NCBI GenBank assembly: GCA_009841105.1
Contig: VXMM01000023.1
Location: 124,001 to 188,000, forward strand
Length of the DNA stretch: 64,000 nt
DNA from: Acidimicrobiia bacterium
GTDB taxonomy: Bacteria; Actinomycetota; Acidimicrobiia; Spongiisociales; Spongiisociaceae
Direction of reading: 5' to 3'
Each line of letters starts with the position of its first letter. Position 1 is the first letter of the stretch. Below the pieces are notes generated by a model, which was not told the DNA's origin, made no database searches, and saw only the letters and a program-made list of their open reading frames with translations. This document shows positions 1-64,000 of the stretch, one piece after another. The position numbers and the translations under genes were made by a program.

Positions 1-89
1 TCTACCGGAACCGGCACAGCCGGTCCCCCAGCGGCTAGGAGCGTCCGTTCATCCCGCCCAACCAGCAATCGCCCCCACATACCGACCCG

Positions 90-587
90 GTGATCCGGGA
101 GTTGGGATCCGGGGAGCGGAGGGCGGCGGTCGAGGTGATCAACACGGCAGCCGGCTGGTACCGGGAGTTCCTCCCGCCGGAGGAACTCCACAGCCCGGAG
201 ATGGACGAGTCCGGCTGGGATGCCGAGGCAGAACGGATGACCTGGTGGGGCGCCTTCTCGGACCAGGGCCTGGTGGGGGTGACCGGCAGCGAGCCCATCG
301 GAGACGTGGTGCTCCTCCGCCACATATACGTCCTTCCCCGGCACCAGCGAAGCGGTGTCGCCGCCGCCCTGATCCGCCATGTCGAGGAAATGTCGCCCGC
401 GGGCATCAGGATGATCGTGGCCGGCACCTACGCGGCCAACTTCAAGGCCCGCGGCCTCCTGGAGAAGAGCGGATACCGGCCGGCTGCCGACTCCGAGCTC
501 ACGCTCCGTACCTACTACGACATACCCGAGGACCGCCTCCTCGGTTCGGTCGCCTATGTGAAGGCTGTCGGCTCGCCCGGGCGATGA
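90..587 (+). CDS. GNAT-family N-acetyltransferase
   Basis: 165-residue protein with the GNAT fold. It would transfer an acetyl group from acetyl-CoA to an unknown amine. The acetyl-CoA loop region is visible in the middle (IYVLPRHQRSGVAAALIRHV, about residues 74-93), where the usual R/Q-x-x-G-x-G/A motif reads RSGVAAA. The C-terminal part (KARGLLEKSGYRP) matches the terminal helix and strand of the family. The start is GTG; no strong ribosome-binding site is seen. It stands alone ahead of an MFS gene on the same strand, 61 nt away, so co-transcription is possible. The substrate cannot be told from the sequence. Confidence 0.85.
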   Translation: MIRELGSGERRAAVEVINTAAGWYREFLPPEELHSPEMDESGWDAEAERMTWWGAFSDQGLVGVTGSEPIGDVVLLRHIYVLPRHQRSGVAAALIRHVEEMSPAGIRMIVAGTYAANFKARGLLEKSGYRPAADSELTLRTYYDIPEDRLLGSVAYVKAVGSPGR

Positions 588-648
588 ACAGGACTCCGAT
601 CTAGGGTGATGGGGGTAACCTGGTCGGGATGGTCCCTGTGACACCGGG

Positions 649-1947
649 TTGGCTCGCCGCAACGGGCCCCAGCCATCACACCCATCCGTCCATCGTGCGG
701 CCGCCCGCGGAATCGATACGTTGAGCTCCTTGATACGCATGTTCGGGCCGGCCTCCGGATATCGCCGGGATGACTGGCGGCTGCTGGGGCTGATGTATCT
801 GGCCGGCCTGTTCCAGGGATACGTGCAGACCCAGGCCGTCAACACCCTCCCGTTCGTCCGGCTCACGTTCGACCTGTCCAGCGCCGACATGAGCTACCTG
901 TTCGCCATCGCCCGCATCGGTTCCCTGGTCGCCGTCGTCTACGCGGTGTTCGGCGACCGCTGGGGGCGCCGAGGTCCCTTCCTGACCGCATACCTAATGC
1001 TCATGCTGGCCACCGGAGCCACGGCAGCGGCCTTCTCCCCCACTATGTACACCGCGCTGCAAGTGGTCGCTCGCATGGGTTCGGCCGCCACGGCGATGCT
1101 GGCGACGGTCCTGCTGGCCGAGCAGGTCAGCTGGAACAATCGAGCCTGGGCGATCAGCCTCTATTCCACCGCCGTGGCTCTCGGATCGGGAGCGGGACTC
1201 CTTGCCCTCCCGATCGCTCAGGCCACCGAGGCCGGTTGGCGCCTGCTGTTCGCAGCATCGGTTGCCGGCCTACCCATCTACCTGTGGCTGAGGGTGAGGG
1301 TCGAGGAGAGCAGGGTGTTCCGGTTCGACGCCGGTGGCGGTAGCGTGTTTGCCCCCCTGTTCGGTCGATGGGCCGGACGTTTCTGGCTGGCCGGCATCTA
1401 CAGCCTCTCGGTGAGCGCGTTCTCGGCGGTGGCGGTCACGTTCGCTCTCGAACGGCTCGTCAACGGTCTGGGGCTGACCTCCTCCGAGGCGGCCCGCATC
1501 CTGTTGATCGGCGGCACGCTGGGAGGTACCGGCTTCTTCCTGGGTGGGCGCATGGGCGACACCCTGGGACGCAAGCCGGCCATCCTCCTCTCGCTGGTGG
1601 TGGGACTGGCGGGAGGGATCGGTTTCTACTGGACGTCGAGCAGAGACCTTCTCATCGTGGCCGCCACGCTGTCGGCCTTCGGCAGCTCGGCCGCCCTACC
1701 CGTGAGCGCCGCCCAGCGAACCGAGTTGTTCCCGACCGAAATCAGAGCCACCGCCACCCAATGGCTGCACACGGTGGCCGTGCTCGGGTCGATCCTCGGC
1801 CTGACCATCGCCGGAGCCACCATCGAGATGTGGAGCCTGCCGGTGACCGTGACCGTGCTGGGTGTGGGGGTGATCGTGGCGATGCTCGCACAGCTCGCAA
1901 TTCCCGAGACGCTCGGCGACGACATGAGTCACACGACCAACCGATAG
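649..1947 (+). CDS. MFS transporter
   Basis: 432-residue multi-pass membrane protein of the major facilitator superfamily, with about 12 hydrophobic segments. The loop between helices 2 and 3 carries the family signature (GDRWGRRGPF, residues about 102-111). The equivalent loop of the second half reads GGRMGDTLGRKPA, so both MFS halves are present. The annotated start is TTG; an internal ATG at 739 (MFGPASGYRRDDW) would remove a polar 30-residue leader and is a real alternative. The 3' end overlaps the convergent MATE gene by 19 nt. The substrate is unknown. Confidence 0.85.
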   Translation: MARRNGPQPSHPSVHRAAARGIDTLSSLIRMFGPASGYRRDDWRLLGLMYLAGLFQGYVQTQAVNTLPFVRLTFDLSSADMSYLFAIARIGSLVAVVYAVFGDRWGRRGPFLTAYLMLMLATGATAAAFSPTMYTALQVVARMGSAATAMLATVLLAEQVSWNNRAWAISLYSTAVALGSGAGLLALPIAQATEAGWRLLFAASVAGLPIYLWLRVRVEESRVFRFDAGGGSVFAPLFGRWAGRFWLAGIYSLSVSAFSAVAVTFALERLVNGLGLTSSEAARILLIGGTLGGTGFFLGGRMGDTLGRKPAILLSLVVGLAGGIGFYWTSSRDLLIVAATLSAFGSSAALPVSAAQRTELFPTEIRATATQWLHTVAVLGSILGLTIAGATIEMWSLPVTVTVLGVGVIVAMLAQLAIPETLGDDMSHTTNR

Positions 1948-3206
1948 CGAGGATATAGGGTCACCAGGCGGAGGACGTTCATGGCGACCATCGCCCACCA
2001 GACGGCGCTGATCGACCCGGCCATGAGCAACAGCAGGCATGCCACCCCCGCGGCGAAGACCGTCGCCTTGGCCATGTACGTGAATTCGGTGGCTCCGATC
2101 ATGACTCCGTCCAGTACGAATATCAGGCCGTTCAGGGGCTGGCTCAGGGCGACGATCGGCATCAGGGTGATCGCGAGCGCGGCCACCCCCGGATCGGTGG
2201 TGAACCATCCGGGCAGGTCGTGACGTACCAACCAGAAGGCCGCCGCCAGGAGCACACCCCAGCACAGCCCCCAAAGGAGCATCCGTTGCGAGAAGCGGTG
2301 GGCGGCCGCCCGGTCGGTGGCGAGATGGCCCGCCACCAGGTTCTGGGCGGCGATCGCCACCGAATCGACGATCAGGGTCAGGAAGAACCACATCTGGACC
2401 GCCACCTGGTGGGCAGCCACTTCGGCATCGCCCAAGCGAGCCGCGACCGCCACCGCCACCGTGAGCGTGGCCACGAGCGCCGAGGTCCGCACGAACAGCG
2501 CCGACCCGGCGCCGATCAGTTCCCGCAGGTCATCCCACCGGGGCCAGGCCCGGCGCAGGACCAGCCCGGTGTGTCCCGTCAGGAAGTAATAGAGGAATGC
2601 TCCCCCGCCCAGGGTCTGCGCGATCACCGAGGCGAAACCGGCGCCGGCCAGTCCCCATCCCATTCCGAAGATGAACACGGGATCGAGAACCAGGTTGACG
2701 AGGCTGAGGCCGAAGCTGATGAACATGGGGGTCCGGGTGTCGCCCACCCCGCGGTACACCGAGTGCCCGACGGAGATCATCAGGATCGCGGGCAGGCCGA
2801 GGCCGCGGATCCGCAGGTAGGAGATGGCGTGAGGCGCGACATCCGGCCCGGCGCCCATCAGGCCGACCAACTGAGGCGCGGCGCCTTCGACCAGGACCAG
2901 ACCGCCTGCCCCCAGCACGGCCGCCACGAACAGGGATTGTCCGGCCAGCTCAGCCGCCCGGTCGCGGTCACCGATTCCGATCGCCCGGGCTATGAGCGGT
3001 GTTCCGGCGTAGGCCAAGGCGATGAAGACGAAGAACGCCAAGCCGAGGATGCCGGTCACCACCCCCATCGCTGCGAGAGGGTCCTCGCCGAGGCGTCCTA
3101 CGAAGGCGGTGTCGACCAGCGCCACCAGCGGCTCGGCGGCCAGCGCGCCCAGGGCCGGAACGGCCAGGCGGGCGATGGCGCGGTCGTCATCGGTGATCCG
3201 GAACAT
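1929..3206 (-). CDS. MATE-family efflux transporter (DinF-like)
   Basis: 425-residue membrane protein of the MATE family, which exports drugs or metabolites in exchange for Na+ or H+. The N-terminal signature is clear (LAVPALGALAAEPLVALVDT, then FVGRLG), as is the mirrored second half. I chose the ATG at 3206 (MFRITDDDRAIARLAVP) because it is where family similarity begins; the reading frame is open upstream to 3374 but reads as low-complexity, non-conserved sequence overlapping the nth promoter. It is divergent from nth (92-nt gap) and convergent with the MFS gene. Substrate unknown. Confidence 0.9.
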   Translation of the reverse strand: MFRITDDDRAIARLAVPALGALAAEPLVALVDTAFVGRLGEDPLAAMGVVTGILGLAFFVFIALAYAGTPLIARAIGIGDRDRAAELAGQSLFVAAVLGAGGLVLVEGAAPQLVGLMGAGPDVAPHAISYLRIRGLGLPAILMISVGHSVYRGVGDTRTPMFISFGLSLVNLVLDPVFIFGMGWGLAGAGFASVIAQTLGGGAFLYYFLTGHTGLVLRRAWPRWDDLRELIGAGSALFVRTSALVATLTVAVAVAARLGDAEVAAHQVAVQMWFFLTLIVDSVAIAAQNLVAGHLATDRAAAHRFSQRMLLWGLCWGVLLAAAFWLVRHDLPGWFTTDPGVAALAITLMPIVALSQPLNGLIFVLDGVMIGATEFTYMAKATVFAAGVACLLLLMAGSISAVWWAMVAMNVLRLVTLYPRYRLVV

Positions 3207-3297
3207 GTGGAGCTCGGAGCTTATGGCCTGTGACCGCCGTCGACGCAGCCCGGCCGGATGGATCCCCAAGCTACCGGTCCTATCTAGGCTGACAACC

Positions 3298-3984
3298 ATG
3301 GCCAGGGGTGAGGTGCGGGCGGACGGTACCGTTCCGACCGCGAGGGAGCGGGGATATGCCCGGCGTGTCGTCAACCGTCTCGCCTCCCGCTATCCGGAGA
3401 TCCGAACGGCTCTCGAGTATGCCAACCCGTTCGAGTTGCTGGTCTCGACGGTCATATCGGCCCAGACCACCGATGAGAACGTGAACCGGGCCACCCCCGA
3501 GCTGTTCGCCCGCTGGCCGACCCCCGATGACCTGGCCGTGGCCGACCCCGAGGATGTCGAACGGGTGATCTTCTCCACCGGCTTCTACCGGCAGAAGACC
3601 CGATCGATCATCGCCTTGGCCCAGAACCTGGTGGAGCGGTACGGCGGCGTCGTGCCGGATGACATGGCCGAGTTGGTGACGTTGAAGGGCGTCGGGCGCA
3701 AGACCGCTTCCGTGGTGCTGGCCGAGGCGTTCGGCCAGCCGGCCATCGCGGTGGACACCCATGTCCGGAGGATCACCAACCGGCTCTCGCTCACAACCGA
3801 AGACGACCCGGCGAGGATCGAACAGGACCTGAAGGCACTAGTGCCCAAGCACGAGTGGCAGCACCTCTCGATGCGGATCATCCAGTTCGGCAGGGACACC
3901 TGCGAAGCTCGCAAGCCCAGGTGCTGGGAGTGCGAGCTCGCCAAGCTGTGCCCGTTCGTACCGAAGTCCCTCCCGCCCGAGTGA
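3298..3984 (+). CDS. nth: endonuclease III (DNA glycosylase/AP lyase)
   Basis: 228-residue base-excision-repair enzyme that removes oxidised pyrimidines and cuts the abasic site. The helix-hairpin-helix is LKGVGRKTASVVL (residues about 129-141) with catalytic Lys135. The catalytic Asp153 lies in AVDTHVRRI. The four cluster ligands of the 4Fe-4S loop are present as C202-x6-C209-x2-C212-x5-C218. The start is ATG 3298; an in-frame extension upstream runs over the divergent MATE gene and is not conserved. It heads an apparent operon with xpt (6-nt gap) and a thioesterase gene. Confidence 0.97.
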   Translation: MARGEVRADGTVPTARERGYARRVVNRLASRYPEIRTALEYANPFELLVSTVISAQTTDENVNRATPELFARWPTPDDLAVADPEDVERVIFSTGFYRQKTRSIIALAQNLVERYGGVVPDDMAELVTLKGVGRKTASVVLAEAFGQPAIAVDTHVRRITNRLSLTTEDDPARIEQDLKALVPKHEWQHLSMRIIQFGRDTCEARKPRCWECELAKLCPFVPKSLPPE

Positions 3985-3990
3985 GGTGCC

Positions 3991-4593
3991 ATGGCCGCCG
4001 GCGCGTTGAGCAAGGGTTATGGTGCAGGCGGCATGGATCTCGAGCGCTACATACTTGAGCGGTCAAGCGTCAGCGGTGAGATCATCAGCGCCGACACCTT
4101 CCTGAACCACCGGGTAGATCCCGACATCGTGCTCGAATTCGGCCGCCGGATCGCGGTCATCGCCGCTCCGCTCCGGCCGGATGTCATCGTCACCGCAGAG
4201 GCGAGCGGGATACCTCCCGCCCTGACCGCTGCCTCGCAACTGGGTCTCCCCATGGTCTATGCCAAGAAGTACGTCCTACCGGGGCCGAGGGAGGCAGTGA
4301 GCAAGGAGGTTCGATCGGCCACGAAGGGATTCGAGTACACGATCGAGATCCGCCGCCATGTGCTCGAGCCCGGGATGAGGGCGCTGGTCGTCGACGACTT
4401 CCTCGCTCAGGGACGAACCGCGGTAGCGCTAGGCGAGATCATCGAGGAACTCGGCTGCGAGATGCTGGGGGCGGTGTTCGCCATCGAGAAGGCCTGGGTG
4501 GGCGCCCGTCGCCTGATCGAGAAACGGGGCTGGCCGGTCTGGGCGGTGACCAGCGTGGCGTCGGTGGACGGCGGCGTGATCCGGTTTGGCTGA
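3991..4593 (+). CDS. xpt: xanthine phosphoribosyltransferase
   Basis: 200-residue purine salvage enzyme converting xanthine and PRPP to XMP. Diagnostic segments shared with the Bacillus Xpt family are ADTFLNHRVDPD near the N-terminus and ALVVDDFLAQGRTA, the PRPP-binding loop with its paired Asp residues. The next gene overlaps its 3' end by 8 nt, which supports translational coupling. The start is uncertain: ATG 3991 has a purine-rich GAGGTG just upstream, while ATG 4033 (MDLERYILERSS) would give a protein closer to the usual family length. A different purine base as substrate is possible but less likely given the N-terminal match. Confidence 0.9.
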   Translation: MAAGALSKGYGAGGMDLERYILERSSVSGEIISADTFLNHRVDPDIVLEFGRRIAVIAAPLRPDVIVTAEASGIPPALTAASQLGLPMVYAKKYVLPGPREAVSKEVRSATKGFEYTIEIRRHVLEPGMRALVVDDFLAQGRTAVALGEIIEELGCEMLGAVFAIEKAWVGARRLIEKRGWPVWAVTSVASVDGGVIRFG

Positions 4594-5059
4594 ACCCGTT
4601 CCGCCGGTGGCCCGGATAGTCGACGCTCTCAGGCGACACACCGGCGACGAGTGCTTCGCCTGCGGGCGGTCCAACCCGATCGGCCTCCACATCGACAACT
4701 TCGACATCCAGGGGGACGACGTCGTGGCCACCTTCACCGCCCGCCACGACCTCCAAGGCACCATCGGGAACCTCCATGGCGGGATCGCCGCCACCGCCCT
4801 GGATGAGATACTGGTGTGGGCCGGGATCCTTCAGGAGAAGGTCCTATGCGTCACAGGAAGGCTGGATCTGCGCTACCGCCGCCCGGTAGGTGTCGCCGGG
4901 GAGATCGATCTGCGGGCCCGGGTTGAAGAACGTCGGGGCAACCGGCTGGTGATCAGCGGATCGCTCGACCCCGGCGATGGTGGCATGAGCGTGACCGCCA
5001 AGGGCCTGTACCTCGTGAGCCACACCATCGCCGAGATCATGGAAGAAACCGGGCTATAG
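4586..5059 (+). CDS. hotdog-fold thioesterase, PaaI family
   Basis: 157-residue single-domain hotdog protein, probably an acyl-CoA thioesterase. An N-terminal CFACGRSNPIGLHI segment is typical of the PaaI-like subgroup. The hotdog helix region reads LHGGIAATALDEILVW, where the HGG and the acidic residue fit the active-site region. It starts at TTG, overlapping the end of xpt by 8 nt, so it is probably translated by coupling. Its relation to the nth-xpt operon is not obvious. The acyl substrate cannot be predicted. Confidence 0.85.
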   Translation: MAEPVPPVARIVDALRRHTGDECFACGRSNPIGLHIDNFDIQGDDVVATFTARHDLQGTIGNLHGGIAATALDEILVWAGILQEKVLCVTGRLDLRYRRPVGVAGEIDLRARVEERRGNRLVISGSLDPGDGGMSVTAKGLYLVSHTIAEIMEETGL

Positions 5060-5091
5060 AAGAACCCTGGAGGAGACGATGGGTGGGCCGG

Positions 5092-5412
5092 CTACCTGAG
5101 GCGGTCTGCCCAGTTGGCCAGGTCCGAGTAGCGGTCGCGGGCGTTTGCCCAGCGGCGGTCCTTCTCTACGCGGCTGACGATCCGGGAGATCACCCGGACG
5201 GCGGCAGCCACCATGAGGAGCGCGAGGCAGATGCGGGCCGCCACCGCCGGGCCGGTCAGGAAAGCGGTGTCGCACCTGGCCAGACCATCGGCGCACAAGC
5301 CGTATCCCGTGCCGCCCGTCAGCAGGCTGATCAGCATGACCAGGGGGATCACCGCCAGCAGCAGAGCGACCAGGATCAGCAACCCGCGAATTGCCTTCAG
5401 GAGACCGATCAC
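5092..5412 (-). CDS. small two-helix membrane protein, unknown function
   Basis: 106-residue protein beginning at GTG 5412. A first membrane segment lies at about residues 8-28 (LLILVALLLAVIPLVMLISL). After a short loop with two cysteines (CADGLARC) comes a second hydrophobic segment near residues 58-75, then a basic, charged C-terminal tail. Third codon positions are G/C-rich as in the neighbours, which supports coding. It is the last gene of the folate operon, 38 nt after folK. I recognise no family. Confidence 0.6.
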   Translation of the reverse strand: MIGLLKAIRGLLILVALLLAVIPLVMLISLLTGGTGYGLCADGLARCDTAFLTGPAVAARICLALLMVAAAVRVISRIVSRVEKDRRWANARDRYSDLANWADRLR

Positions 5413-5450
5413 AACCGGGCAGTCTAGGAGCGAGCGGGAAAGAACCTGGG

Positions 5451-5945
5451 TTAAAGCCCGGTGGGCCAGCCGGGCACGTCGATCGACGCCACCTCCTGGT
5501 CGGACACCGCCCCGAGCAGGTCGGCCACTGGGGTGCCGTCCGGATCCCGGGCGTGGGGCCACACCTCGATCAGGGGTTCCAGAACGAACCGGCGCTGCCG
5601 GTAGCGAGGATGGGGAACCTCCACCGACGAGGTACGGATGCTGCGGTCGCCATGCAGGATCAGGTCGAGATCGATGAGCCTGGGGCCCCACCGCGGTCCT
5701 CTGATCCGGCCCATCTCCCTTTCGATGTCGAGGAGCCGGCCCACCAGTTCCACCGGGTCGAGTTCGGTATCGACCAGGACCACCGCGTTGTAGAAGGCAT
5801 CCTGGCGGACCATGCCTTGCGGAGCGGTCTCGTAGACGCCGGAAGCCGCCACCACCCTCCCCAGCTCCCGGATGCGTTCCAGGGCGTCGACGAGGTTGGC
5901 CGCCCGGTCGCCCAGGTTGGCGCCCAGGGCTACGGCCGCCCTCAC
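5451..5945 (-). CDS. folK: 2-amino-4-hydroxy-6-hydroxymethyldihydropteridine pyrophosphokinase
   Basis: 164-residue folate pathway enzyme (HPPK) that pyrophosphorylates 6-hydroxymethyl-dihydropterin using ATP. The N-terminal motif AVALGANLGDRAANL and the HPPK signature GPRWGPRLIDLDLILHGD are both intact. The GTG start at 5945 overlaps the stop of the ClpN-FolB gene by 4 nt (GTGA), indicating translational coupling. An in-frame extension upstream to 6119 has no family similarity and lies within folB, so I rejected it. FolB directly upstream supplies the substrate of FolK. Confidence 0.96.
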   Translation of the reverse strand: MRAAVALGANLGDRAANLVDALERIRELGRVVAASGVYETAPQGMVRQDAFYNAVVLVDTELDPVELVGRLLDIEREMGRIRGPRWGPRLIDLDLILHGDRSIRTSSVEVPHPRYRQRRFVLEPLIEVWPHARDPDGTPVADLLGAVSDQEVASIDVPGWPTGL

Positions 5946-6793
5946 TCCGTCGGCACCCCCGGTCCGGGAAGTGGCCGGACCACCGTCACCGAGACATCCC
6001 CGAACTCCACTCCGATTGGCGCCTCCGGTTTGTGCACCGTCACCTCCACCTGAACCACCCGGCCGTCCTCCAATACAAGATCGGCCACCCGCTCGGCCAC
6101 CCGCTCGATCAGGTTCCATCGCTCGCCGGACACCCGCCGGTGGATCGCCTCCGCCAGGGTCCCGTAGTCGAGCGTGGACCGGAGTTCATCGGTATTGCCC
6201 GCCTCGGACAGATCAAGACAGGCCTTGACGTCCACCAAGAAGGTCTGGTCGGTGGAGCGCTCCCGCTCCATGACGCCGTGGCGGGCGCGTACCCGCAGCC
6301 CTCGCAGCGTTATCGAGTCGACCGGATCCGCCGCCGCAGGTACCTGTTTGCGGCTGGCGCGTTCGGAGAGGAGCCGGACAATCGTCTGCCGTACCCTGGA
6401 CAGGTCGAAGCCCAGCTTCTCCAGCACCTGGACGGCCACCCCGTCGCTTTCACGGACCAGGCCCAGCAGGACGTGCCCCGTACCGATGGAGTTGTGCTTC
6501 AGCTGCAATGCTTCCCGAAGGCTCAGTTCCAACACCTTCTTCGCCCGGGGAGTGAACGAGATGTGGCCGGACGGCATCTGGTGGCCCTGCCCGACGGTTT
6601 CGACCACCTCGCTCTTCACCGAGTCGAGCCGGACACCGAGGCTCAGCAACCCTCGAGCGGCCACTCCTGCTCCCTCGTGGATGAGGCCTAGCAGGAGGTG
6701 CTCGGTACCGATGTAGCCGTGGTTCAGAAGCCGCGCATTCTCCTGGGCAAGCACTATCACCCTTCGGGCCCGGTCGGTGAAGCGCTCGAACAT
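5942..6793 (-). CDS. ClpC-type N-terminal domain fused to dihydroneopterin aldolase (FolB)
   Basis: 283-residue two-part protein. Residues 1-~150 are a double Clp-N repeat of the ClpC type (MFERFTDRARRVIVLAQ; second repeat TPRAKKVLELSLREA) but no AAA+ module follows. Residues ~157-277 are a complete dihydroneopterin aldolase (LRGLRVRARHGV, DYGTLAEAI, NLIERVAERVA, VTVHKPEAPI with the expected catalytic Lys). In ClpC the GTEH glutamates of both repeats bind phosphoarginine: here the first is kept (GTEH, 29-32) and the second is GTGH (104-107). The frame is continuous and 5' and 3' neighbours are closely packed, so this looks like a true fusion. FolB would cleave dihydroneopterin to the FolK substrate. 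The role of the Clp-N part is unknown. Confidence 0.9.
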   Translation of the reverse strand: MFERFTDRARRVIVLAQENARLLNHGYIGTEHLLLGLIHEGAGVAARGLLSLGVRLDSVKSEVVETVGQGHQMPSGHISFTPRAKKVLELSLREALQLKHNSIGTGHVLLGLVRESDGVAVQVLEKLGFDLSRVRQTIVRLLSERASRKQVPAAADPVDSITLRGLRVRARHGVMERERSTDQTFLVDVKACLDLSEAGNTDELRSTLDYGTLAEAIHRRVSGERWNLIERVAERVADLVLEDGRVVQVEVTVHKPEAPIGVEFGDVSVTVVRPLPGPGVPTE

Positions 6794-6835
6794 CAGTGCG
6801 CCTACCCGGAAGCGTGCGACCGGGAAGGCGGCAAG

Positions 6836-7312
6836 TCAGGCCGGGGACGGTATGAGGGCCCGGGCGCTGGGACCGAGCGGCCGTCCGATGATCTCCTGGA
6901 TGACCATCGCCGCCACGCGCGGGTCATCCACCAAGCCGGCGAAGACCACGTATCCGGCCAGGATGCCACCCACCGTGTCGTCCACGAAGTCCCGGTGGAC
7001 GAGGACCCTGCCTTCGGGCTTGGCCAGGGCCTTCGCCAGGATCTCGAAGGCAAGCTCGACTGCCCCCTCTTCGTGTTCGCTGTCAACCGGAGCCAGATGG
7101 ACCTCGATACCGGCTCGCTCGTAGCTTCGAACGTTCTGGTTGCCGGGAAGCAGCGACACAACCGTGTTGAATCCGGCCTCAACCAGCCAGGATATCTCCT
7201 GCTCGCGCCGGACCCGCCGGTGCTGGATACCCTGACCACCCACCCGAGATGACACGGCGAGGCGATCCTGGATGACCCAGGCGAAGTCCCTTGGCCTACT
7301 ACCGGTCGGCAT
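6836..7312 (-). CDS. protein-tyrosine/dual-specificity phosphatase-like protein lacking the catalytic motif
   Basis: 158-residue protein whose layout follows small PTP/DSP phosphatases: a strand-helix segment EISWLVEAGFNTVVSLLPG, then a helix AVELAFEILAKALAKP, then strand RVLVH at the position of the P-loop. The loop itself reads HRDFVDDTVG where active enzymes have H-C-x5-R, so the catalytic Cys is replaced and the essential Arg is absent. It is therefore probably a non-catalytic relative. I chose ATG 7312, with GAGG 3 nt upstream; it overlaps the end of folP by 14 nt and ends 42 nt before the ClpN-FolB gene. Its place in the folate operon suggests a linked but unknown role. Confidence 0.7.
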   Translation of the reverse strand: MPTGSRPRDFAWVIQDRLAVSSRVGGQGIQHRRVRREQEISWLVEAGFNTVVSLLPGNQNVRSYERAGIEVHLAPVDSEHEEGAVELAFEILAKALAKPEGRVLVHRDFVDDTVGGILAGYVVFAGLVDDPRVAAMVIQEIIGRPLGPSARALIPSPA

Positions 7313-8159
7313 CACCCTCATCCATGGCCGCCACCATAGCGTCAGCCAGCGCCAGCGCATCCCGTGTGGACGGCACATCGTGGACTCTCATAACGGATGC
7401 GCCAAGGAGGGCCCCGATGCCCGACGCCACGGCGGTAACACCGTCCCTCTCCTCCACGGACCGATCGGTGAGCGCGCCCAGAAAGGCCTTCCTCGATACG
7501 CCGATCAGCACCGGCCGACCCAGTTCGGCCAGGTCGGGCAGTCCGTTGAGCAAGGCCAGGTTGTGTTGGAGCGTCTTGCCGAATCCGATCCCGGGATCGA
7601 CCGCGATCGTATGCCGGTCGACACCCGCCGCCGTTGCCGCCCCGATCCTCCTGCGGAGGAACTCGCTGACTTCCGCTACCACCTCGGCGTAGTGGGGGTC
7701 GGTCTGCATGGTGCGGGGATTACCGCGCATGTGCATGAGTACCACACCCACTCCCGACGATGCGCACAAGGAAGCCATTCCCGGGTCTTCGAGGGCCGTA
7801 ACGTCGTTCACCACTGCTGCTCCGGCCTCGATGGCCGCCTCGGCCACCCCCGGCTTTGACGTGTCGATCGACACCAGCACGCCGGCGGACGCCAGCCTCG
7901 CCACCACGCCCACGACCCGCCCGATCTCCTCCTCCTCGGAGACTCCGGCTGCGCCCGGTCGGGTGGATTCGCCTCCCACATCCACGATGTGGGCGCCCTC
8001 GCTCCACATCCGCAGACCGCTGGCAACCGCCGCATCCTCCGACAGGCAACGCCCGCCGTCGGAGAACGAGTCGGGCGTGGCATTGACCACCCCCATGATG
8101 ATGGTGCCCCGGTTCGGGTCGAGGACAGCACCCTTGACGTGCCACCTCGGTCGCCTCAT
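7299..8159 (-). CDS. folP: dihydropteroate synthase
   Basis: 286-residue TIM-barrel enzyme that condenses 6-hydroxymethyl-dihydropterin pyrophosphate with p-aminobenzoate. Pterin-binding signatures are present in order: [55 protein letters not shown] and GVSRKAFLG. The ATG at 8159 overlaps the folE stop by 4 nt (ATGA). Residues and length are normal for a functional enzyme, and there are no resistance-type insertions that I can see. It sits between folE and the phosphatase-like gene. Confidence 0.97.
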
Positions 8160-8737
8160 ACGCGGCCGCGGTTGATCAGCGAGAAGGCCTCCGCCCGAGT
8201 TGCAGCACTACGCCGGAACTGTCCCCGCACCGCCGAGGTCTGGGTGACGGTGCCCGGTTTCCTTACCCCGCGCATCTCCATGCACAGGTGTCGCGCCTCC
8301 ACGACCACCAACGCACCCCGGGGCGCCAGTACTTCCACGAGGGCATCGGCCACCTGGGTCGTGATTCTCTCCTGCATCTGGGGCCGCCGGGCGTAACCGT
8401 CCACCAGCCGCGCCAGTTTGGAGAGCCCGGTGACCCGACCATCCGGTACGTATGCCACGTGGGCGGTGCCATAGAACGGGAGCAGATGGTGCTCGCACAT
8501 CGAATAGAACGGGATGTCGCGGACCAGCACCATCTCGTCGTGCTTGTCGGCCACGAACACCCGGTACAGATCCTCCCTGGGGTCTCGTTGGATGCCGTCG
8601 AATACCTCGGCGTACATGCGAGCCACCCGCAGCGGGGTCTCGGTCAGGCCTTCCCGGTCGGAATCCTCTCCGATCGCCTCCAGTATCTGCCGCACGGCGT
8701 CGCGGATCGCGGCCTGGTCGATCCCGCGGCTGGGCAC
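8156..8737 (-). CDS. folE: GTP cyclohydrolase I
   Basis: 193-residue enzyme opening the folate pathway (GTP to 7,8-dihydroneopterin triphosphate). Zinc ligands Cys81 and His84 lie in MCEHHLLPF and Cys152 in HLCMEMRG, the standard Zn-dependent FolE type. It lies 2 nt after the ftsH stop and overlaps folP by 4 nt, so ftsH-folE-folP are almost certainly one transcript, as in other actinobacteria. No riboswitch is seen ahead of it. Confidence 0.98.
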
Positions 8738-8739
8738 GA

Positions 8740-10665
8740 TCAGCGCGAGATCGGATCGGTGGCCCTCGCGGCCGCCACCCCCTCCACCAGCCCCGGACTA
8801 CCGGCCGGCGCCTGGATGCGGGGGTCCGAGCCATGCCTGGCTTCCCACTTGGGTACATCGGCGAGAATCTCGACGATCTCGTCGGCTGCCAGGGTCTCCA
8901 CCTCGATGAGCCTCTCGGCCAGCCGGTGCAGTGCGTCGATATGGGTGGTGAGTATCCGCCTGGCCTCATCATGCGCCTGGCCGAGCAGAGTCCGCACCTC
9001 GTCATCGATCGCCGCTGCCACCTCGTTGGAATAGTCCTGCTGGCTCGAATAGTCCCGGCCCAGGAACACTTCGGCGTGGTTCTTCCCGTATTTCATGGGA
9101 CCGAGCTCGTCGCTCATCCCGTACTCCATGACCATCCGCCGGGCCTGCTCGGTGGCCTTTTCGATGTCGTTGGAGGCGCCGGTGGTCGGGTCGACGAATA
9201 TCAGCTCCTCGGCGGACCGCCCTCCCATCAGCATGGCCAGTTGGTCGGTCAGCTCCGACCGGCGCATGTAATTGCGGTCCTCCGTCGGAAGCGCCAGCGT
9301 GTAACCACCCGCCCGGCCCCTGGGGATGATGGTCACCTTGTGGATCGGGTCAGCGTTGGGCAGCGCGAAACCCACCAGGGCATGTCCGCTCTCGTGGTAG
9401 GCGGTGACCTTCTTCTCGTGCTCGCTCATCACCCGGCTCTTGCGCTCGGGACCGGCGATCACGCGGTCGATAGCCTCCTCGAGCTCGTCGGGTTCGACCA
9501 GTTCCTTGTCGCGGCGCGCCGCCAAGAGGGCCGCCTCGTTGATCAGGTTGGCGAGATCGGCGCCGGTGAATCCGGGGGTCTGGCGGGCGATCGCCTCCAT
9601 GTCCACATCCTCGGAGATCGGCTTGCCCTTGGCGTGGACATCGAGGATGGCTCTCCGGCCGCGCAGATCGGGACGATCGACCACGACCTGGCGGTCGAAG
9701 CGGCCCGGCCGGAGCAGGGCCGGGTCGAGTATGTCGGGCCGGTTGGTGGCGGCGATCACGATCACCCCGCTGGCCACGTCGAAGCCGTCCAGCTCGACCA
9801 GGAGCTGGTTAAGCGTCTGCTCCCGTTCGTCGTGGCCTCCACCAAGGCCGGCACCCCGGTGCCGGCCCACCGCATCGATCTCGTCGATGAAGATGATGGC
9901 CGGGGCCGACGACTTGGCCTTCTCGAAGAGGTCACGGACCCGGCTGGCGCCTACGCCGACGAACATCTCGACGAAGTCCGATCCGGAGATCGAGAAGAAC
10001 GGGACGCCCGCCTCCCCGGCTACCGCCCGGGCGAGGAGGGTCTTGCCGGTTCCAGGAGGCCCGTAGAGCAGTACTCCCTTGGGGATTTTGGCTCCCATTG
10101 CCCGGAACTTCTGCGGGGACGCCAGGAAGTCCTTGATCTCTCCCAGCTCCTCGATGGCCTCCCTGAGCCCTGCTACATCCTCGAAGGTGACCTTCGGCTG
10201 GTCCTTGGTCACCTGCTTGGCCTTCGCCTTGCCGAACTGCATGATCCGGCTTCCACCGCTCTGCATCTGCATGATCACGAAGATCATGAAGCCGAAGATG
10301 AGCAGCCATGGCAGGAATCCGATGATCAGGTCCAGGAAACCCGGCGGCTCGGGATCGATGATCACCTTGACACCGTTGCTGAGAAGCAGATCGGTAAGCG
10401 TTCCCTCGTACTCGGCCGGGTAGAGAACGCGGAAGTCGGTCGGTACGTCCGGGACGGTTGTTCCGGGAGCCAGTACGCCTTCGATGGCGTTGGAACTCTC
10501 GAGGATGGTCGCTTCGGCTACGGAGCCGCTCTCCACCAACTGTTCGAATACGGTCAGATCGATCTCACCCGATTCGGCCGCCGTGTTCAGAAACCGCTGG
10601 CCCAGCAGCACGAGTGCCATCACCACAAGACCGTAGAGAACGATGGTGCGGGTGGTCTTACTCAA
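8740..10665 (-). CDS. ftsH: ATP-dependent zinc metalloprotease FtsH
   Basis: 641-residue membrane-anchored AAA+ protease for damaged or unassembled proteins. Two membrane segments (residues ~8-25 and ~112-134) flank a periplasmic-side domain. Walker A is GPPGTGKT (202-209), Walker B IIFIDEID (257-264), the pore loop FVGVGASR (235-242), and the zinc site HESGH (424-428). The start is TTG with a strong GAGGAAGGG just upstream; the nearby ATG at 10680 runs into a stop within six codons, which decides the start. The 153-nt space after hpt may hold its own promoter. It leads directly into folE. Confidence 0.97.
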
Positions 10666-10818
10666 TTTCCCTTCCTCATGTTGCTGCCGCAGCGCGGCGA
10701 GAGACCCGGTGAGCCCGGTATCGTGGCGTAGCGGAGGTTCGCGTTCCCCATGCTACGGGAAAAACGAGCCTATCACGGTGAGGAACGGGAACTGCTCTCG
10801 TCGGCTTACAGCATCTTG

Positions 10819-11346
10819 CTATAGCGAATGCTCGTCTAGAACCCCCACATAGGGAAGATTCCGGTAGAGCTGGTCGAAGTCCAAGCCGTAACCCACCACG
10901 AACTCGGGGCCGATCCGGAAGCCGACGTATCTGGCCTCGACCGGGATCTGTTGCGTCCCCTCCTTCAGCAACAGCGTGGCCAACTCAATCGAGCTCGGGT
11001 TCCTCAACCGGAGGGTTCGCAACAGGTAGTCGAGGGTGAGACCCGAATCCACGATGTCCTCCACCAGGAGCACGTGGCGGCCGGCGATCTCCTCATCCAG
11101 GTCCTTGAGTATGCGCACCACGCCCGAAGTCTTGGTGCTCGAGCCGTACGAAGACACCGCCATGAAGTCGAACTCCACCGGGATGGAGATGTGCCGGGCC
11201 AAGTCGGCCATCACCATGAAAGCCCCCCGCAACACCCCAACAACCAGCAGCCGCTCGCCCTGGTAGTCACGGGAAATCTCCTCGCCCATGTCACGCAGGC
11301 GATGGGCGATCTCCTCTTCGCTGATCAGTACCCGACCGGCTTCCAC
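10819..11346 (-). CDS. hpt: hypoxanthine phosphoribosyltransferase
   Basis: 175-residue purine salvage enzyme from the GTG at 11346 (VEAGRVLISEEEIAHRL). The PRPP loop LLVEDIVDSGLTLDYLL and the early VVGVLRGAFMVMADL segment are characteristic. Its start overlaps the tilS end by 22 nt, the tilS-hpt-ftsH arrangement known across Gram-positive and actinobacterial genomes. The frame is open further upstream, but that portion has no similarity to the family. Confidence 0.96.
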   Translation of the reverse strand: MEAGRVLISEEEIAHRLRDMGEEISRDYQGERLLVVGVLRGAFMVMADLARHISIPVEFDFMAVSSYGSSTKTSGVVRILKDLDEEIAGRHVLLVEDIVDSGLTLDYLLRTLRLRNPSSIELATLLLKEGTQQIPVEARYVGFRIGPEFVVGYGLDFDQLYRNLPYVGVLDEHSL

Positions 11347-12635
11347 CGCTCCTCCCTCGTCGCCTCCACGAAGACGTACCCCATCGTATCCTCGTCGACC
11401 CATCCGCGATAAGCCCGGCGCACGCCGGGAACCCACACGACCTCACCACCTATCGCCAGCACCGGCCATCCCGCCCGTTCGGCCCTGGGGACGCGGGCCT
11501 CGGAAAGCGCGTCCGCCACCCGCTTGCCTCCACGTGCCATGGCAAGCCGGTCATCGTCCCCGACCGGCCGGACTACCACCTCGCTCCCGGCCATGATCCG
11601 GGCATCGAAGACCTGGCGCCACCGGGACAGGGGAAAGGCATGCGGCCGCCCGGGATGCTCGCGGGCCTCCCAGTTCCAGGCGCCCCAGCGGGTTGCTCCT
11701 GGCATCGACAACGGAACGACTGGCGGGCCGGTGGGCCGGTCTTCGGCGCCGATTAGCACGTAAGCCCCCACCCGGGCCACCCGGTGTCCCCCCGAGATGC
11801 GACCCTCCTTCCCGTCCGCGGCCGCTCTCAGCACCGCATCCACGTCGCGCCGGGCGCCCGGGTATCCGTCACCGAGCGTCCGCAGGGCCCGGCGGACCAC
11901 CCGGGCTGCCAGGGCCGGCGGCAGGGTATGGACCTCGCCGGCTGCGATCCGCACCGATCCTCCAACCTGCTCCACCGTGGCCGATGCGCTCGCCCCCTCG
12001 AGGAAGGCCAGGTCGGCCTCGACCAGCCGGGCCAGATCGGCCAGCCTCCGGCCGATGCCAGGGGCGAGAGTGCGTTCCCATCCTGCCAGGGCGCGCCGGA
12101 TCCTGACCCGCCGGTAGGAAGCATCCTGGTTGGCCAGATCGTCGGCGAACGGCAGTCCCATCAGAGTCGCCAGCTCCCGGGTCTGGGTCCGGGTCACCTC
12201 GAGCAGGGGACGCACGACACCGGGACGATGCCGGTGAATCCCCCTCAACCCGTCGAGCCCGGATCCCCACAAGAGGTTCCCGAGGACCGTCTCGGCCTGG
12301 TCATCCAGCGTGTGGCCGGTGGCTATCCGCTCCCCGGCGCCCAGCTGCCGCTCAAGCGCCTCGTAGCGGGCCTGGCGGGCGACAGCCTCGGGCGAACCCG
12401 GCCGGGAGGTGTCCACCCTGACGGCAACCAACTCCAGGCAGAGCCGGCCCGCGACAGCCCGGGCGGCTGACTGCATCAGGTCCGAGGCGGGCCAGCCGTG
12501 GTGAACATGTACGGCTCGGGGGCTACTCCCGCACTCCTGGAGCGCCCAAGCCAGCACCCCGCTGTCGGCGCCCCCGCTCAGAGCCACCACCGGCCGGCAG
12601 GGGTCGTCTCCGAGCGCTTGGCCGACCAAGGTCAC
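11325..12635 (-). CDS. tilS: tRNA(Ile)-lysidine synthase
   Basis: 436-residue N-type ATP pyrophosphatase that modifies C34 of the AUA-decoding tRNA-Ile to lysidine. The PP-loop is SGGADSGVLAWAL near the N-terminus, followed by the HTLDDQAETVLGNLLWG segment and the R-rich NQDASYRRVRIRR motif. A C-terminal substrate-binding portion is present. I chose GTG 12635, 20 nt after the stop of the upstream protease gene; the frame is open to 12752 but overlaps that gene with unconserved sequence. It is coupled to hpt by a 22-nt overlap. Confidence 0.94.
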   Translation of the reverse strand: MTLVGQALGDDPCRPVVALSGGADSGVLAWALQECGSSPRAVHVHHGWPASDLMQSAARAVAGRLCLELVAVRVDTSRPGSPEAVARQARYEALERQLGAGERIATGHTLDDQAETVLGNLLWGSGLDGLRGIHRHRPGVVRPLLEVTRTQTRELATLMGLPFADDLANQDASYRRVRIRRALAGWERTLAPGIGRRLADLARLVEADLAFLEGASASATVEQVGGSVRIAAGEVHTLPPALAARVVRRALRTLGDGYPGARRDVDAVLRAAADGKEGRISGGHRVARVGAYVLIGAEDRPTGPPVVPLSMPGATRWGAWNWEAREHPGRPHAFPLSRWRQVFDARIMAGSEVVVRPVGDDDRLAMARGGKRVADALSEARVPRAERAGWPVLAIGGEVVWVPGVRRAYRGWVDEDTMGYVFVEATREERWKPVGY

Positions 12636-12655
12636 GACCTCGGAACCGAGTCGCT

Positions 12656-13693
12656 CTAGGCGACGCGAGCCAGCCACGTCTCGGGGGCCTTGATCTCCGC
12701 TCTGGTGGGCAGGGTCTCGGGCGACTCCCAGGCTCGATTCACCGCCGACCATCCTGCCCGCTTCTCCACGGCCAGGATGAACTCCCGCCCCTCGTCGTAC
12801 TGTCTCAGCTTCATTTCCAACCCTGACAGGCGCAACAGGGCCGCCACGCGGGGATCGTGCCGGCGTCGGGTGAAGAGATCGGACATCCGCTTCCAGGTGA
12901 CCAGATGTCTTTGCGCGATCCGGTCCATCACCACGTGCCCATGACCTTCGACCAGCGACATGAGGGCCTGCACCCGGTCGAGATGCTCCAACTCGGCAGG
13001 GGTGGCCATCAAGCCCAGCACCCCGGCCTCCCCCAGCGGGGGGATACCTTCCATGATGGCCTTGCCCGCCCGAGAAACGAGGATCTCCAAGCGGGACGGA
13101 TCCTCGGGCGCGGATTGGGACACGAGGGTGCTGGCCAGGCCCAGAAAGTAGTCTCGAAGCCAGGGAACACCGACGAACTGGAGCCGGTGGGTGACCTCAT
13201 GAAGAGCCACCCAGAACCGGAAGTCGCCGGGACGGAGCTGGAACTTCCGCTCCATCTCCAGGATGTTGGGGGCGGGCAGGCAGATCTGATCCCCCCGACC
13301 GTCTGATGGGAGCAGCAGTTCGTACTGGCCCAGGACCCGCCGTGACAGCAACCCCAGAACAGCTCCGGTCTCGATCGCCATCAGAAGCCCGGCAACGCGG
13401 TGGCCCGACCCGGTCTCTTCGGCGTGATCCTCCAACTTCTCCTCCACCGGACGTAACAGTTCGGAAAAGAAAGCCAGATTGCGCTCCACCCAGGTGAGGC
13501 GGTCGATAATCACAACGCGGGGCTCGCCCGGCGCGCAAAAGCCGGTCTCCTCCTCGACCATCGCGCCGGCTCGGTGAACCATGGTGGGGGCCATCGCTTC
13601 GAGATCGGCCAGGTGATAGCTACCGGCCAGTGGGTAGGTGCCCGCCAGGTACCCGGCCACACGTAACGTTCGCGCCCGGTCCTCGGGTTGCAT
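12656..13693 (-). CDS. zinc-dependent metalloprotease-like protein, DUF2342 family
   Basis: 345-residue protein of the actinobacterial DUF2342 family, often named coenzyme F420 biosynthesis-associated protein because of phylogenetic co-occurrence; no reaction has been firmly assigned. The HExxH motif is HEVTH at residues 165-169 in the typical context WVALHEVTHRLQF. The middle and C-terminal regions are helical with conserved EGHGHVVMD. It heads the run tilS-hpt-ftsH-folE on the same strand, 20 nt before tilS. No signal peptide is visible, so it is probably cytoplasmic. Confidence 0.88.
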   Translation of the reverse strand: MQPEDRARTLRVAGYLAGTYPLAGSYHLADLEAMAPTMVHRAGAMVEEETGFCAPGEPRVVIIDRLTWVERNLAFFSELLRPVEEKLEDHAEETGSGHRVAGLLMAIETGAVLGLLSRRVLGQYELLLPSDGRGDQICLPAPNILEMERKFQLRPGDFRFWVALHEVTHRLQFVGVPWLRDYFLGLASTLVSQSAPEDPSRLEILVSRAGKAIMEGIPPLGEAGVLGLMATPAELEHLDRVQALMSLVEGHGHVVMDRIAQRHLVTWKRMSDLFTRRRHDPRVAALLRLSGLEMKLRQYDEGREFILAVEKRAGWSAVNRAWESPETLPTRAEIKAPETWLARVA

Positions 13694-13739
13694 CAGGCCG
13701 GGGCCTATGGGCGCCGGCCCCTGCGCGACCTCGGCGTTC

Positions 13740-14045
13740 TCACCTGATCACGCGGTAGCGGTTCTTGGTGACCCTCACGAAGTACATGATTATGGCGCCC
13801 ACCACCGCGGCGGTACCGAGTAGCAGCGTGGCCGGTACCAGGAACCGGTAGGACCATTCGGGTTCGGGTTCCGCAGGGGGATCGTCAGGAACCGGAACAG
13901 CCGGCACGGGCGCATCCGCCGCCGGGGTCTCGTCAGCCGCACCTGCCGGAAGGGGGGAGGCAACCAACCAGGCACCGAGGACCAACCCCACGAGCAACCA
14001 TGCGACCGAACCCCTAAGAGCCCTAGTACGTGCCGCCCCTGCCAT
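13740..14045 (-). CDS. small secreted/membrane-anchored protein, unknown function
   Basis: 101-residue protein with an N-terminal signal or membrane segment (residues ~13-36, AWLLVGLVLGAWLVASPLPA), a Pro/Ala/Asp-rich linker (residues ~38-62), one more membrane helix (residues ~68-88, FLVPATLLLGTAAVVGAI) and a short basic tail (RVTKNRYRVIR). The topology suggests an exported linker tethered at its C-terminus. It starts immediately below an unusual AT-rich spacer that may carry its promoter. No family recognised. Confidence 0.65.
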   Translation of the reverse strand: MAGAARTRALRGSVAWLLVGLVLGAWLVASPLPAGAADETPAADAPVPAVPVPDDPPAEPEPEWSYRFLVPATLLLGTAAVVGAIIMYFVRVTKNRYRVIR

Positions 14046-14065
14046 GGAGTCGATTCTACCAGCCT

Positions 14066-14172
14066 CAGTTAGTCAGTTGGTTGTAGTTTGTAGTATGTAG
14101 TTTATAGTTATTAATTATATTAAACTAGTTAGTAGGCTATAATTAGTTAACTAGTGACTAATAAGTGTCCAC
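14066..14172. other. AT-rich spacer (about 26% G+C) with TAGT-type repeats
   Basis: About 100 nt of strongly AT-rich sequence in a genome that is otherwise roughly two-thirds G+C. It is built of repeated TAGT/TAGTT words and contains TATAAT on both strands. It lies between the 3' end of the MpaB-like gene and the start of the small membrane protein gene, both on the minus strand. It could be a promoter region, a site for a nucleoid protein or a replication/recombination element. I see no coding potential in it. Confidence 0.8.
14124..14155. repeat. 8-bp inverted repeat inside the AT-rich spacer
   Basis: ACTAGTTA at 14124-14131 is matched by its perfect reverse complement TAACTAGT at 14148-14155, with a 16-nt loop that itself contains TATAAT. 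It could be a weak hairpin or a protein-binding site. No run of T follows, so it is not a standard intrinsic terminator. Confidence 0.6.
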
Positions 14173-14174
14173 TA

Positions 14175-15098
14175 TCAACCAGGAAGCTGCCAGCCGGGCG
14201 GGACATCGACCGGGAGGGGTTGGCGGAACACGCCTTCGGGAATCGGGCTGCCGGTGCGGATCAACGCCAGGTTCCAGGTGGGTGAGAACCCCAGCACGGA
14301 CCGGAGCAACCTCACCCCTACCGCACCGGCCGGCCGGCTGCCACGGCGGAGCCGGATCCCGAGCAAGTCTCTGATCCGACCCGGAACGATCGAGACCGCC
14401 CCGAGGTAGAGGAGCCGGTAACCGACTCTCTGTACCCGGTCGAACGGCGGGTCTGCCAGGAAGTCCACCGCTGACCGCATCCCGGGTGACGGAGCCAGGT
14501 CCGGATGATCCGCCACCCAGCGCGACAGCGAGGCGGCCTCCTCGGGCACTGGCTCGGCACCCAGCATCCGCCCGATCCGGGCCTGCTCCCGTACGAAGCG
14601 ATCAGCGTCGGTCGAGGTCAGGGCAGCCGCCCCGAATGCCCTGTGGGCCGCCAGGAACGAATCCGTGAGCACGTTGTGCACCCAGGCGGACAGGTCCGGA
14701 GCGGCTGCCGAGTATGGCCGCCCGCGATGGGACTCTCCCTCCACGCGGCCATGAACCTGCCGGACCGCCTCCACGGCGCGCTCAACCTCAGGACCGGCAC
14801 CGAACGTGGTGGCGGTGACGTAGGCGGAGGTCCGTGACAGCCGGCCCAGCGGATCGACCCGGTAGCGGGAGTGGTCGGCAACCCCGGCGACCACCTCCGG
14901 ATGGGAACTCTGGATCAGCAACGCCCTTATGCCGCCCACGAAGGCGGCCACGTCCGAAATGACCGACCAGGACACGGATCCGGGACCGCACACGCCGGGG
15001 TCGCCGGGAAAGTCCAGGGTATGGCGCAGGGGATACTCGATATGGCCGAACGGGCCTGTGGCAGAGGCTCGGACCCGGGTCCGCCACGACTCCCCCAT
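14175..15098 (-). CDS. oxygenase MpaB family protein (DUF2236)
   Basis: 307-residue protein of the MpaB/DUF2236 family, members of which are haem-type oxygenases or latex-clearing-like proteins. Family features seen are an N-terminal GPGSVSWSVISDVAAFVGG, the RALLIQSSHPEVVAGVADHS block with its conserved His, the R-x-x-R-T-x-x-Y-V-x-x-T-x-F-G block (LSRTSAYVTATTFG), and the WVHNVLTDSF segment. It precedes the AT-rich spacer and follows an RsrA-like gene. The substrate is unknown; these genes are typically numerous in actinobacteria. Confidence 0.85.
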   Translation of the reverse strand: MGESWRTRVRASATGPFGHIEYPLRHTLDFPGDPGVCGPGSVSWSVISDVAAFVGGIRALLIQSSHPEVVAGVADHSRYRVDPLGRLSRTSAYVTATTFGAGPEVERAVEAVRQVHGRVEGESHRGRPYSAAAPDLSAWVHNVLTDSFLAAHRAFGAAALTSTDADRFVREQARIGRMLGAEPVPEEAASLSRWVADHPDLAPSPGMRSAVDFLADPPFDRVQRVGYRLLYLGAVSIVPGRIRDLLGIRLRRGSRPAGAVGVRLLRSVLGFSPTWNLALIRTGSPIPEGVFRQPLPVDVPPGWQLPG

Positions 15099-15118
15099 CC
15101 TGCTCGAACGAGGTCGGG

Positions 15119-15355
15119 TCAGGAGCTTCGTTCCCGGATCAGGCGGCGGACCCTCTCCACCACCTCGGGCGGAGCATCGACGTGGGCCCGTTCACGGACG
15201 AACCGGCGCAGTCGTTTTTCGAATCGGAAGGCTTGTCTGCAGTTCGGGCATAGCCTGAGGTGCAACCGGATCCGGATCCTCCGGACGGCCCGTATCTCGC
15301 CGTCGAGATAGGAGTAGAGCCTGGTGGCGGCCCGGAAACACGGTTTGCGACGCAT
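15119..15355 (-). CDS. zinc-binding anti-sigma factor, RsrA/ZAS type
   Basis: 78-residue protein beginning at ATG 15355, overlapping the sigma factor stop by one base (TGATG). The ZAS motif H-x3-C-x2-C is present as HLRLCPNC in a helical context, with an additional N-terminal Cys (RRKPCFRA). This is the layout of redox-sensing anti-sigma factors such as RsrA, in which thiol oxidation releases zinc and frees the sigma factor. It is shorter than the best-studied members, so whether it senses redox is inference. It is clearly the partner of the upstream ECF sigma gene. Confidence 0.85.
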   Translation of the reverse strand: MRRKPCFRAATRLYSYLDGEIRAVRRIRIRLHLRLCPNCRQAFRFEKRLRRFVRERAHVDAPPEVVERVRRLIRERSS

Positions 15356-15933
15356 CAATCCCCTTCCCCGTCGGTGGTGTGGAACCCTCGCTCCTCCGCG
15401 GTTTGCCACAATAGCTTCTGTAGCGCCCTTCTTCCTCGATGGAGCCTGGACATCACGGTTCCGATGGGAATCTCCAGCATCCCTGCGATCTCCTTGTAGG
15501 AGAATCCCTCCAGATCGGCCATCAGCACCGGCATCCGGTATTTCCGGGGCAGCTTGTCGATCGCCTTCCGTACATCGGACCCCTCCAGCGCCTCAAACAC
15601 CTCGTCCTCCGCCGAGCGCGCCGCTCGATCGGTCTCGGCGGTGGCCACCCGCTTGTAGAGATAGAGACCCTCCACCTCGTCCAGATCGACCTCGTCGGGA
15701 CGGCGCTGCCGCTGCCGGTATCGATTGATGAAGGTGTTGGTCAGGATCCTGTACAGCCAGGCGCGCAGGTTGGTCCCCTCCTCGAAGCCATCGTATCCCC
15801 GGTAGGCCTTGAGAAAGGTCTCCTGCACCAGATCCTCGGCATCCGCCCGGTTGCGGGTCATGCGCAAGGCAGCCGAGTAGAGGGGATGCGTGTACTGTAT
15901 GGCGTCCCGCTCGAAGTTCGCCCTGTCCGCCAT
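15355..15933 (-). CDS. ECF sigma factor, SigR/SigH-like
   Basis: 192-residue sigma-70 family (ECF) protein. Region 2 is seen as [26 protein letters not shown] with the following [19 protein letters not shown]. Region 4 is [28 protein letters not shown]. The [12 protein letters not shown] ending and the ZAS anti-sigma gene directly downstream match the SigR/SigH (ECF12-type) thiol-stress group. ATG 15933 is the family-consistent start. Its regulon is not visible here, and no GGAAT-type autoregulated promoter was confirmed upstream. Confidence 0.93.
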
Positions 15934-16029
15934 CCGTCCCGTCCTAGCTACCCACTGCCACGGGCGATCCGCCGGCTTGCCGTGGCCACGAAGCTCACGC
16001 TTCCGGGCACAAACCGCGTGATGCCTAAG

Positions 16030-16101
16030 AGCCGGAGAGGGGATTCGAACCCCTGGCCTGCTCATTACGAGTGAGCTGCTCTACCCCTGAGCTACTCCGG
16101 C
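16030..16101 (-). tRNA. tRNA-Thr (anticodon CGT)
   Basis: On the minus strand a complete cloverleaf folds: acceptor GCCGGAG/CTCCGGC, D-arm GCTC/GAGC, anticodon stem GCTCA/TGAGC with loop CTCGTAA (anticodon CGT, reading ACG), a 5-nt variable loop, and T-arm AGGGG/CCCCT with loop TTCGAAT. The discriminator base is T and no CCA is encoded. It lies alone between the sigma factor and the acyltransferase genes. Confidence 0.97.
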
Positions 16102-16136
16102 TGGTCCACCAATTCTAGTGGTGGCGACCCACACTC

Positions 16137-16763
16137 TCATTCGTGGGCCGGCTGGTTCGGGTAGGCGGCTTCCAACCGGTGTAGCTCCCGGTCCAGCGCG
16201 GAGCGGATGGACTCGTTGAGGGTTGCCACCGGGTCGGACCGATCCATGAACGGGCTCGGGTCGATCGGTGCTCCGACCACCACCCTGATGGGTGCGCGCC
16301 CTATCCGGGTCCCGTCCATGGGCATGGCGTGCTGGCTCCCCCAGATAGCCACGGGGACGACCGGCACCGACGCCCGTACTGCCAACCAGGCCCCGCCGGC
16401 ATTGAGCGGGACCTCCCCCCAGGCCGCCACCCGGCGGCCTTCCGGGAACACCCCGACGGGGCGACCCGACTCCAGGTGACGAAGGGCCGCCCTCAAAGCC
16501 CCGAGCACCGGGCGGTTGGACCTGGAGACCGGAACGGAATCGAAGACGGTCAGCACCGCATCGAGGGCCAGGTGGACCCCCCAGAGCTCGTCAAGGGCCA
16601 GGAACCGCACCGGCCGGCGCAGAGCCAGGCCCGCGATGGGTGGATCGAGCGACGAGACGTGGTTGATGACCGCTACGAACGGGCCCTTAGGCAACCGAGC
16701 CCTACGGACCACCGAATACGGGAACCAGGCGGCCAGAACCCTCGCCAACGGCCACATCACCAC
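16137..16763 (-). CDS. 1-acyl-sn-glycerol-3-phosphate acyltransferase (PlsC family)
   Basis: 208-residue membrane-associated acyltransferase. Block I NHVSSLD (residues 34-40) supplies the catalytic His and Asp. Block III is FPEGRR, with the conserved Glu-Gly. The VPVVPVAIWG block near the C-terminus completes the family signature. It would acylate lysophosphatidate in phospholipid synthesis, or a related acceptor. It lies 48 nt downstream of the K+ channel gene on the same strand and may share its transcript. Confidence 0.9.
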   Translation of the reverse strand: MVMWPLARVLAAWFPYSVVRRARLPKGPFVAVINHVSSLDPPIAGLALRRPVRFLALDELWGVHLALDAVLTVFDSVPVSRSNRPVLGALRAALRHLESGRPVGVFPEGRRVAAWGEVPLNAGGAWLAVRASVPVVPVAIWGSQHAMPMDGTRIGRAPIRVVVGAPIDPSPFMDRSDPVATLNESIRSALDRELHRLEAAYPNQPAHE

Positions 16764-16811
16764 CCAGACGATCCTGCTGAAGGGCCCCCGGAAAGCGGCC
16801 GGAGCGATGGG

Positions 16812-17858
16812 TCAAGCCCCGTTCGCGGTGGCCTGGAGTTGCTTCAGGTGGTCGTTGGTGCCGAGCGCGATGATGACGTCGCCGGGTTCCAGCACCAGCT
16901 TCCCGTCCGGGTTGGTTAGGAACGTCTCGTCACGCCCGATCGCCAGGATGCTGGTCCCGGTCCGCCGCTGGACACCTGTTTCCCTCAGGGCGCGCCCGGC
17001 AAGTTGCGAGGCCGGGGTAACCTCGAAGTGCGCCATCCTCACCTCGAACTCGCCGTCCCTCATCACGACATCTAGGAAGTCGACCACCTCCGGCTGCGCC
17101 ACCAGCGCCGCCATGTGCGCCCCGCCGATCTGGTTGGGATTCACCACCCGGTCGGCGCCGGCCTGTTGCAGCTTGCCGATGGTCGCCTCGTGGTTGGCTC
17201 TTGCCACGATGAAAATCTCGGGATTGACCGACCGAGCCGTCAACGCCACGAACAGGTTGTCAACGTCGGAGCCGAGGGCCAGTACCAGAGTTCGGGCCCG
17301 TTCCAAACCGGCCCGCTGCAGGACGAAGTCATCGGTGGCATCTCCGTGCACTATCGGGACATCGAACGAACCGTCCAACCGGTCCGGAGGCGACCGGTCC
17401 ACGATGACCACCTGCCTGCCGTGTCGGGTTATCTCCTCGTCTCGGGTTATCTCCTCGTAGATCGCCTCCCCTACCTGTCCGAAGCCGCACAGGATCACAT
17501 GTCCCGTGAACCGGTCGATCTTTCGTCTCATTCTTCGCCTCCGGAAGTCTCCCGCAATCGTGGCCTCGAACATGGTATTGATCAGGACTCCGAGGGTATA
17601 CAGGGCAATGCCGGTCCCACCGAGGATCAGGAAGATCGAGTACACCTGGTGGCTCGAATTGAACTCACTCGCCTCCCCGTAGCCGACCGTCGAGACGGTG
17701 ATCACCGTCTGGTAGAGACCGTCGAGCCACGACAGGCCCAGCAGGACATAACCAGTAGTGCCGAGGATGAGCACCATGGCGAACAAGGCCAGCCCCTCGC
17801 GGACACGCGCCCAGCTGACCGAGCCGTCTTCGGAGAAACGCGCAGCGCGACCGATCAT
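16812..17858 (-). CDS. potassium channel with RCK (TrkA-N/TrkA-C) domains
   Basis: 348-residue channel subunit from ATG 17858. Two transmembrane helices flank the pore loop with the K+ selectivity filter TVGYG (residues 57-61). A Rossmann TrkA-N domain follows (HVILCGFGQVGEAI, glycine motif at 125-130), then a TrkA-C domain at the C-terminus. An 18-bp perfect tandem duplication encodes EEITRD-EEITRH (residues 135-146) inside the Rossmann domain, adding six residues relative to the usual spacing. The frame is open upstream to 17969 but the extra residues are Pro/Arg-rich and unconserved. Confidence 0.92.
   Translation of the reverse strand: MIGRAARFSEDGSVSWARVREGLALFAMVLILGTTGYVLLGLSWLDGLYQTVITVSTVGYGEASEFNSSHQVYSIFLILGGTGIALYTLGVLINTMFEATIAGDFRRRRMRRKIDRFTGHVILCGFGQVGEAIYEEITRDEEITRHGRQVVIVDRSPPDRLDGSFDVPIVHGDATDDFVLQRAGLERARTLVLALGSDVDNLFVALTARSVNPEIFIVARANHEATIGKLQQAGADRVVNPNQIGGAHMAALVAQPEVVDFLDVVMRDGEFEVRMAHFEVTPASQLAGRALRETGVQRRTGTSILAIGRDETFLTNPDGKLVLEPGDVIIALGTNDHLKQLQATANGA
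17424..17458. repeat. 18-bp perfect tandem duplication within the K+ channel gene
   Basis: The 17-nt word TCGGGTTATCTCCTCGT occurs at 17424-17440 and again at 17442-17458 (period 18). It keeps frame and doubles a six-residue stretch EEITR-D/H in the TrkA-N domain. The two copies are identical at the DNA level, as expected for a recent duplication. Confidence 0.9.
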
Positions 17859-17934
17859 ACGCCTGAGCTTAGGCCTGGAGCCCCCCCCCACCGGCGCAGG
17901 TCCGGCCACCGGCTCGGAGGGGAGGCGGTCATCG

Positions 17935-18600
17935 TCAGGCCTTGCGGGCCAGGAGCAGGCCGTCCGCAACCGGCAGGAGGGTGACGTCCACTACTCGGCC
18001 ATCCCGGCCGATCTCGGCGGTCAGGTCCCGGAGAATGGACGTCTGCCGGCCGCTGTCGGCAGGGTCGACCACCCGCCCGCTCCAGAGGATGTTGTCAAAG
18101 ATCATCAGCCCGCCGGAGCGCAGTAGGGACAGGCAACGCTCGTAGTACCCGGGGTAGTTCTCCTTGTCGGCGTCGATGAAGGCCAGGTCGAACTCACCAC
18201 CCTTTCCTTCCCGGATCAAGCCGTCCAGCGTTTCGATGGCAGGACCGAGCCGCAGGTCGATCCGGTCGGCCACGCCTGCTCGCTCCCAGTAGCCGCGGGC
18301 CACATCCGTGTAGTCGACGCTGATGTCACAGGCCACCAGCGTGCCGCCGTCTCGCATCGCGCGGGCCATGGAGAGACTGCTGTAGCCGGTGAACACACCA
18401 ATCTCGATGATGCGGGTCGCGTCCATGAGCTTCACCAGCATCCCCATGAACTGGCCCTGGTCCGGTGAGATCTGCATGTTGGACTCGGGCATATGCCCGG
18501 TCACTTCCCGTAGATCGCGGCCCAGATCGTCCTCCCGGAGAGTGTTGGCCAGGATGTACTCGTACAACTCCGCCGAGATGTACCGGTTGCCGATGCTCAT
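17935..18600 (-). CDS. SAM-dependent O-methyltransferase, class I (caffeoyl-CoA OMT-like)
   Basis: 221-residue methyltransferase. The SAM motif I is IIEIGVFTGYSSLSMA, followed by LVACDIS (motif II region) and FDLAFIDADKENYPGYYE, the metal-binding acidic stretch typical of the cation-dependent catechol/caffeoyl-CoA group. DNILWSGRVVDP further on is also typical. The start ATG 18600 is clear. It could methylate a catechol-type metabolite; the actual substrate is unknown. It lies 139 nt after holB, and that gap carries a copy of a dispersed repeat. Confidence 0.92.
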   Translation of the reverse strand: MSIGNRYISAELYEYILANTLREDDLGRDLREVTGHMPESNMQISPDQGQFMGMLVKLMDATRIIEIGVFTGYSSLSMARAMRDGGTLVACDISVDYTDVARGYWERAGVADRIDLRLGPAIETLDGLIREGKGGEFDLAFIDADKENYPGYYERCLSLLRSGGLMIFDNILWSGRVVDPADSGRQTSILRDLTAEIGRDGRVVDVTLLPVADGLLLARKA

Positions 18601-18702
18601 GCTTCTACCTCGTGTTCCCTTCTCGAGTGATGTTACAGGCGACCCATCGGCCAGTAACCAATGGCCTTCAACTAGTTGATCGTGGTCACGGGACCCGCGA
18701 TA

Positions 18703-18736
18703 ACAAACGAGCGCTCATAGCGTGAACACGTCCTAG
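18703..18736. repeat. 34-bp dispersed repeat, copy 1 (3' of holB)
   Basis: 34 nt matching 58455-58488 at 31 positions. The conserved core is ATAGCGTGAACACG and the outer part is ACAAACGA. It begins just 3' of the holB stop codon. The core CGTGAACACG is itself a near-palindrome (CGTG-AA-CACG). No T-run is present, so it is not a classical terminator. Confidence 0.75.
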
Positions 18737-18739
18737 CAA

Positions 18740-19807
18740 CTAGCAATCGGCTAGGCGGTTGAAGAGCCAGGTCAACACCAGTCTGGGGCGCTGGTTCTGC
18801 CGGAGTTGGACGCCGGCATCGATCACCAATTCCGCCGAGCGCGTCGCCGGACGAGCCGGCACCTTCGCCAACTCGGTCCTCGGCACGTCCGGGTTGCGGA
18901 CCGGCCCACCGTGCTGGACGGAGGCCGCGTCCAGGTACCAGGAGGCCAACATATCCAAGCCGGCCATCAGCAACGACTTGCCGGTCCGCCGCAAGGTGCG
19001 CTCGTAACCGTCGCGTAATGCCTTCGGCACCGCGTTCCCGCGTGACTTGAATGCCTTGATCTCCTGCTCGCGGCGGGCCTTGATCCCCTCCAGGAGAGGC
19101 TCGTGGGCTTCGAGCATCTCCTCCGCCAGACGGAAGCCATGGCCGGGTTGGGACGGGAGTCGACCCGGAACCGCCAGCCATGACTGCCGGAAAGCCGCCA
19201 CCTCGTTGCTGTTCGCCAGGTCCAGTGCCAGGCCCGGCCTTCCCCCCGCAATCCGGGCGATCATCGACGCCCTCTCCGCTTCCGTGTCCCGTTCTACCAG
19301 TGCGGCTGCAAGCTCTCCCTCCGGCACCTGCCTGAAGCGCACCAACCGGCAACGGCTCGCCACCGTGGGAGGGAGGTCGTCGGCCGACTCCGCCACCAGC
19401 ACGAATACCGTCCGGGGCGGGGGCTCCTCCAACGTCTTGAGCAGGGCGTTGGCTGCTGCCTCCGTCATCGTCGAAGCCTCGTCGAGAATGAACACCTTCC
19501 GGTCGGCCTCCACGGGGCGGAGGCTGGCGGCGGTGATCGCCTCCCGGGCCTGACCGACCCCGAAACCGGCCCGACCCTCGGGTCCGATCATCACCACATC
19601 GGGGTGGCTCCTTCGCATCACCCGATCCCTGCCGGCCTCCGACCGGCTCACCAACTCCGCCGCGAAGGAGAGGGCCACGGTGGCCTTTCCGACACCGGAC
19701 GGTCCGGCGAACAGGTAGGAGTGGGCCGGCGACGCCGCCTCGGCGGCCAGCGCGTCCAGGGTGTCCCGGTGGCCGATAATTCCGGCGCCGATGGGCAACT
19801 CCGCCAT
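18740..19807 (-). CDS. holB: DNA polymerase III subunit delta'
   Basis: 355-residue clamp-loader subunit. The AAA+ P-loop is GPSGVGKATVALSFA, followed by KVFILDEASTMTEAAANALLKTLEEPP (the Walker B and sensor region) and the SRC motif in TVASRCRLVRF. The ATG at 19807 overlaps the tmk stop by one base (TGATG). The tmk-holB pairing is widespread in bacteria. The frame is open upstream to 20227 but lies within tmk and is spurious. Confidence 0.95.
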   Translation of the reverse strand: MAELPIGAGIIGHRDTLDALAAEAASPAHSYLFAGPSGVGKATVALSFAAELVSRSEAGRDRVMRRSHPDVVMIGPEGRAGFGVGQAREAITAASLRPVEADRKVFILDEASTMTEAAANALLKTLEEPPPRTVFVLVAESADDLPPTVASRCRLVRFRQVPEGELAAALVERDTEAERASMIARIAGGRPGLALDLANSNEVAAFRQSWLAVPGRLPSQPGHGFRLAEEMLEAHEPLLEGIKARREQEIKAFKSRGNAVPKALRDGYERTLRRTGKSLLMAGLDMLASWYLDAASVQHGGPVRNPDVPRTELAKVPARPATRSAELVIDAGVQLRQNQRPRLVLTWLFNRLADC

Positions 19808-20406
19808 CAGGCTCGGGCCTCCAGAGCGTTCCAGGCGGCGGCAAGCACCTGCTCCATAGGACGCCCGGCGTCGACCACCACGAAGCGATCCGGCTCGTCG
19901 CGGGCAAGGCCGGCGAAGCCCTTGGCAACCGCCTCGAGGAACGCAAGCCCCTGGGAGCCGATCCGATCCGGTCTGGCCTGGCGATCGAGGCCCTGCTGCG
20001 GGGAAACGGTAAGCAGCAGCACCACATCGGGCCAGGTACTCCCCAGGCCGGGCTGGTTGATCCGGCGGACGCGGTCCACGCCCAGCTGGCGACCCGCACC
20101 CTGGTAGGCGAGCGACGAGTACACGGAGCGGTCGCTGAGCACCCAGGCGCCCCGATCGAGTGCGGGACGGATCACGTCGGTGACGAGCTGGGCCCGCGCC
20201 GCTGCGAACATCAGCGCTTCCGCCCACGGGGTTACCGGCGGCCCGTCCAGGAGGATCCGCCGCAAGCCCTCCCCCGCCGCGGTCCCACCCGGTTCCCGCA
20301 CCCGCATCACCTCGTGGCCGGCCTCCTCCAGGAGAAGGGCCAGCGCGGTCGAGACGCTGGTCTTGCCGGCCCCGTCGATACCCTCGAGCGCTACGTAACG
20401 GTTCAT
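19807..20406 (-). CDS. tmk: thymidylate kinase
   Basis: 199-residue dTMP kinase from ATG 20406 (MNRYVALEGIDGAGKTSVST). The P-loop GIDGAGKTS, the DR(x) motif in LSDRSVYSSLAYQGAGR and the REPGGT substrate loop (VREPGGTAAGE) are intact. It makes dTDP for DNA synthesis and is coupled to holB downstream by a 1-nt overlap. It begins 28 nt after the MFS gene stop, so the three may be one transcription unit. Confidence 0.96.
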   Translation of the reverse strand: MNRYVALEGIDGAGKTSVSTALALLLEEAGHEVMRVREPGGTAAGEGLRRILLDGPPVTPWAEALMFAAARAQLVTDVIRPALDRGAWVLSDRSVYSSLAYQGAGRQLGVDRVRRINQPGLGSTWPDVVLLLTVSPQQGLDRQARPDRIGSQGLAFLEAVAKGFAGLARDEPDRFVVVDAGRPMEQVLAAAWNALEARA

Positions 20407-20434
20407 CTCCGGAGCCCCGCCGTCTCGCACCAGT

Positions 20435-21802
20435 TCAATCGCGGTACCCGGAGTCGCCCCTCCGGCCCCTCATCAAGCCGAACGCACGGGAGGCATCCCG
20501 GATCGACCGGCGTACCTCGGGCGGGACATCCGGTTTGAGGAGGGCCGACCGGATGGCGAGAATCGACAACGTGCCCGTGCCCAGGATGAGCACGCCGGAG
20601 ATCCCGAACAGGTTCCGGATGCCGCTGTCGAACGGTGCCGGGAGAATGCCGTCCAGCGCGGTTGCCACCACCACCGCCAGCGCGAAAGAGGCCAGCATGG
20701 CCATGCGAACCAGTGTGAACAGGGCCGCGAAGGTACGTCCCCGGAGGGTGTCGTCCACCTCACCGTGGAGGTGGGTGAAGCCTGTGACATAAGCGACACC
20801 GGTCCCGACCCCTCCGACCAGCACCCAGCCGGCCGCGCCGCTGATGGTCTGGGCGAAGGCGGCCAGCGCGATGGCCAGGCCGGCCAGGCCCAGGCTGAGC
20901 GCGTAGGTCAGGTCGTAACGGGTCCGGTCGGAGCTGAACACGGCCACCCCCAGCATGCCCAGACCCACCCCTACGCCCAAGGCGGTAACCAGCACGCCGA
21001 ACCCCGTATCGCCTCCTCGCAGGACGGTTCTGGCGAACGACTGGCCCAAGGGCAGCAGAGCGCTGCCGCCGAACAGGGCCACCGCCATCCCGAACACCAC
21101 CCGGCGGACGGTACGGGTGCGGGTGACGAAGGCAAAGCCCTCGACCAGGTCACGCAGGGGTTGCTTCCAGTCCCTGCCCGGCCGGTCCCCGGCGTCGCGC
21201 GCTTCGGCGAGCGTCGGCTTGGGAATGGGGATGGTGGCCACGATCGCCCCGGAAACCAGGAAGGTCAGGGAATCCAGGGCGAAGGCGAGGTCGGGGGCGC
21301 GGTCGATCGGACCCACCGCACCCACCAGAACGTAGAGGGCGGCCACGCCCGACCATGTGGCTGCGCCGATCGGAGCTGTTCCATAGGCGGCGGCCGCGGA
21401 GAAGCTGTTGGCCTTCACCAACTGCTCCGTCTCGACCAGGGTGGGTACGGCCGCCTCCCGAGCCGGTTGGCGAACCATGGTCAGGATCTCGAGTATCGAG
21501 GAGATGATGGCGATGGTGACCAGATCGTTGGCCAGTATCAGCCAGAGCACCACCACCGCGCGCCCGCCATCGGAGAGCACCATCGTCCACTTGCGGTCCA
21601 ATCGATCAGCCAGCACACCCGCCAGCGAACCCAGCAGCAGGCTCGGAATGATCCGGCTCACCAGGGGTACCAGGACCGCGGTACTGCCGCCTATGTGGTC
21701 GGCCAGAGCCAGCGTCGCGAAAAACGTGATCCAGTCGCCCCACGAGGAGGCGGCGCTCGCCCACCAGAGCCTGGCGAAAGCGCCTCTGCGTACTAGTTCT
21801 AT
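20435..21802 (-). CDS. MFS transporter (MFS_3-like), apparent ATA start
   Basis: 455-residue membrane protein if translation begins at ATA 21802. The N-terminal text ELVRRGAFARLWWASAASSW, then GDWITFF, is the normal beginning of this MFS group and includes the first membrane helix. In that frame there is no ATG, GTG or TTG between the upstream stop (21824-21826) and a GTG at 21661, which would delete the first ~47 residues including helix 1. A GAGGA lies about 5-6 nt before the ATA, ideal Shine-Dalgarno spacing. Either ATA is used, or an ATG has mutated and expression is reduced. The loop ADRLDRKW is the MFS helix 2-3 signature. Substrate unknown. Confidence 0.75.
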   Translation of the reverse strand: MELVRRGAFARLWWASAASSWGDWITFFATLALADHIGGSTAVLVPLVSRIIPSLLLGSLAGVLADRLDRKWTMVLSDGGRAVVVLWLILANDLVTIAIISSILEILTMVRQPAREAAVPTLVETEQLVKANSFSAAAAYGTAPIGAATWSGVAALYVLVGAVGPIDRAPDLAFALDSLTFLVSGAIVATIPIPKPTLAEARDAGDRPGRDWKQPLRDLVEGFAFVTRTRTVRRVVFGMAVALFGGSALLPLGQSFARTVLRGGDTGFGVLVTALGVGVGLGMLGVAVFSSDRTRYDLTYALSLGLAGLAIALAAFAQTISGAAGWVLVGGVGTGVAYVTGFTHLHGEVDDTLRGRTFAALFTLVRMAMLASFALAVVVATALDGILPAPFDSGIRNLFGISGVLILGTGTLSILAIRSALLKPDVPPEVRRSIRDASRAFGLMRGRRGDSGYRD

Positions 21803-21942
21803 GGTCGTCCTCGGATGGTCGCGTCACGCCCGCCCGGTACCCTCGTAGCCGGTGGGCTCGGGTAGTTTCTTCCGGGCCGGCCGGTCGTCGGGCCGACTGG
21901 CCCGTTTTGACAAGCCCGACAGAATCAGGATATTAAGACCTA

Positions 21943-24516
21943 ATGGCCAAGCCGCTCATCATCGTCGAATCCAACGCCAAGGCCAAGACCATCGGGAGCT
22001 ACCTGGGAGGGGGCTACCGGGTGGAGTCCTGCCAGGGGCACATCCGGGACCTGCCCGACCGCGCCCAGCAGATCCCCGCCAAGTACCGGGACCAGCCCTG
22101 GGCCAAGAACTGGGGGGTCGATGTAAATAACGATTTCCAACCCCTGTACATCGTTCCCAGCGACCGGCGCCGTATCGTATCCAAACTGCGGCAAGCAGCT
22201 AAGGAGGCATCCGAGCTGTACCTGGCAACCGACGAGGACCGCGAGGGAGAGGCCATCGCCTGGCACCTCACCGAGGTGCTCAAGCCCAAGGTTCCGACCC
22301 ACCGGATGGCGTTCCACGAGATCACCCCGGGCGCGATCCGCAACGCCCTGGCCAACCCCCGCACCATCGACAGCTACCGGGTCGACGCCCAGGAAGCCCG
22401 GCGAACTCTGGACCGGCTGGTCGGCTACGGCGTGTCGCCGGTGCTGTGGCGCAAGGTCAGGAGGGGCCTCTCCGCGGGACGTGTCCAGAGCGTGGCGGTA
22501 CGCCTGCTGGTGGAGCGGGAACGCCGGCGGATCGCGTTCCGATCGGCCAGCTTCTGGAACGTGGAGGCCCGGCTCGTCACCGGCGGCGGTGAGGACTTCC
22601 AGGCCCATCTGGTGGCCGTGGACGGCGTGCGTCCGGCCGGGAGCAGGGACTTCGACTCCCGGGGGAACCTGGAGTCGGACCGGGTCACACTCCTCGACGA
22701 GACCCGGTCGGACCGGCTCGCCCGGGCTATCGAGGGCTCCTTGTTGCGGATCCGTTCGGTGGACCGCAGGCCGTATACCCGCAAGCCCCAGGCTCCCTTC
22801 CGCACCTCGACCCTCCAGCGAGAGGCCTCCACCAGGCTGCGTTTCGAGCCGGGCCGGACCATGCGGGCCGCCCAGTCCCTCTACGAGAACGGCTATATCA
22901 CCTACATGCGGACCGACAGCATCACCCTGTCGGAGACCGCCCTGAAGACGGCCCGCTCCGAGGTCGCGAAGCGGTTCGGCAACAACTACCTGCCCTCCGG
23001 ACCCATCCGGTACACCGGCAAGGTGGCCAACGCCCAGGAGGCGCACGAGGCCATCCGGCCCGCAGGCGACCGGTGGAGGACGCCCGAGGAAGTGGCGGCG
23101 CTGGTGTCCGACCGTGACCAGCACCTGGTCTACCAGTTGGTATGGGCCCGTACCCTGGCCTCGCAGATGGCGCCGGCCCGCGGCGAGTCCACCCGGGTCA
23201 GAGCGGGAACCATGCTCGATGACGGGACCGACTTGGAGTTCGAGGCCTCGGGCCTGGTCATCCGGTTCCCCGGCTTCCTGAGGGTCTATGCCCAGTCCGA
23301 CCGGGAGCGTCACCTGCCCCGGCTCGAGGTGGGCGACCAGGTAACCGCCCGGAACGCTCTCGCCAAGGAACACCGTACGGAGCCGCCGAGCCGGTACAGC
23401 GAGGCCTCCCTGATCAAGGAACTCGAGGACAGGGGAATCGGTAGGCCGTCCACCTACGCATCCACCGTTTCCACGATCATCGAGCGCGACTACGTGTTCA
23501 AGAAGAGAACCGCGCTGGTCCCGTCTGTGACGGCCTTTACCACCACGGAGCTACTGGAACGCCACTTCGACCACTTGGTCGACTACGGCTTCACCTCCCG
23601 CATGGAGGACGACCTCGACAAGATCGCCCGGGGCGAGGAGCGAAAGGTCCCATGGCTGAATCGCTTCTTCCACGGGAACGGGTCCCCCGGCCTGCTGGAG
23701 TTGATCGCCACCGAGCGAGTCAAGGAGATCGACCCCCGCAGCCTCTTCATCCGGATCGGGGAGGACACCTCCGGCGCGGAGGTGGTCGCGCGGGTGGGCA
23801 GGTACGGGCCGTATCTCGCGAGAGGCGAGGATCGAGCGTCGATTCCGGAAGATCTGCCGCCGGACGAGTTGACCCTCGAGAGAGCCGTGAAGCTCCTGGA
23901 AGCTCCTTCGGGCGACAAGATCCTCGGCACCGATCCTGACTCGGGTCTGACCGTCCTGGCTCGCAGCGGACGGTACGGGCCCTACGTGCAGCTCGGTGAG
24001 CAGGTCACGGGGTCACGCCAGAAGCCCAAGAGGACCTCCCTGCTGGCCGGCATGGAACTCGACGCCCTGAGCCTGGAGGACGCCCTGCGGCTCCTTTCCC
24101 TGCCCCGAACCGTGGGGGTTCATCCTGACACCGGCGAGGCCATCGTGGCGGGTCTGGGGCGCTACGGACCCTATCTGAAGATGGGTAAGGAGTACAGGAA
24201 CCTGAAGGATCAGGAACTTCTCTTCGGCATCACCCTGGAAGAGGCGGTCACGGCGATGAACCGGCCGAAGACCCGCCGAGGGGGTCGGCCCGCGCCACCT
24301 CTCAAAACGCTGGGCAAGGACCCGGAGGCCGGGGGCGAGATGGTGATCAAGACAGGGCGGTACGGGCCATACCTCACTGATGGCTCTGTGAACGTCTCCG
24401 TTCGAGAGGATGCCGTGGCCGGGTTGGGCCTCGAGGAGGCCGCCCGGCTTCTGGCTGCCAAGCGGGCGAAGCTGAAGAGCCAGGGCAAGTGGCCACCCAA
24501 GAAGAGGAAACGCTAG
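21943..24516 (+). CDS. topA: DNA topoisomerase I
   Basis: 857-residue type IA topoisomerase that relaxes negative supercoils. The Toprim domain begins with LIIVESNAKAKTI (Glu9) and includes TDEDREGEA (Asp97, Asp99). The catalytic tyrosine is Tyr321 in YMRTDS. The C-terminal part has several GRYGPY repeats and a Lys/Arg tail instead of Cys4 zinc fingers, the actinobacterial form. ATG 21943. Its last 4 nt overlap the convergent bactofilin-like gene. Confidence 0.98.
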   Translation: MAKPLIIVESNAKAKTIGSYLGGGYRVESCQGHIRDLPDRAQQIPAKYRDQPWAKNWGVDVNNDFQPLYIVPSDRRRIVSKLRQAAKEASELYLATDEDREGEAIAWHLTEVLKPKVPTHRMAFHEITPGAIRNALANPRTIDSYRVDAQEARRTLDRLVGYGVSPVLWRKVRRGLSAGRVQSVAVRLLVERERRRIAFRSASFWNVEARLVTGGGEDFQAHLVAVDGVRPAGSRDFDSRGNLESDRVTLLDETRSDRLARAIEGSLLRIRSVDRRPYTRKPQAPFRTSTLQREASTRLRFEPGRTMRAAQSLYENGYITYMRTDSITLSETALKTARSEVAKRFGNNYLPSGPIRYTGKVANAQEAHEAIRPAGDRWRTPEEVAALVSDRDQHLVYQLVWARTLASQMAPARGESTRVRAGTMLDDGTDLEFEASGLVIRFPGFLRVYAQSDRERHLPRLEVGDQVTARNALAKEHRTEPPSRYSEASLIKELEDRGIGRPSTYASTVSTIIERDYVFKKRTALVPSVTAFTTTELLERHFDHLVDYGFTSRMEDDLDKIARGEERKVPWLNRFFHGNGSPGLLELIATERVKEIDPRSLFIRIGEDTSGAEVVARVGRYGPYLARGEDRASIPEDLPPDELTLERAVKLLEAPSGDKILGTDPDSGLTVLARSGRYGPYVQLGEQVTGSRQKPKRTSLLAGMELDALSLEDALRLLSLPRTVGVHPDTGEAIVAGLGRYGPYLKMGKEYRNLKDQELLFGITLEEAVTAMNRPKTRRGGRPAPPLKTLGKDPEAGGEMVIKTGRYGPYLTDGSVNVSVREDAVAGLGLEEAARLLAAKRAKLKSQGKWPPKKRKR

Positions 24517-25667
24517 ACACGCCGCCACCGTTGTGGGATGTTGCGGAAGGCGACACCGAGGGCCATGACGGGCAGCACCGTCGCCAGGACCCCTCCCACG
24601 TACGGAACCTGGAGAAGGATCACGAACAGCAGGGCAGCCGCCAGGAACGACCCGTACGGTCCCATCCGGAACCTGGTCACGAGGCCCCACGCCCACACGA
24701 TCACCGGCACCGACCCCGCGATGAACGCGAGCAGGAACGCCAGGACGGCCGGAACGAGGCTCACCAGACCAGCAATCACGGCAGCCGTCACCACGCCGGG
24801 AGGCCCGGCCCAGATGGCCAGGACGGGAACGGTCACCGGCAGGGTCAGGATCAGGAGGGCCACCACTCCCCGAACCACGATCCCTACCGGGCGCCTGCGC
24901 ACGCGTTCGACGCAGGCATAGAGCCATCCCGGCCTGAAACGGATCGCCATCAACCCCATGGCGATGAACAACAGGAAGACCACCAGACCTCCCAGGAGGC
25001 GTCCCGCCCTCAACCAGAGGTCCGGCGCCAGGGGCACCCGGCGCACCAGAGTGCCCCCGATGGTGGCTCCGGGATCGATCTCGGCATCGTCGGCGCTCCG
25101 ATAGCCCAGGTCTCCGGCGATCACGGCGGCCGGACCGACCCGGAGATGGTCGACGGTCATCTCCACGTCCCGGCCCACCCGGCCGTCGATGGTGGCCCAG
25201 AGGGTCCGGCCGCCCAGGTCGCGACCCAGGCCGCCGTCGGTCACCAACCTGATAGCCCACACCAGCGCATCACCGCCGATCTCGCCCCCCAGCACCGCGT
25301 CGCGGGCCAGGATGGCCACCTCATCCCCCACTTCGCCCGACACATCGAGGTCGACGCCGGCCAGCCGGACCGACCCCTCCACCGCCCCCTCGATCGACAC
25401 CGTACGGGCGAAACCGACCACGTCCCCCGTCACCGAGCCCGTGACCTGGAGGCGGCTGGTGGCCACGACCACCAGGTCGCCCTCGATGGTCCCGTGGATC
25501 CGGACCACCGAGGCCGAGACGTACAGATTCTCCCCCACCACGTCCGACTCCGGGACGATGTAGATGTCCCCGCTGACCGTTTGGAGAGCCTCGGGGGCGC
25601 CGGAGGCCGTCAGGAGCAGTGCCGCCACACCCAACCCGAACAGCCTTGAAGCCAAGTGCTTAGACAC
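24513..25667 (-). CDS. bactofilin-like polymer-forming membrane protein
   Basis: 384-residue protein with an N-terminal signal segment (residues ~7-25), then ~190 residues of short repeating strands in the style of bactofilin/polymer-forming beta-helices (VRIHGTIEGDLVV, LQVTGSVTGDVVG, VSIEGAVEGSVRL). About four membrane segments follow toward the C-terminus. The start is GTG 25667, inside the end of nuoN by 8 nt, so it may be translated as the last cistron of the complex I operon. Exported beta-helices tethered by membrane helices are known, but the function here is unknown. Confidence 0.8.
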   Translation of the reverse strand: MSKHLASRLFGLGVAALLLTASGAPEALQTVSGDIYIVPESDVVGENLYVSASVVRIHGTIEGDLVVVATSRLQVTGSVTGDVVGFARTVSIEGAVEGSVRLAGVDLDVSGEVGDEVAILARDAVLGGEIGGDALVWAIRLVTDGGLGRDLGGRTLWATIDGRVGRDVEMTVDHLRVGPAAVIAGDLGYRSADDAEIDPGATIGGTLVRRVPLAPDLWLRAGRLLGGLVVFLLFIAMGLMAIRFRPGWLYACVERVRRRPVGIVVRGVVALLILTLPVTVPVLAIWAGPPGVVTAAVIAGLVSLVPAVLAFLLAFIAGSVPVIVWAWGLVTRFRMGPYGSFLAAALLFVILLQVPYVGGVLATVLPVMALGVAFRNIPQRWRRV

Positions 25668-27102
25668 CGACCCCGTTCAATAGGTCAAGCAGTGGGCCGG
25701 GGAAGATCCCCAGCGCCACGGATGCGCCTGCCGCTACGACCAGGACCCACCGGATGCTCCGGGCAACGACGAGAGTCGTTTCAGCGCCCTCGTCGCCCCG
25801 GAAGTACATCACCACCACCAACCGCAGGTAGAAGAAGAAGGCCGCCACCGATGCCAGCAGGCCTGTGATCACCAGCCACTCGTACCCGCCCTCCCAGGCG
25901 GACGTGAACACCTGGAACTTGCCGATGAACCCGGTGGTGAGGGGCATGCCGGACATGGCGATCATCAGCGTGGCCAGAACCGCCGCCACCACGGGCGACC
26001 GCCTGGCCAGACCTCGGTACTCCTCGAAGGAACTACCGGTGTTGGCCTGGCCGCTGACCGCCGTCACCGCTGCGAACGCCCCCACCACCATGACCGAATA
26101 GGTCGCCACGTAGAACATGACCCCCGAGATGCCGACCAGTCCAGCCGCCAGCCCGGTCAGGATGAAGCCGGCGTGGGCCACTCCGGAATAGGCCAGCATC
26201 CTTCGCACGTCGGATTGCTGGATCGCCAGCAGGGTACCCAGTGTCACGGACGCCGCCGCTATGAGCGCCAGGCCATCCCCCCACGCCCCGGAGTAGCGCT
26301 CGAAGCCGCCGGTCAGGATGTTGATCAGGGCGGCGAACCCTCCGATCTTGGCCACGGCCGCCATGAACCCCACCACGCCGGACGGAGCTCCCTGGTAGAC
26401 GTCCGGCGCCCAGGAGTGGAATGGCGCCGCTGTGACCTTGAAACCCAGGCCGACCACGATCAGGCCGACCCCGATGAGCAGAACCGCCGGACGGGTCACG
26501 TGGACCCCCGACAGGCGGGCCGCTATCTCGTTGACGTCGGTGCTACCCGTGGCCGCGTAGACCAGGGCTCCGCCGTAGATGAAGATGGCGGAGGCGAACG
26601 CACCCAGCAGGAAGTACTTCATGGCGGCCTCGTCTCCGGCCGGGGAGCTACGCATGATCCCGGCCAGCACGTAGAGGGCGATGGAGCCCACCTCCAGCGC
26701 CACGAAGGTCATCACCAGGTCGGCCGAGGCGCCCATCAGCATGAAGCCGACGGTCGCCACCATGATCAAGGCGATCCCCTCGGCGGCGCGACGGCGCAGC
26801 CCCACCAGCATCCGCCAAGCGGCAGCCGTTCCCAGCACGGTTGCCACCAGCAGGATGGCCCGCACCGTGACCGATAGGTGGTTCAGCAAGAGCGTTCCCC
26901 CGAACGACACGCCCGGTCCGTCGAGGTCGACCCGGCGCCACTGGAAACCGATCGCGATCGCGACGAGCGCGTAGGTGGCCGAGACGAGCCACCCGTGCAC
27001 GCGGGACGAGGGCCGGGCGAACACATCCACCATCAGCACCACCACCGCCCCGGCGGTAAGGATGATCTCCGGCGCGACGGCCAGGTAGGAGACGCCGGTC
27101 AT
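25660..27102 (-). CDS. nuoN: NADH-quinone oxidoreductase subunit N
   Basis: 480-residue antiporter-like membrane subunit of complex I, with about 14 hydrophobic helices. Conserved functional residues of the MrpA/D-type channel are visible in KYFLLGAFASAIFIYG (essential Lys in helix) and FKVTAAPFHSWAPDVYQGAP. It is the last nuo gene and overlaps nuoM by 4 nt. It is one of three proton-pumping membrane modules (L, M, N). Confidence 0.97.
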   Translation of the reverse strand: MTGVSYLAVAPEIILTAGAVVVLMVDVFARPSSRVHGWLVSATYALVAIAIGFQWRRVDLDGPGVSFGGTLLLNHLSVTVRAILLVATVLGTAAAWRMLVGLRRRAAEGIALIMVATVGFMLMGASADLVMTFVALEVGSIALYVLAGIMRSSPAGDEAAMKYFLLGAFASAIFIYGGALVYAATGSTDVNEIAARLSGVHVTRPAVLLIGVGLIVVGLGFKVTAAPFHSWAPDVYQGAPSGVVGFMAAVAKIGGFAALINILTGGFERYSGAWGDGLALIAAASVTLGTLLAIQQSDVRRMLAYSGVAHAGFILTGLAAGLVGISGVMFYVATYSVMVVGAFAAVTAVSGQANTGSSFEEYRGLARRSPVVAAVLATLMIAMSGMPLTTGFIGKFQVFTSAWEGGYEWLVITGLLASVAAFFFYLRLVVVMYFRGDEGAETTLVVARSIRWVLVVAAGASVALGIFPGPLLDLLNGVGV

Positions 27103-28643
27103 CCGCCGCTCCCCGACGCCACGAGATCGCTGCCGCCCGGTTCGGGCGCCTCGTACCCGGTGGTGGCTTCAACCCGCTCCAGGACCGCGTCCGTGGACGG
27201 ACCGATCACGTCCAGGGCCACCTTCGGGTAGACGCCCAGCACGATGATGAGCGCCACCAGCGGCACGAAGACCAGGGTCTCCCCGATCGACAGGTCCGAG
27301 ACCTGCCGGTTGGCCGGGTCCGTTATCTCGCCGGTGAAGACCCGCTCGTACGCCCACAGCAGGTAGACCGCCGCCAGGATGACACCCGTGGCGGCCAGCA
27401 CCGTGTACACCGGCAGGGTCGGGTAGCTCCCTACGAGGATCAGGAACTCCCCCACGAAACCGTTCAGACCCGGCAGCCCGATCGAGGCGAAGGCGATGAA
27501 CAGGAACATGCCCGCGAAGACGGGCATCGACGAGGCGAGACCACCGAAGTCGGCTATCAACTTGGTGTGGCGACGCTCGTAGATCATCCCGACCAGCAGG
27601 AACAGCGCCCCGGTGGTGAGCCCGTGGTTGATCATCTGGACCACGCTTCCCTCCAGGCTCTGGGAGGTCAGGGCGAACGTCCCGAGGACTATGAAGCCCA
27701 GGTGGCTGACCGAGGAGTAGGCCACCAGCTTCTTCAGATCGGGTTGGACGATTGCCACCACAGCCCCGTATATCACCCCCACCACCGCCAGGGTGGCCAG
27801 GAGAGGCACGAAGTCGAGGGTTGCTTCGGGGAACAGGGGCAGGTTGAACCGGAGGAGCCCGTAGGTGCCGAGCTTGAGCAGGACTCCGGCGAGCAACACC
27901 GATCCGGCGGTGGGCGCCTCCACATGGGCATCCGGGAGCCAGGTGTGGAGCGGGAACACGGGTACCTTGATGGCGAAGGCAACCACGAACGCCCCGAACA
28001 ACCACCGCTGGGTGCTGTGACCGAGATCGAGGTCCAGCATGCCGAGATACGAGAAGCTGAGGTCGCCCAGTTGCTCCCGGTGTATCAGGGCGAGAGCGAT
28101 GATGCCGGCCAGCATCAGGGCCGAACCCAGCGCCGTGTAGAGGAAGAACTTCACAGCCGCGTAGATGCGGTTCTCGCTCCCCCAGATGCCGATGATGAAC
28201 GCCATCGGGATCAGGATCGCCTCGAAGAAGACGAAGAAGAGGAACAGGTCGAGCGACAGGAACACCCCGATCAGGCCCGCCTCCAGCAGCAGGTTCATGG
28301 CTACGAACAACCGCACCCGATGCTCGATCGCGCCCGAAGCGGCCAGGGCGACGGGGACCAGGACGGTCGTCAGGACGACCAGAAGTAGCGAGATGCCGTC
28401 CACCCCCAGGTGCCAGCCGACCCCCAGGCGCTCGATCCAGACAGACCGCTCCACGAACTGGAATCCCGCCTCTCCCCGTTCGAACGCCAGGAACAGCCCT
28501 CCGGCGAGAGGGACCGGTACCAGGCTGAGCACCACCCCCAGGGGCCGGACCAACTCCCGGCGGCGTTCCGGGATGAGCATCACGATCACGGCGCCGGCCA
28601 CCGGCACCAGGATGAGCGCGGTGAGGGTGGAGAAGCCGCTCAT
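27099..28643 (-). CDS. nuoM: NADH-quinone oxidoreductase subunit M
   Basis: 514-residue antiporter-like proton-channel subunit starting at ATG 28643 (MSGFSTLTALILVPVAG). Conserved helix-breaking and Lys motifs include YAAVKFFLYTALGSALMLAG, then KVPVFPLHTWLPDAHVEAP. It overlaps nuoN by 4 nt and begins 1 nt after the nuoL stop. Upstream in-frame sequence to 28769 falls inside nuoL and was excluded. Confidence 0.97.
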   Translation of the reverse strand: MSGFSTLTALILVPVAGAVIVMLIPERRRELVRPLGVVLSLVPVPLAGGLFLAFERGEAGFQFVERSVWIERLGVGWHLGVDGISLLLVVLTTVLVPVALAASGAIEHRVRLFVAMNLLLEAGLIGVFLSLDLFLFFVFFEAILIPMAFIIGIWGSENRIYAAVKFFLYTALGSALMLAGIIALALIHREQLGDLSFSYLGMLDLDLGHSTQRWLFGAFVVAFAIKVPVFPLHTWLPDAHVEAPTAGSVLLAGVLLKLGTYGLLRFNLPLFPEATLDFVPLLATLAVVGVIYGAVVAIVQPDLKKLVAYSSVSHLGFIVLGTFALTSQSLEGSVVQMINHGLTTGALFLLVGMIYERRHTKLIADFGGLASSMPVFAGMFLFIAFASIGLPGLNGFVGEFLILVGSYPTLPVYTVLAATGVILAAVYLLWAYERVFTGEITDPANRQVSDLSIGETLVFVPLVALIIVLGVYPKVALDVIGPSTDAVLERVEATTGYEAPEPGGSDLVASGSGG

Positions 28644-28644
28644 G

Positions 28645-30546
28645 TCAGATGCCCCTCGCCACGATCCAGCCGACCACCAGGAGGGCGCCGGCCGCCAGCA
28701 GCGAGCCGTAGGCGCGCACGAACCCCGACTGGAGTGGCCGGAGACGGGCCCCGAGCCTGCGCACCGCAATCCCCACCCCGTTGACCAGCCCGTCGATGGC
28801 GCGCTGGTCCAGGGCGCCGGCGCTCCAGTCGGCGATCCTCATGCCCGGCTTGACGATCAGCTTCCCGTACACGTCGTCGATCCAGTAGCCGTGCTCCCAC
28901 GCCATGAGGGGCCGGCGCACCTTGCCCAGCAGGCGCTCCCGGACCTCGTCTGTGGCCCGACCGTAGATCAGGTACGCGATGAGGATGCCCACCATGCCAG
29001 CGGCTACCGAGACCAGCGCCAGCGCAGCCAGCAGGAAGCCGTCCTCGGGGGCGTGCGCCACCGCTACCGAGTGGAACGCCGGATCCAGGAAATGCTCGAA
29101 GCTCAGCCGGAACGGGGTGTTGACGAATCCGATCACCAGCGTGAGGGCGCCCAGGATCACCAGCGGGACGGTCATGACCCGGGGCGACTCGTGCGGGTCC
29201 GCCCCGCTGTCCCAGCGGCCCTCGCCGGAGAAGACCATGAAGTACTGGCGGGCCATGTAGAAGGCGGTCAGCAGGGCGGTCACCAGGCCCACCGCCCACA
29301 ATACGGTGAAGTACCCGCCCTTATAGAACATCACCGCCAGGATCTCGTCCTTCGACCAGAAGCCCGCCAGCGGCGGGATGCCGGCTATCGACAGGGTGGC
29401 GATGAGCATGGTGGCGTGGGTGAGCGGCATCTTGCGGCGCAGGCCACCCATCCTGTTCATGTCCTGCTGACCTGCCATGGCATGGATGACCGACCCGGCG
29501 CCGAGGAACAGCAGCGCCTTGAAGACCGCGTGCGTGACGAGGTGGAACAGGCCCGCCACGTATCCGGCCACGCCGACCGCCATGAACATGTAACCCAGCT
29601 GGCTGATGGTCGAGTAGGCCAGCACCCGCTTGATGTCGCGCTGGGCAATGGCGATGGTGGCCGCCAGCAGGGCCGTCAGCGCCCCCACTGTGGCTACTAC
29701 CCCACCGGCGATGTCCGACAGGCCGAAGATGGCGGCGCACCGCGCCACCATGTAGACACCCGCCGTGACCATCGTGGCGGCATGGATCAGCGCCGACACC
29801 GGAGTCGGGCCCTCCATGGCGTCGGGCAGCCAGACGTGAAGGGGTAGCTGGGCCGACTTACCGGCCGCTCCCACCAGCAACAGCAGGCCGATGGCGGTAG
29901 CCGTACCGGCCCCGATCACCATTCCGGGATCCTGGAGCACCTCCGTGTAGGAGAGGGTACCGAAGGAGAGGAAGATGATCATCAGGGCAACCATGAATCC
30001 GAAGTCCCCGATCCGGTTCACCACGAACGCCTTCTTGCCCGCCGCGGCGGCCGAGGGTCGGGTGTACAAGAAGGAGATCAGCAGATAGGAGCAGAGGCCC
30101 ACCAACTCCCAACCCACGAACAGGAGGGCGAAGTTGTTGGCCAGAACCAGGATCAGCATCGAGGCGATGAACAGGTTCAGGTAGGTGAAGAAGCGGCCGA
30201 ACCGGGGATCGCCGTGCATGTACCCCACCGAGTAGATGTGGATGAGGGCGCCCACGCCGGTCACGACCAGGGTCATGGTGGCTGAGAGGGGATCCCACAG
30301 CAGTTCGGCTCTGGCGCCCAGGCCCGGTATCCAGTCGAACAGGTGCACCACCGCCACCGCTTCGTCCGAGGCGTCGGCCGAGATGAAGAAGTCCCGAGCC
30401 GCCACGGCCGCAAAGGCGAACGATCCGAGCACCGCCAGGACGGCCGGGCCGGCCGCACGGGGCTCGCCGATCCGGCGTCCCAAGAAGTGATTGAACAGAG
30501 CGCCGGCCAGCGGCAGGGCGATGACGATCCATAGGTAGCCGGTCAC
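28645..30546 (-). CDS. nuoL: NADH-quinone oxidoreductase subunit L
   Basis: 633-residue subunit with the antiporter core (SAQLPLHVWLPDAMEGPTPV, HAATMVTAGVYMVAR) and the long C-terminal lateral helix region that anchors along N and M. I took GTG 30546 (MTGYLWIVIALPLAG) because the extra upstream residues are unrelated to NuoL. It follows nuoK after 73 nt, the largest gap inside the operon. Confidence 0.96.
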   Translation of the reverse strand: MTGYLWIVIALPLAGALFNHFLGRRIGEPRAAGPAVLAVLGSFAFAAVAARDFFISADASDEAVAVVHLFDWIPGLGARAELLWDPLSATMTLVVTGVGALIHIYSVGYMHGDPRFGRFFTYLNLFIASMLILVLANNFALLFVGWELVGLCSYLLISFLYTRPSAAAAGKKAFVVNRIGDFGFMVALMIIFLSFGTLSYTEVLQDPGMVIGAGTATAIGLLLLVGAAGKSAQLPLHVWLPDAMEGPTPVSALIHAATMVTAGVYMVARCAAIFGLSDIAGGVVATVGALTALLAATIAIAQRDIKRVLAYSTISQLGYMFMAVGVAGYVAGLFHLVTHAVFKALLFLGAGSVIHAMAGQQDMNRMGGLRRKMPLTHATMLIATLSIAGIPPLAGFWSKDEILAVMFYKGGYFTVLWAVGLVTALLTAFYMARQYFMVFSGEGRWDSGADPHESPRVMTVPLVILGALTLVIGFVNTPFRLSFEHFLDPAFHSVAVAHAPEDGFLLAALALVSVAAGMVGILIAYLIYGRATDEVRERLLGKVRRPLMAWEHGYWIDDVYGKLIVKPGMRIADWSAGALDQRAIDGLVNGVGIAVRRLGARLRPLQSGFVRAYGSLLAAGALLVVGWIVARGI

Positions 30547-30619
30547 GACGCCACTCGTCCCGACCGGGGCGCCGAGGGCCGGGCGCACCCGACCGGACCG
30601 CCCTCCCCGCGGACGCTCC

Positions 30620-30937
30620 TCATCCCGACAGCTCCGACAACTCGTCCACCGAGGCGGTACGGCGCGATCGGAAGATCGAAACGATGATGGCCAGGCCCAC
30701 CGCCACTTCGGCGGCCGCCACCACCAGCACGAACAGCACCGCCATCTGCCCGCCGATGTCACCGTGGGCGCGGGCGGCCGCCACGAACGTGAGATTTACG
30801 GCGTTGAGCATCAGCTCCACCGACATGAACATCACGAGGGCGTTGTTGCGCAGCAGGAGGCCACCCGCTCCGATGAGGAACAGGACGGCGGCCAGCGTCA
30901 TGTACCAGCCCGGGGTGACGACCATGGACTCGATCAT
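30620..30937 (-). CDS. nuoK: NADH-quinone oxidoreductase subunit K
   Basis: 105-residue, three-helix membrane subunit. The helix-2 glutamate is in [18 protein letters not shown] and the helix-3 glutamate in [19 protein letters not shown], both important for proton transfer. ATG 30937 overlaps the nuoJ stop by 4 nt. A second ATG at 30925 is an alternative start. Confidence 0.95.
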
Positions 30938-31517
30938 GACCCGGGGCCGGGGTCCGGGTCGGCCGGTGATTCGTCCTTGCGGCGCGGGCGGTAGAAGGCC
31001 AGCGCTATCGCCCCCACGGCCGCCACGATCAGGAGCAGGGACGTGGCCTCGAAGGGCAACAGCCACCGGGAGGCCTGGCGGTCGGACGGCGGGCCGACCG
31101 AGATGAGGTTCTCGCCGATCTCCTCGATGGTCCCCCGGACCACGGGAGGCTCACCGGAGGCGATCACCCAGTCGAAGCGGCCGGTGACCACCAGCGCGCC
31201 TGCCAGTACCACCACCCCCACCAGGACGATCAGGGCCACCGGCCTTTGCACCGGCAGCTTCTCGGTGAGGTCCTCGGCCCGGTCCACGCCCACGAACATG
31301 ATGACGAAGAGGAACAGGGTGATGACCGCTCCGGCGTACACGATCACCTGCACCACTGCCACGAAGTGCGCCAGGTGGACCACGTAGAAGACCGCCAGGG
31401 CGAAGAGGGTGGCCATCAGGCCCATCGCCCCGTACACGGGGTTACGGGCCCGGACCACTCCGATGGCGCCCGCCAGGGCCACCGCCCCCATTAGCGCGAA
31501 GATGACCAGCTCCACCA

Positions 31518-31518
<1 letters not shown>
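30934..31518 (-). CDS. nuoJ: NADH-quinone oxidoreductase subunit J
   Basis: 194-residue five-helix membrane subunit. The helix-3 segment [20 protein letters not shown], followed by VIMFVG, is the family signature. The C-terminal tail is charged ([12 protein letters not shown]). Its ATG shares one base with the nuoI stop, and its end overlaps nuoK by 4 nt. Confidence 0.95.
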
Positions 31519-32180
<662 letters not shown>

Positions 32181-32181
32181 A

Positions 32182-33267
32182 TCACCCCCAAGGAAGCCCG
32201 AACTGCCGGACGGCCATTGCTCCCCCGATGAAGAACAGCCACACCAGCGATGCCGGTATGAGCCGCTTCCAGCCGAGGGTCATCAACTGGTCGTAACGGA
32301 GGCGAGGGAGCGTGGCCCTCAGCCATACGTACATGAAGAGGAACACCGTCACCTTCAGCAGGAACCATACGGTCGGGAGGACGGCGCTGACCACCAGCGG
32401 CAGCGTGCCGTCCCAGGTGGGACCCGACCACCCTCCCAGGAACAGGGTCACGGCCAGACCCGACATGGTGAAGATGTTGATGTACTCCGCCAGGAAGAAC
32501 AGCGCGAAGCGCAACCCGGAGTACTCGGTGTGGAACCCGCCCACGATCTCCTGCTCCGCCTCAACCAGGTCGAAGGGCGCCCGGTTGGTCTCGGCCACCG
32601 CGGCGATGAAGAAGATCAGGAACGATGGAGCCAGAACGAACACGTTCCAGGCCGGGAGGCTGAGCACCTGGCCGAAGAAGGTCAGGCTCCCCGACTGGGA
32701 AGCGACGATCTCGGAGAGTCTGAGCGAACCGGTGAAGAGCACCACCGGCACCAGCGACAGGCCCATGGCCGCCTCGTAGGAGATGGCCTGGGCGGTGGCT
32801 CGCACCCCGCCGAGCAACGGGTACTTCGAGCCCGACGACCAGCCGGCCAGCACTACGGCGTAGACGGCTACCGACGACATCGCGAGCACGTAGAGCAGAC
32901 CGACATTGAGGTCGGCGCCCTGGATGGGGATCAGCCGGTCCTCGCCGCCCAGGTTGATCCGGACGGGACGGCCGAAGGGCACCACCATGAACATAAGGAA
33001 GGCAGGAACGGCGGCCAGCATCGGCGCGGCCAGGTAGAGGCCGAACTCGACCTTGCGGGGCGTCACCTGCTCCTTGAAGAATAGCTTCAAACCGTCGGCC
33101 ACGGTCTGGAGGATCCCCCACGGACCGGCCCGATCAGGGCCGATCCGGTTCTGCATATCGGCCACCACCTTGCGCTCGAACCAGATCAGCAGGATGGTCA
33201 CGACCTGGAGCAGCCCGAATATCACCACCACCCGGAGCGCCACCAGGCCCACATCGATCCAGTCCAT
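32182..33267 (-). CDS. nuoH: NADH-quinone oxidoreductase subunit H
   Basis: 361-residue eight-helix subunit that forms most of the quinone-binding entrance. Signatures: [20 protein letters not shown] near the N-terminus and [20 protein letters not shown] in the middle, with the quinone-channel Glu residues. The ATG overlaps the nuoG stop by 1 nt. Confidence 0.98.
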
Positions 33268-35702
33268 CAGGACGGCTCCCCCACGGAGACGCTGACGTCG
33301 AGCGAGTTGCCCACGGTCCCCATACCGGGCTGGTTGAAGGGAATGTACACCGACCCCTCCGCCAGGCTCCGATCGATCCGCGCCGGCAACCGCACCGTCC
33401 GGCCCCCGACCCGGACCACCACCTCATCGCCCTCCTCCACCTCCAGCGAGGAGGCATGGGCCGGGGTCAGGTAGGCGCTAGCGCCCGGCGCCAGCGGCGC
33501 CAGGGAGGGACAGTGCCGGAGCAGCACACCGTCGTCGTAAAGGGTGCGGGCCAGATGGAGGGTGTGGTCGCCGAGCCGGCCGTTGAGGTTCTGGTAGCGC
33601 GGCTCGTGGACGAACGGCTGGTGGGCGGGCTCGATCGGGGCCACCTCGCCCTCCCCGGCATCCCACTCGAGGTGATCCCAGGTGATGCCGGTGTAGGCGG
33701 GCGCCAGCCGGGATATCTCGGCGGCGACATCCCGCTCGGAACCCAGGTTGAGGGGGCTGCGAAGGCGATCTGCCAGGTCGTCCAGGACCGACCAATCGGC
33801 CCGTGCCTGTCCCGGTCCGGGTACCAGCCGGTTCACCATCTGGACCCGGCCCTCCAGGTTGGTCACCGTGCCCTTCTTCTCCCCGAATCCCAACGCAGGG
33901 AACACCACGTCGGCCCGGCGGGAGGAATCGGTCAGGAAAAGGTCCATCGCCACCACGAAGCCCGCGCCCTCCAGGGCGGCGGCTCCGTCGAATCCCACCA
34001 GGTCGCGGACCGGATCGGCGCCGCACAGGATGAGCACCTCGATCTCCCCCGCGCCGCAGGCGGCCGCGATCCCGATGGCGTCGAGGCCCGGGCCCGGTGG
34101 CACAGCCCCCCAGGCGTCGACCAAGCGCCCCGCCGCGCCCTCGATCGGCAAGCGACCCGGGAGCAGGTCGGGAGCCACCCCCATGTCGAGCGCTCCGAAG
34201 GTGTTGCCACGGTGGACGAGCGGGAGCAGGGATGCGTCGAGGGAGCGGGCGAAGGCCGCCACCGACTCGGCCAGGAGGGGATCCTCGGCCAGTCCGGGAC
34301 GCCCTACCAGTGCCACCAGAGGCCCCTGGCCCAGCGCATCACGCGCCGCCCCTAACTCCCCGGCGCCGGTCTTCAGCCGCTCCAGGAGCTGCGGACCCTC
34401 CCCGGGCCGGTAGGTCAGCTTGTAGGCGGCCCGGTCGTCCAGCCCGGTCCGGCGGGGATGGACCACGACCAGCGTCGCGCCCAACTCCTGAGCCGCTCGC
34501 CTGACCCGCAGGTAGAGGATGGGGTGGGTCTCCTTGAGGTCGGGACCCCACAGCAGGATGGTGCGAGCGGCTTCGAGGTCATCGATCCGGCCACGGCCTG
34601 CCAATCCGGTGAGCAACCTGGCCGGGAGTCCGTCACCGAGTCCGGCATCGAGGTGGTTGGATCCCACAGCCACCCGCATGAACTTGGACAGGGCATAGGC
34701 GTCCTCGTTGGTGCCCCGGGCGCCGCCCAGCGCCGCCACCGACTCCCCGCCCCGGGTCGTAATCGCCGCCCGGAGCCGCTCCGCCACCAGGTCCAGGGCT
34801 TCACCCCACCCGGCCTCCCTGAATCCGTCCCCGTCCTTGATCAGCGGGGTGCGGAGGCGGTCGGGGGAGGCGATGAACTCGAAACCGAACCGTTCCTTGT
34901 CGGACAACCACCCCTGGTTGGTGGCGCCTATGTCGAGACCCAGGAAACGGAGCACGCGGTTCTGGGAGACATGCACAGAGATGCCGGCCCCCTCGGTGTG
35001 CACCGTGCCGGTACTCTCGCCGACGGTGAGGTCCCACGGTCGAGCGCGGAAGCGGTAGGGAGCGGCGGTAAGCGCGCCGACCGGGCAGATCTGCACGGTG
35101 TTGCCCGAGAAGTAGGAATTGAACGGCTCGTCCGGGAAGGTAAGCACCTGCGTGTGGCCGCTCCGGCCCTGGAACTCGATCAGCGGATCCCCCGATATCT
35201 CGTCCGAGAACCTGGTGCAACGCGCACACAGGATGCAGCGTTCCCGGTCGAGCAGGACCAGATCGCTGATCGGCACCGGCTTGGCGAAGTGACGCTTCTC
35301 CTCCACGAAACGGCTCTCTCCGGGACCGTAGGACATGGTCTGGTCCTGGAGCGGGCACTCCCCGCCCTTGTCGCACACCGGGCAGTCGAGAGGATGATTG
35401 GCCAGCAGGAACTCAAGCACCCCTTCCTGCGCCTTCTTGGCGGGCTCCGACTCGGTATACGCCACCATCCCGTCGTTGACCGGCTGCACGCAGGAGGGAA
35501 CGATGATCCTGCCCCTAGGGGTCTCGATCTCGACCAGGCACATCCGGCACATTCCCACCGGGTTCATCCGCGGGTGCCAGCAGAAGCGCGGGATATAGAC
35601 GCCGTTGTCCTCGGCCGCCTTGATCAGCAGCTCTCCGGCGGGAGCCTCCACCTCCACACCGTCGATCGTCAGACCGACCATGGTCTGGTCTCCCCCACTC
35701 AT
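33267..35702 (-). CDS. nuoG: NADH-quinone oxidoreductase subunit G
   Basis: 811-residue iron-sulfur subunit. The N-terminal 2Fe-2S region is present (CWHPRMNPVGMCRMCLVEIE), then the His/Cys ligand region CPVCDKGGECPLQDQT, and the 4Fe-4S motif ERCILCARCTRFSDE with a further Cys in VQICPVGALT. The rest is a degenerate molybdopterin-oxidoreductase fold with no cofactor ligands evident, normal for NuoG. It overlaps NuoEF by 4 nt and NuoH by 1 nt. Confidence 0.97.
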   Translation of the reverse strand: MSGGDQTMVGLTIDGVEVEAPAGELLIKAAEDNGVYIPRFCWHPRMNPVGMCRMCLVEIETPRGRIIVPSCVQPVNDGMVAYTESEPAKKAQEGVLEFLLANHPLDCPVCDKGGECPLQDQTMSYGPGESRFVEEKRHFAKPVPISDLVLLDRERCILCARCTRFSDEISGDPLIEFQGRSGHTQVLTFPDEPFNSYFSGNTVQICPVGALTAAPYRFRARPWDLTVGESTGTVHTEGAGISVHVSQNRVLRFLGLDIGATNQGWLSDKERFGFEFIASPDRLRTPLIKDGDGFREAGWGEALDLVAERLRAAITTRGGESVAALGGARGTNEDAYALSKFMRVAVGSNHLDAGLGDGLPARLLTGLAGRGRIDDLEAARTILLWGPDLKETHPILYLRVRRAAQELGATLVVVHPRRTGLDDRAAYKLTYRPGEGPQLLERLKTGAGELGAARDALGQGPLVALVGRPGLAEDPLLAESVAAFARSLDASLLPLVHRGNTFGALDMGVAPDLLPGRLPIEGAAGRLVDAWGAVPPGPGLDAIGIAAACGAGEIEVLILCGADPVRDLVGFDGAAALEGAGFVVAMDLFLTDSSRRADVVFPALGFGEKKGTVTNLEGRVQMVNRLVPGPGQARADWSVLDDLADRLRSPLNLGSERDVAAEISRLAPAYTGITWDHLEWDAGEGEVAPIEPAHQPFVHEPRYQNLNGRLGDHTLHLARTLYDDGVLLRHCPSLAPLAPGASAYLTPAHASSLEVEEGDEVVVRVGGRTVRLPARIDRSLAEGSVYIPFNQPGMGTVGNSLDVSVSVGEPS

Positions 35703-37720
35703 GAAACCCCACCGATCGACACGGGCACCAGGTTGGCCTGCTCCAGCAGCTCGGCCTGCTCCAGGTAGCTATTCACCTCGTCGCGGAAATACTGGAGGAG
35801 CGACACCACCGGAGAAACCGCCGAGGGCCCGAGCGGGCATATGGTGGTCATGGCAGGGGGCCACCGGAGCCCGGGTGAGATGTTGTCGGACACGTCGAGC
35901 AGCAGATCGGCATCCACGGGGCGCCCCTGGCGGTCCATGATGCGCCGCAGGATCAGGTCGATCCAGACGGTTCCCTCGCGGCACGGGGTGCATTGCCCGC
36001 AGGACTCGTGGGCGAAGAACCGCACCAGGCGTTCGGCGGCCGCCACCATGTCTGTGGTGTGGTCCATCACGATGACCGCTCCAGAGCCGGTCATCGATCC
36101 GTTCCCGTCGATCGCCTCCTTGGTCACCTCGGTGTCGAGGTGAAGCTCGGGCACGAACCAGGGCGCGGAGGCGCCGCCCGGCACCCAGGCCTTGAGCCGG
36201 TTCCCGTCGCGGATGCCGCCCGCCAAGTCGAAGATCAGCTCCCGCCAGGTCAGGCCTTCCACGATCTCGTAGTTACCCGGACGGTTGACGTGACCGGAGA
36301 TCGAGCACATGCGCTTGCCCGGCGAACCTTCGGGGCCGATGGCGGCATAGGCGGCGCCGCCCTTCATGATGATCCAGGGAACGTTGGACAGGGTCTCCAC
36401 GTTGTTCACGATGGTGGGCATCATGTAGAGCCCCTTGGCGGCAGGGTAGTAGGGCGGCTTGATCCGGGGCTCGCCCCGCTTGCCCTCCAAGCTGTTGAGG
36501 AGGGCGGTCTCCTCCCCGCAGATGTATGCGCCGGCGCCCAGATGGACGGTCAGCTCCAGGTCGTAACCCGATCCGAGGATGTCCCGACCGAGATACCCGG
36601 CCCGGTAGGCCTCCTCGACCGCGGCCTCGACCCGCCGGGTCGCCTTCGGGTACTCGCCCCGGACATACACGAAAGCGTGGTTCACTTCCGTCGCGTAGGA
36701 GGAGATGATGACGCCCTCGATCATCTGGTGCGGATCCCGCTCCATGAGCTGGCGGTCCTTGAAGGTGCCCGGCTCCGACTCGTCGGCGTTGACGACCAGG
36801 TAGGAAGGTCGGGGCGGCGCCAGGAAACTCCACTTGACACCGGCCGGGAACCCGGCCCCGCCACGGCCCCGCAACATGGAAGCCTTGATGTCTTCCGTGA
36901 TCTCGGCCGGGGTCATGCCAGGGTCGCCCAGCACCTTGCGGAGCGCGGAATAACCCCCGGTGGCCTCGTAGGTGGCCAGGGCGTGGCTGTCCAGCGGATG
37001 TTGGTTCATCCGGCCGGTGAGGATCATCGGCAGATCCCCGTTCCCCGCGGTCTCCGACGTGTCCAGCTTCGGAACCAGGCCGTTTGACGGAACCGCCGTA
37101 CCCAGAGAGGCACATGCCGGTACCGGTCCGCCGACGCCCGCCGGTTCGGGTATGGCCCAGGGGAACGCGGTCCTCCCGCCGAACCTGGCCTGGAGCTCGT
37201 CACCCGTCACGGTTTCGGGCTCTTCGGAACGAAGCCAGCGGACCATTTCCCTCGCCCCCGACGGCGTGACACCCTCGACGAACTCGTAGTTGACCTGCAC
37301 CGCGGGAGCCCCGCCGCAGGCGCCGATGCACTCGACGTGCTCGGGGGTGATCGTTCCGTCGCGGTCGGTGTGGCCGGACGGAACCCCGGCCTCGCTCTCC
37401 ACGGCATGGAGCACATCGTCGGCGCCGTCAAGCCAGCACGAGAGGGACGTGCAGACCGACACCAGGTACCTGCCGACGCGGTCCCGCTTGTACATCGTGT
37501 AGAAGCTGGCCACCGCGACCACTTGGGCGGGGGTCACGCCCACCAGGTCGGCCACCCGGCGCATGCCGTCCTCGGTGAGCCGGTCGGCTCCCCGGTCCAG
37601 ATCCTCCTTCATGGCGATGTAGAGAAGGGGCATCATCGCGGAACGGGGCTCGGGGTAGCTGCCGATGATCTGCCGTGCCCGTTCCTCGGAGGCTTCCGAC
37701 CAGGCGTACGTCATCGCCAC
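35699..37720 (-). CDS. fused NADH-quinone oxidoreductase subunits E and F
   Basis: 673-residue fusion. Residues 1-~165 are NuoE, with the 2Fe-2S ligands C90, C95, C131 and C135. A linker of about 60 residues rich in Pro/Gly/Ala (~170-229) follows. Residues ~231-660 are NuoF, with the FMN/NADH glycine loop GRGGAGFPAGVKW (284-296), YICGEETALLNSLEG (~399-412) and the N3 4Fe-4S ligands C573, C576, C579 and C627. The frame is continuous. The start is GTG 37720 with an ATG two codons on as alternative. It begins next to the nuoD stop. In most bacteria E and F are separate proteins. Confidence 0.95.
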   Translation of the reverse strand: MAMTYAWSEASEERARQIIGSYPEPRSAMMPLLYIAMKEDLDRGADRLTEDGMRRVADLVGVTPAQVVAVASFYTMYKRDRVGRYLVSVCTSLSCWLDGADDVLHAVESEAGVPSGHTDRDGTITPEHVECIGACGGAPAVQVNYEFVEGVTPSGAREMVRWLRSEEPETVTGDELQARFGGRTAFPWAIPEPAGVGGPVPACASLGTAVPSNGLVPKLDTSETAGNGDLPMILTGRMNQHPLDSHALATYEATGGYSALRKVLGDPGMTPAEITEDIKASMLRGRGGAGFPAGVKWSFLAPPRPSYLVVNADESEPGTFKDRQLMERDPHQMIEGVIISSYATEVNHAFVYVRGEYPKATRRVEAAVEEAYRAGYLGRDILGSGYDLELTVHLGAGAYICGEETALLNSLEGKRGEPRIKPPYYPAAKGLYMMPTIVNNVETLSNVPWIIMKGGAAYAAIGPEGSPGKRMCSISGHVNRPGNYEIVEGLTWRELIFDLAGGIRDGNRLKAWVPGGASAPWFVPELHLDTEVTKEAIDGNGSMTGSGAVIVMDHTTDMVAAAERLVRFFAHESCGQCTPCREGTVWIDLILRRIMDRQGRPVDADLLLDVSDNISPGLRWPPAMTTICPLGPSAVSPVVSLLQYFRDEVNSYLEQAELLEQANLVPVSIGGVS

Positions 37721-39076
37721 CTACCGGTCCACATCGCCCATCACCGGATCCAGCGACGCTATGCAGGCCACGGTGTCAGCCACCAACGAGTCCGCCATCA
37801 TGATCGGGAGAGCCTGGAGGTTGGAGAAGGAGGGCGCCCGGGTATGCATGCGCAACGGCGCGCCGCTCCCGTCGGACACCAGGTAGCAGCCCAGCTCCCC
37901 CCTCGGCGCCTCGATGGCCGCGTAGGTCTCTCCGGCGGGGACCTTGAACCCTTCGGTGTAGATCTTGAAGTGATGGATGAGAGCCTCCATCGACTCGTCG
38001 ATGCGCTGCCTGGGAGGGGGCGACACCTTGCGATCACCGGTCTTGTAGTCACCGCGGGGCATGGCGTCCGCCACCTGCTCGACGATGCGCAAGGACTGGT
38101 GGATCTCACCGATGCGGACCCGGTATCGGTCGTAGACATCCCCCCGGCTGCCGGTCACGACTTCGAAGTCGTACGCTTCGATACCCGAGTATGGCTGCGC
38201 CTTGCGCAGGTCCCACGGCACTCCCGCCGCGCGCAGGGTGGGGCCGGTGACTCCATACGCCAGGCACTCGTCCGCGGTGATGATCCCGATTCCCTGGGTG
38301 CGGCCCATCCAGATGGGGTTCTCCTTCAGGAGGTCCTCGTAGTCCTGGATGGCTCGCGGGATCCGCACCAGGATCTCGGCCACGTCCTCCTCCCACCCGT
38401 CAGGCAGGTCGGCCGCCAGGCCGCCTGGGCGGATGTAGTTGTGGTTCATCCGCAGACCGGTGGTCTTCTCGAAGAACTCCAGGATCAACTCCCGCTCCCG
38501 GAAGCCGTACATCATCATCGACAGCGCCCCGATGTCCATCCCGTTGGTGGCGGTGGCGACCAGGTGAGAGGACACCCGGTTCAGCTCGGTCATCAGTATC
38601 CGGATGGCCTGGGCACGCGGCGGGATCTCCACCCCCAATAGTCTCTCCACTGCCAGCGAGTAGCAGAGTTCGTTGTGTAGAGGCGCCAGATAGTCCATGC
38701 GGGTTACGTTGGTGCCGCCCTGGAGGAAGGTCAGGGTTTCGGCGGTCTTCTCCATACCGGTGTGGAGGTAGCCGATGATCGGCTTGACCCGGCGGACGAT
38801 CTCCCCCTCCAACTCGATGTTGAGCCTCAGCACGCCATGGGTGGACGGGTGCTGGGGTCCCATGTTGACGATCATGCGCTCGTCGTCGTCGATGGTGTCG
38901 TCGACCACCCAGTCGTCGACGACGCGGGATCCCCGCTGCTCGACGCTCCTCTCAGTCGTCTCGTGGCGCTCCATCTCCTGGGCGCCCTCGTCGGTGCCGG
39001 CCACCATCCACTCCGACACCTCCGGGGCTTCGGTGCCGGACACCCAGATGTCGGTGGTGGAGGTCGGCTCGGCCAT
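37721..39076 (-). CDS. nuoD: NADH-quinone oxidoreductase subunit D
   Basis: 451-residue 49-kDa-type subunit forming the quinone site with NuoB. The signatures MGPQHPSTHGVLRL, GYLHTGMEKTAE, NELCYSLAVERLLG and the C-terminal DPVMGDVDR are intact. About 65 residues precede the conserved core; they are acidic and low in conservation (VVDDWVVDDTIDDDE). ATG 39076 shares one base with the nuoC stop. NuoC and NuoD are separate here, unlike in E. coli. Confidence 0.97.
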   Translation of the reverse strand: MAEPTSTTDIWVSGTEAPEVSEWMVAGTDEGAQEMERHETTERSVEQRGSRVVDDWVVDDTIDDDERMIVNMGPQHPSTHGVLRLNIELEGEIVRRVKPIIGYLHTGMEKTAETLTFLQGGTNVTRMDYLAPLHNELCYSLAVERLLGVEIPPRAQAIRILMTELNRVSSHLVATATNGMDIGALSMMMYGFRERELILEFFEKTTGLRMNHNYIRPGGLAADLPDGWEEDVAEILVRIPRAIQDYEDLLKENPIWMGRTQGIGIITADECLAYGVTGPTLRAAGVPWDLRKAQPYSGIEAYDFEVVTGSRGDVYDRYRVRIGEIHQSLRIVEQVADAMPRGDYKTGDRKVSPPPRQRIDESMEALIHHFKIYTEGFKVPAGETYAAIEAPRGELGCYLVSDGSGAPLRMHTRAPSFSNLQALPIMMADSLVADTVACIASLDPVMGDVDR

Positions 39077-39585
39077 CAACTCACCCGGGGGGAGGCTTTG
39101 AACTGGACGGGGACGGCGCCCACATCGAAATCGCGGCGGAGGGGATGGCCCATCCAGTCGTCGGGCATCAGGATGCGGGTGAGATCGGGATGACCCGTAA
39201 AGCGGATGCCGAACATGTCGTATGCCTCGCGCTCCAGGAAGTTGGCGCCGGGATAGACCGGCACCAGCGACGGCACCTCGGGATCGTCCTCGGTGACCGG
39301 CACCAGTATGCGGAGACGGCGGTTGTGCTGCAGGGAGAGGAGGTTGACCACCACCTCGAACCGGACCCTCCGCACACGCAGGTAATCGACGACGGTGATA
39401 TCCGCACACATCTCGAAGCCGGCGGCGCGGGCCGCCTGGGCCAACCTGGCCAGATCCGGGGCCGGAACCCGGATGACGTCATCGCCCACCGAACGGTCGG
39501 CCTCGGCGGAGGGAACCGCATCCGTGAGACCAGCCAGCATCTCGTCGGAGCCGTCGACAGGACCGGGCGAACCGTCGCCGGACAT
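39076..39585 (-). CDS. nuoC: NADH-quinone oxidoreductase subunit C
   Basis: 169-residue 30-kDa-type subunit. The diagnostic motif EREAYDMFGIRFTGHPDLTRIL is present, followed by the usual DDWMGHPLRRDFD. ATG 39585 overlaps the nuoB stop by 1 nt; upstream open sequence lies inside nuoB and is not part of the protein. The first ~30 residues are variable and acidic. Confidence 0.96.
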   Translation of the reverse strand: MSGDGSPGPVDGSDEMLAGLTDAVPSAEADRSVGDDVIRVPAPDLARLAQAARAAGFEMCADITVVDYLRVRRVRFEVVVNLLSLQHNRRLRILVPVTEDDPEVPSLVPVYPGANFLEREAYDMFGIRFTGHPDLTRILMPDDWMGHPLRRDFDVGAVPVQFKASPRVS

Positions 39586-40055
39586 CAACGGGCCAGCTCT
39601 CCCGACATCACCTTGTCCTGCAGGGTGAGTATCCCGTGCATCAGCGACTGCGGGCCCGGCGGGCATCCCGGAACGTACACGTCAACCGGCACGATCTGGT
39701 CGACGCCCTGAACCAGGGCGTAGTTGTTGAACATGCCACCGGTCGAGGCGCAGGCGCCCATCGAGATGACCCATTTGGGATCTGCCATCTGGTCGTACAC
39801 CTGGCGCAGGACCGGGGCCATCTTCTGGGACACCCGGCCGGCCACCACCATCAGGTCGGCCTGCCGGGGAGACGCCCGGAACACTTCCATGCCGAACCGG
39901 GCCAGATCGTTGTGGGCGGTGCCGGTGGCCATCATCTCGATGGCGCAGCAGGCCAGGCCGAAGGTGGCGGGCCACATCGACTGCTGCTGGGACCACCGCA
40001 TGGCTTTCCCCAGCGTGGTGGTCAGGAACTGCGGAGGAGCGGTCAGGCGAGCCAT
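39585..40055 (-). CDS. nuoB: NADH-quinone oxidoreductase subunit B
   Basis: 156-residue subunit carrying cluster N2, the electron donor to quinone. The adjacent cysteines are in [12 protein letters not shown], the third in [10 protein letters not shown] and the fourth in YVPGCPPGP. The start is ATG 40055, sharing a base with the nuoA stop. Longer upstream frame is within nuoA. Confidence 0.98.
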
Positions 40056-40474
40056 CAGGTCGCCGGCTCGCCGGCCGGAGCATCCGCGGTCGACCGGTAC
40101 CGGGCGCGCCGCGACACGTTCCAGTCCAGGGCGCCGCGCTTCCACACGTAGCCGAGGGTCTCGACGATCAGCAGGGTGAAGATGGCGATAGCGGCTACCC
40201 CACCCCAGCCCAGCGTCCCGAACACCGATGCCCAGGCGAACAGGAAGACGATCTCGACGTCGAAGATGACGAAGAGGATGGCGACCAGGTAGAACTTGAC
40301 CGGGAATCGCTGGATCGGCTCGGCCTCGGTGACGATGCCGCACTCGTACGGCTCCAGCTTCTCGGCGGTGGGACGCTTGTACGAGATCAGGTAGGAGACG
40401 ATCAGTGACACGCCGGCGAACAATATGGCCAGCACCAACATGAGAGCTATTGGGAGATAATCGGAAAGATCCAC
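40055..40474 (-). CDS. nuoA: NADH-quinone oxidoreductase subunit A
   Basis: 139-residue three-helix membrane subunit, first gene of the complex I operon. The conserved loop [16 protein letters not shown] and the helix [21 protein letters not shown] are typical. I chose GTG 40474 because GGAGG lies 4 nt upstream; a TTG at 40495 would add seven residues without a good site. The upstream region (40475-40609) is shared with a divergent gene and contains direct repeats. Confidence 0.95.
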
Positions 40475-40535
40475 GCCACCTCCGCGAGAAGCCAATCCTA
40501 CGAACAGGCGCGATGATCACCAAAACGGGCCTGTC

Positions 40536-40586
40536 TCCCGGCGCGAGTCCCGGCGCCCTGAAATACCGGATCCCGAAAATACCCGG
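40536..40586. promoter_or_regulatory. direct repeats in the nuo promoter region
   Basis: Between nuoA and the divergent gene at 40610 there are two sets of repeats. TCCCGGCGC occurs twice with period 12 (40536-40544 and 40548-40556). CCC-(T)GAAATACCGG at 40556-40569 is repeated as CCCGAAAATACCCGG at 40572-40586. They could be regulator half-sites for complex I. No sigma-70 promoter stands out. Confidence 0.4.
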
Positions 40587-40609
40587 TTCTGTCCCAGGCT
40601 CATGGCACG

Positions 40610-40960
40610 ATGGTGCAGATGTGCCCCACCCATGACACCACCACGGTGATCCGTAACGGCGTGGCGGTCGTCACCTGCGAGCATTGCGGGATGGTCGCTT
40701 TCCGCAACCGGGACTCGTTCGGGGGCGTGGCCGCGCTGTTCGCCGACTACCGCCTGGTCGGCCGGGTGGAGGCGATCGGCGCTCCAGGCGGTGAGGTAAT
40801 GGCCTTCCGCCCCGCCAGGCCCTCCGACCGCTCCGCCATGGACGCCATACCGCCGCACCGCTGGTTCAGGGCCGATGAGCACTTGTGGGTGTGCCAGGAC
40901 GGCTCGGTCCTGCTCCTCGCCCACCGTTTTCCTCAGGTGTCGCGAATGCTGGGGGCCTGA
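40610..40960 (+). CDS. small protein with a CxxC pair, unknown function
   Basis: 116-residue protein (ATG 40610; ATG 40619 is an alternative). It has Cys5 and a C-x2-C pair near residues 23-26 (CEHCGMVAF), perhaps a small zinc site, followed by a mixed alpha/beta region. Codon use resembles that of the neighbours. It is divergent from nuoA and its last 95 nt overlap the convergent end of the ABC exporter gene, which is unusual. I recognise no family. Confidence 0.5.
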
Positions 40961-42848
40961 CCCGAGCGCTCGAGTCCTTCCTGCGGAACTGGGTGCGGTA
41001 CATCCGGGCGTAGAGGCCATCCGTGTCCAAGAGCACTTCGTGGGTGCCCTCCTCGACCAGTCGGCCCTCGTCCAGAACCAGGATCCGGTCGGCGGCCCGG
41101 ATCGTCGACAGGCGGTGGGCGATGACGAGCGACGTACGACCCACCATCACCCGCTGCAGAGCCTCCTGGATGAGGGCTTCGGACTCTGAATCGAGATGGG
41201 CGGTGGCCTCATCGAGAATCAGGATACGCGGGTCCTCGAGGATCACCCTCGCCAGGGCGATCCGTTGCTTCTCCCCGCCCGAGAGGCGGTAACCGCGCTC
41301 CCCCACGACCGTCTCGTAGCCATCCGGCAAGGAGACGACGAACTCGTGGATGTTGGCGGCGCTGGCCGCCGCTTCGATCTCTCTCTCGGTGGCGTCCGGC
41401 TTGGCATAACGCAGGTTGGCGGCGATCGAGTCGTGAAGCAGGAACGTCTCCTGGGTGACCACGCCCACGGAACGCTCGAGCGACTCGGTGGTGGCGTCCC
41501 GAACGTCCACCCCGTCGATCCGCACCGTGCCCCGGGTCACATCGTAAAGCCGCGGGATGAGGTAGCTCACCGTGGTCTTTCCAGCCCCCGACGGCCCGAC
41601 CAGGGCCGCTACCTCGCCGGCCTCGATCCGGAAGGTGACCTCCTCCAACGCCCAGCGCCGGGTGGGAGGCCGGGCCGGCTCCCCGGGCCCGCCGGATCCG
41701 GCTGCCGCCGTCAACCCGGCCGGCTCCGGCTGCAGGTACCGGAAGTACACGCCGTCGAACTCCACCGTTCCGCTTACCGGCCGGATGTCGGTGGCACCGG
41801 GCCGCTCCACTATCTCCTGGCGGAGGTCCAGCACCTCGAAGACCCGCTCGAACGAGACCAGGGAGGTGGCGAACTCCACCCGGGCGTTGGACATGGCCGA
41901 CAGGGGCCCGTACAGCTGCACCAGAAGGGTCGAGAACATGATGACCGTACCCAGGCTCATGGTCCCCTGGATGACCAGGTACCCGCCCGACCAGAACACC
42001 GCGGCCGTGCCGATGGCGCCCACCAGCCCGAGTGCGGCGAAGAACCATCTACCCACCACCGCGGCCCGGATGCCGAGGTCGCGGACCATCCTGGCCTCGG
42101 CCGAGAAGCGAGCTACCTCCTCGTTGCGGCGTCCGAACAGCTTGACCAGCAGCGCCCCGCTCACATTGAATGTCTCGCTGAGGATGGCCGCCATGGCCCC
42201 GTTGTGCCGCATCTGGCGCCGGGTGATGGCGCGGAGCATCTGCCCTACCCGCCGGGCCGGATAGACGAACAGTGGCAGCGCGGCCACCGCCAGGAGGGTG
42301 AGGCGCCACTCGGCCTGGACCATCACCACCAGGATGGCCACCACGGAGACAACGTTCGACACGATGGTGACGAAGGTGCCGGTGATGGCGGTCTGGGCGC
42401 CCACCACGTCGTTGTCGAGACGGGATACCAACTCCCCGGTCTTGGTCTCGGTGAAGAACCGCAGCGACATGCCCTGCAAGTGGGTGTACAGGGCCCGGCG
42501 CAGGTCGTAGATGATGCCTTCCCCGGCCCTAGCGCTCATCCAGCGTTGCAGCGCGCCCACCGACACGCTGATGAGCGGGACCACCACCATGGCCGCGCCC
42601 AGCAAGGTCAACCGCCCCACGTCAGCCGCCGGAATGGCGTTGTCGATCAGGTCGCGGATCAGGAGCGGCGGAACCACCGTAAGGCCGGACACCACGAAGA
42701 TGGTGACCAGGACTCCCACCAGCAGCATCCGGTAGGGCACGCCGTAGGCGAAGACCCGCCGCAGGAGCGCCCGGTCGATCTCGGGACCGCGCTGGTCCCG
42801 GTCGTGGCGCAGGTACGACCACCATCCCCCACCGAAGTCGTGAAAGAT
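40866..42848 (-). CDS. ABC exporter, fused membrane and ATPase domains, apparent ATC start
   Basis: 660-residue half-transporter if translated from ATC 42848. Six membrane helices occupy roughly residues 35-320. The ATPase follows: Walker A GPSGAGKTT (418-426), then signature LSGGEKQRIALAR and Walker B ILILDEATAHLDSE. The N-terminal stretch GGGWWSYLRHDRDQRGPEID and the following ALLRRVFAYG match this exporter family. In frame there is no ATG/GTG/TTG before GTG 42740, which would cut off these 36 residues. GGGAGG sits 6 nt before the ATC, ideal spacing. The C-terminus is variable and overlaps the opposite gene. Substrate unknown. Confidence 0.82.
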   Translation of the reverse strand: MFHDFGGGWWSYLRHDRDQRGPEIDRALLRRVFAYGVPYRMLLVGVLVTIFVVSGLTVVPPLLIRDLIDNAIPAADVGRLTLLGAAMVVVPLISVSVGALQRWMSARAGEGIIYDLRRALYTHLQGMSLRFFTETKTGELVSRLDNDVVGAQTAITGTFVTIVSNVVSVVAILVVMVQAEWRLTLLAVAALPLFVYPARRVGQMLRAITRRQMRHNGAMAAILSETFNVSGALLVKLFGRRNEEVARFSAEARMVRDLGIRAAVVGRWFFAALGLVGAIGTAAVFWSGGYLVIQGTMSLGTVIMFSTLLVQLYGPLSAMSNARVEFATSLVSFERVFEVLDLRQEIVERPGATDIRPVSGTVEFDGVYFRYLQPEPAGLTAAAGSGGPGEPARPPTRRWALEEVTFRIEAGEVAALVGPSGAGKTTVSYLIPRLYDVTRGTVRIDGVDVRDATTESLERSVGVVTQETFLLHDSIAANLRYAKPDATEREIEAAASAANIHEFVVSLPDGYETVVGERGYRLSGGEKQRIALARVILEDPRILILDEATAHLDSESEALIQEALQRVMVGRTSLVIAHRLSTIRAADRILVLDEGRLVEEGTHEVLLDTDGLYARMYRTQFRRKDSSARVRPPAFATPEENGGRGAGPSRPGTPTSAHRP

Positions 42849-42937
42849 TTCGGACCTCCCGCTCTACACGCCGAGTGTACGGCCCGTCTTGCAGTACGGA
42901 ATCAGAACACCCGGTCGGACCGCAACGGGTCCCTTCG

Positions 42938-45211
42938 CTACTGTTCGGCGAGCGCGGCTTCGAGGATCTTGGCTTTGTCCAGGGTGCCTTGTTCCCCGAC
43001 GGTGACGGAGACTCTGTCGATCTCACCCGTGAAGGCGAAGGGAGCTTCGTAGTCCGGACAGACGGACAGACCTCTGTCCAACCCGCAGTTGAGGCTGCTG
43101 TGGGCGGGGAAGACCCAGGGAATGGTCATGCCGATGCGGCCCTTGACGGGTTCGGCCTCCCCGACGATCAACCGTACGTTGCCTCGATGGTCCGCTTCTC
43201 TCGTGTAGACGACCGACACCCTGATCGGGCCATCTTCCGCCGGTAAGGGGGCGGTCACCCGGTATTCCCGAAGGCCGCACAGGTTGTAGACGAAACGTAC
43301 CTCTCCGTCCTTGACGAAGAGGGTGTAGCCGCCGAACCGGTTGCCGTGGGCGAAGATGACACCCTCGGTCACCCCGGATGGGCAGGGCGAGATCGTGGTG
43401 ACGATGTCAAAGTCCCGGTTGAGGGTGTTGACGGCTCCCCTGGCGAAGATCGGTTGGGTATTGGGCAGGTACTCGAATGTGTCCCGGTCGGGGCCGACCG
43501 AGGGCCGGGGATCGGGCCAGCGCTCGTGCCCGCGGTCGTCGACGGGGAGCACGTTGTACCGGCCGGCCTCCACCCACCAGCGGTCAACCAGGTCCTGGAC
43601 TACTTCAGGATGCTTCCCGGACAGATCGGTGGTCTCGTTGGGATCGTCCGCCATGTTGTAGAGGAACCAGCGGTCCTGGTCGAAGTTGCCACGGCTGCTC
43701 ATGGGCGCGTGATCGGCCACCGCCTTCCAGCCGTCGTAATAGATGGCGCGATGGCCCAGCATCTCGTAGTACTGGACCCGCTTGCGGGAGTCGGCGTCGG
43801 GATCCAGGACGCTGTACCACATGCTCACGCCTTCGATCTCGGACTGGGGCACGCCGTCGATCCTTGAAGGAGGCTCGATGTCCAACGCCTCGAGGATGGT
43901 GGGCATCACGTCGGTTACGTGGTGGTACTGGCCCCGTATCTCACCGGCGGTCCGGATCCGGTTCGGCCACCGGATGATGAAAGGGTCGGCGATCCCACCC
44001 TGCCATACGGACCGCTTCCACTCCCGGAAGGGTGTGTTGCCGGCCATCGACCAGCCCCGGGGGTAGTGATTCATGTAACCGGGCCCGCCGATCCGGTCGA
44101 TGTGTTCCAGGAGCTCGGAGAACTCCGGGAACAGGGCGTTGTACATGGCGTACTCGTTGATGATGCCGTGCTCCTGGCCCTCGAGGCTGGCGCCGTTGTC
44201 GGACAGGAAGACGATCATCGTGTCGTCGAGGCGGCCGATGCGACGTAGGGACTCCACCACCCGCCCGATCTGGTGGTCGGTGTGCGTGATGAAACCGGCG
44301 TAAACCTCCTGCATACGGGCGTACAGTCGTCGCTGGTCGTCCGACAGCGTATCCCAGCCTGCCACACCCCAGTTCCGTTCCGGCAAGCCCACCGACTCCG
44401 GCATCAACCCCAGTTGCTTCTGCTGGTCCAGAACCCGTTGCCGCTCCGTATCCCACCCTTCATCGAACACGCCCCGGTAGGCGTCGGCGTACTCCAGCGG
44501 TACGTGGTGGGGGGAATGACCCGCCCCGTAGGCCAGGTAAAGGAAGAACGGTTTGGCGGGATTGGCCGAGTGGGCGCCGGCCAGGTACTGAATGGCCCGG
44601 TCGGTCAGGTCGACACTTAGGTGGTATCCGTTGCCGCCGGGACGGTCCACGAACTGGTTGTCCTGGGCGAGGGCGCCCGGGTGCCAGTGGTCGATCATCC
44701 CCATCAGGAACCCGTAGAAGCGTTCGAATCCCCGCCCGAGGGGCCATCGGTCGAACGGGCCGGCCGGGGTCTGCTCGTAGTCAGGGGTCAGGTGCCACTT
44801 GCCCACCGCAAAGGTGTTGTAACCGCGATCCCGCAGGATTTCCGAGAGCATGCCGTGCTCCGGGGGCATCACCGCGTTGTGGCCCGGATAGCCCATCGCC
44901 AACTGCGGGATGCTGGCCATGCCGCAGCTGTGGTGGTTCCGCCCGGTCAGCAACGCCGCCCGCGTCGGTGAGCACAGGGCGGTGGTGTGGAAGGCCGAGT
45001 AGCGGATCCCTTCGGCCGCCAGCGCGTCGATGTTGGGCGTGCGGATCGACGACCCATAGCACCCAATCTGCCCGAAGCCGACGTCGTCGAGGAGGATCAC
45101 CACCACGTTGCTCCGGCCGTCGGCCACGGGCGCGGATTGCGGCCAGCGGACCTCGGACTCTTCCCTCGTCTTTCCGATTCTTTGAGGACCGCCCATCACC
45201 TCTCCAATCAT
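42938..45211 (-). CDS. long arylsulfatase (S1 family), transporter operon
   Basis: 757-residue sulfatase that would hydrolyse sulfate esters. The formylglycine signature is CSPTRAALLTGR, with the residue to be oxidised at Cys80. The metal-binding Asp pair is in VVVILLDDVGFG (42-43), with GKWHL and FLSDNGAS as further active-site motifs. About 150 C-terminal residues form a second domain (GVIFAHGNRFGGYTLFVKDG) shared with the other sulfatase. No signal peptide is visible, so export is uncertain. The maturation enzyme (FGE) is not in this window. It follows the importer ATPase by 37 nt and is probably in the same transcript. Confidence 0.92.
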   Translation of the reverse strand: MIGEVMGGPQRIGKTREESEVRWPQSAPVADGRSNVVVILLDDVGFGQIGCYGSSIRTPNIDALAAEGIRYSAFHTTALCSPTRAALLTGRNHHSCGMASIPQLAMGYPGHNAVMPPEHGMLSEILRDRGYNTFAVGKWHLTPDYEQTPAGPFDRWPLGRGFERFYGFLMGMIDHWHPGALAQDNQFVDRPGGNGYHLSVDLTDRAIQYLAGAHSANPAKPFFLYLAYGAGHSPHHVPLEYADAYRGVFDEGWDTERQRVLDQQKQLGLMPESVGLPERNWGVAGWDTLSDDQRRLYARMQEVYAGFITHTDHQIGRVVESLRRIGRLDDTMIVFLSDNGASLEGQEHGIINEYAMYNALFPEFSELLEHIDRIGGPGYMNHYPRGWSMAGNTPFREWKRSVWQGGIADPFIIRWPNRIRTAGEIRGQYHHVTDVMPTILEALDIEPPSRIDGVPQSEIEGVSMWYSVLDPDADSRKRVQYYEMLGHRAIYYDGWKAVADHAPMSSRGNFDQDRWFLYNMADDPNETTDLSGKHPEVVQDLVDRWWVEAGRYNVLPVDDRGHERWPDPRPSVGPDRDTFEYLPNTQPIFARGAVNTLNRDFDIVTTISPCPSGVTEGVIFAHGNRFGGYTLFVKDGEVRFVYNLCGLREYRVTAPLPAEDGPIRVSVVYTREADHRGNVRLIVGEAEPVKGRIGMTIPWVFPAHSSLNCGLDRGLSVCPDYEAPFAFTGEIDRVSVTVGEQGTLDKAKILEAALAEQ

Positions 45212-45248
45212 GCTCCACCGGGGCCCGGCCCTTTTTCGGCCGGCCGTC

Positions 45249-46301
45249 CTAGGCCTCCGAGTCGTCCTCGAGTATCCAGATGTGCTCCTTCGGCAACTCG
45301 ACCAACACCTGGTCGCCGGTCTCGAGAGTGACGGACGGCGGGGCGTGGACCGTCCATGTCGTGTCCGCCAGTTGCACGAAGACCTGGGTATGGGTGCCCA
45401 TGTATATCGCCGAGGTCACCGTCGCCGCGAGGCAGTTCTCCCCACCTGGCCGGTTCGACAGCATGAGGGTCTCAGGTCGCGCCGTGACGACGACCGGTCC
45501 ATCGCCGGTGTCGGCCACATTGTGGCCCACTACGAGATCGCCCGCGCCGGTGCTGACCACGTTGCCGCGGCGAGTTCCGGGCAGGAAGTTCTGGCTGCGG
45601 AAGAAGCTGGCGATGCTCGCCGTGCGGGGATGGCGGTAGAACTCGTCCGGCTGGCCGACCTGCTGCAGCGTCCCGTCGAACATCAGGGCGATCCGGTCGG
45701 CGAGCATGACCGCCTCCTCCTGGTCGTGCGTGACGAAGATGGCGGTGATCCCGAGATCTCGTTGGATCGAGCGGATCAGGTGGCGCATCGTGATCCGCAA
45801 GTTCGCGTCCAGGTTGGCGAGCGGCTCGTCGAGCAACAGGACCTTGGGATGGGTGACCAGGCCTCTGGCCAGGGCCACCCGCTGCTGCTGGCCGCCGGAG
45901 AGTTCGTGGGCTTTGCGGGTGCCGAAACCGGACAACTCGACCCGTTCCAGCATTTCCTCCACGCGCTGGTTGATCTCGCCTTTGCCCATACCGGCCATCT
46001 TGAGGCCGAAACCGACGTTCTGGGCCACCGTCATGGTGGGGAACAGGAGATGTTGCTGGAAGATGAGGACCGCACCTCGCCGTTCGGTCGGAACCTCGAC
46101 CACCGACGACCCGCCGAACAGGACGTCCCCCGTGGTGGGGCGGGCCAGCCCCGTGATCATCCGCAGGGTGGTGGTCTTCCCGCACCCGGAAGGGCCGAGC
46201 AGGGCGACCATCTCACCGGAGGCGATTTCCAGGTTCAGGTCCTTGACCGCCCACTTGTCACCGAAGGCTCGCCCGAGATGGACGAGAGACACGTCCGTCA
46301 T
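45249..46301 (-). CDS. ABC importer ATPase (PotA/YnjD-like, TOBE domain)
   Basis: 350-residue ATPase of the spermidine/iron-type importer class. Walker A GPSGCGKTTT, Q-loop FQQHLLF, signature LSGGQQQRVALARGL, Walker B VLLLDEPLANLD and the switch His in VTHDQEEA are intact. The C-terminal ~110 residues form a TOBE-type regulatory domain (VVVTARPETLML). ATG 46301 overlaps the upstream permease stop by 4 nt. It completes a binding protein-permease-permease-ATPase importer whose binding protein resembles YnjB. Confidence 0.93.
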   Translation of the reverse strand: MTDVSLVHLGRAFGDKWAVKDLNLEIASGEMVALLGPSGCGKTTTLRMITGLARPTTGDVLFGGSSVVEVPTERRGAVLIFQQHLLFPTMTVAQNVGFGLKMAGMGKGEINQRVEEMLERVELSGFGTRKAHELSGGQQQRVALARGLVTHPKVLLLDEPLANLDANLRITMRHLIRSIQRDLGITAIFVTHDQEEAVMLADRIALMFDGTLQQVGQPDEFYRHPRTASIASFFRSQNFLPGTRRGNVVSTGAGDLVVGHNVADTGDGPVVVTARPETLMLSNRPGGENCLAATVTSAIYMGTHTQVFVQLADTTWTVHAPPSVTLETGDQVLVELPKEHIWILEDDSEA

Positions 46302-47179
46302 ACCTTGCCGAAACCTCCCATCACGGTCGAGCCGCGCCCTAACGATCTAGAGGTCAGGATCAACACCATGACTGCAGGTGCGACAAAGATCAATGTAATC
46401 GAGGCCGCCACCGCGGCATTGCCCTGCCCGAGGAACGGGAAGAGCACCATCGGCAGGGTGATCAGTATCCCGCTGCCGATCAGCACTGTGGTCACGTACT
46501 GCGACCACGAGATCAGGAACGTGAATAGGCACGCCACGAGCAGTCCCGACGAGATGGCGGGCAATGTGACGTACCGGAACACTCGTATCTTGTTGGCGCC
46601 GAGCGTCCGGGCCGTCTCCTCCAGGGCCGGGCTGTAGTTGGCGAACACACTGGACATCACCAGGACGAAATAGGGCGTGGCCGGTATCAAGTGGACCAGC
46701 GACACGCCCAGGACGGTCGCGGTGAGGCCCAGCCTGATGAACACGATGTGGATCCCCATGGCGGCGACCAGCGCAGGCACGATGATCGGCATCATCAGGA
46801 TCCACTCGACTACCCGCTTGCCGCGAAACTGGTGCTGGCCCAGGGCTCGGGCTGCCGGCATACCGACCAGGAGCGCCAGAGTGGTGGTCAGCAGCGCGAT
46901 GCGCAGGCTATTGCCGAGCGACTCGAACACCCGGGACGTGTCGTCGATGGTGTAGGCCCAGGCGTCGAGGCCCCACTCGCCGGGAACGACGTCGGGATAG
47001 TGCCAGCGGAAGGCGAAGGACCTGAGCAGCAGCGAAACCCCCGGCAGGACCACCGACACCACGATGATGGTCACGGTGGCCCAACGCAGCCAGTTGATCT
47101 GCCGCCGCTCGGGTAGCAGCCGTTCGCTAACTGCCTGGGCCGGACCTGGTGCAAGCTCGGGAGTAGGTGTAGAGGTCAT
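46298..47179 (-). CDS. ABC importer permease (PotC-like)
   Basis: 293-residue inner-membrane permease with six predicted helices. The EAA loop that contacts the ATPase is EETARTLGANKIRVFRYVTL. A Pro-rich, cytoplasmic N-terminal tail precedes the first helix. It sits between the first permease gene (19-nt gap) and the ATPase gene (4-nt overlap). Confidence 0.92.
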   Translation of the reverse strand: MTSTPTPELAPGPAQAVSERLLPERRQINWLRWATVTIIVVSVVLPGVSLLLRSFAFRWHYPDVVPGEWGLDAWAYTIDDTSRVFESLGNSLRIALLTTTLALLVGMPAARALGQHQFRGKRVVEWILMMPIIVPALVAAMGIHIVFIRLGLTATVLGVSLVHLIPATPYFVLVMSSVFANYSPALEETARTLGANKIRVFRYVTLPAISSGLLVACLFTFLISWSQYVTTVLIGSGILITLPMVLFPFLGQGNAAVAASITLIFVAPAVMVLILTSRSLGRGSTVMGGFGKV

Positions 47180-47198
47180 CGGATCCTGACCGCCCGTT

Positions 47199-48083
47199 TC
47201 ACGTCGACCTCGAGTAGCGGGCCAGCCGCCTGTAGGCGATCAGCAAGAGGACAGTAATGACGGCCAGCACGATGGCAATTGCCATCCCCGTGGGCCTCGA
47301 TGTCAGTTCGGGACGCTGAAACTCTCGGAAGGCTTGAACCGGAAGGGTGGTCGGGAAACTCTGTCCGAGCAGGAGCGGGATCTCGAAGTTCGCGAACGTG
47401 AAGGCGAACACGATTATCCACGTGGATACCACCCCGGGCATGATGAGAGGCAGCAACACGTGCACGAGCCGCTGCCGCTTGGTAGCTCCCAGGGTCTGGG
47501 CGAGTTCCTCGTACTGGGGACCGACGCTCTGGAGGATGGCGAGCACCACCAAGCCTATGAACGGGATCTCCTTCCACATGAACGACAGCATCACCCCGAT
47601 GCTGGCCTTGTCGTACAAGATCGCCGGAAACTCACCCGGAGCGTTGATCAGTCCCAGTGCAGCGGCTATGCGAGACAGGAGACCGCTCTGGGAGAACAGC
47701 AGGATGACTGCGCTGGCGGCCACCAGGTGTGGCACGGGGAGAGGGATCTGGAAAAGGAACGTCGCCAGACGGCTACCCGAGAAGCGCTGCCTCAGGACGA
47801 GAGCCGCGCCGACGGCGAGGACGGTCGACAGCAGCGTGACCGAGAAGGCGATGCGGAAAGTGGTCCACAGCGAGATCAGGAAGTTCCGGTCGGTGACCGC
47901 GTCCACGTAGTGGCGGAAGGTGAACTCGGTGAGGCCGGCGGCCGGGAAGTATCCGAGGCTCTGCATGAGACCCGCGACCAGTCCCCCGAGGAACAGCAGG
48001 AGGATCACCGCCAACGCCGGTGTCAGCATCAGTGGGATCTTCAGCCGTTCCTTCAGCGGCGTCCGGCGTCGTTCAAGCGTCAT
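47199..48083 (-). CDS. ABC importer permease (PotB-like)
   Basis: 294-residue permease starting at ATG 48083 (MTLERRRTPLKERLKIPL). The EAA loop is EELAQTLGATKRQRLVHVLL. In E. coli YnjC both permease halves are fused; here they are two proteins. It lies 82 nt after the binding-protein gene. The frame extends to 48251 with unrelated sequence that overlaps the binding-protein gene, which I excluded. Confidence 0.92.
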   Translation of the reverse strand: MTLERRRTPLKERLKIPLMLTPALAVILLLFLGGLVAGLMQSLGYFPAAGLTEFTFRHYVDAVTDRNFLISLWTTFRIAFSVTLLSTVLAVGAALVLRQRFSGSRLATFLFQIPLPVPHLVAASAVILLFSQSGLLSRIAAALGLINAPGEFPAILYDKASIGVMLSFMWKEIPFIGLVVLAILQSVGPQYEELAQTLGATKRQRLVHVLLPLIMPGVVSTWIIVFAFTFANFEIPLLLGQSFPTTLPVQAFREFQRPELTSRPTGMAIAIVLAVITVLLLIAYRRLARYSRST

Positions 48084-48165
48084 GGACACGAGTGCGTTCC
48101 CTGCCCGAAGGTCGGGGTGGGGCCGGTCGCTTGACCGGGCGCCGGCCCCACCGTGCTCCTCTTGG

Positions 48166-49581
48166 CTAGGCCTCGAGGACGTTCTCGATCCAGCCCGCCT
48201 CCATCTCCGTAGGCCATGAGGCGTGCGGCTCGGGCAGTCCGGCCGCAGCAAGCACGTCGAAGGGGAGGGTCGCTACTCCCCGGTCGTACGAGTTGAGGAT
48301 GTCACGCTCTTCCTGCGTCCAGGTGTTGGTATCGGTGGGGAGTCCCCATCCCCACTGTTCCGGGTTGGCCTGGATCAGCTGGTTCTCGGTGCTGAGGATG
48401 TGATTGGCGACAATCATCGCGCCGGCCGGGTTAGAGGCGTTCTTCGGGATCGTCACGTAGTTCTTGTTGGTGAGCGTTCCGGTGTCCAATACCCACGTGC
48501 GGATGGTGTCGGGGTAGGTCCCGTTGTTGATCAAGGTCGAGGGTCGCCGCGGGTTCAGCGACATGCCGAAGTAGACCTCGCTGTTGGCCAGCAGGTCCTG
48601 CAGGGCTCCGATACTCGTCGGATAGGTGTCGCCACCGCGCCACAGATCGGGCTCGATGTCGTTCAGGAACTCCCACACCTTCGGGGCGATGCTGTCGAAT
48701 ACCGCCTGGTCGAAAGGTTGCTGGAACACCGAGTAGTCGTCGGCCGCCCAGTAGAACATGTGCTTCACGAAGCTCAAGCCGTGGAAGTCCGGCGGGGCCG
48801 GGTAGGTGAACAGGCCCGGGTTGGCGTGAACCCACTCCGCCAGCGCCTCGAAGGTTCCGGGCGGTTCCGGCACGAAGGCCGAGTTGTACACGAAGACCAT
48901 CTGCGCGGAACCCCACGGCGACTCGAGGCCGTCGACCGAGACACCGAAGTCGTAAGCGATCGACGGATCGTCCCAGTTGACGTGTACCGCGTTGGGGATC
49001 CCCTCAGACCACGGCCCGAACAGCAGGTCGGCCTCCTTCAGCGTCTTGAAGTTGTCTCCGTTGATCCAGATCATGTCGACGCTGCCGCCTTCGGTCACTC
49101 CGGCCTGGTGCTCGTTCAGTACGAGGTTCACGGCCTCGACGGTGTCGCCGAGCGGGACCCGGTTGAGGGTGACGTTGTAACGCTCCTTGACCACATCGCC
49201 GATGTAGGTGTCAACCCAGCTGTTGAGGTTCTCGTTGCCTCCCCACATGTGCCAGTTGACCGTGGTTCCGTCGGCAGCGGCGAGCACGTCCTCCCAGGTC
49301 TCGTACATGGGGACATCGACCCCCGTCCCCATCATCTCTTCTTCCATTGCCTCGGTCGTGGTGGGAGCTTCCTCAGCCATCGCCTCGGTGGTCGTGGGTG
49401 CCTCTTCCATCGCTTCGGTGGTGGTGGGAGCTTCCTCCATGGCTGCCGTTGTGGTCGTCGCCTGGGTCGTGGCGGCAGTGGCCGGTGTGCTGTCGTCGTC
49501 GGACCCGCACGCGGCTGCCACTAGGGCGAAGACCGTGAGAAGTAAGAGAATGGAAAAGGGTTTCCGGTTTCTGGCAATCAT
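48166..49581 (-). CDS. extracellular solute-binding lipoprotein, YnjB-like
   Basis: 471-residue lipoprotein. Signal peptide and lipobox are clear (LTVFALVAAAC, lipid-anchored Cys25). A Thr/Glu/Ala-rich linker with EEAPTTTEAM repeats (about residues 48-85) leads to the binding domain. There VNWHMWGGNENLNSWVDTYI and GGSVDMIWINGDNF match the YnjB type of periplasmic binding protein, whose substrate is not established. The start ATG 49581 is supported by GGAGG 5 nt upstream. It heads the importer operon; ligand unknown, but the adjacent sulfatase suggests a sulfated or desulfated compound. Confidence 0.93.
   Translation of the reverse strand: MIARNRKPFSILLLLTVFALVAAACGSDDDSTPATAATTQATTTTAAMEEAPTTTEAMEEAPTTTEAMAEEAPTTTEAMEEEMMGTGVDVPMYETWEDVLAAADGTTVNWHMWGGNENLNSWVDTYIGDVVKERYNVTLNRVPLGDTVEAVNLVLNEHQAGVTEGGSVDMIWINGDNFKTLKEADLLFGPWSEGIPNAVHVNWDDPSIAYDFGVSVDGLESPWGSAQMVFVYNSAFVPEPPGTFEALAEWVHANPGLFTYPAPPDFHGLSFVKHMFYWAADDYSVFQQPFDQAVFDSIAPKVWEFLNDIEPDLWRGGDTYPTSIGALQDLLANSEVYFGMSLNPRRPSTLINNGTYPDTIRTWVLDTGTLTNKNYVTIPKNASNPAGAMIVANHILSTENQLIQANPEQWGWGLPTDTNTWTQEERDILNSYDRGVATLPFDVLAAAGLPEPHASWPTEMEAGWIENVLEA
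49340..49450. repeat. imperfect ~30-bp tandem repeats encoding the lipoprotein linker
   Basis: Three to four imperfect copies of a 30-33 nt unit encode (M)EEAPTTTEA in the binding-protein linker. This is a low-complexity spacer between lipid anchor and binding domain. Copy number could vary between strains. Confidence 0.8.
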
Positions 49582-49681
49582 CAGATCCTCCCTCCGAAGT
49601 GATTGCAGGAACAGTTCGCATATGGCGGCCAGGCTGGCGGGGTGGATGCATACCTCCGGAGCCTTGTCCGTAACGAGACCG

Positions 49682-49707
49682 TAGATACACCTGCCATCGG
49701 GTGTCAA
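49682..49707 (-). promoter_or_regulatory. weak candidate promoter for the importer operon
   Basis: On the minus strand TTGACA (49707-49702) is followed by TATCTA (49687-49682), about 100 nt upstream of the lipoprotein start. The 14-nt spacing is shorter than the usual 16-18, so this is tentative. Confidence 0.25.
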
Positions 49708-49733
49708 TAATGCCGACGACAGATGGCGAACCT

Positions 49734-49789
49734 TCGGCTCAGGACTGCCATCGAGGGGATCGGTCTCAAGTCTGTTAGCCCTGAGCCGA
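49734..49789. promoter_or_regulatory. 10-bp inverted repeat between divergent operons
   Basis: TCGGCTCAGG (49734-49743) and its exact reverse complement CCTGAGCCGA (49780-49789) are separated by 36 nt, in the 249-nt region between the importer operon and the second sulfatase gene. It could be an operator read by one regulator for both directions, or a long hairpin. No regulator gene is in the island. Confidence 0.45.
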
Positions 49790-49830
49790 GCGTGCGCCAG
49801 AGGCGGGTGGTGGAGTAGGCTCGCCCGTTA

Positions 49831-52029
49831 ATGAACGGCGGCGGGACAGTACGGAAACCGCACCCGGGCGGTGCAACCGAAGCCAACGGCCGCAAGCCGG
49901 ACGTGTTGCTCATCATGTTCGACGACATCGGCTTCTCGGACCTGGGGTGCTACGGATCTGAGATCGACACCCCCAACCTGGACGCCCTGGCCGCCGGCGG
50001 CCACCGCTACAACAACTTCCACGCCACCACGCTGTGCTCGCCCTCTCGAGCCTGCCTGCTGAGCGGTCGCAACCACCATGCGGTGGGCATGCGGATGCTC
50101 ACCGGGACCCGTTACGACTACCCCAGCGGCCAGGAACGGATCACCAGGAGGGCAGCACTCATCTCCGAGGTGCTGCGCGAGTCCGGGTGGAACACATTTG
50201 CGGCGGGGAAGTGGCACGTTCTGCCGGCCGACAGCCAGGGACCGGCCGGACCCTACGGCGACTGGCCGCTGGCCCGGGGATTCAACGGTTTCTACGGATT
50301 TCTGGGAGGAGCGGCCGACCATTACTACCCCGAGTTGGTGCGCGACAACCATCACATCGAGCCCCCGGCCAGGCCGGAGGACGGATACCACCTGACCGAT
50401 GACTTGATAGACCGTTCCTCACGGTTCGTCTCCGACCACATCGCCCACCGCCCCTGGGATCCGTTGTTTCTCTACCTTCCTCTCGGTGCTGCCCACGCAC
50501 CGCACCACGCGCCCCCCGAGTACATGGAGAGGGTCCGCGGTCGTTTCGACGCCGGCTGGGACCGGATCCGCGAGATGAGGTACGAGCGGCAGTTGGAAGC
50601 CGGCATCATCCCGCCCGGTACAGACCTTCCCCCCAGCAATCCCGATGTTCGCCCGTGGGCAAGCCTCACCGCGGAGGAACGTCTGGTGTCGGCTCGCCTG
50701 CAGGAGGCCTACGCCGCCTTCATCGAGCACACGGACGCGGCGCTCGGACGCCTCTTCGACCACCTGAAACGGGTGGGCCGCTGGGACAACACGCTCATCT
50801 TCGTGTGTTCCGACAACGGGGCGGCCATGGACGGCCGCGACATCGGGGCCTTCGGGCGCATCCACTTCTTCAACGACATCGAGCCGGGGGCGGCGGACAT
50901 CATCGATCGGATCGACGAGATCGGAGGTCCCACCGCCGACTCCCAGTACGCGAGGGGCTGGGCGCAAGCCTCCAACACACCACTCAAGTGGTACAAGCGC
51001 TACACGCACGGCGGAGGCATCAAGGTGCCGTTGATCGTCAGATGGGGGGACCGCATGGCTTCCCCCGGCGCCATGCTTGATCAGTTCCACCACATGATCG
51101 ACATAGCACCCACCATCTACGAGGTGGCGGGTGTGGAGCCGCCCTCCGAGTACCTGGGGCGTGCCCAGTTGCCGATCCACGGCCAGAGCATGGCCTACAC
51201 GTTCGGTGAGCCGGCGGCGCCGAGCCGCAAGGGCCCACAATATTTCGAGATGACCGGTCATCGGGGGATATGGGCGGACGGATGGAAAGCGGTCACTCGG
51301 CACACGCCCGGCGATCCCTATGCCACGGAGGAGTGGGAGCTCTACCACCTGGACGAGGACTTCTCCGAGTCGAGGGACCTAGCCGCCTCCGAGACCGGGA
51401 AGCTGGCTGAACTAGACCGCTTGTTCTGGCGCGAGGCGGAGGCGAACGACGTGCTGCCGCTGGACGACCGCTACATGGAGCTGTTCTGGTCCTACAGCAT
51501 GGACGAGCGGTCTCCGCTCTACCGGCGGCGGGTCGACTACTACCCACCTCTGAGCCACGTCGAGCGGGCCGCCACACCCCCGATCGAGCACTGTTCCTAC
51601 CAGGTCGAGGCGGTCGCTTCCGGTGAGATGGAGGGTGTGATCGTCGCCTACGGCCACCCGACATCCGGCTTCGTGCTGTATATGAAGGACGGGCGCCTCC
51701 ACTACGAGTACAACGCGGCCGGCCTGGTCACAACCCACAGCATCTCCCTGCCGGACGACGACCCCCTGACGTTGGGGTTCGACTTCGACCGTCGAGGGGA
51801 AAGGGCCGGTCGGGGTCGTCTGAGCGCCGGTGACCACCAGGGCGAGTGGTTCGACTTCGACCGCGTACTGATCTGGATCTCTCTGGCCGGTATGGACGTG
51901 GGCCGTGACGAATACGGTCCCATCAGCACCCGCTACGAAGCGCCCTTTCCGTTCCGGGGTGAACTCCGGCGCGTCACCTTCCACCTCGGCAGCGAGATCA
52001 AGGGCCCCCGTCGCCGGGACGACTACTAG
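49831..52029 (+). CDS. long arylsulfatase (S1 family), divergent from importer
   Basis: 732-residue sulfatase paralogous to the one at 42938-45211. The maturation signature is CSPSRACLLSGR, with the formylglycine Cys69; the metal Asp pair is in LLIMFDDIGFSDLG (31-32). GKWHV and VCSDNGAAMDG are further active-site motifs. The C-terminal region (EGVIVAYGHPTSGFVLYMKDG) matches the extra domain of its paralogue. No signal peptide is evident. It is transcribed away from the importer and ends 15 nt before a convergent Gfo/Idh dehydrogenase gene. Confidence 0.93.
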   Translation: MNGGGTVRKPHPGGATEANGRKPDVLLIMFDDIGFSDLGCYGSEIDTPNLDALAAGGHRYNNFHATTLCSPSRACLLSGRNHHAVGMRMLTGTRYDYPSGQERITRRAALISEVLRESGWNTFAAGKWHVLPADSQGPAGPYGDWPLARGFNGFYGFLGGAADHYYPELVRDNHHIEPPARPEDGYHLTDDLIDRSSRFVSDHIAHRPWDPLFLYLPLGAAHAPHHAPPEYMERVRGRFDAGWDRIREMRYERQLEAGIIPPGTDLPPSNPDVRPWASLTAEERLVSARLQEAYAAFIEHTDAALGRLFDHLKRVGRWDNTLIFVCSDNGAAMDGRDIGAFGRIHFFNDIEPGAADIIDRIDEIGGPTADSQYARGWAQASNTPLKWYKRYTHGGGIKVPLIVRWGDRMASPGAMLDQFHHMIDIAPTIYEVAGVEPPSEYLGRAQLPIHGQSMAYTFGEPAAPSRKGPQYFEMTGHRGIWADGWKAVTRHTPGDPYATEEWELYHLDEDFSESRDLAASETGKLAELDRLFWREAEANDVLPLDDRYMELFWSYSMDERSPLYRRRVDYYPPLSHVERAATPPIEHCSYQVEAVASGEMEGVIVAYGHPTSGFVLYMKDGRLHYEYNAAGLVTTHSISLPDDDPLTLGFDFDRRGERAGRGRLSAGDHQGEWFDFDRVLIWISLAGMDVGRDEYGPISTRYEAPFPFRGELRRVTFHLGSEIKGPRRRDDY

Positions 52030-52044
52030 CGGCCTACCCCCGGC

Positions 52045-53118
52045 TCAGGGAACAGGGTTCTCCGGCTGGTAGGAATCCAGGAAGACCTCCCTGCCCTTCC
52101 GGGAGGAGTCGTAGATGGCCGTGATGATGGCCAGCGACACCCGGGCGTCCTCACCGGTGAGCACCGGATCACGATCCTCGCGGATGGCGTCGACCATGTC
52201 CTGGAGCTGGATCCGGTGGCGGGTCTGCGGGTAGGCCCAGGGATCGTCGATGTCGGTCAACCCGAAGTCCGGGTCCACCTCCACCCGATCCTCGTCACCC
52301 TCCACATCCCAGACAAGGAACCTGTCGTACTGGGCGTTGGCGACCACGGTGCCCAGTTCGCCGTGCAGCTCGATCCGGGATTTGAGAGCCGTCCGGACCG
52401 AGGATGTACTCTCGATAATCCCCATGGCGCCGTTGGCGAAAGTAACCACCGCAGTGGCGGTGTCCTCCACCTCGATGTCGTGGAACTGGGTGGCCACCCG
52501 GCCCATCACCGACCGAACCGGTCCCATCACGTACTGGAGCAGATCGATGATGTGGATGGACTGGGTCATCAGGCAACCCCCACCCTCGAGCGCCTTGGTT
52601 CCCCGCCAGGCGGCCGAGGCATAGTAAGCAGCCGTCCGGCTCGACTTGTCAACCGCATCGCTCAGGAACACCCGCCCCAGACGACCGGAATCAACCGCCT
52701 CCTTGAGGGTGCGAGCCACCACGCCAAAACGCATCTGGAAGATCACCCCCAGCTTGGTGTTGTTCGCCCGGCAAACGGCGATCATCCGATCAGCCCTCTC
52801 CAGAGTGGTGTCAAGGGGCTTCTCCACCAGGGCGTGCTTGCCAGCCTCGGAAGCGGCGATCGTCACGTCGGCATGCAGGCCGGTGGGAACCGATACGATC
52901 ACCACATCGACATCGTCATGTTCCACCAACCGCCGGTAGTCGGTGAACCAGTGCCTGGCATCGTGGGTCTGGGCGAATCCCCGCACGTTCGACTCGTTCC
53001 GGCTGCACACCGCCACCAACTCGCCGCCATCGACGAAGTTGAGCTCTTTGGCCATGAAGCCGCCCGACATACCGGTCCCGACCAGGCCGAAACCTATCTT
53101 CCCGTCTCTCACCGGCAT
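52045..53118 (-). CDS. Gfo/Idh/MocA-family NAD(P)-dependent oxidoreductase
   Basis: 357-residue dehydrogenase. The N-terminal Rossmann fold begins IGFGLVGTGMSGGFMAKEL and includes the family signature EKPLDTTLERAD (Lys in EKP). The substrate domain contains GGGCLMTQSIHIIDLLQYV, with the conserved Asp/His region. Such enzymes oxidise sugars, inositols or similar polyols. Its position beside two sulfatases and an importer suggests it acts on the desulfated product, but this is inferred from proximity only. Confidence 0.9.
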   Translation of the reverse strand: MPVRDGKIGFGLVGTGMSGGFMAKELNFVDGGELVAVCSRNESNVRGFAQTHDARHWFTDYRRLVEHDDVDVVIVSVPTGLHADVTIAASEAGKHALVEKPLDTTLERADRMIAVCRANNTKLGVIFQMRFGVVARTLKEAVDSGRLGRVFLSDAVDKSSRTAAYYASAAWRGTKALEGGGCLMTQSIHIIDLLQYVMGPVRSVMGRVATQFHDIEVEDTATAVVTFANGAMGIIESTSSVRTALKSRIELHGELGTVVANAQYDRFLVWDVEGDEDRVEVDPDFGLTDIDDPWAYPQTRHRIQLQDMVDAIREDRDPVLTGEDARVSLAIITAIYDSSRKGREVFLDSYQPENPVP

Positions 53119-53241
53119 CGCCCTCCCAGCCGGAGCTTACCGCTCCGCGGGGTTCTGAAGACAGCCCCACGGACGGAACTCCTTCGGTCTTGCCGACCCC
53201 TCGCCGCTTCCTGTGCGCAGCCGTGCCCGCCATGCTGGGTC

Positions 53242-53545
53242 ATGGCGCCCCTGGTCGGGTTGGCCCTCCACTCGGACCAGAGCATCGCCATATACCAGTT
53301 CGCCTCCGACTACGGGACGAACCCGCTCCGGATAGCTGCTGCCAACCTGGCGGAAATCGGCGAGTTCGTGCTGAAGGGGAACTTCCGGCCGTTTCATCTT
53401 CTACCTGGAGGAGGCGGCCCGGTTCGATCTGGCAGCCGCACTCGGGGTCCCGCCCCACGTCGTCCAGGGTGCCATCAGGGTGGAACAGCTCAACAACCTG
53501 TCCCAGTCCCGCTACGGTGCCGCATTCTGCTCGACGTCGCGCTGA
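53242..53545 (+). pseudogene. frameshifted remnant of an unidentified gene
   Basis: Two adjoining frames both look protein-like. Frame 1 from ATG 53242 gives VGLALHSDQSIAIYQFASDY continuing to AEIGEFVLKGNF. Frame 2 from about 53390 continues with RFIFYLEEAARFDLAAALGV and VVQGAIRVEQLNNLSQSRYG, ending at TGA 53545. The join needs a one-base frame change near 53385-53395. Third positions are G/C-rich in both. Together they would make about 100 residues of a family I do not recognise. It may be a decayed gene or a sequencing error. Confidence 0.45.
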
Positions 53546-53627
53546 GAGCCGGAATCCCGCTACCACCAATCTCCTCGGCTTTGTTTGACCCCAACTGGCG
53601 GCCCGGCCCGCCTACGCTCTGGGAACC

Positions 53628-54803
53628 ATGCGTATCCTTTTGCTTAACGGCCCCAACCTCAACCTCCTGGGCAGGCGCGCCCCGGATATCTACGGGTCGG
53701 CCACGCTCGCCGACGTGGCCGAGCAGTGCCGAGCGCACGCGGCCCGGCTCGGACATCAACTCGAAGCCCTCCAGTCAAATCACGAGGGAGAGTTGATCGA
53801 CACTATCCACGCCGCACGCGAGACCGCGGACGGGATCGCGTTCAACCCCGGCGCCTTCTCCCACACCAGCTACGCCCTACACGACGCCATCGAGGCGGCC
53901 GAGGTCCCCACTGTCGAGATCCACATCTCCAACGTCCGCGAGCGCGAGCCCTGGCGGCGCATCTCGCTGACCGAGCCGGCCTGCGTGTACCAGATCTTCG
54001 GTCGTGGCGTCGCCGGCTACCTGGACGCCATCTCGCACCTTCATTACCGGATGGCCCATCCGCCCCTCACCCTGTCCTACGGACCGCACGCCGAGCAGGT
54101 GGCGGATCTGCGGCTCCCCGATGCTCCCGGACCGCACCCGGTGGCGGTCCTGGTCCACGGTGGCGGGTGGACCGATCCCTACACCCGGGATCTGATGGAC
54201 GGGGCTGCGGTCGACCTGACCACGAGGGGAACCGCGACCTGGAACATCGAGTACCGGCGCATCCCACCGGCGGGCGGCTGGCGGGACTCCATCGCGGACG
54301 TGACCGCCGCGGTCGACGCCCTGTCCTCCATCTCCGGCGACCACGGCCTCGACCTGGACCGGGTAACGGTCGTCGGACACTCGGCCGGCGCCCAGCTGGG
54401 CTTCTTCGGCGCCAAGACCGCTTCCGTACGGCCGGTCGTCTTCGTCTCGCTGGCGGGGATGCTCGACCTGGGGAACATCGGTCCCGGTTTCGACGATCTC
54501 ATCTCGGCCTTCCTGGGTGACGACGGCCACGCCCGCCTCCAGGAAGTCGATCCCATCCGCGCCCTTCCCGCCGGGGTCTCGACCGTGGCGGTGCACGGCC
54601 GCGTCGACCGATCCGTGCCGCCGGATCAGAGCCGCCGGTTCGTCGAGGCGGCGCTGGTGGCCGGCGACCCATCCCGCCTGGTCGAGTTGGCGGAGGCCGA
54701 CCACATGGACGTGATCTCTCCTCTCGCCACCGGATGGGAGGAGGTGGCTCGCGCCTGCCTGGGCGGTCCGGTCCGGTTTGAGGATCCGCCCCCGAGCGTC
54801 TAG
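53628..54803 (+). CDS. type II 3-dehydroquinate dehydratase (AroQ) fused to an alpha/beta hydrolase
   Basis: 391-residue fusion. Residues 1-~145 are a complete AroQ: NGPNLNLLG start, catalytic Tyr22 in APDIYG, NHEGELID, NPGAFSHTSYALHDA and catalytic His99 in EIHISN. Residues ~160-385 are an alpha/beta hydrolase of the carboxylesterase/kynurenine-formamidase-like type: oxyanion motif HGGGW (177-181), nucleophile Ser252 in GHSAGA, Asp327 in HGRVD and His359 in ADHMD. Both active sites look intact and the frame is continuous. AroQ converts 3-dehydroquinate to 3-dehydroshikimate; the hydrolase substrate is unknown. ATG 53628. It is convergent with dnaE (16-nt gap). Confidence 0.93.
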   Translation: MRILLLNGPNLNLLGRRAPDIYGSATLADVAEQCRAHAARLGHQLEALQSNHEGELIDTIHAARETADGIAFNPGAFSHTSYALHDAIEAAEVPTVEIHISNVREREPWRRISLTEPACVYQIFGRGVAGYLDAISHLHYRMAHPPLTLSYGPHAEQVADLRLPDAPGPHPVAVLVHGGGWTDPYTRDLMDGAAVDLTTRGTATWNIEYRRIPPAGGWRDSIADVTAAVDALSSISGDHGLDLDRVTVVGHSAGAQLGFFGAKTASVRPVVFVSLAGMLDLGNIGPGFDDLISAFLGDDGHARLQEVDPIRALPAGVSTVAVHGRVDRSVPPDQSRRFVEAALVAGDPSRLVELAEADHMDVISPLATGWEEVARACLGGPVRFEDPPPSV

Positions 54804-54819
54804 CCCCGACGGATGGGCC

Positions 54820-57800
54820 TCATACGAGGGCCGCCTCCCCGAATATGCCCTTCACCTCGGCGTAGAGCGAGGACGACAACTCCACCTGCTCATCCAGCCT
54901 GAAGACCTTCCGACTCTCCCCGGCCGTGAGATCGATGTAGACCGGCGCCGGCCCCGGATGGTTGGACAGCACCTGCCGGAGCTCGCGTAGCGCCTCCGTG
55001 AAGGCGTCCTTCTCCGTGAGCGCCCGGTGGGGCTCCAGACGTAGCCAGAGGTCGCTGTCGGGAACGAGCTTGGGTCGGGTGATCCGGTAGGCCCGCATCT
55101 TGACCTCATCCCCCGGGTTGTTCAGCATGCCCTCGACCACCATGATGGCGTCCTCCTCCAGTATCTCGCCGGCCGAGGCCAGGGTCTTGGGAAAGGCCAC
55201 CACCTCGACCGAGTTGTCGAGGTCCTCTATGTTGAAGTAAGCCATCTGCTCCCCGGAGGCGGTGTAGCGACGAGTGATGCCGCTGACGATCCCGCCGATC
55301 CTGACCCGCTCCCTGTCCGGCAACCCCGCCAGCCCGGACACGGTGGTCGTGGTGTGCTGGGCCAGGGCCCTGGTCAGGCCGTGTAGCGGATGGTCCGAGA
55401 CATAGAGGCCCAGCATTTCCTTCTCGTGGGCCAACAGGATGTCCTTCTTCCACTCTTCGCCGGGAATCGTCACCTCGTCGAACTCCGGGACCTCGGCGTC
55501 CCCGCCGAACAGGCTGAACTGGCCCGCGTCCTCGTGGCGCCTCCGGGCGAGGGTGCGCTCGACCATCAGCTCCGCCACCTCGTGCAGGCCCTTCCGGGTG
55601 TGTCCCAGGTCTTCGAAGGCACCCGCGCGGATGAGCGAGGCCACCACTCGCTTGTTGAGCGCCGTGGCGTCCACTCGGTTGGCGAAGTCCTGGAAGTCGG
55701 CGAAGGCGCCCCCGGCGTGGCGGGCCTCGATGATCTTCTCCACCACCGCCGACCCTACGTTCCGCACGCCGGAGATTCCGAACACGATCCTGCCGTCCCG
55801 GACGGTGAAGTCATCCTCCGACGCATTGACCGACGGGGCCGACACCTCCAGCCCCATCGTCCGGCACTCGCTCAGGTACATCCGGGTACGGTCCTTGTCC
55901 CGGCGCGACGACGTAAGCAGGGCGGCCATGTACTCGGCCGGGAAGTGAACCTTGAGGTAGGCCGTCTGGTAGGCCAACAGGCCGTAGGCGGCGCTGTGCG
56001 ACTTGTTGAAGCCGTAACCCGCGAAGCCCTCGATCGAGTCGAATAGCTCGCCGCCGAACTCCGGCGCGTTGCCGCCGTCCACCACCCCGGCCACGAACTT
56101 GTCCCGTTCCTTGGCCATGATGGCCGGGATCTTCTTGCCCATCGCCTTGCGCAGGGCGTCGGCGTCGGCCATCGAGTACCCCGCGATGTCGCGGGCGATC
56201 TGCATGACCTGTTCCTGGTAGATCATGAGACCGTAGGTCTCGCTCAGCACGCCCTCGGTGGCCGGGTGGGGATAATCCACTTCGCTGCGCCGGTTCTTGC
56301 GGTTGGCGTAGGCGTTGTGCCAGTCGTTGGACATCGGCCCGGGCCGGTACAGGGCGACCAGGGCGATCATGTCCTCGAAGCGATCCGGCTGCAGGCTCCG
56401 GATCAGCGAGCGCATAGCAGTACCTTCCAGCTGGAAGACCCCGATGGTGTCGCCCCGGCACAGCATGGCGTAGGTGTCGGGATCGTCCAGGGCGACCCGG
56501 TCGATGTCGGGACGGGCGCCGGTACTCCGTTCGATCAGATCCAGCGTCCGATCGATGGTCGACAGCGTGCGCAGGCCGAGAATGTCCATCTTGAGCAGCC
56601 CCAGCTTCTCGATGGCATGCATCTCGTACTGGGTGACCACCTCGGCGTCCTCGCCCTTGCGCTGTACCGGAACCAGATCGGTCAGCGGACGCGGCGCGAT
56701 CACCACCGCGGCGGCGTGGATCGAGTCCTGGCGGCGAAGCCCTTCCAGGCCCCGCGCTGTGTCCAGGACCAGGCGGGCATCCTCCTCTTTCCGGTATTCC
56801 TCGCGCAGTCCGGAGGCGTGGTTGTGCCATTCCTTGGTGATCCCATCGGCCTCGGGACCCGGGGGGTTGAAGCAGATGTCGAGCGAGGCCTCCCGTCCCA
56901 GGACCGCAGCCGGCATCAGCTTGGCAAGGCGGTCCCCCATCGCGTACGGGAATCCCTGAACCCGGGCCGAGTCGCGGATCGCCTGCTTGCCCTTGATGGT
57001 GGAGAAGGTGACGATCTGCGCCACATGGTCGGATCCGTACTTGTCCGCCGCGTACCGGATGATGTCGCCCCGGAAACGCTCATCGAAGTCCATGTCGATG
57101 TCGGGCATCTCGCGCCGCCCGGGGTTCAGGAAGCGCTCGAAGATCAGGCCGTACTCGAGCGGGTCCAGATCGGTGATACCCAACGCGTACGAGACGATCG
57201 ATCCGGCCGCCGAACCCCGGCCCGGACCGACCCGGATCCGGCGCGACCTCGCGTAGCGCACCAGGTCCCAGACAATCAGGAAGTAGTCGGGGAAGCCCAT
57301 ATCCTCGATGATCCGCATCTCGTGATCTATGCGCCTCCCGACCTCGCCGCCGGCCTCGCCCTGGTAGCGGCGGCGAGCTCCTTCGGTCACCAACTCCCGC
57401 AGGTAGGACATGGCGGTGTGGCCGTCCGGCACCGGAAAGTGGGGCAGAAGCAGCTGATCGAAGTCCAGATCCACGTTCACGCGCTCGGCTATCAGGAGGG
57501 TGTTGTCGCACGCCCCGGGATAGATGTCGTCCGGGAACCGGTCCCGCATCTCACGGGCGGTCTTCAGGTAGAACTCGTCGCCCTCGAAACGGAGGCCTCG
57601 GTCCGGGTCGTTAACGGTCGATCCGGTCTGGATGCAGAGCAGGACGTCGTGGGCGGCCGCCTCGTCCTGGCGGGTGTAGTGGGCATCGTTGGTGGCCAGG
57701 AGCGGAGCGCCGATCCGGCCGGATATCTCCAGCAGGTCGGGGAGAATGCGCTGCTGGCTCTCCAGGCCCAAGTCCTGGACCTCGATGAAGAACCGGTCCC

Positions 57801-58344
57801 GGCCGAAGATGTCCTGGTATAGGCCGGCTGCCTCCACCGCCTGCTCCATGTCCCTACGGCCGCCGGCGTACCCGTCTTCCCGCGGCGCGTCCGGGGCCAG
57901 CAATGTGGGGACGTGACCGGCCAGGCAGCCGCTGGTGGCGATGACCCCCTCGGCATACTCGGCCAGCAGCTCCTGGTCCATACGGGGCTTGTAGTAGTAA
58001 CCCTCCAGGAAGGCCCTGCTGACCAGCTTGAGAAGGTTGGCGTAGCCGGTCTGGGTCTCGGCCAGCAGGGTGATGTGATGGCGAACGTTGTCGCGGCCGG
58101 TGGGCCGATCGAAGCGGGAGCCGGTCGTCAGGTAACCCTCCACGCCGAGGATCGGCTTGATGCCTGCCCGGGTGGCCGCCCGGTAGAAGTCGACCGCGCC
58201 GTATAGCACTCCGTGATCCGTCAGACCCAGCGCTGTCTGCCCGTCTGATACAACCGCTGCCACGGCGTCGTCGATGCGTGCCGCACCGTCCAGCATCGAG
58301 AACTCGCTGTGAACGTGGAGGTGAACGAAACCCCTACTTGCCAT
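54820..58344 (-). CDS. dnaE: DNA polymerase III subunit alpha
   Basis: 1174-residue replicative polymerase. The N-terminal PHP domain keeps its metal-type residues (HLHVHSEFSMLDG, LGLTDHG). The catalytic Asp motif is PDIDMDFDERFRGDII in the palm. The helix-hairpin-helix and OB-fold (VRIGGIVSGITRRYT) are recognisable near the C-terminus. Length fits the DnaE1 class. It starts at ATG 58344 downstream of the rluD-like gene; the 140-nt gap contains two palindromes and a copy of the dispersed repeat. Confidence 0.98.
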   Translation of the reverse strand: MASRGFVHLHVHSEFSMLDGAARIDDAVAAVVSDGQTALGLTDHGVLYGAVDFYRAATRAGIKPILGVEGYLTTGSRFDRPTGRDNVRHHITLLAETQTGYANLLKLVSRAFLEGYYYKPRMDQELLAEYAEGVIATSGCLAGHVPTLLAPDAPREDGYAGGRRDMEQAVEAAGLYQDIFGRDRFFIEVQDLGLESQQRILPDLLEISGRIGAPLLATNDAHYTRQDEAAAHDVLLCIQTGSTVNDPDRGLRFEGDEFYLKTAREMRDRFPDDIYPGACDNTLLIAERVNVDLDFDQLLLPHFPVPDGHTAMSYLRELVTEGARRRYQGEAGGEVGRRIDHEMRIIEDMGFPDYFLIVWDLVRYARSRRIRVGPGRGSAAGSIVSYALGITDLDPLEYGLIFERFLNPGRREMPDIDMDFDERFRGDIIRYAADKYGSDHVAQIVTFSTIKGKQAIRDSARVQGFPYAMGDRLAKLMPAAVLGREASLDICFNPPGPEADGITKEWHNHASGLREEYRKEEDARLVLDTARGLEGLRRQDSIHAAAVVIAPRPLTDLVPVQRKGEDAEVVTQYEMHAIEKLGLLKMDILGLRTLSTIDRTLDLIERSTGARPDIDRVALDDPDTYAMLCRGDTIGVFQLEGTAMRSLIRSLQPDRFEDMIALVALYRPGPMSNDWHNAYANRKNRRSEVDYPHPATEGVLSETYGLMIYQEQVMQIARDIAGYSMADADALRKAMGKKIPAIMAKERDKFVAGVVDGGNAPEFGGELFDSIEGFAGYGFNKSHSAAYGLLAYQTAYLKVHFPAEYMAALLTSSRRDKDRTRMYLSECRTMGLEVSAPSVNASEDDFTVRDGRIVFGISGVRNVGSAVVEKIIEARHAGGAFADFQDFANRVDATALNKRVVASLIRAGAFEDLGHTRKGLHEVAELMVERTLARRRHEDAGQFSLFGGDAEVPEFDEVTIPGEEWKKDILLAHEKEMLGLYVSDHPLHGLTRALAQHTTTTVSGLAGLPDRERVRIGGIVSGITRRYTASGEQMAYFNIEDLDNSVEVVAFPKTLASAGEILEEDAIMVVEGMLNNPGDEVKMRAYRITRPKLVPDSDLWLRLEPHRALTEKDAFTEALRELRQVLSNHPGPAPVYIDLTAGESRKVFRLDEQVELSSSLYAEVKGIFGEAALV

Positions 58345-58368
58345 GCCCCATCCTTGACCGCTACCCGT

Positions 58369-58427
58369 TGACCGGTCAGGGGTACCCAGCGATCCACAAC
58401 ACTAGCGAAATCCGGTCGGTCGACCGA
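58369..58427. promoter_or_regulatory. two palindromes upstream of dnaE
   Basis: TGACCGGTCA (58369-58378) and TCGGTCGACCGA (58416-58427) are perfect palindromes 25-85 nt upstream of the dnaE start, centred 48 nt apart. They could be operators. They do not match the actinobacterial LexA box pattern. Confidence 0.35.
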
Positions 58428-58454
58428 GAATCGTCGCCCTAATCAGTCGTGTTT

Positions 58455-58488
58455 ACAAACGAACGCGCATAGCGTGAACACGCCCTAG
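58455..58488. repeat. 34-bp dispersed repeat, copy 2 (3' end of rluD-like gene)
   Basis: Matches 18703-18736 at 31 of 34 positions. It includes the stop codon of the rluD-like gene at one edge. The conserved core is ATAGCGTGAACACG. Both copies lie at the 3' end of a minus-strand gene and upstream of another minus-strand gene. Confidence 0.75.
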
Positions 58489-59426
58489 TCGGGCGCCTCA
58501 CCGCTGACGGGCCTACCGAGGACATCGAGGCTCGACCGGAGATCGGATGGAAGGGACACCTCCACCTCGACATCCCGGCGGGTGACCGGATGGACGAAGC
58601 CGAGCCGGTGGGCATGGAGCCAGACGCGGCCCGGATCGACTCCGGCCCGGGCGGGCCGTCCGTAGACCCGATCCCCCACCACCGGCCGGCCGATCGAGCC
58701 CAGGTGCACCCGGATCTGGTGGGTTCGCCCGGTCTCGAGAGTCACTTCGAGCAGGCTCAGCAAGGGACGATCCCACGTCGCCAGCCACTGGTAATGGGTG
58801 ACGGCGGGCTTGCCGCCGGGACCTACGAACCGCCTCGCACGCCGCCGATCGATCGGCGCATCGATCGTCCCTGAGGCGACACCGAAGCCGCCGTGGGTGA
58901 GGGTGAGGTAGCACCGGTTTACCTCTCGAGCTGCAATCGCATCGGTCAGGCGACGATGAGCGACCGGATGCCGGGCGATGAGGATCGCTCCCGAGGTGTC
59001 CTTGTCGAGCCGGTGGACGATCCCCCACCGCGGGTACTCGCCCACCCCCTCCACTTCGGGCCACCGATGGAGAAGCGCCGAGACCAGCGTTGCCTCGCCG
59101 TGACCGGGTGCCGGGTGGGTGACCATCCCCGCGGGCTTGCCGATCACGGCCAGGTGGCGGTCTTCGTAGCGGACGTCGAGCTCGACCGGATGGGGCCTCA
59201 ATGGTCGGGTGGTTTCTGGAGGGACGAACCAGAGGCCGTCTCCAGCTGCAAGCCGGGTACCTGGCCGGCATCTGCTATCCGGTCCGGCCGTGATCCGCCC
59301 GGACCGTCCGGTCTCGATCATCCGCCTCGCTCTCGCCCTGCTCACCCCGGCCAGCCGGGCCAGGATCATGTCGAAGCGGGCGCCGTCCAGCGAGTCGGGG
59401 ACGGTCAGGTGCGTCTCGCCGCCCAT
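58485..59426 (-). CDS. RluD-family 23S rRNA pseudouridine synthase
   Basis: 313-residue enzyme from ATG 59426 (MGGETHLTVPDSLDGARFD). An N-terminal S4 RNA-binding domain (RARARRMIETGRSGR) precedes the catalytic domain. The active-site motif HRLDKDTSG carries the catalytic Asp141. TGRTHQIRVHLGSIGRPVVG is the second family block. It overlaps the end of lspA by 22 nt, the common lspA-rluD arrangement. Which uridines it modifies cannot be told. Confidence 0.93.
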   Translation of the reverse strand: MGGETHLTVPDSLDGARFDMILARLAGVSRARARRMIETGRSGRITAGPDSRCRPGTRLAAGDGLWFVPPETTRPLRPHPVELDVRYEDRHLAVIGKPAGMVTHPAPGHGEATLVSALLHRWPEVEGVGEYPRWGIVHRLDKDTSGAILIARHPVAHRRLTDAIAAREVNRCYLTLTHGGFGVASGTIDAPIDRRRARRFVGPGGKPAVTHYQWLATWDRPLLSLLEVTLETGRTHQIRVHLGSIGRPVVGDRVYGRPARAGVDPGRVWLHAHRLGFVHPVTRRDVEVEVSLPSDLRSSLDVLGRPVSGEAPD

Positions 59427-59881
59427 ACGAGGATCACGACGCCCACCGTGATGGCGGAGTCGGCCAGGTTGAAGGTGGGCCAGAAGCTGAAATCGATGAA
59501 GTCCGTGACCGATCCGGACATCCATGGTCCGCGCAGGAGACGATCAACGAGGTTGCCTATCGCCCCGCCGAGCACCAGACCAAACCCCACCACCTCGGTG
59601 GTGCTGCGGGTGCGCTCCACCAGCACCAGGATCAGGGCCGCCACGAGGGCGGCGGCCAACCCCAACCAGGAACCGTAACCCTGGAATAGGGAGAAGGCCG
59701 CCCCCGAGTTCTCGGTGACCGCGAGCCGGAACCAGCCGGGAATTATCACGAGGTCGTGGTCGGCCAGCGCCGTTCGCGCCCATAGCTTGCTGATCTGATC
59801 GGCTACCAGAACGGCCCCGCCGAGGAGGCCGGCGTTGATACGTCGGCTGGTCAGCGCCGGCGCGATGCGCACTTCACGCAC
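59405..59881 (-). CDS. lspA: signal peptidase II (lipoprotein)
   Basis: 158-residue membrane aspartyl protease that removes lipoprotein signal peptides, such as that of the binding protein in this window. The two catalytic Asp blocks are GGAIGNLVDRL and FNLADSAITVG, and TENSGAAFSLF is also conserved. The start is uncertain: GTG 59881, GTG 59872 and an ATG at 59944 are in frame. I prefer 59881 because longer forms overlap the dksA-like gene further with unconserved residues. Confidence 0.93.
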   Translation of the reverse strand: MREVRIAPALTSRRINAGLLGGAVLVADQISKLWARTALADHDLVIIPGWFRLAVTENSGAAFSLFQGYGSWLGLAAALVAALILVLVERTRSTTEVVGFGLVLGGAIGNLVDRLLRGPWMSGSVTDFIDFSFWPTFNLADSAITVGVVILVWAARRT

Positions 59882-60231
59882 AAACTGGTCTGCGGAAGTG
59901 CCCGCAGGCGCGCCACCGGAATGGGACTTCCGCATACTCGACAATCGCCATAGGTGCCGTCCTCGAGTGACTGCAAGGCACTGCGTACCTGGCCGAGCAG
60001 GTCACGGCTGTTGCGGTCCACGGAGAGCTCCTTCTCGAACTCGAAGGCCATCGAGCCGCCATCGGCGGAGTCCGGATCCGGCCTGCGCTCGGCCGCGGTC
60101 TCAGCCATCCTGACCTCGCTCCGCTCGGCTTCGTGGTCAGCGATCACCGCGACCAGACTCCGCTCCCTCTCCTCGAGGATCCTCTTGAAACGTGCGAGCG
60201 TGGACTCGGCCAGCTTGCGGCGAGACGCCAT
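59851..60231 (-). CDS. DksA/TraR-family zinc-finger protein
   Basis: 126-residue protein with an N-terminal coiled-coil (residues ~5-50) and a C-terminal C-x2-C-x17-C-x2-C zinc finger (CRVCG ... CVKC), the DksA/TraR arrangement. Such proteins bind RNA polymerase or other partners; small actinobacterial members are less well characterised. It overlaps the lspA 5' end and is divergent from ileS (148-nt gap). Confidence 0.88.
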   Translation of the reverse strand: MASRRKLAESTLARFKRILEERERSLVAVIADHEAERSEVRMAETAAERRPDPDSADGGSMAFEFEKELSVDRNSRDLLGQVRSALQSLEDGTYGDCRVCGSPIPVARLRALPQTSLCVKCASRRR

Positions 60232-60379
60232 ACCCTCTTCCTCCAGGGGCGCGATTGTGGGGGCCGATTGAAGCTAGCAGGTCCGAAACCCGACCGCAGG
60301 CATCGCTGCGCCCACCGGCCGGTTCCGGCAGCACCAATCGCTACGGGTACGATGGCGCCCGCCAGCTACTCCCAGGATC

Positions 60380-63300
60380 ATGCCAGGTAGCCAACCCGAC
60401 TCCCCGCCGATCTCAGACTTCACCCGGGTGCCGCCCGGGCTCGACCTCCCGGCCCTCGATGGGCGCATCCTGGAGCGTTGGGACGAGACCGGCGCCTTCC
60501 ACGCATCAGTCGAGATGCGGCCTCGCGAGCACGAGTACACGTTCTACGACGGCCCCCCGTTTGCCTCCGGGAGCCCCCACTACGGTCACATCCTGGCCGG
60601 GATCATCAAGGACATAGTGCCCCGTTACTGGACCATGCGAGGGCACCGGGTGGAGCGCCGCTTCGGATGGGACACCCACGGCTTACCGGTCGAGATGGAG
60701 GTCGAGCAGCAGCTCGGCATCTCCGGCCCCCGCCAGATCCAGGATCTGGGCGTAACCGTCTTCAACGACGCCTGCCGCCGGATGGTCGAGGTCACCACCG
60801 CCGACTGGGAGGGCATAACCCGCCGCATAGGCCGCTGGGTCGACTTCAAGAACGACTACAAGACCATGGATCCCGAGTTCATGGAGAGCGTCTGGTGGGT
60901 GTTCCGAGCGCTGTGGGACAAGGGCCTGGTCTACCGGGCCTTCAAGGTGCTTCCCTATTCGTGGGCTGCCGGCACCACCCTGTCCAACTTCGAGGTGAGC
61001 CTGGGCGGCTACCGCGACCACCCGGACCCCGCCATCACGGTCCGCCTGGAGATCCTCAAGGCCCCTGACCCCGGTGGGCCGGTCCGCCCCGGCGACTACC
61101 TGACCATCTGGACCACCACACCATGGACGCTTCCGGGGAACCTGGCAGTGGCGGTCGGACCGGACATCGACTACGTGGCCATCGAGGACCGCGGCGGGCG
61201 CCATTGGGTGGCAGCCCAGCAGGTAGAAGAGGTCTTCGGTGAGGCCCGGCAGCCGGCGGCGGGCGCGTCCGGCCGCGAGCTGCTGGGGGTCCGCTACCGG
61301 CCGCCCCTCCCCTATTTCGAGGATCGGGCCGGCGCGGGTGCCTTCCGGGTCATTCACAGCCCCTCGGTCACCACCGACGAGGGAACAGGCCTGGTCCATA
61401 TGGCACCCGCCTACGGCGAGGAGGACCTCTACGCGCTGGCGGACGCCGGCCTGGACGTCATCGTCGACCCGGTCGATCTCGAGGCGAGGTTCACCAACGC
61501 CACTCCCGACCTGGCCGGGCTGCATGTGTTCGAGGCGGCCGACACCATCATCGGCCTGCTCCGGGAATCGGGAGCACTGCTGAAGAACGAGCAGATCGTC
61601 CACTCCTACCCGTTCTGCTACCGCACCGATCAGCCGCTCATCTACAAGGCCATCCCGACCTGGTTCGTCCGCGTCGAGGCGATCCGCGACCGGATGGTGG
61701 AGTTGAACAGATCCATCCACTGGGTCCCGGGACCGGTCGGGGCCAACCGGTTCGGAAACTGGCTGGAGGACGCCCGGGACTGGGCGGTCTCCCGCAACCG
61801 GTTCTGGGGGAGCTGCATCCCGGTCTGGGAGTGCGACTCCTGCGACTACCAGGAGTGTATGGGCAGCAGGGCCGACCTGGCCGACCGGACCGGCGTCTGG
61901 CTGGAGGACCTGCACAAGCACGTGGTGGACGAGGTGACCTATCCGTGCCCGGACAGGATGGGCACCATGGTGCGCGTGCCCGAAGTGCTGGACTGCTGGT
62001 TCGAGTCCGGCTCGATGCCCTACGCCCAGTATCACTATCCGTTCGAGAACGAGGAGCGCTTTCCGCGTACGTTCCCCGCCGACTTCATCGCGGAGGGCCT
62101 CGACCAGACCCGGGGATGGTTCTACACCCTTCACGTGCTGGCCGCCGCCCTATTCGACGAGGTGGCTTTCCGCAACTGCGTCGTCAACGGCATGATCCTG
62201 GCGGAGGACGGGCGCAAGATGTCCAAGCGCCTCAAGAACTACCCCGAGCCTTCCGCCGTCCTGGACCGCTACGGGGGAGACGCGGTCCGGGCCTACCTGA
62301 TCGACTCGCCGGTCCTCCGCGCCGAGCCGCTCCGCTTCTCCGAGGCGGGGGTGCGCGAGGTGGTGCGGACGGTGATCCTGCCGTTCTGGAACGCCTATTC
62401 CTTCTTCACCACCTATGCCGAGGCGGACGGTATCCGGTTCGACGACTTGAGGTCGGCGCCGCCACCCGCCGACCGGCCCGAGATCGACCGCTGGATACTG
62501 AGTGTCCTGCAATCGCTGATCCGGCGAACCAACGAGATGATGGAGGGCTACTACCTGTATGCCGTGGTGGGCCCGGCTCTCGGCTTCGTCAACGACCTGA
62601 CCAACTGGTACGTGAGGAGATCCAGGCGCCGGTTCTGGAGGGCTCGGGAGGGCAACGAGGCCGACAAGCAAGCCGCCTTCGCCACCCTCTACGAGGTGCT
62701 GGTGACCTTCAGCCGGTTGCTGGCGCCGGTCCTCCCCTTCATTACCGAGGAGATACACGCCGGCCTGGTCCCGGAGGCTTCCAGCGTCCATCACACCGAC
62801 TACCCGATGGTGGACGAGGACACGATCGACGAGGACCTCGAGCGGTCGATGAACGTCGCCCGCACGGTGGTGACGCTGGGACGGTCGCTCCGGTCGGATC
62901 ACTCGATCGGTGTTCGCCAGCCCCTGGCGCGCCTCGCCGTGATCACCCGGGACCCGGAGGTAAAGGCAGCGGTCCACCGCCACGGCGCGGTGATCGCCGA
63001 CGAGCTCAACGTCAGGGAGATCGGCACCCGCGATGACGAGCTTTCGGTGGTCGAGTTGGCGGCCAAGGCCAACTACAGGCGCCTCGGGCCCCGCCTCGGC
63101 GCCGCGGTCCGGGAAGTCGCAGCCGCGCTCGCCGACCTCGACTCGGAACAGGTGGCGTCCCTGGTCGAGGCGGGCGGGATGACCGTCGCCGGCCACGACT
63201 TGAGCGCCGACGACGTGGTGGTCACCAGGAACCCCCGGACGGGTATGGCCGTGGCATCGGACGGTTCGCTGTCGGTAGCCCTCGACACGGTGCTGACCGA

Positions 63301-63589
63301 CGAGCTGAGGAGCGAGGGCCGGGCCCGCGAGGTGGTATCACGGATCCAGCGTGCCCGGCGCGACATCGGGCTAGAGGTCACCGACCGGATCCGGCTCCGG
63401 TACAAGACCGACGACGATCTCCTCGGCGAGGCTATCGAAACCCATGCCGATTTCATCGCCGGCGAGGTGCTGGCGCTGACGATCGAGGCCGGGTCTACGG
63501 CGGGAGGCATGAGGTTCGAGATCGGCCGCAGCATCCTGTCGGTACGGCTCGAGAAGGCAGCCGCGGCCGATGGCAACTCCATAGCCTGA
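60380..63589 (+). CDS. ileS: isoleucyl-tRNA synthetase, eukaryote-like (IleS2) type
   Basis: 1069-residue class I aminoacyl-tRNA synthetase. The ATP motifs are HYGH (67-70) and KMSKR (613-617). The editing domain includes [17 protein letters not shown]. The sequence pattern ([40 protein letters not shown]) and the absence of the C-terminal Cys4 zinc finger place it with the IleS2 group, in which resistance to mupirocin is frequent. ATG 60380. The leader lacks T-box elements. Confidence 0.96.
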   Translation: [1069 protein letters not shown]

Positions 63590-63647
63590 TCCAGAGAGGC
63601 AGCGGCCGGCGCAACCGCCTTCTCCTGCTGTCGATACCGGGAACCCG

Positions 63648-64000
63648 CTACCCGAACCGGCGCGGTGAGAACGGCTCCAAGTCGAGGTCGGTGGGTCGGT
63701 CGCAGATGATCTGGGCTACGAGCCGGCCGGTTAGAGGACCGTGCGACAGACCGAGCTTGCCGTGGCCGACGGCGTAGGTGACGTTGCGCCAGCCGGATGA
63801 CCGACCGATCATGGGAAGGCCGTCGGGTGTTACCGGCCGCAGACCCGCCCATCGTTCCAGCACGGTGAGCTCGGGGTCGAGCCGCACCCGGGATCGAGCG
63901 TTGGCCTCGACCTGAGCCAGGCGGCGGAGCGACGGCCTGGTATCGAGGCGCCCCAACTCGAGCCAGCCGCTCAACCTCAGCTTGTCCCCTATCGGGTTCA
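63648..64000 (-). CDS. FAD-dependent D-amino-acid dehydrogenase-like protein (C-terminal part)
   Basis: The last ~117 residues of a DAO-superfamily flavoprotein; the gene continues beyond the right edge. The text GLRPVTPDGLPMIGRSS, then VTYAVGHGKLGLSHGPLTGR, is typical of the FAD-binding C-terminal segment of DadA-like enzymes (TPDGLPMIG; GHG-x-LG). It is open through position 64000 without a start. The substrate is unknown, but D-amino acids are the usual ones for this group. Confidence 0.88.
   Translation of the reverse strand, partial: NPIGDKLRLSGWLELGRLDTRPSLRRLAQVEANARSRVRLDPELTVLERWAGLRPVTPDGLPMIGRSSGWRNVTYAVGHGKLGLSHGPLTGRLVAQIICDRPTDLDLEPFSPRRFG

What the first reader, a model, noticed from the sequence alone, without database searches (positions are those of the whole stretch)
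14066..14172. AT-rich spacer in a GC-rich genome
About 100 nt with ~26% G+C built of TAGT/TAGTT words with an inverted repeat and TATAAT on both strands. Nothing like it occurs elsewhere in the window. Possible roles: strong promoter, binding site for an Lsr2-like xenogeneic silencer, remnant of foreign DNA, or duplex-unwinding element.
Basis: partly seen in the sequence, partly recalled or inferred. Interest (0 to 1): 0.52.

Follow-up and report, generated by a model that had tools for sequence, protein, structure and literature searches.

The report
Decayed seven-base repeat behind a gene
The AT-rich spacer is the worn-down remnant of a seven-base tandem repeat that, in this group of bacteria, sits right at the ends of many genes, pointing the same way and often supplying their stop codon; it does not look like a promoter or a silencer site.

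Summary
The AT-rich island is real: 28% G+C over 14066-14172, lowest 60-mer 18%, and the only 16-base A/T run in the 3.05 Mb genome. It is a decayed heptanucleotide array. It has period 7 (0 of 2000 shuffles) and aligns along nearly its whole length with the spacer at the same place in relative G006 (69 of 90 columns identical; 0 of 1000 shuffles), where the units are intact: (CTAGTTG)n, then (GACTACA)n. Of 16 changes between G/C and A/T, 13 are losses of G/C. Such arrays are dispersed through 9 of 10 genomes of the genus (20-100 matches each) and one other genus. They sit at gene 3' ends in the gene's own direction: of 51, 45 sense-only, 5 between convergent genes, 0 antisense-only, 1 unclear. 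The stop codon there is TAG in 41 of 50. The window also holds an empty site that is filled in G006 (24501-24536) and a second remnant (18733-18746). The downstream gene's extended -10 lies outside the island and is conserved where the spacer is absent. Lsr2 is absent in 10 of 10 genomes. Heptamer repeats near stop codons are known elsewhere; this unit and its oriented two-array layout look new. Function is unproven.

The parts
14064..14175 (-). Decayed heptanucleotide-array element (read on the minus strand, along the upstream oxygenase gene)
   Evidence: Period 7, 0 of 2000 shuffles; aligns with the G006 orthologous spacer, 69 of 90 columns identical, 0 of 1000 shuffles
14117..14174 (-). Left arm: decayed (CTAGTTG)n; limits approximate
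   Evidence: Alignment with G006 and G007; on its own this part has no significant period 7 (135 of 1000 shuffles)
14064..14108 (-). Right arm: degenerate (AACTACA)n, counterpart of (GACTACA)n in G006; limits approximate
   Evidence: Lag-7 identity 0.60, 0 of 1000 shuffles for the right-hand 52 nt of the spacer; + strand TTGTAGT x4.1 found by TRF at 14081-14109
14053..14061 (-). Conserved extended -10 (TGGTAGAAT) of the downstream gene, outside the AT-rich tract; 8 nt before the ATG, so the transcript may be leaderless (inference)
   Evidence: TGGTA[C/G][A/T]AT at the matching place in all ten genus genomes; position
14175..15098 (-). MpaB/Lcp-type oxygenase gene whose 3' end the element follows
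   Evidence: PF09995, E 2e-51
13740..14045 (-). 101-aa membrane-like protein gene downstream of the element
   Evidence: No Pfam family; matched next to the oxygenase in the 12 other genus and family genomes G001-G011 and G013 listed (tblastn)
18733..18746 (-). Second remnant in the window: TTGCTAGTTGCTAG, whose first TAG is the stop codon of the DNA polymerase III delta'-like gene 18740-20227 (-)
   Evidence: profile hit E 0.055; PF13177 for the gene; orthologous arrays or remnants in G003, G005, G006, G007, G008
24501..24536 (+). Empty site: gene 3' end where G006 carries a full element just before the matching CTAGACACGCCGCC

Best explanation
The spacer is a decayed copy of a short dispersed element made of heptanucleotide tandem repeats. 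The intact form, read along the host gene, is: gene, then (CTAGTTG)n whose first TAG is usually the gene's stop codon, in part of the copies a linker like CTAGTTTATRTTGGATTA, then a second heptamer array such as (ACTGACC)n or (ACTAGAA / ACTACAG)n. Shown: placement at gene 3' ends in one direction; sites filled in some species and empty in others; different unit numbers at the same place; loss of G and C in this copy. Inferred: units are gained and lost by slippage or hairpin-assisted misalignment (the unit holds the palindrome CTAG); copies arrive by an unknown copying or insertion process that favours gene ends; once there the sequence is nearly unconstrained, so AT-biased mutation in a GC-rich genome makes it look foreign. 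The likeliest effect on the cell is mild: a replacement stop codon backed by further stops, and a 3'-UTR tail, with little effect on the downstream gene, whose -10 lies just beyond it.
For: Period 7 in the spacer. Orthologous spacers in G003, G004, G006, G007 are heptamer arrays and align with it. 13 G/C-to-A/T against 3 A/T-to-G/C differences from G006, taken as stand-in for the ancestor. Family census: matches in 12 of 40 genomes, 9 of 10 in the genus. Orientation: 45 sense-only, 5 both, 0 antisense-only, 1 unclear of 51. TAG stop in 41 of 50 against 30-42% of coding stops in the four genus genomes sampled. Empty site in the window against filled site in G006. Unit-number differences, e.g. 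spacers of 98 and 105 bp in G006 and G007.
Against: A profile built from 15 intact elements does not hit the spacer, so its membership rests on position, period and alignment with orthologues. The left arm alone has no significant period. The spacer does not align with that of G002 (192 of 1000 shuffles). The second array and linker are not universal: ACTGACC-type words follow 19 of 51 arrays, CTAGARA/CTACARA-type 10, the linker 14. Other filled/empty pairs show replaced DNA rather than clean insertion. No transcript data exist, so the proposed mild effect is inference.
Confidence: 0.85

Rival explanations
1. The element is selected as a transcript-end device: RNA from the (CTAGTTG)n arm folds on itself, and the second array offers a CC step every 7 nt that a factor such as Rho could bind, so the array ends or protects the upstream transcript.
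For: Sense-only placement at gene ends; excess between convergent genes (22 of 29 in G007 against 38 of 138 gaps, p 2e-6; 5 of 11 in G006 against 24 of 137, p 0.04); 14 of 39 intact arrays fold more than 2 sd better than shuffles.
Against: Mean z is only -1.5, and the window copy is at -0.69; no terminator-like site by scan; the arrays are absent at the same gene in G001, G005, G008, G009, so they are dispensable; excess at convergent ends is also expected from tolerance.
Confidence: 0.3
2. The AT-rich tract is the promoter region (or UP-like element) of the membrane protein gene.
For: It lies just upstream of a conserved extended -10; TATAAT occurs in it on both strands.
Against: The -10 is conserved in species with a 3-bp spacer and GC-rich coding DNA upstream; the TATAAT pair is seen in 3.65% of shuffles; the promoter scan found no hexamer pair.
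Confidence: 0.06
3. It is a binding site for an Lsr2-type silencer on foreign DNA.
For: AT-rich spot in a GC-rich actinobacterial genome.
Against: No Lsr2 match in 10 of 10 genus genomes; the flanking genes have orthologues in the same order across the genus.
Confidence: 0.02
4. Chance low-complexity sequence or an assembly artefact.
For: TAGT count is within composition expectation and TATAAT on both strands is only mildly unusual.
Against: Period 7 at 0 of 2000 shuffles and alignment with separately assembled genomes at 0 of 1000 shuffles.
Confidence: 0.03

Closest known systems
GGGNATC heptamer repeats of Xanthomonas and Nostoc (Rehm et al. 2015, PMC4692102; abstract, intergenic-repeat section and discussion read)
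   Same: [quoted passage not shown] rare between divergent genes; extensive length variation between relatives.
   Different: Different, G-rich, quadruplex-forming unit with a preference for four units; here the unit is CTAGTTG, has no G-tract, carries the stop codon, and often a second, different heptamer array follows.
TAACTGA heptamer repeats of marine Beggiatoaceae (MacGregor 2015, PMC4679880; abstract and sections 3, 7, 9, 24 read)
   Same: [quoted passage not shown]
   Different: Those lie mostly just upstream of start codons, pointing at the downstream gene; here the arrays belong to gene ends and read along the upstream gene.
Cyanobacterial STRR heptamers (recalled; papers not read)
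   Same: Degenerate heptanucleotide tandem repeats dispersed in intergenic DNA.
   Different: Other units; gene-end orientation not compared here.
Mycobacterial interspersed repetitive units (MIRU; one passage read in PMC12548453, rest recalled)
   Same: Short repeats of an actinobacterial lineage that appear mobile and insert at gene boundaries with little damage to the gene.
   Different: MIRUs insert at start codons and carry an ORF; their units are much longer (recalled). These have 7-nt units and sit at stop codons.

Membership tests
Bacterial heptanucleotide simple sequence repeats (class) | head-to-tail 7-nt units beyond chance | tested here: met
   Spacer lag-7 0 of 2000 shuffles; relatives' arrays exact
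Bacterial heptanucleotide simple sequence repeats (class) | unit number differs between related genomes at one place | tested here: met
   Oxygenase spacer 98 and 105 bp with 7-nt unit steps in G006 and G007, shorter in G004
CTAGTTG gene-end family defined here | hit by the sequence profile R1 | tested here: not met
   Spacer not hit; best window hit is 18733-18746, E 0.055
CTAGTTG gene-end family defined here | orthologous place and alignable sequence with intact members | tested here: met
   G006 and G007 and G004 each 0 of 1000 shuffles, G003 5 of 1000; G002 not (192 of 1000)
CTAGTTG gene-end family defined here | first unit supplies the stop codon | tested here: not met
   The window gene ends in TGA, with TAG directly after it; the second remnant at 18733-18746 does supply its gene's TAG
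TAACTGA repeats (Beggiatoaceae) | unit TAACTGA, placed before start codons | tested here: not met
   Unit is CTAGTTG; arrays sit at gene ends
GGGNATC quadruplex repeats | G-rich unit able to form quadruplexes | tested here: not met
   Unit has no run of G
Lsr2-bound silenced DNA | an Lsr2 protein in the organism | tested here: not met
   0 of 10 genus genomes
Intrinsic terminator | stable hairpin followed by a T run | tested here: not met
   0 sites in 13900-14300; fold z -0.69
Mobile element (MIRU-like or other) | filled and empty sites with matching flanks | tested here: inconclusive
   One clean pair (window 24501-24536 against G006), other pairs with replaced DNA
Mobile element (MIRU-like or other) | a moving enzyme and defined ends or target duplication | not tested
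   No enzyme was sought; no consistent duplication stood out by eye

The most novel reading that the evidence does not exclude
These arrays are a non-autonomous mobile element that homes to gene stop codons in one orientation, hands its own TAG to the host gene, and is spread by an as yet unknown machinery that reads gene or transcript ends; the window's spacer is a fossil of one such landing.
Probability: 0.25. Interest if true: 0.72.

Novelty: new variant of a known kind. Interest (0 to 1): 0.45.

Why it matters
It turns an oddity of base composition into a traceable process: intact, decayed and empty copies of one heptamer element can be compared at the same gene ends in sister species. The one-way placement (45 sense-only, 0 antisense-only of 51) is not explained by avoidance of genes alone, since both strands of the unit contain TAG. 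That makes the old question of how heptanucleotide repeats arise and spread in bacteria testable in one genus. It also warns that a strikingly AT-rich spacer in a GC-rich genome need not be a promoter or foreign DNA.

Tried and rejected
A DNA similarity search of the own genome with the spacer found only itself. Promoter and terminator scans found nothing. Rfam found only the nearby tRNA-Thr. Lsr2 was absent. A hairpin reading of the window spacer failed against shuffles. A profile of intact elements (R1) did not find the spacer, so the claim rests on position, period and orthologue alignment. The viral collection gave 7 stretches with the triple unit; by eye their flanks show no linker and I made no gene calls there, so they were left out of the counts. 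G027, in another family of the order, matched R1 22 times, in the second-array part of the model for the listed places, without consistent gene-end direction in the 12 loci viewed; I did not count it as the same element. Counts use a simple codon-usage gene caller of my own, not a published one. The G007 stretches and some of the G006 stretches were chosen around pattern hits, so densities there are not genome averages. R1 counts are lower bounds: at most 131 candidates per genome were scored. The presence/absence tree is of one gene with few well-supported forks.

Full report
WHAT THE SEQUENCE SHOWS. The window is from an unnamed 3.05 Mb, 69-contig genome whose nearest named relatives are Acidimicrobiia MAGs. 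The spacer at 14066-14172 is 28% G+C in a 66.7% G+C window, and its 16-base A/T run is unique in the genome. It lies between the stop codon of an MpaB/Lcp-type oxygenase gene (PF09995) and a 101-aa membrane-like protein gene with no Pfam family, both on the minus strand. TAGT words and TATAAT are close to what the composition gives. Period 7 is not: 0 of 2000 dinucleotide shuffles reach it.

RELATIVES EXPLAIN IT. In ten genomes of the genus the distance from the oxygenase stop codon to a conserved extended -10 (TGGTA[C/G][A/T]AT) runs from 3 to 113 bp. G006 and G007 have CTAGTTG units followed by ACTACAG-type units. G004 and G003 have shorter, partly decayed forms. G002 has only CCGCTGA units. 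G005, G001 and G008 have 3 bp, and G009 has 13 bp. The window spacer aligns with that of G006 over nearly its whole length, 69 of 90 columns identical, with a score that no shuffle of 1000 reaches. Taking G006 as stand-in for the ancestor, 13 changes go from G/C to A/T and 3 the other way. The AT-richness is therefore best read as decay of a repeat whose unit was about 43% G+C, not as a designed AT-rich signal. Against this, a profile of intact elements does not recognise the spacer, the left arm alone has no significant period, and the G002 spacer does not align with it.

A DISPERSED FAMILY. The exact triple unit occurs in 7 of 10 genomes of the genus, 9 of 138 genomes of the order and, of 396 genomes drawn from the phylum, only in G000 itself. 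The reversed control pattern gives no hit in the order and hits in 2 of 396 in the phylum sample. A 65-position sequence profile from 15 elements matches 20 places in the own genome, and 43, 24, 44, 100, 27, 86, 81 and 46 in G001 to G008, 0 in G009, 31 in G010 of another genus, 1 in G013 and 0 in G011; 12 of 40 genomes in all, G027 included. In sampled stretches lag 7 stands far above the other lags tested, multiples of 7 aside, in G006 (17 against 0-1) and G007 (42 against 0-6); in G011, of another genus, it does not (2 against 0-9), and in the own genome it is 3, one of them a GC-rich chance match, against 0-3.

STRICT PLACEMENT. Of 60 distinct arrays with at least two exact units, 9 were too near the end of a contig or fetched stretch. 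Of the other 51, 45 have a coding frame ending at them only in the sense direction, 5 on both sides, 0 only antisense, and 1 has only a weak sense frame. The stop codon is TAG in 41 of 50, most often the TAG of the first exact unit (26 cases), against 30-42% TAG among coding stops of the four genus genomes sampled. Nine of nine elements viewed in the own genome have a sense frame ending in TAG within 27 nt; the antisense side was not tested in that call. Elements are in excess between convergent genes; between divergent genes they are rare in G007 (1 of 30 against 44 of 182 gaps, p 0.007) and none was seen in G006 (0 of 11 against 42 of 179, p 0.13). Avoidance of coding DNA and promoters can explain the last facts but not the one-way orientation, because the reverse complement, CAACTAG, carries TAG as well.

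FILLED AND EMPTY SITES. At window 24501-24536 a gene ends with GAAACGCTAGACACGCCGCC. In G006 the element stands between the last codons and the matching CTAGACACGCCGCC, so that the gene now ends at a TAG in the array and the old one lies behind it. At the oxygenase gene, the five species with the CTAGTTG-type element (G000, G003, G004, G006, G007) have 2-4 residues after the conserved PPGW (PPDW in G003); element-free G005 and G008 have 11. At the DNA polymerase III delta'-like gene (PF13177) arrays or remnants are present in G003, G005, G006, G007, G008 and the window; G002 and G004 have other DNA there, and G009 has neither. Presence at the oxygenase site needs at least 2 changes on the tree. 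Other filled/empty pairs are less clean and include replaced DNA.

HOW IT PROBABLY WORKS. Shown: oriented placement, stop-codon supply in most copies, unit-number differences (spacers of 98 and 105 bp in G006 and G007), presence and absence, loss of G/C. Not met by this copy: its host gene ends in TGA, with a TAG directly after it. Inferred: unit change by slippage or hairpin-assisted misalignment; spread by an unknown route favouring gene ends; a mild 3'-UTR effect. A transcript-end role is possible, since 14 of 39 intact arrays fold more than 2 sd better than shuffles (mean z -1.5), but the window copy does not.

The -10 is outside the tract and conserved without it. Lsr2 is absent. The scan found no promoter pair and no terminator.

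WHAT IS KNOWN. Heptamer repeats near stop codons on the coding strand are described for GGGNATC in Xanthomonas and Nostoc (PMC4692102; abstract, section 13 and discussion read), and stop-bearing TAACTGA heptamers upstream of start codons in Beggiatoaceae (PMC4679880; abstract and sections 3, 7, 9, 24 read). MIRUs insert at start codons (one passage of PMC12548453). Searches for CTAGTTG or TAGTTGC as words, for heptamer or heptanucleotide repeats, and for tandem repeats in Acidimicrobiia showed nothing on this element in the listings seen; most subscription papers are not held, so this is no proof of absence. I file it as a new variant of a known kind.

Noticed in passing
L035 and L038, between the DNA polymerase III delta'-like gene and the O-methyltransferase gene (orthologous to window 18600-18740): G002 and G004 carry extra DNA here that looks, from the sequence alone, like small toxin-antitoxin genes (ribbon-helix-helix and RelE/ParE-like; recalled motifs, no family search), where other species have the heptamer array.
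   Followed up: no
L086 2946-3012 and 5232-5301: A more distant Acidimicrobiia-type contig has heptamer arrays of other units whose halves look like reverse complements (GATGCCA then GTGTCTG), a similar two-armed layout with unrelated sequence.
   Followed up: no
L241, L252, L269-L278 (G027): A genome of another family carries many arrays of the second unit alone, (ACTGACC)n, without the CTAGTTG arm.
   Followed up: partly
L122 15232-15291: The second most AT-rich 60-mer in the sampled part of the own genome (23% G+C) shows no evident heptamer repeat by eye.
   Followed up: no
G006:C21, G007:C95, G008:C43, G010:C53 and C56; L154 (both ends): Several contigs end inside a heptamer array, so assemblies may break at long or identical arrays and undercount them.
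   Followed up: no
window 16029-16101 (-): tRNA-Thr (CGT), the only tRNA gene found in the window.
   Followed up: no
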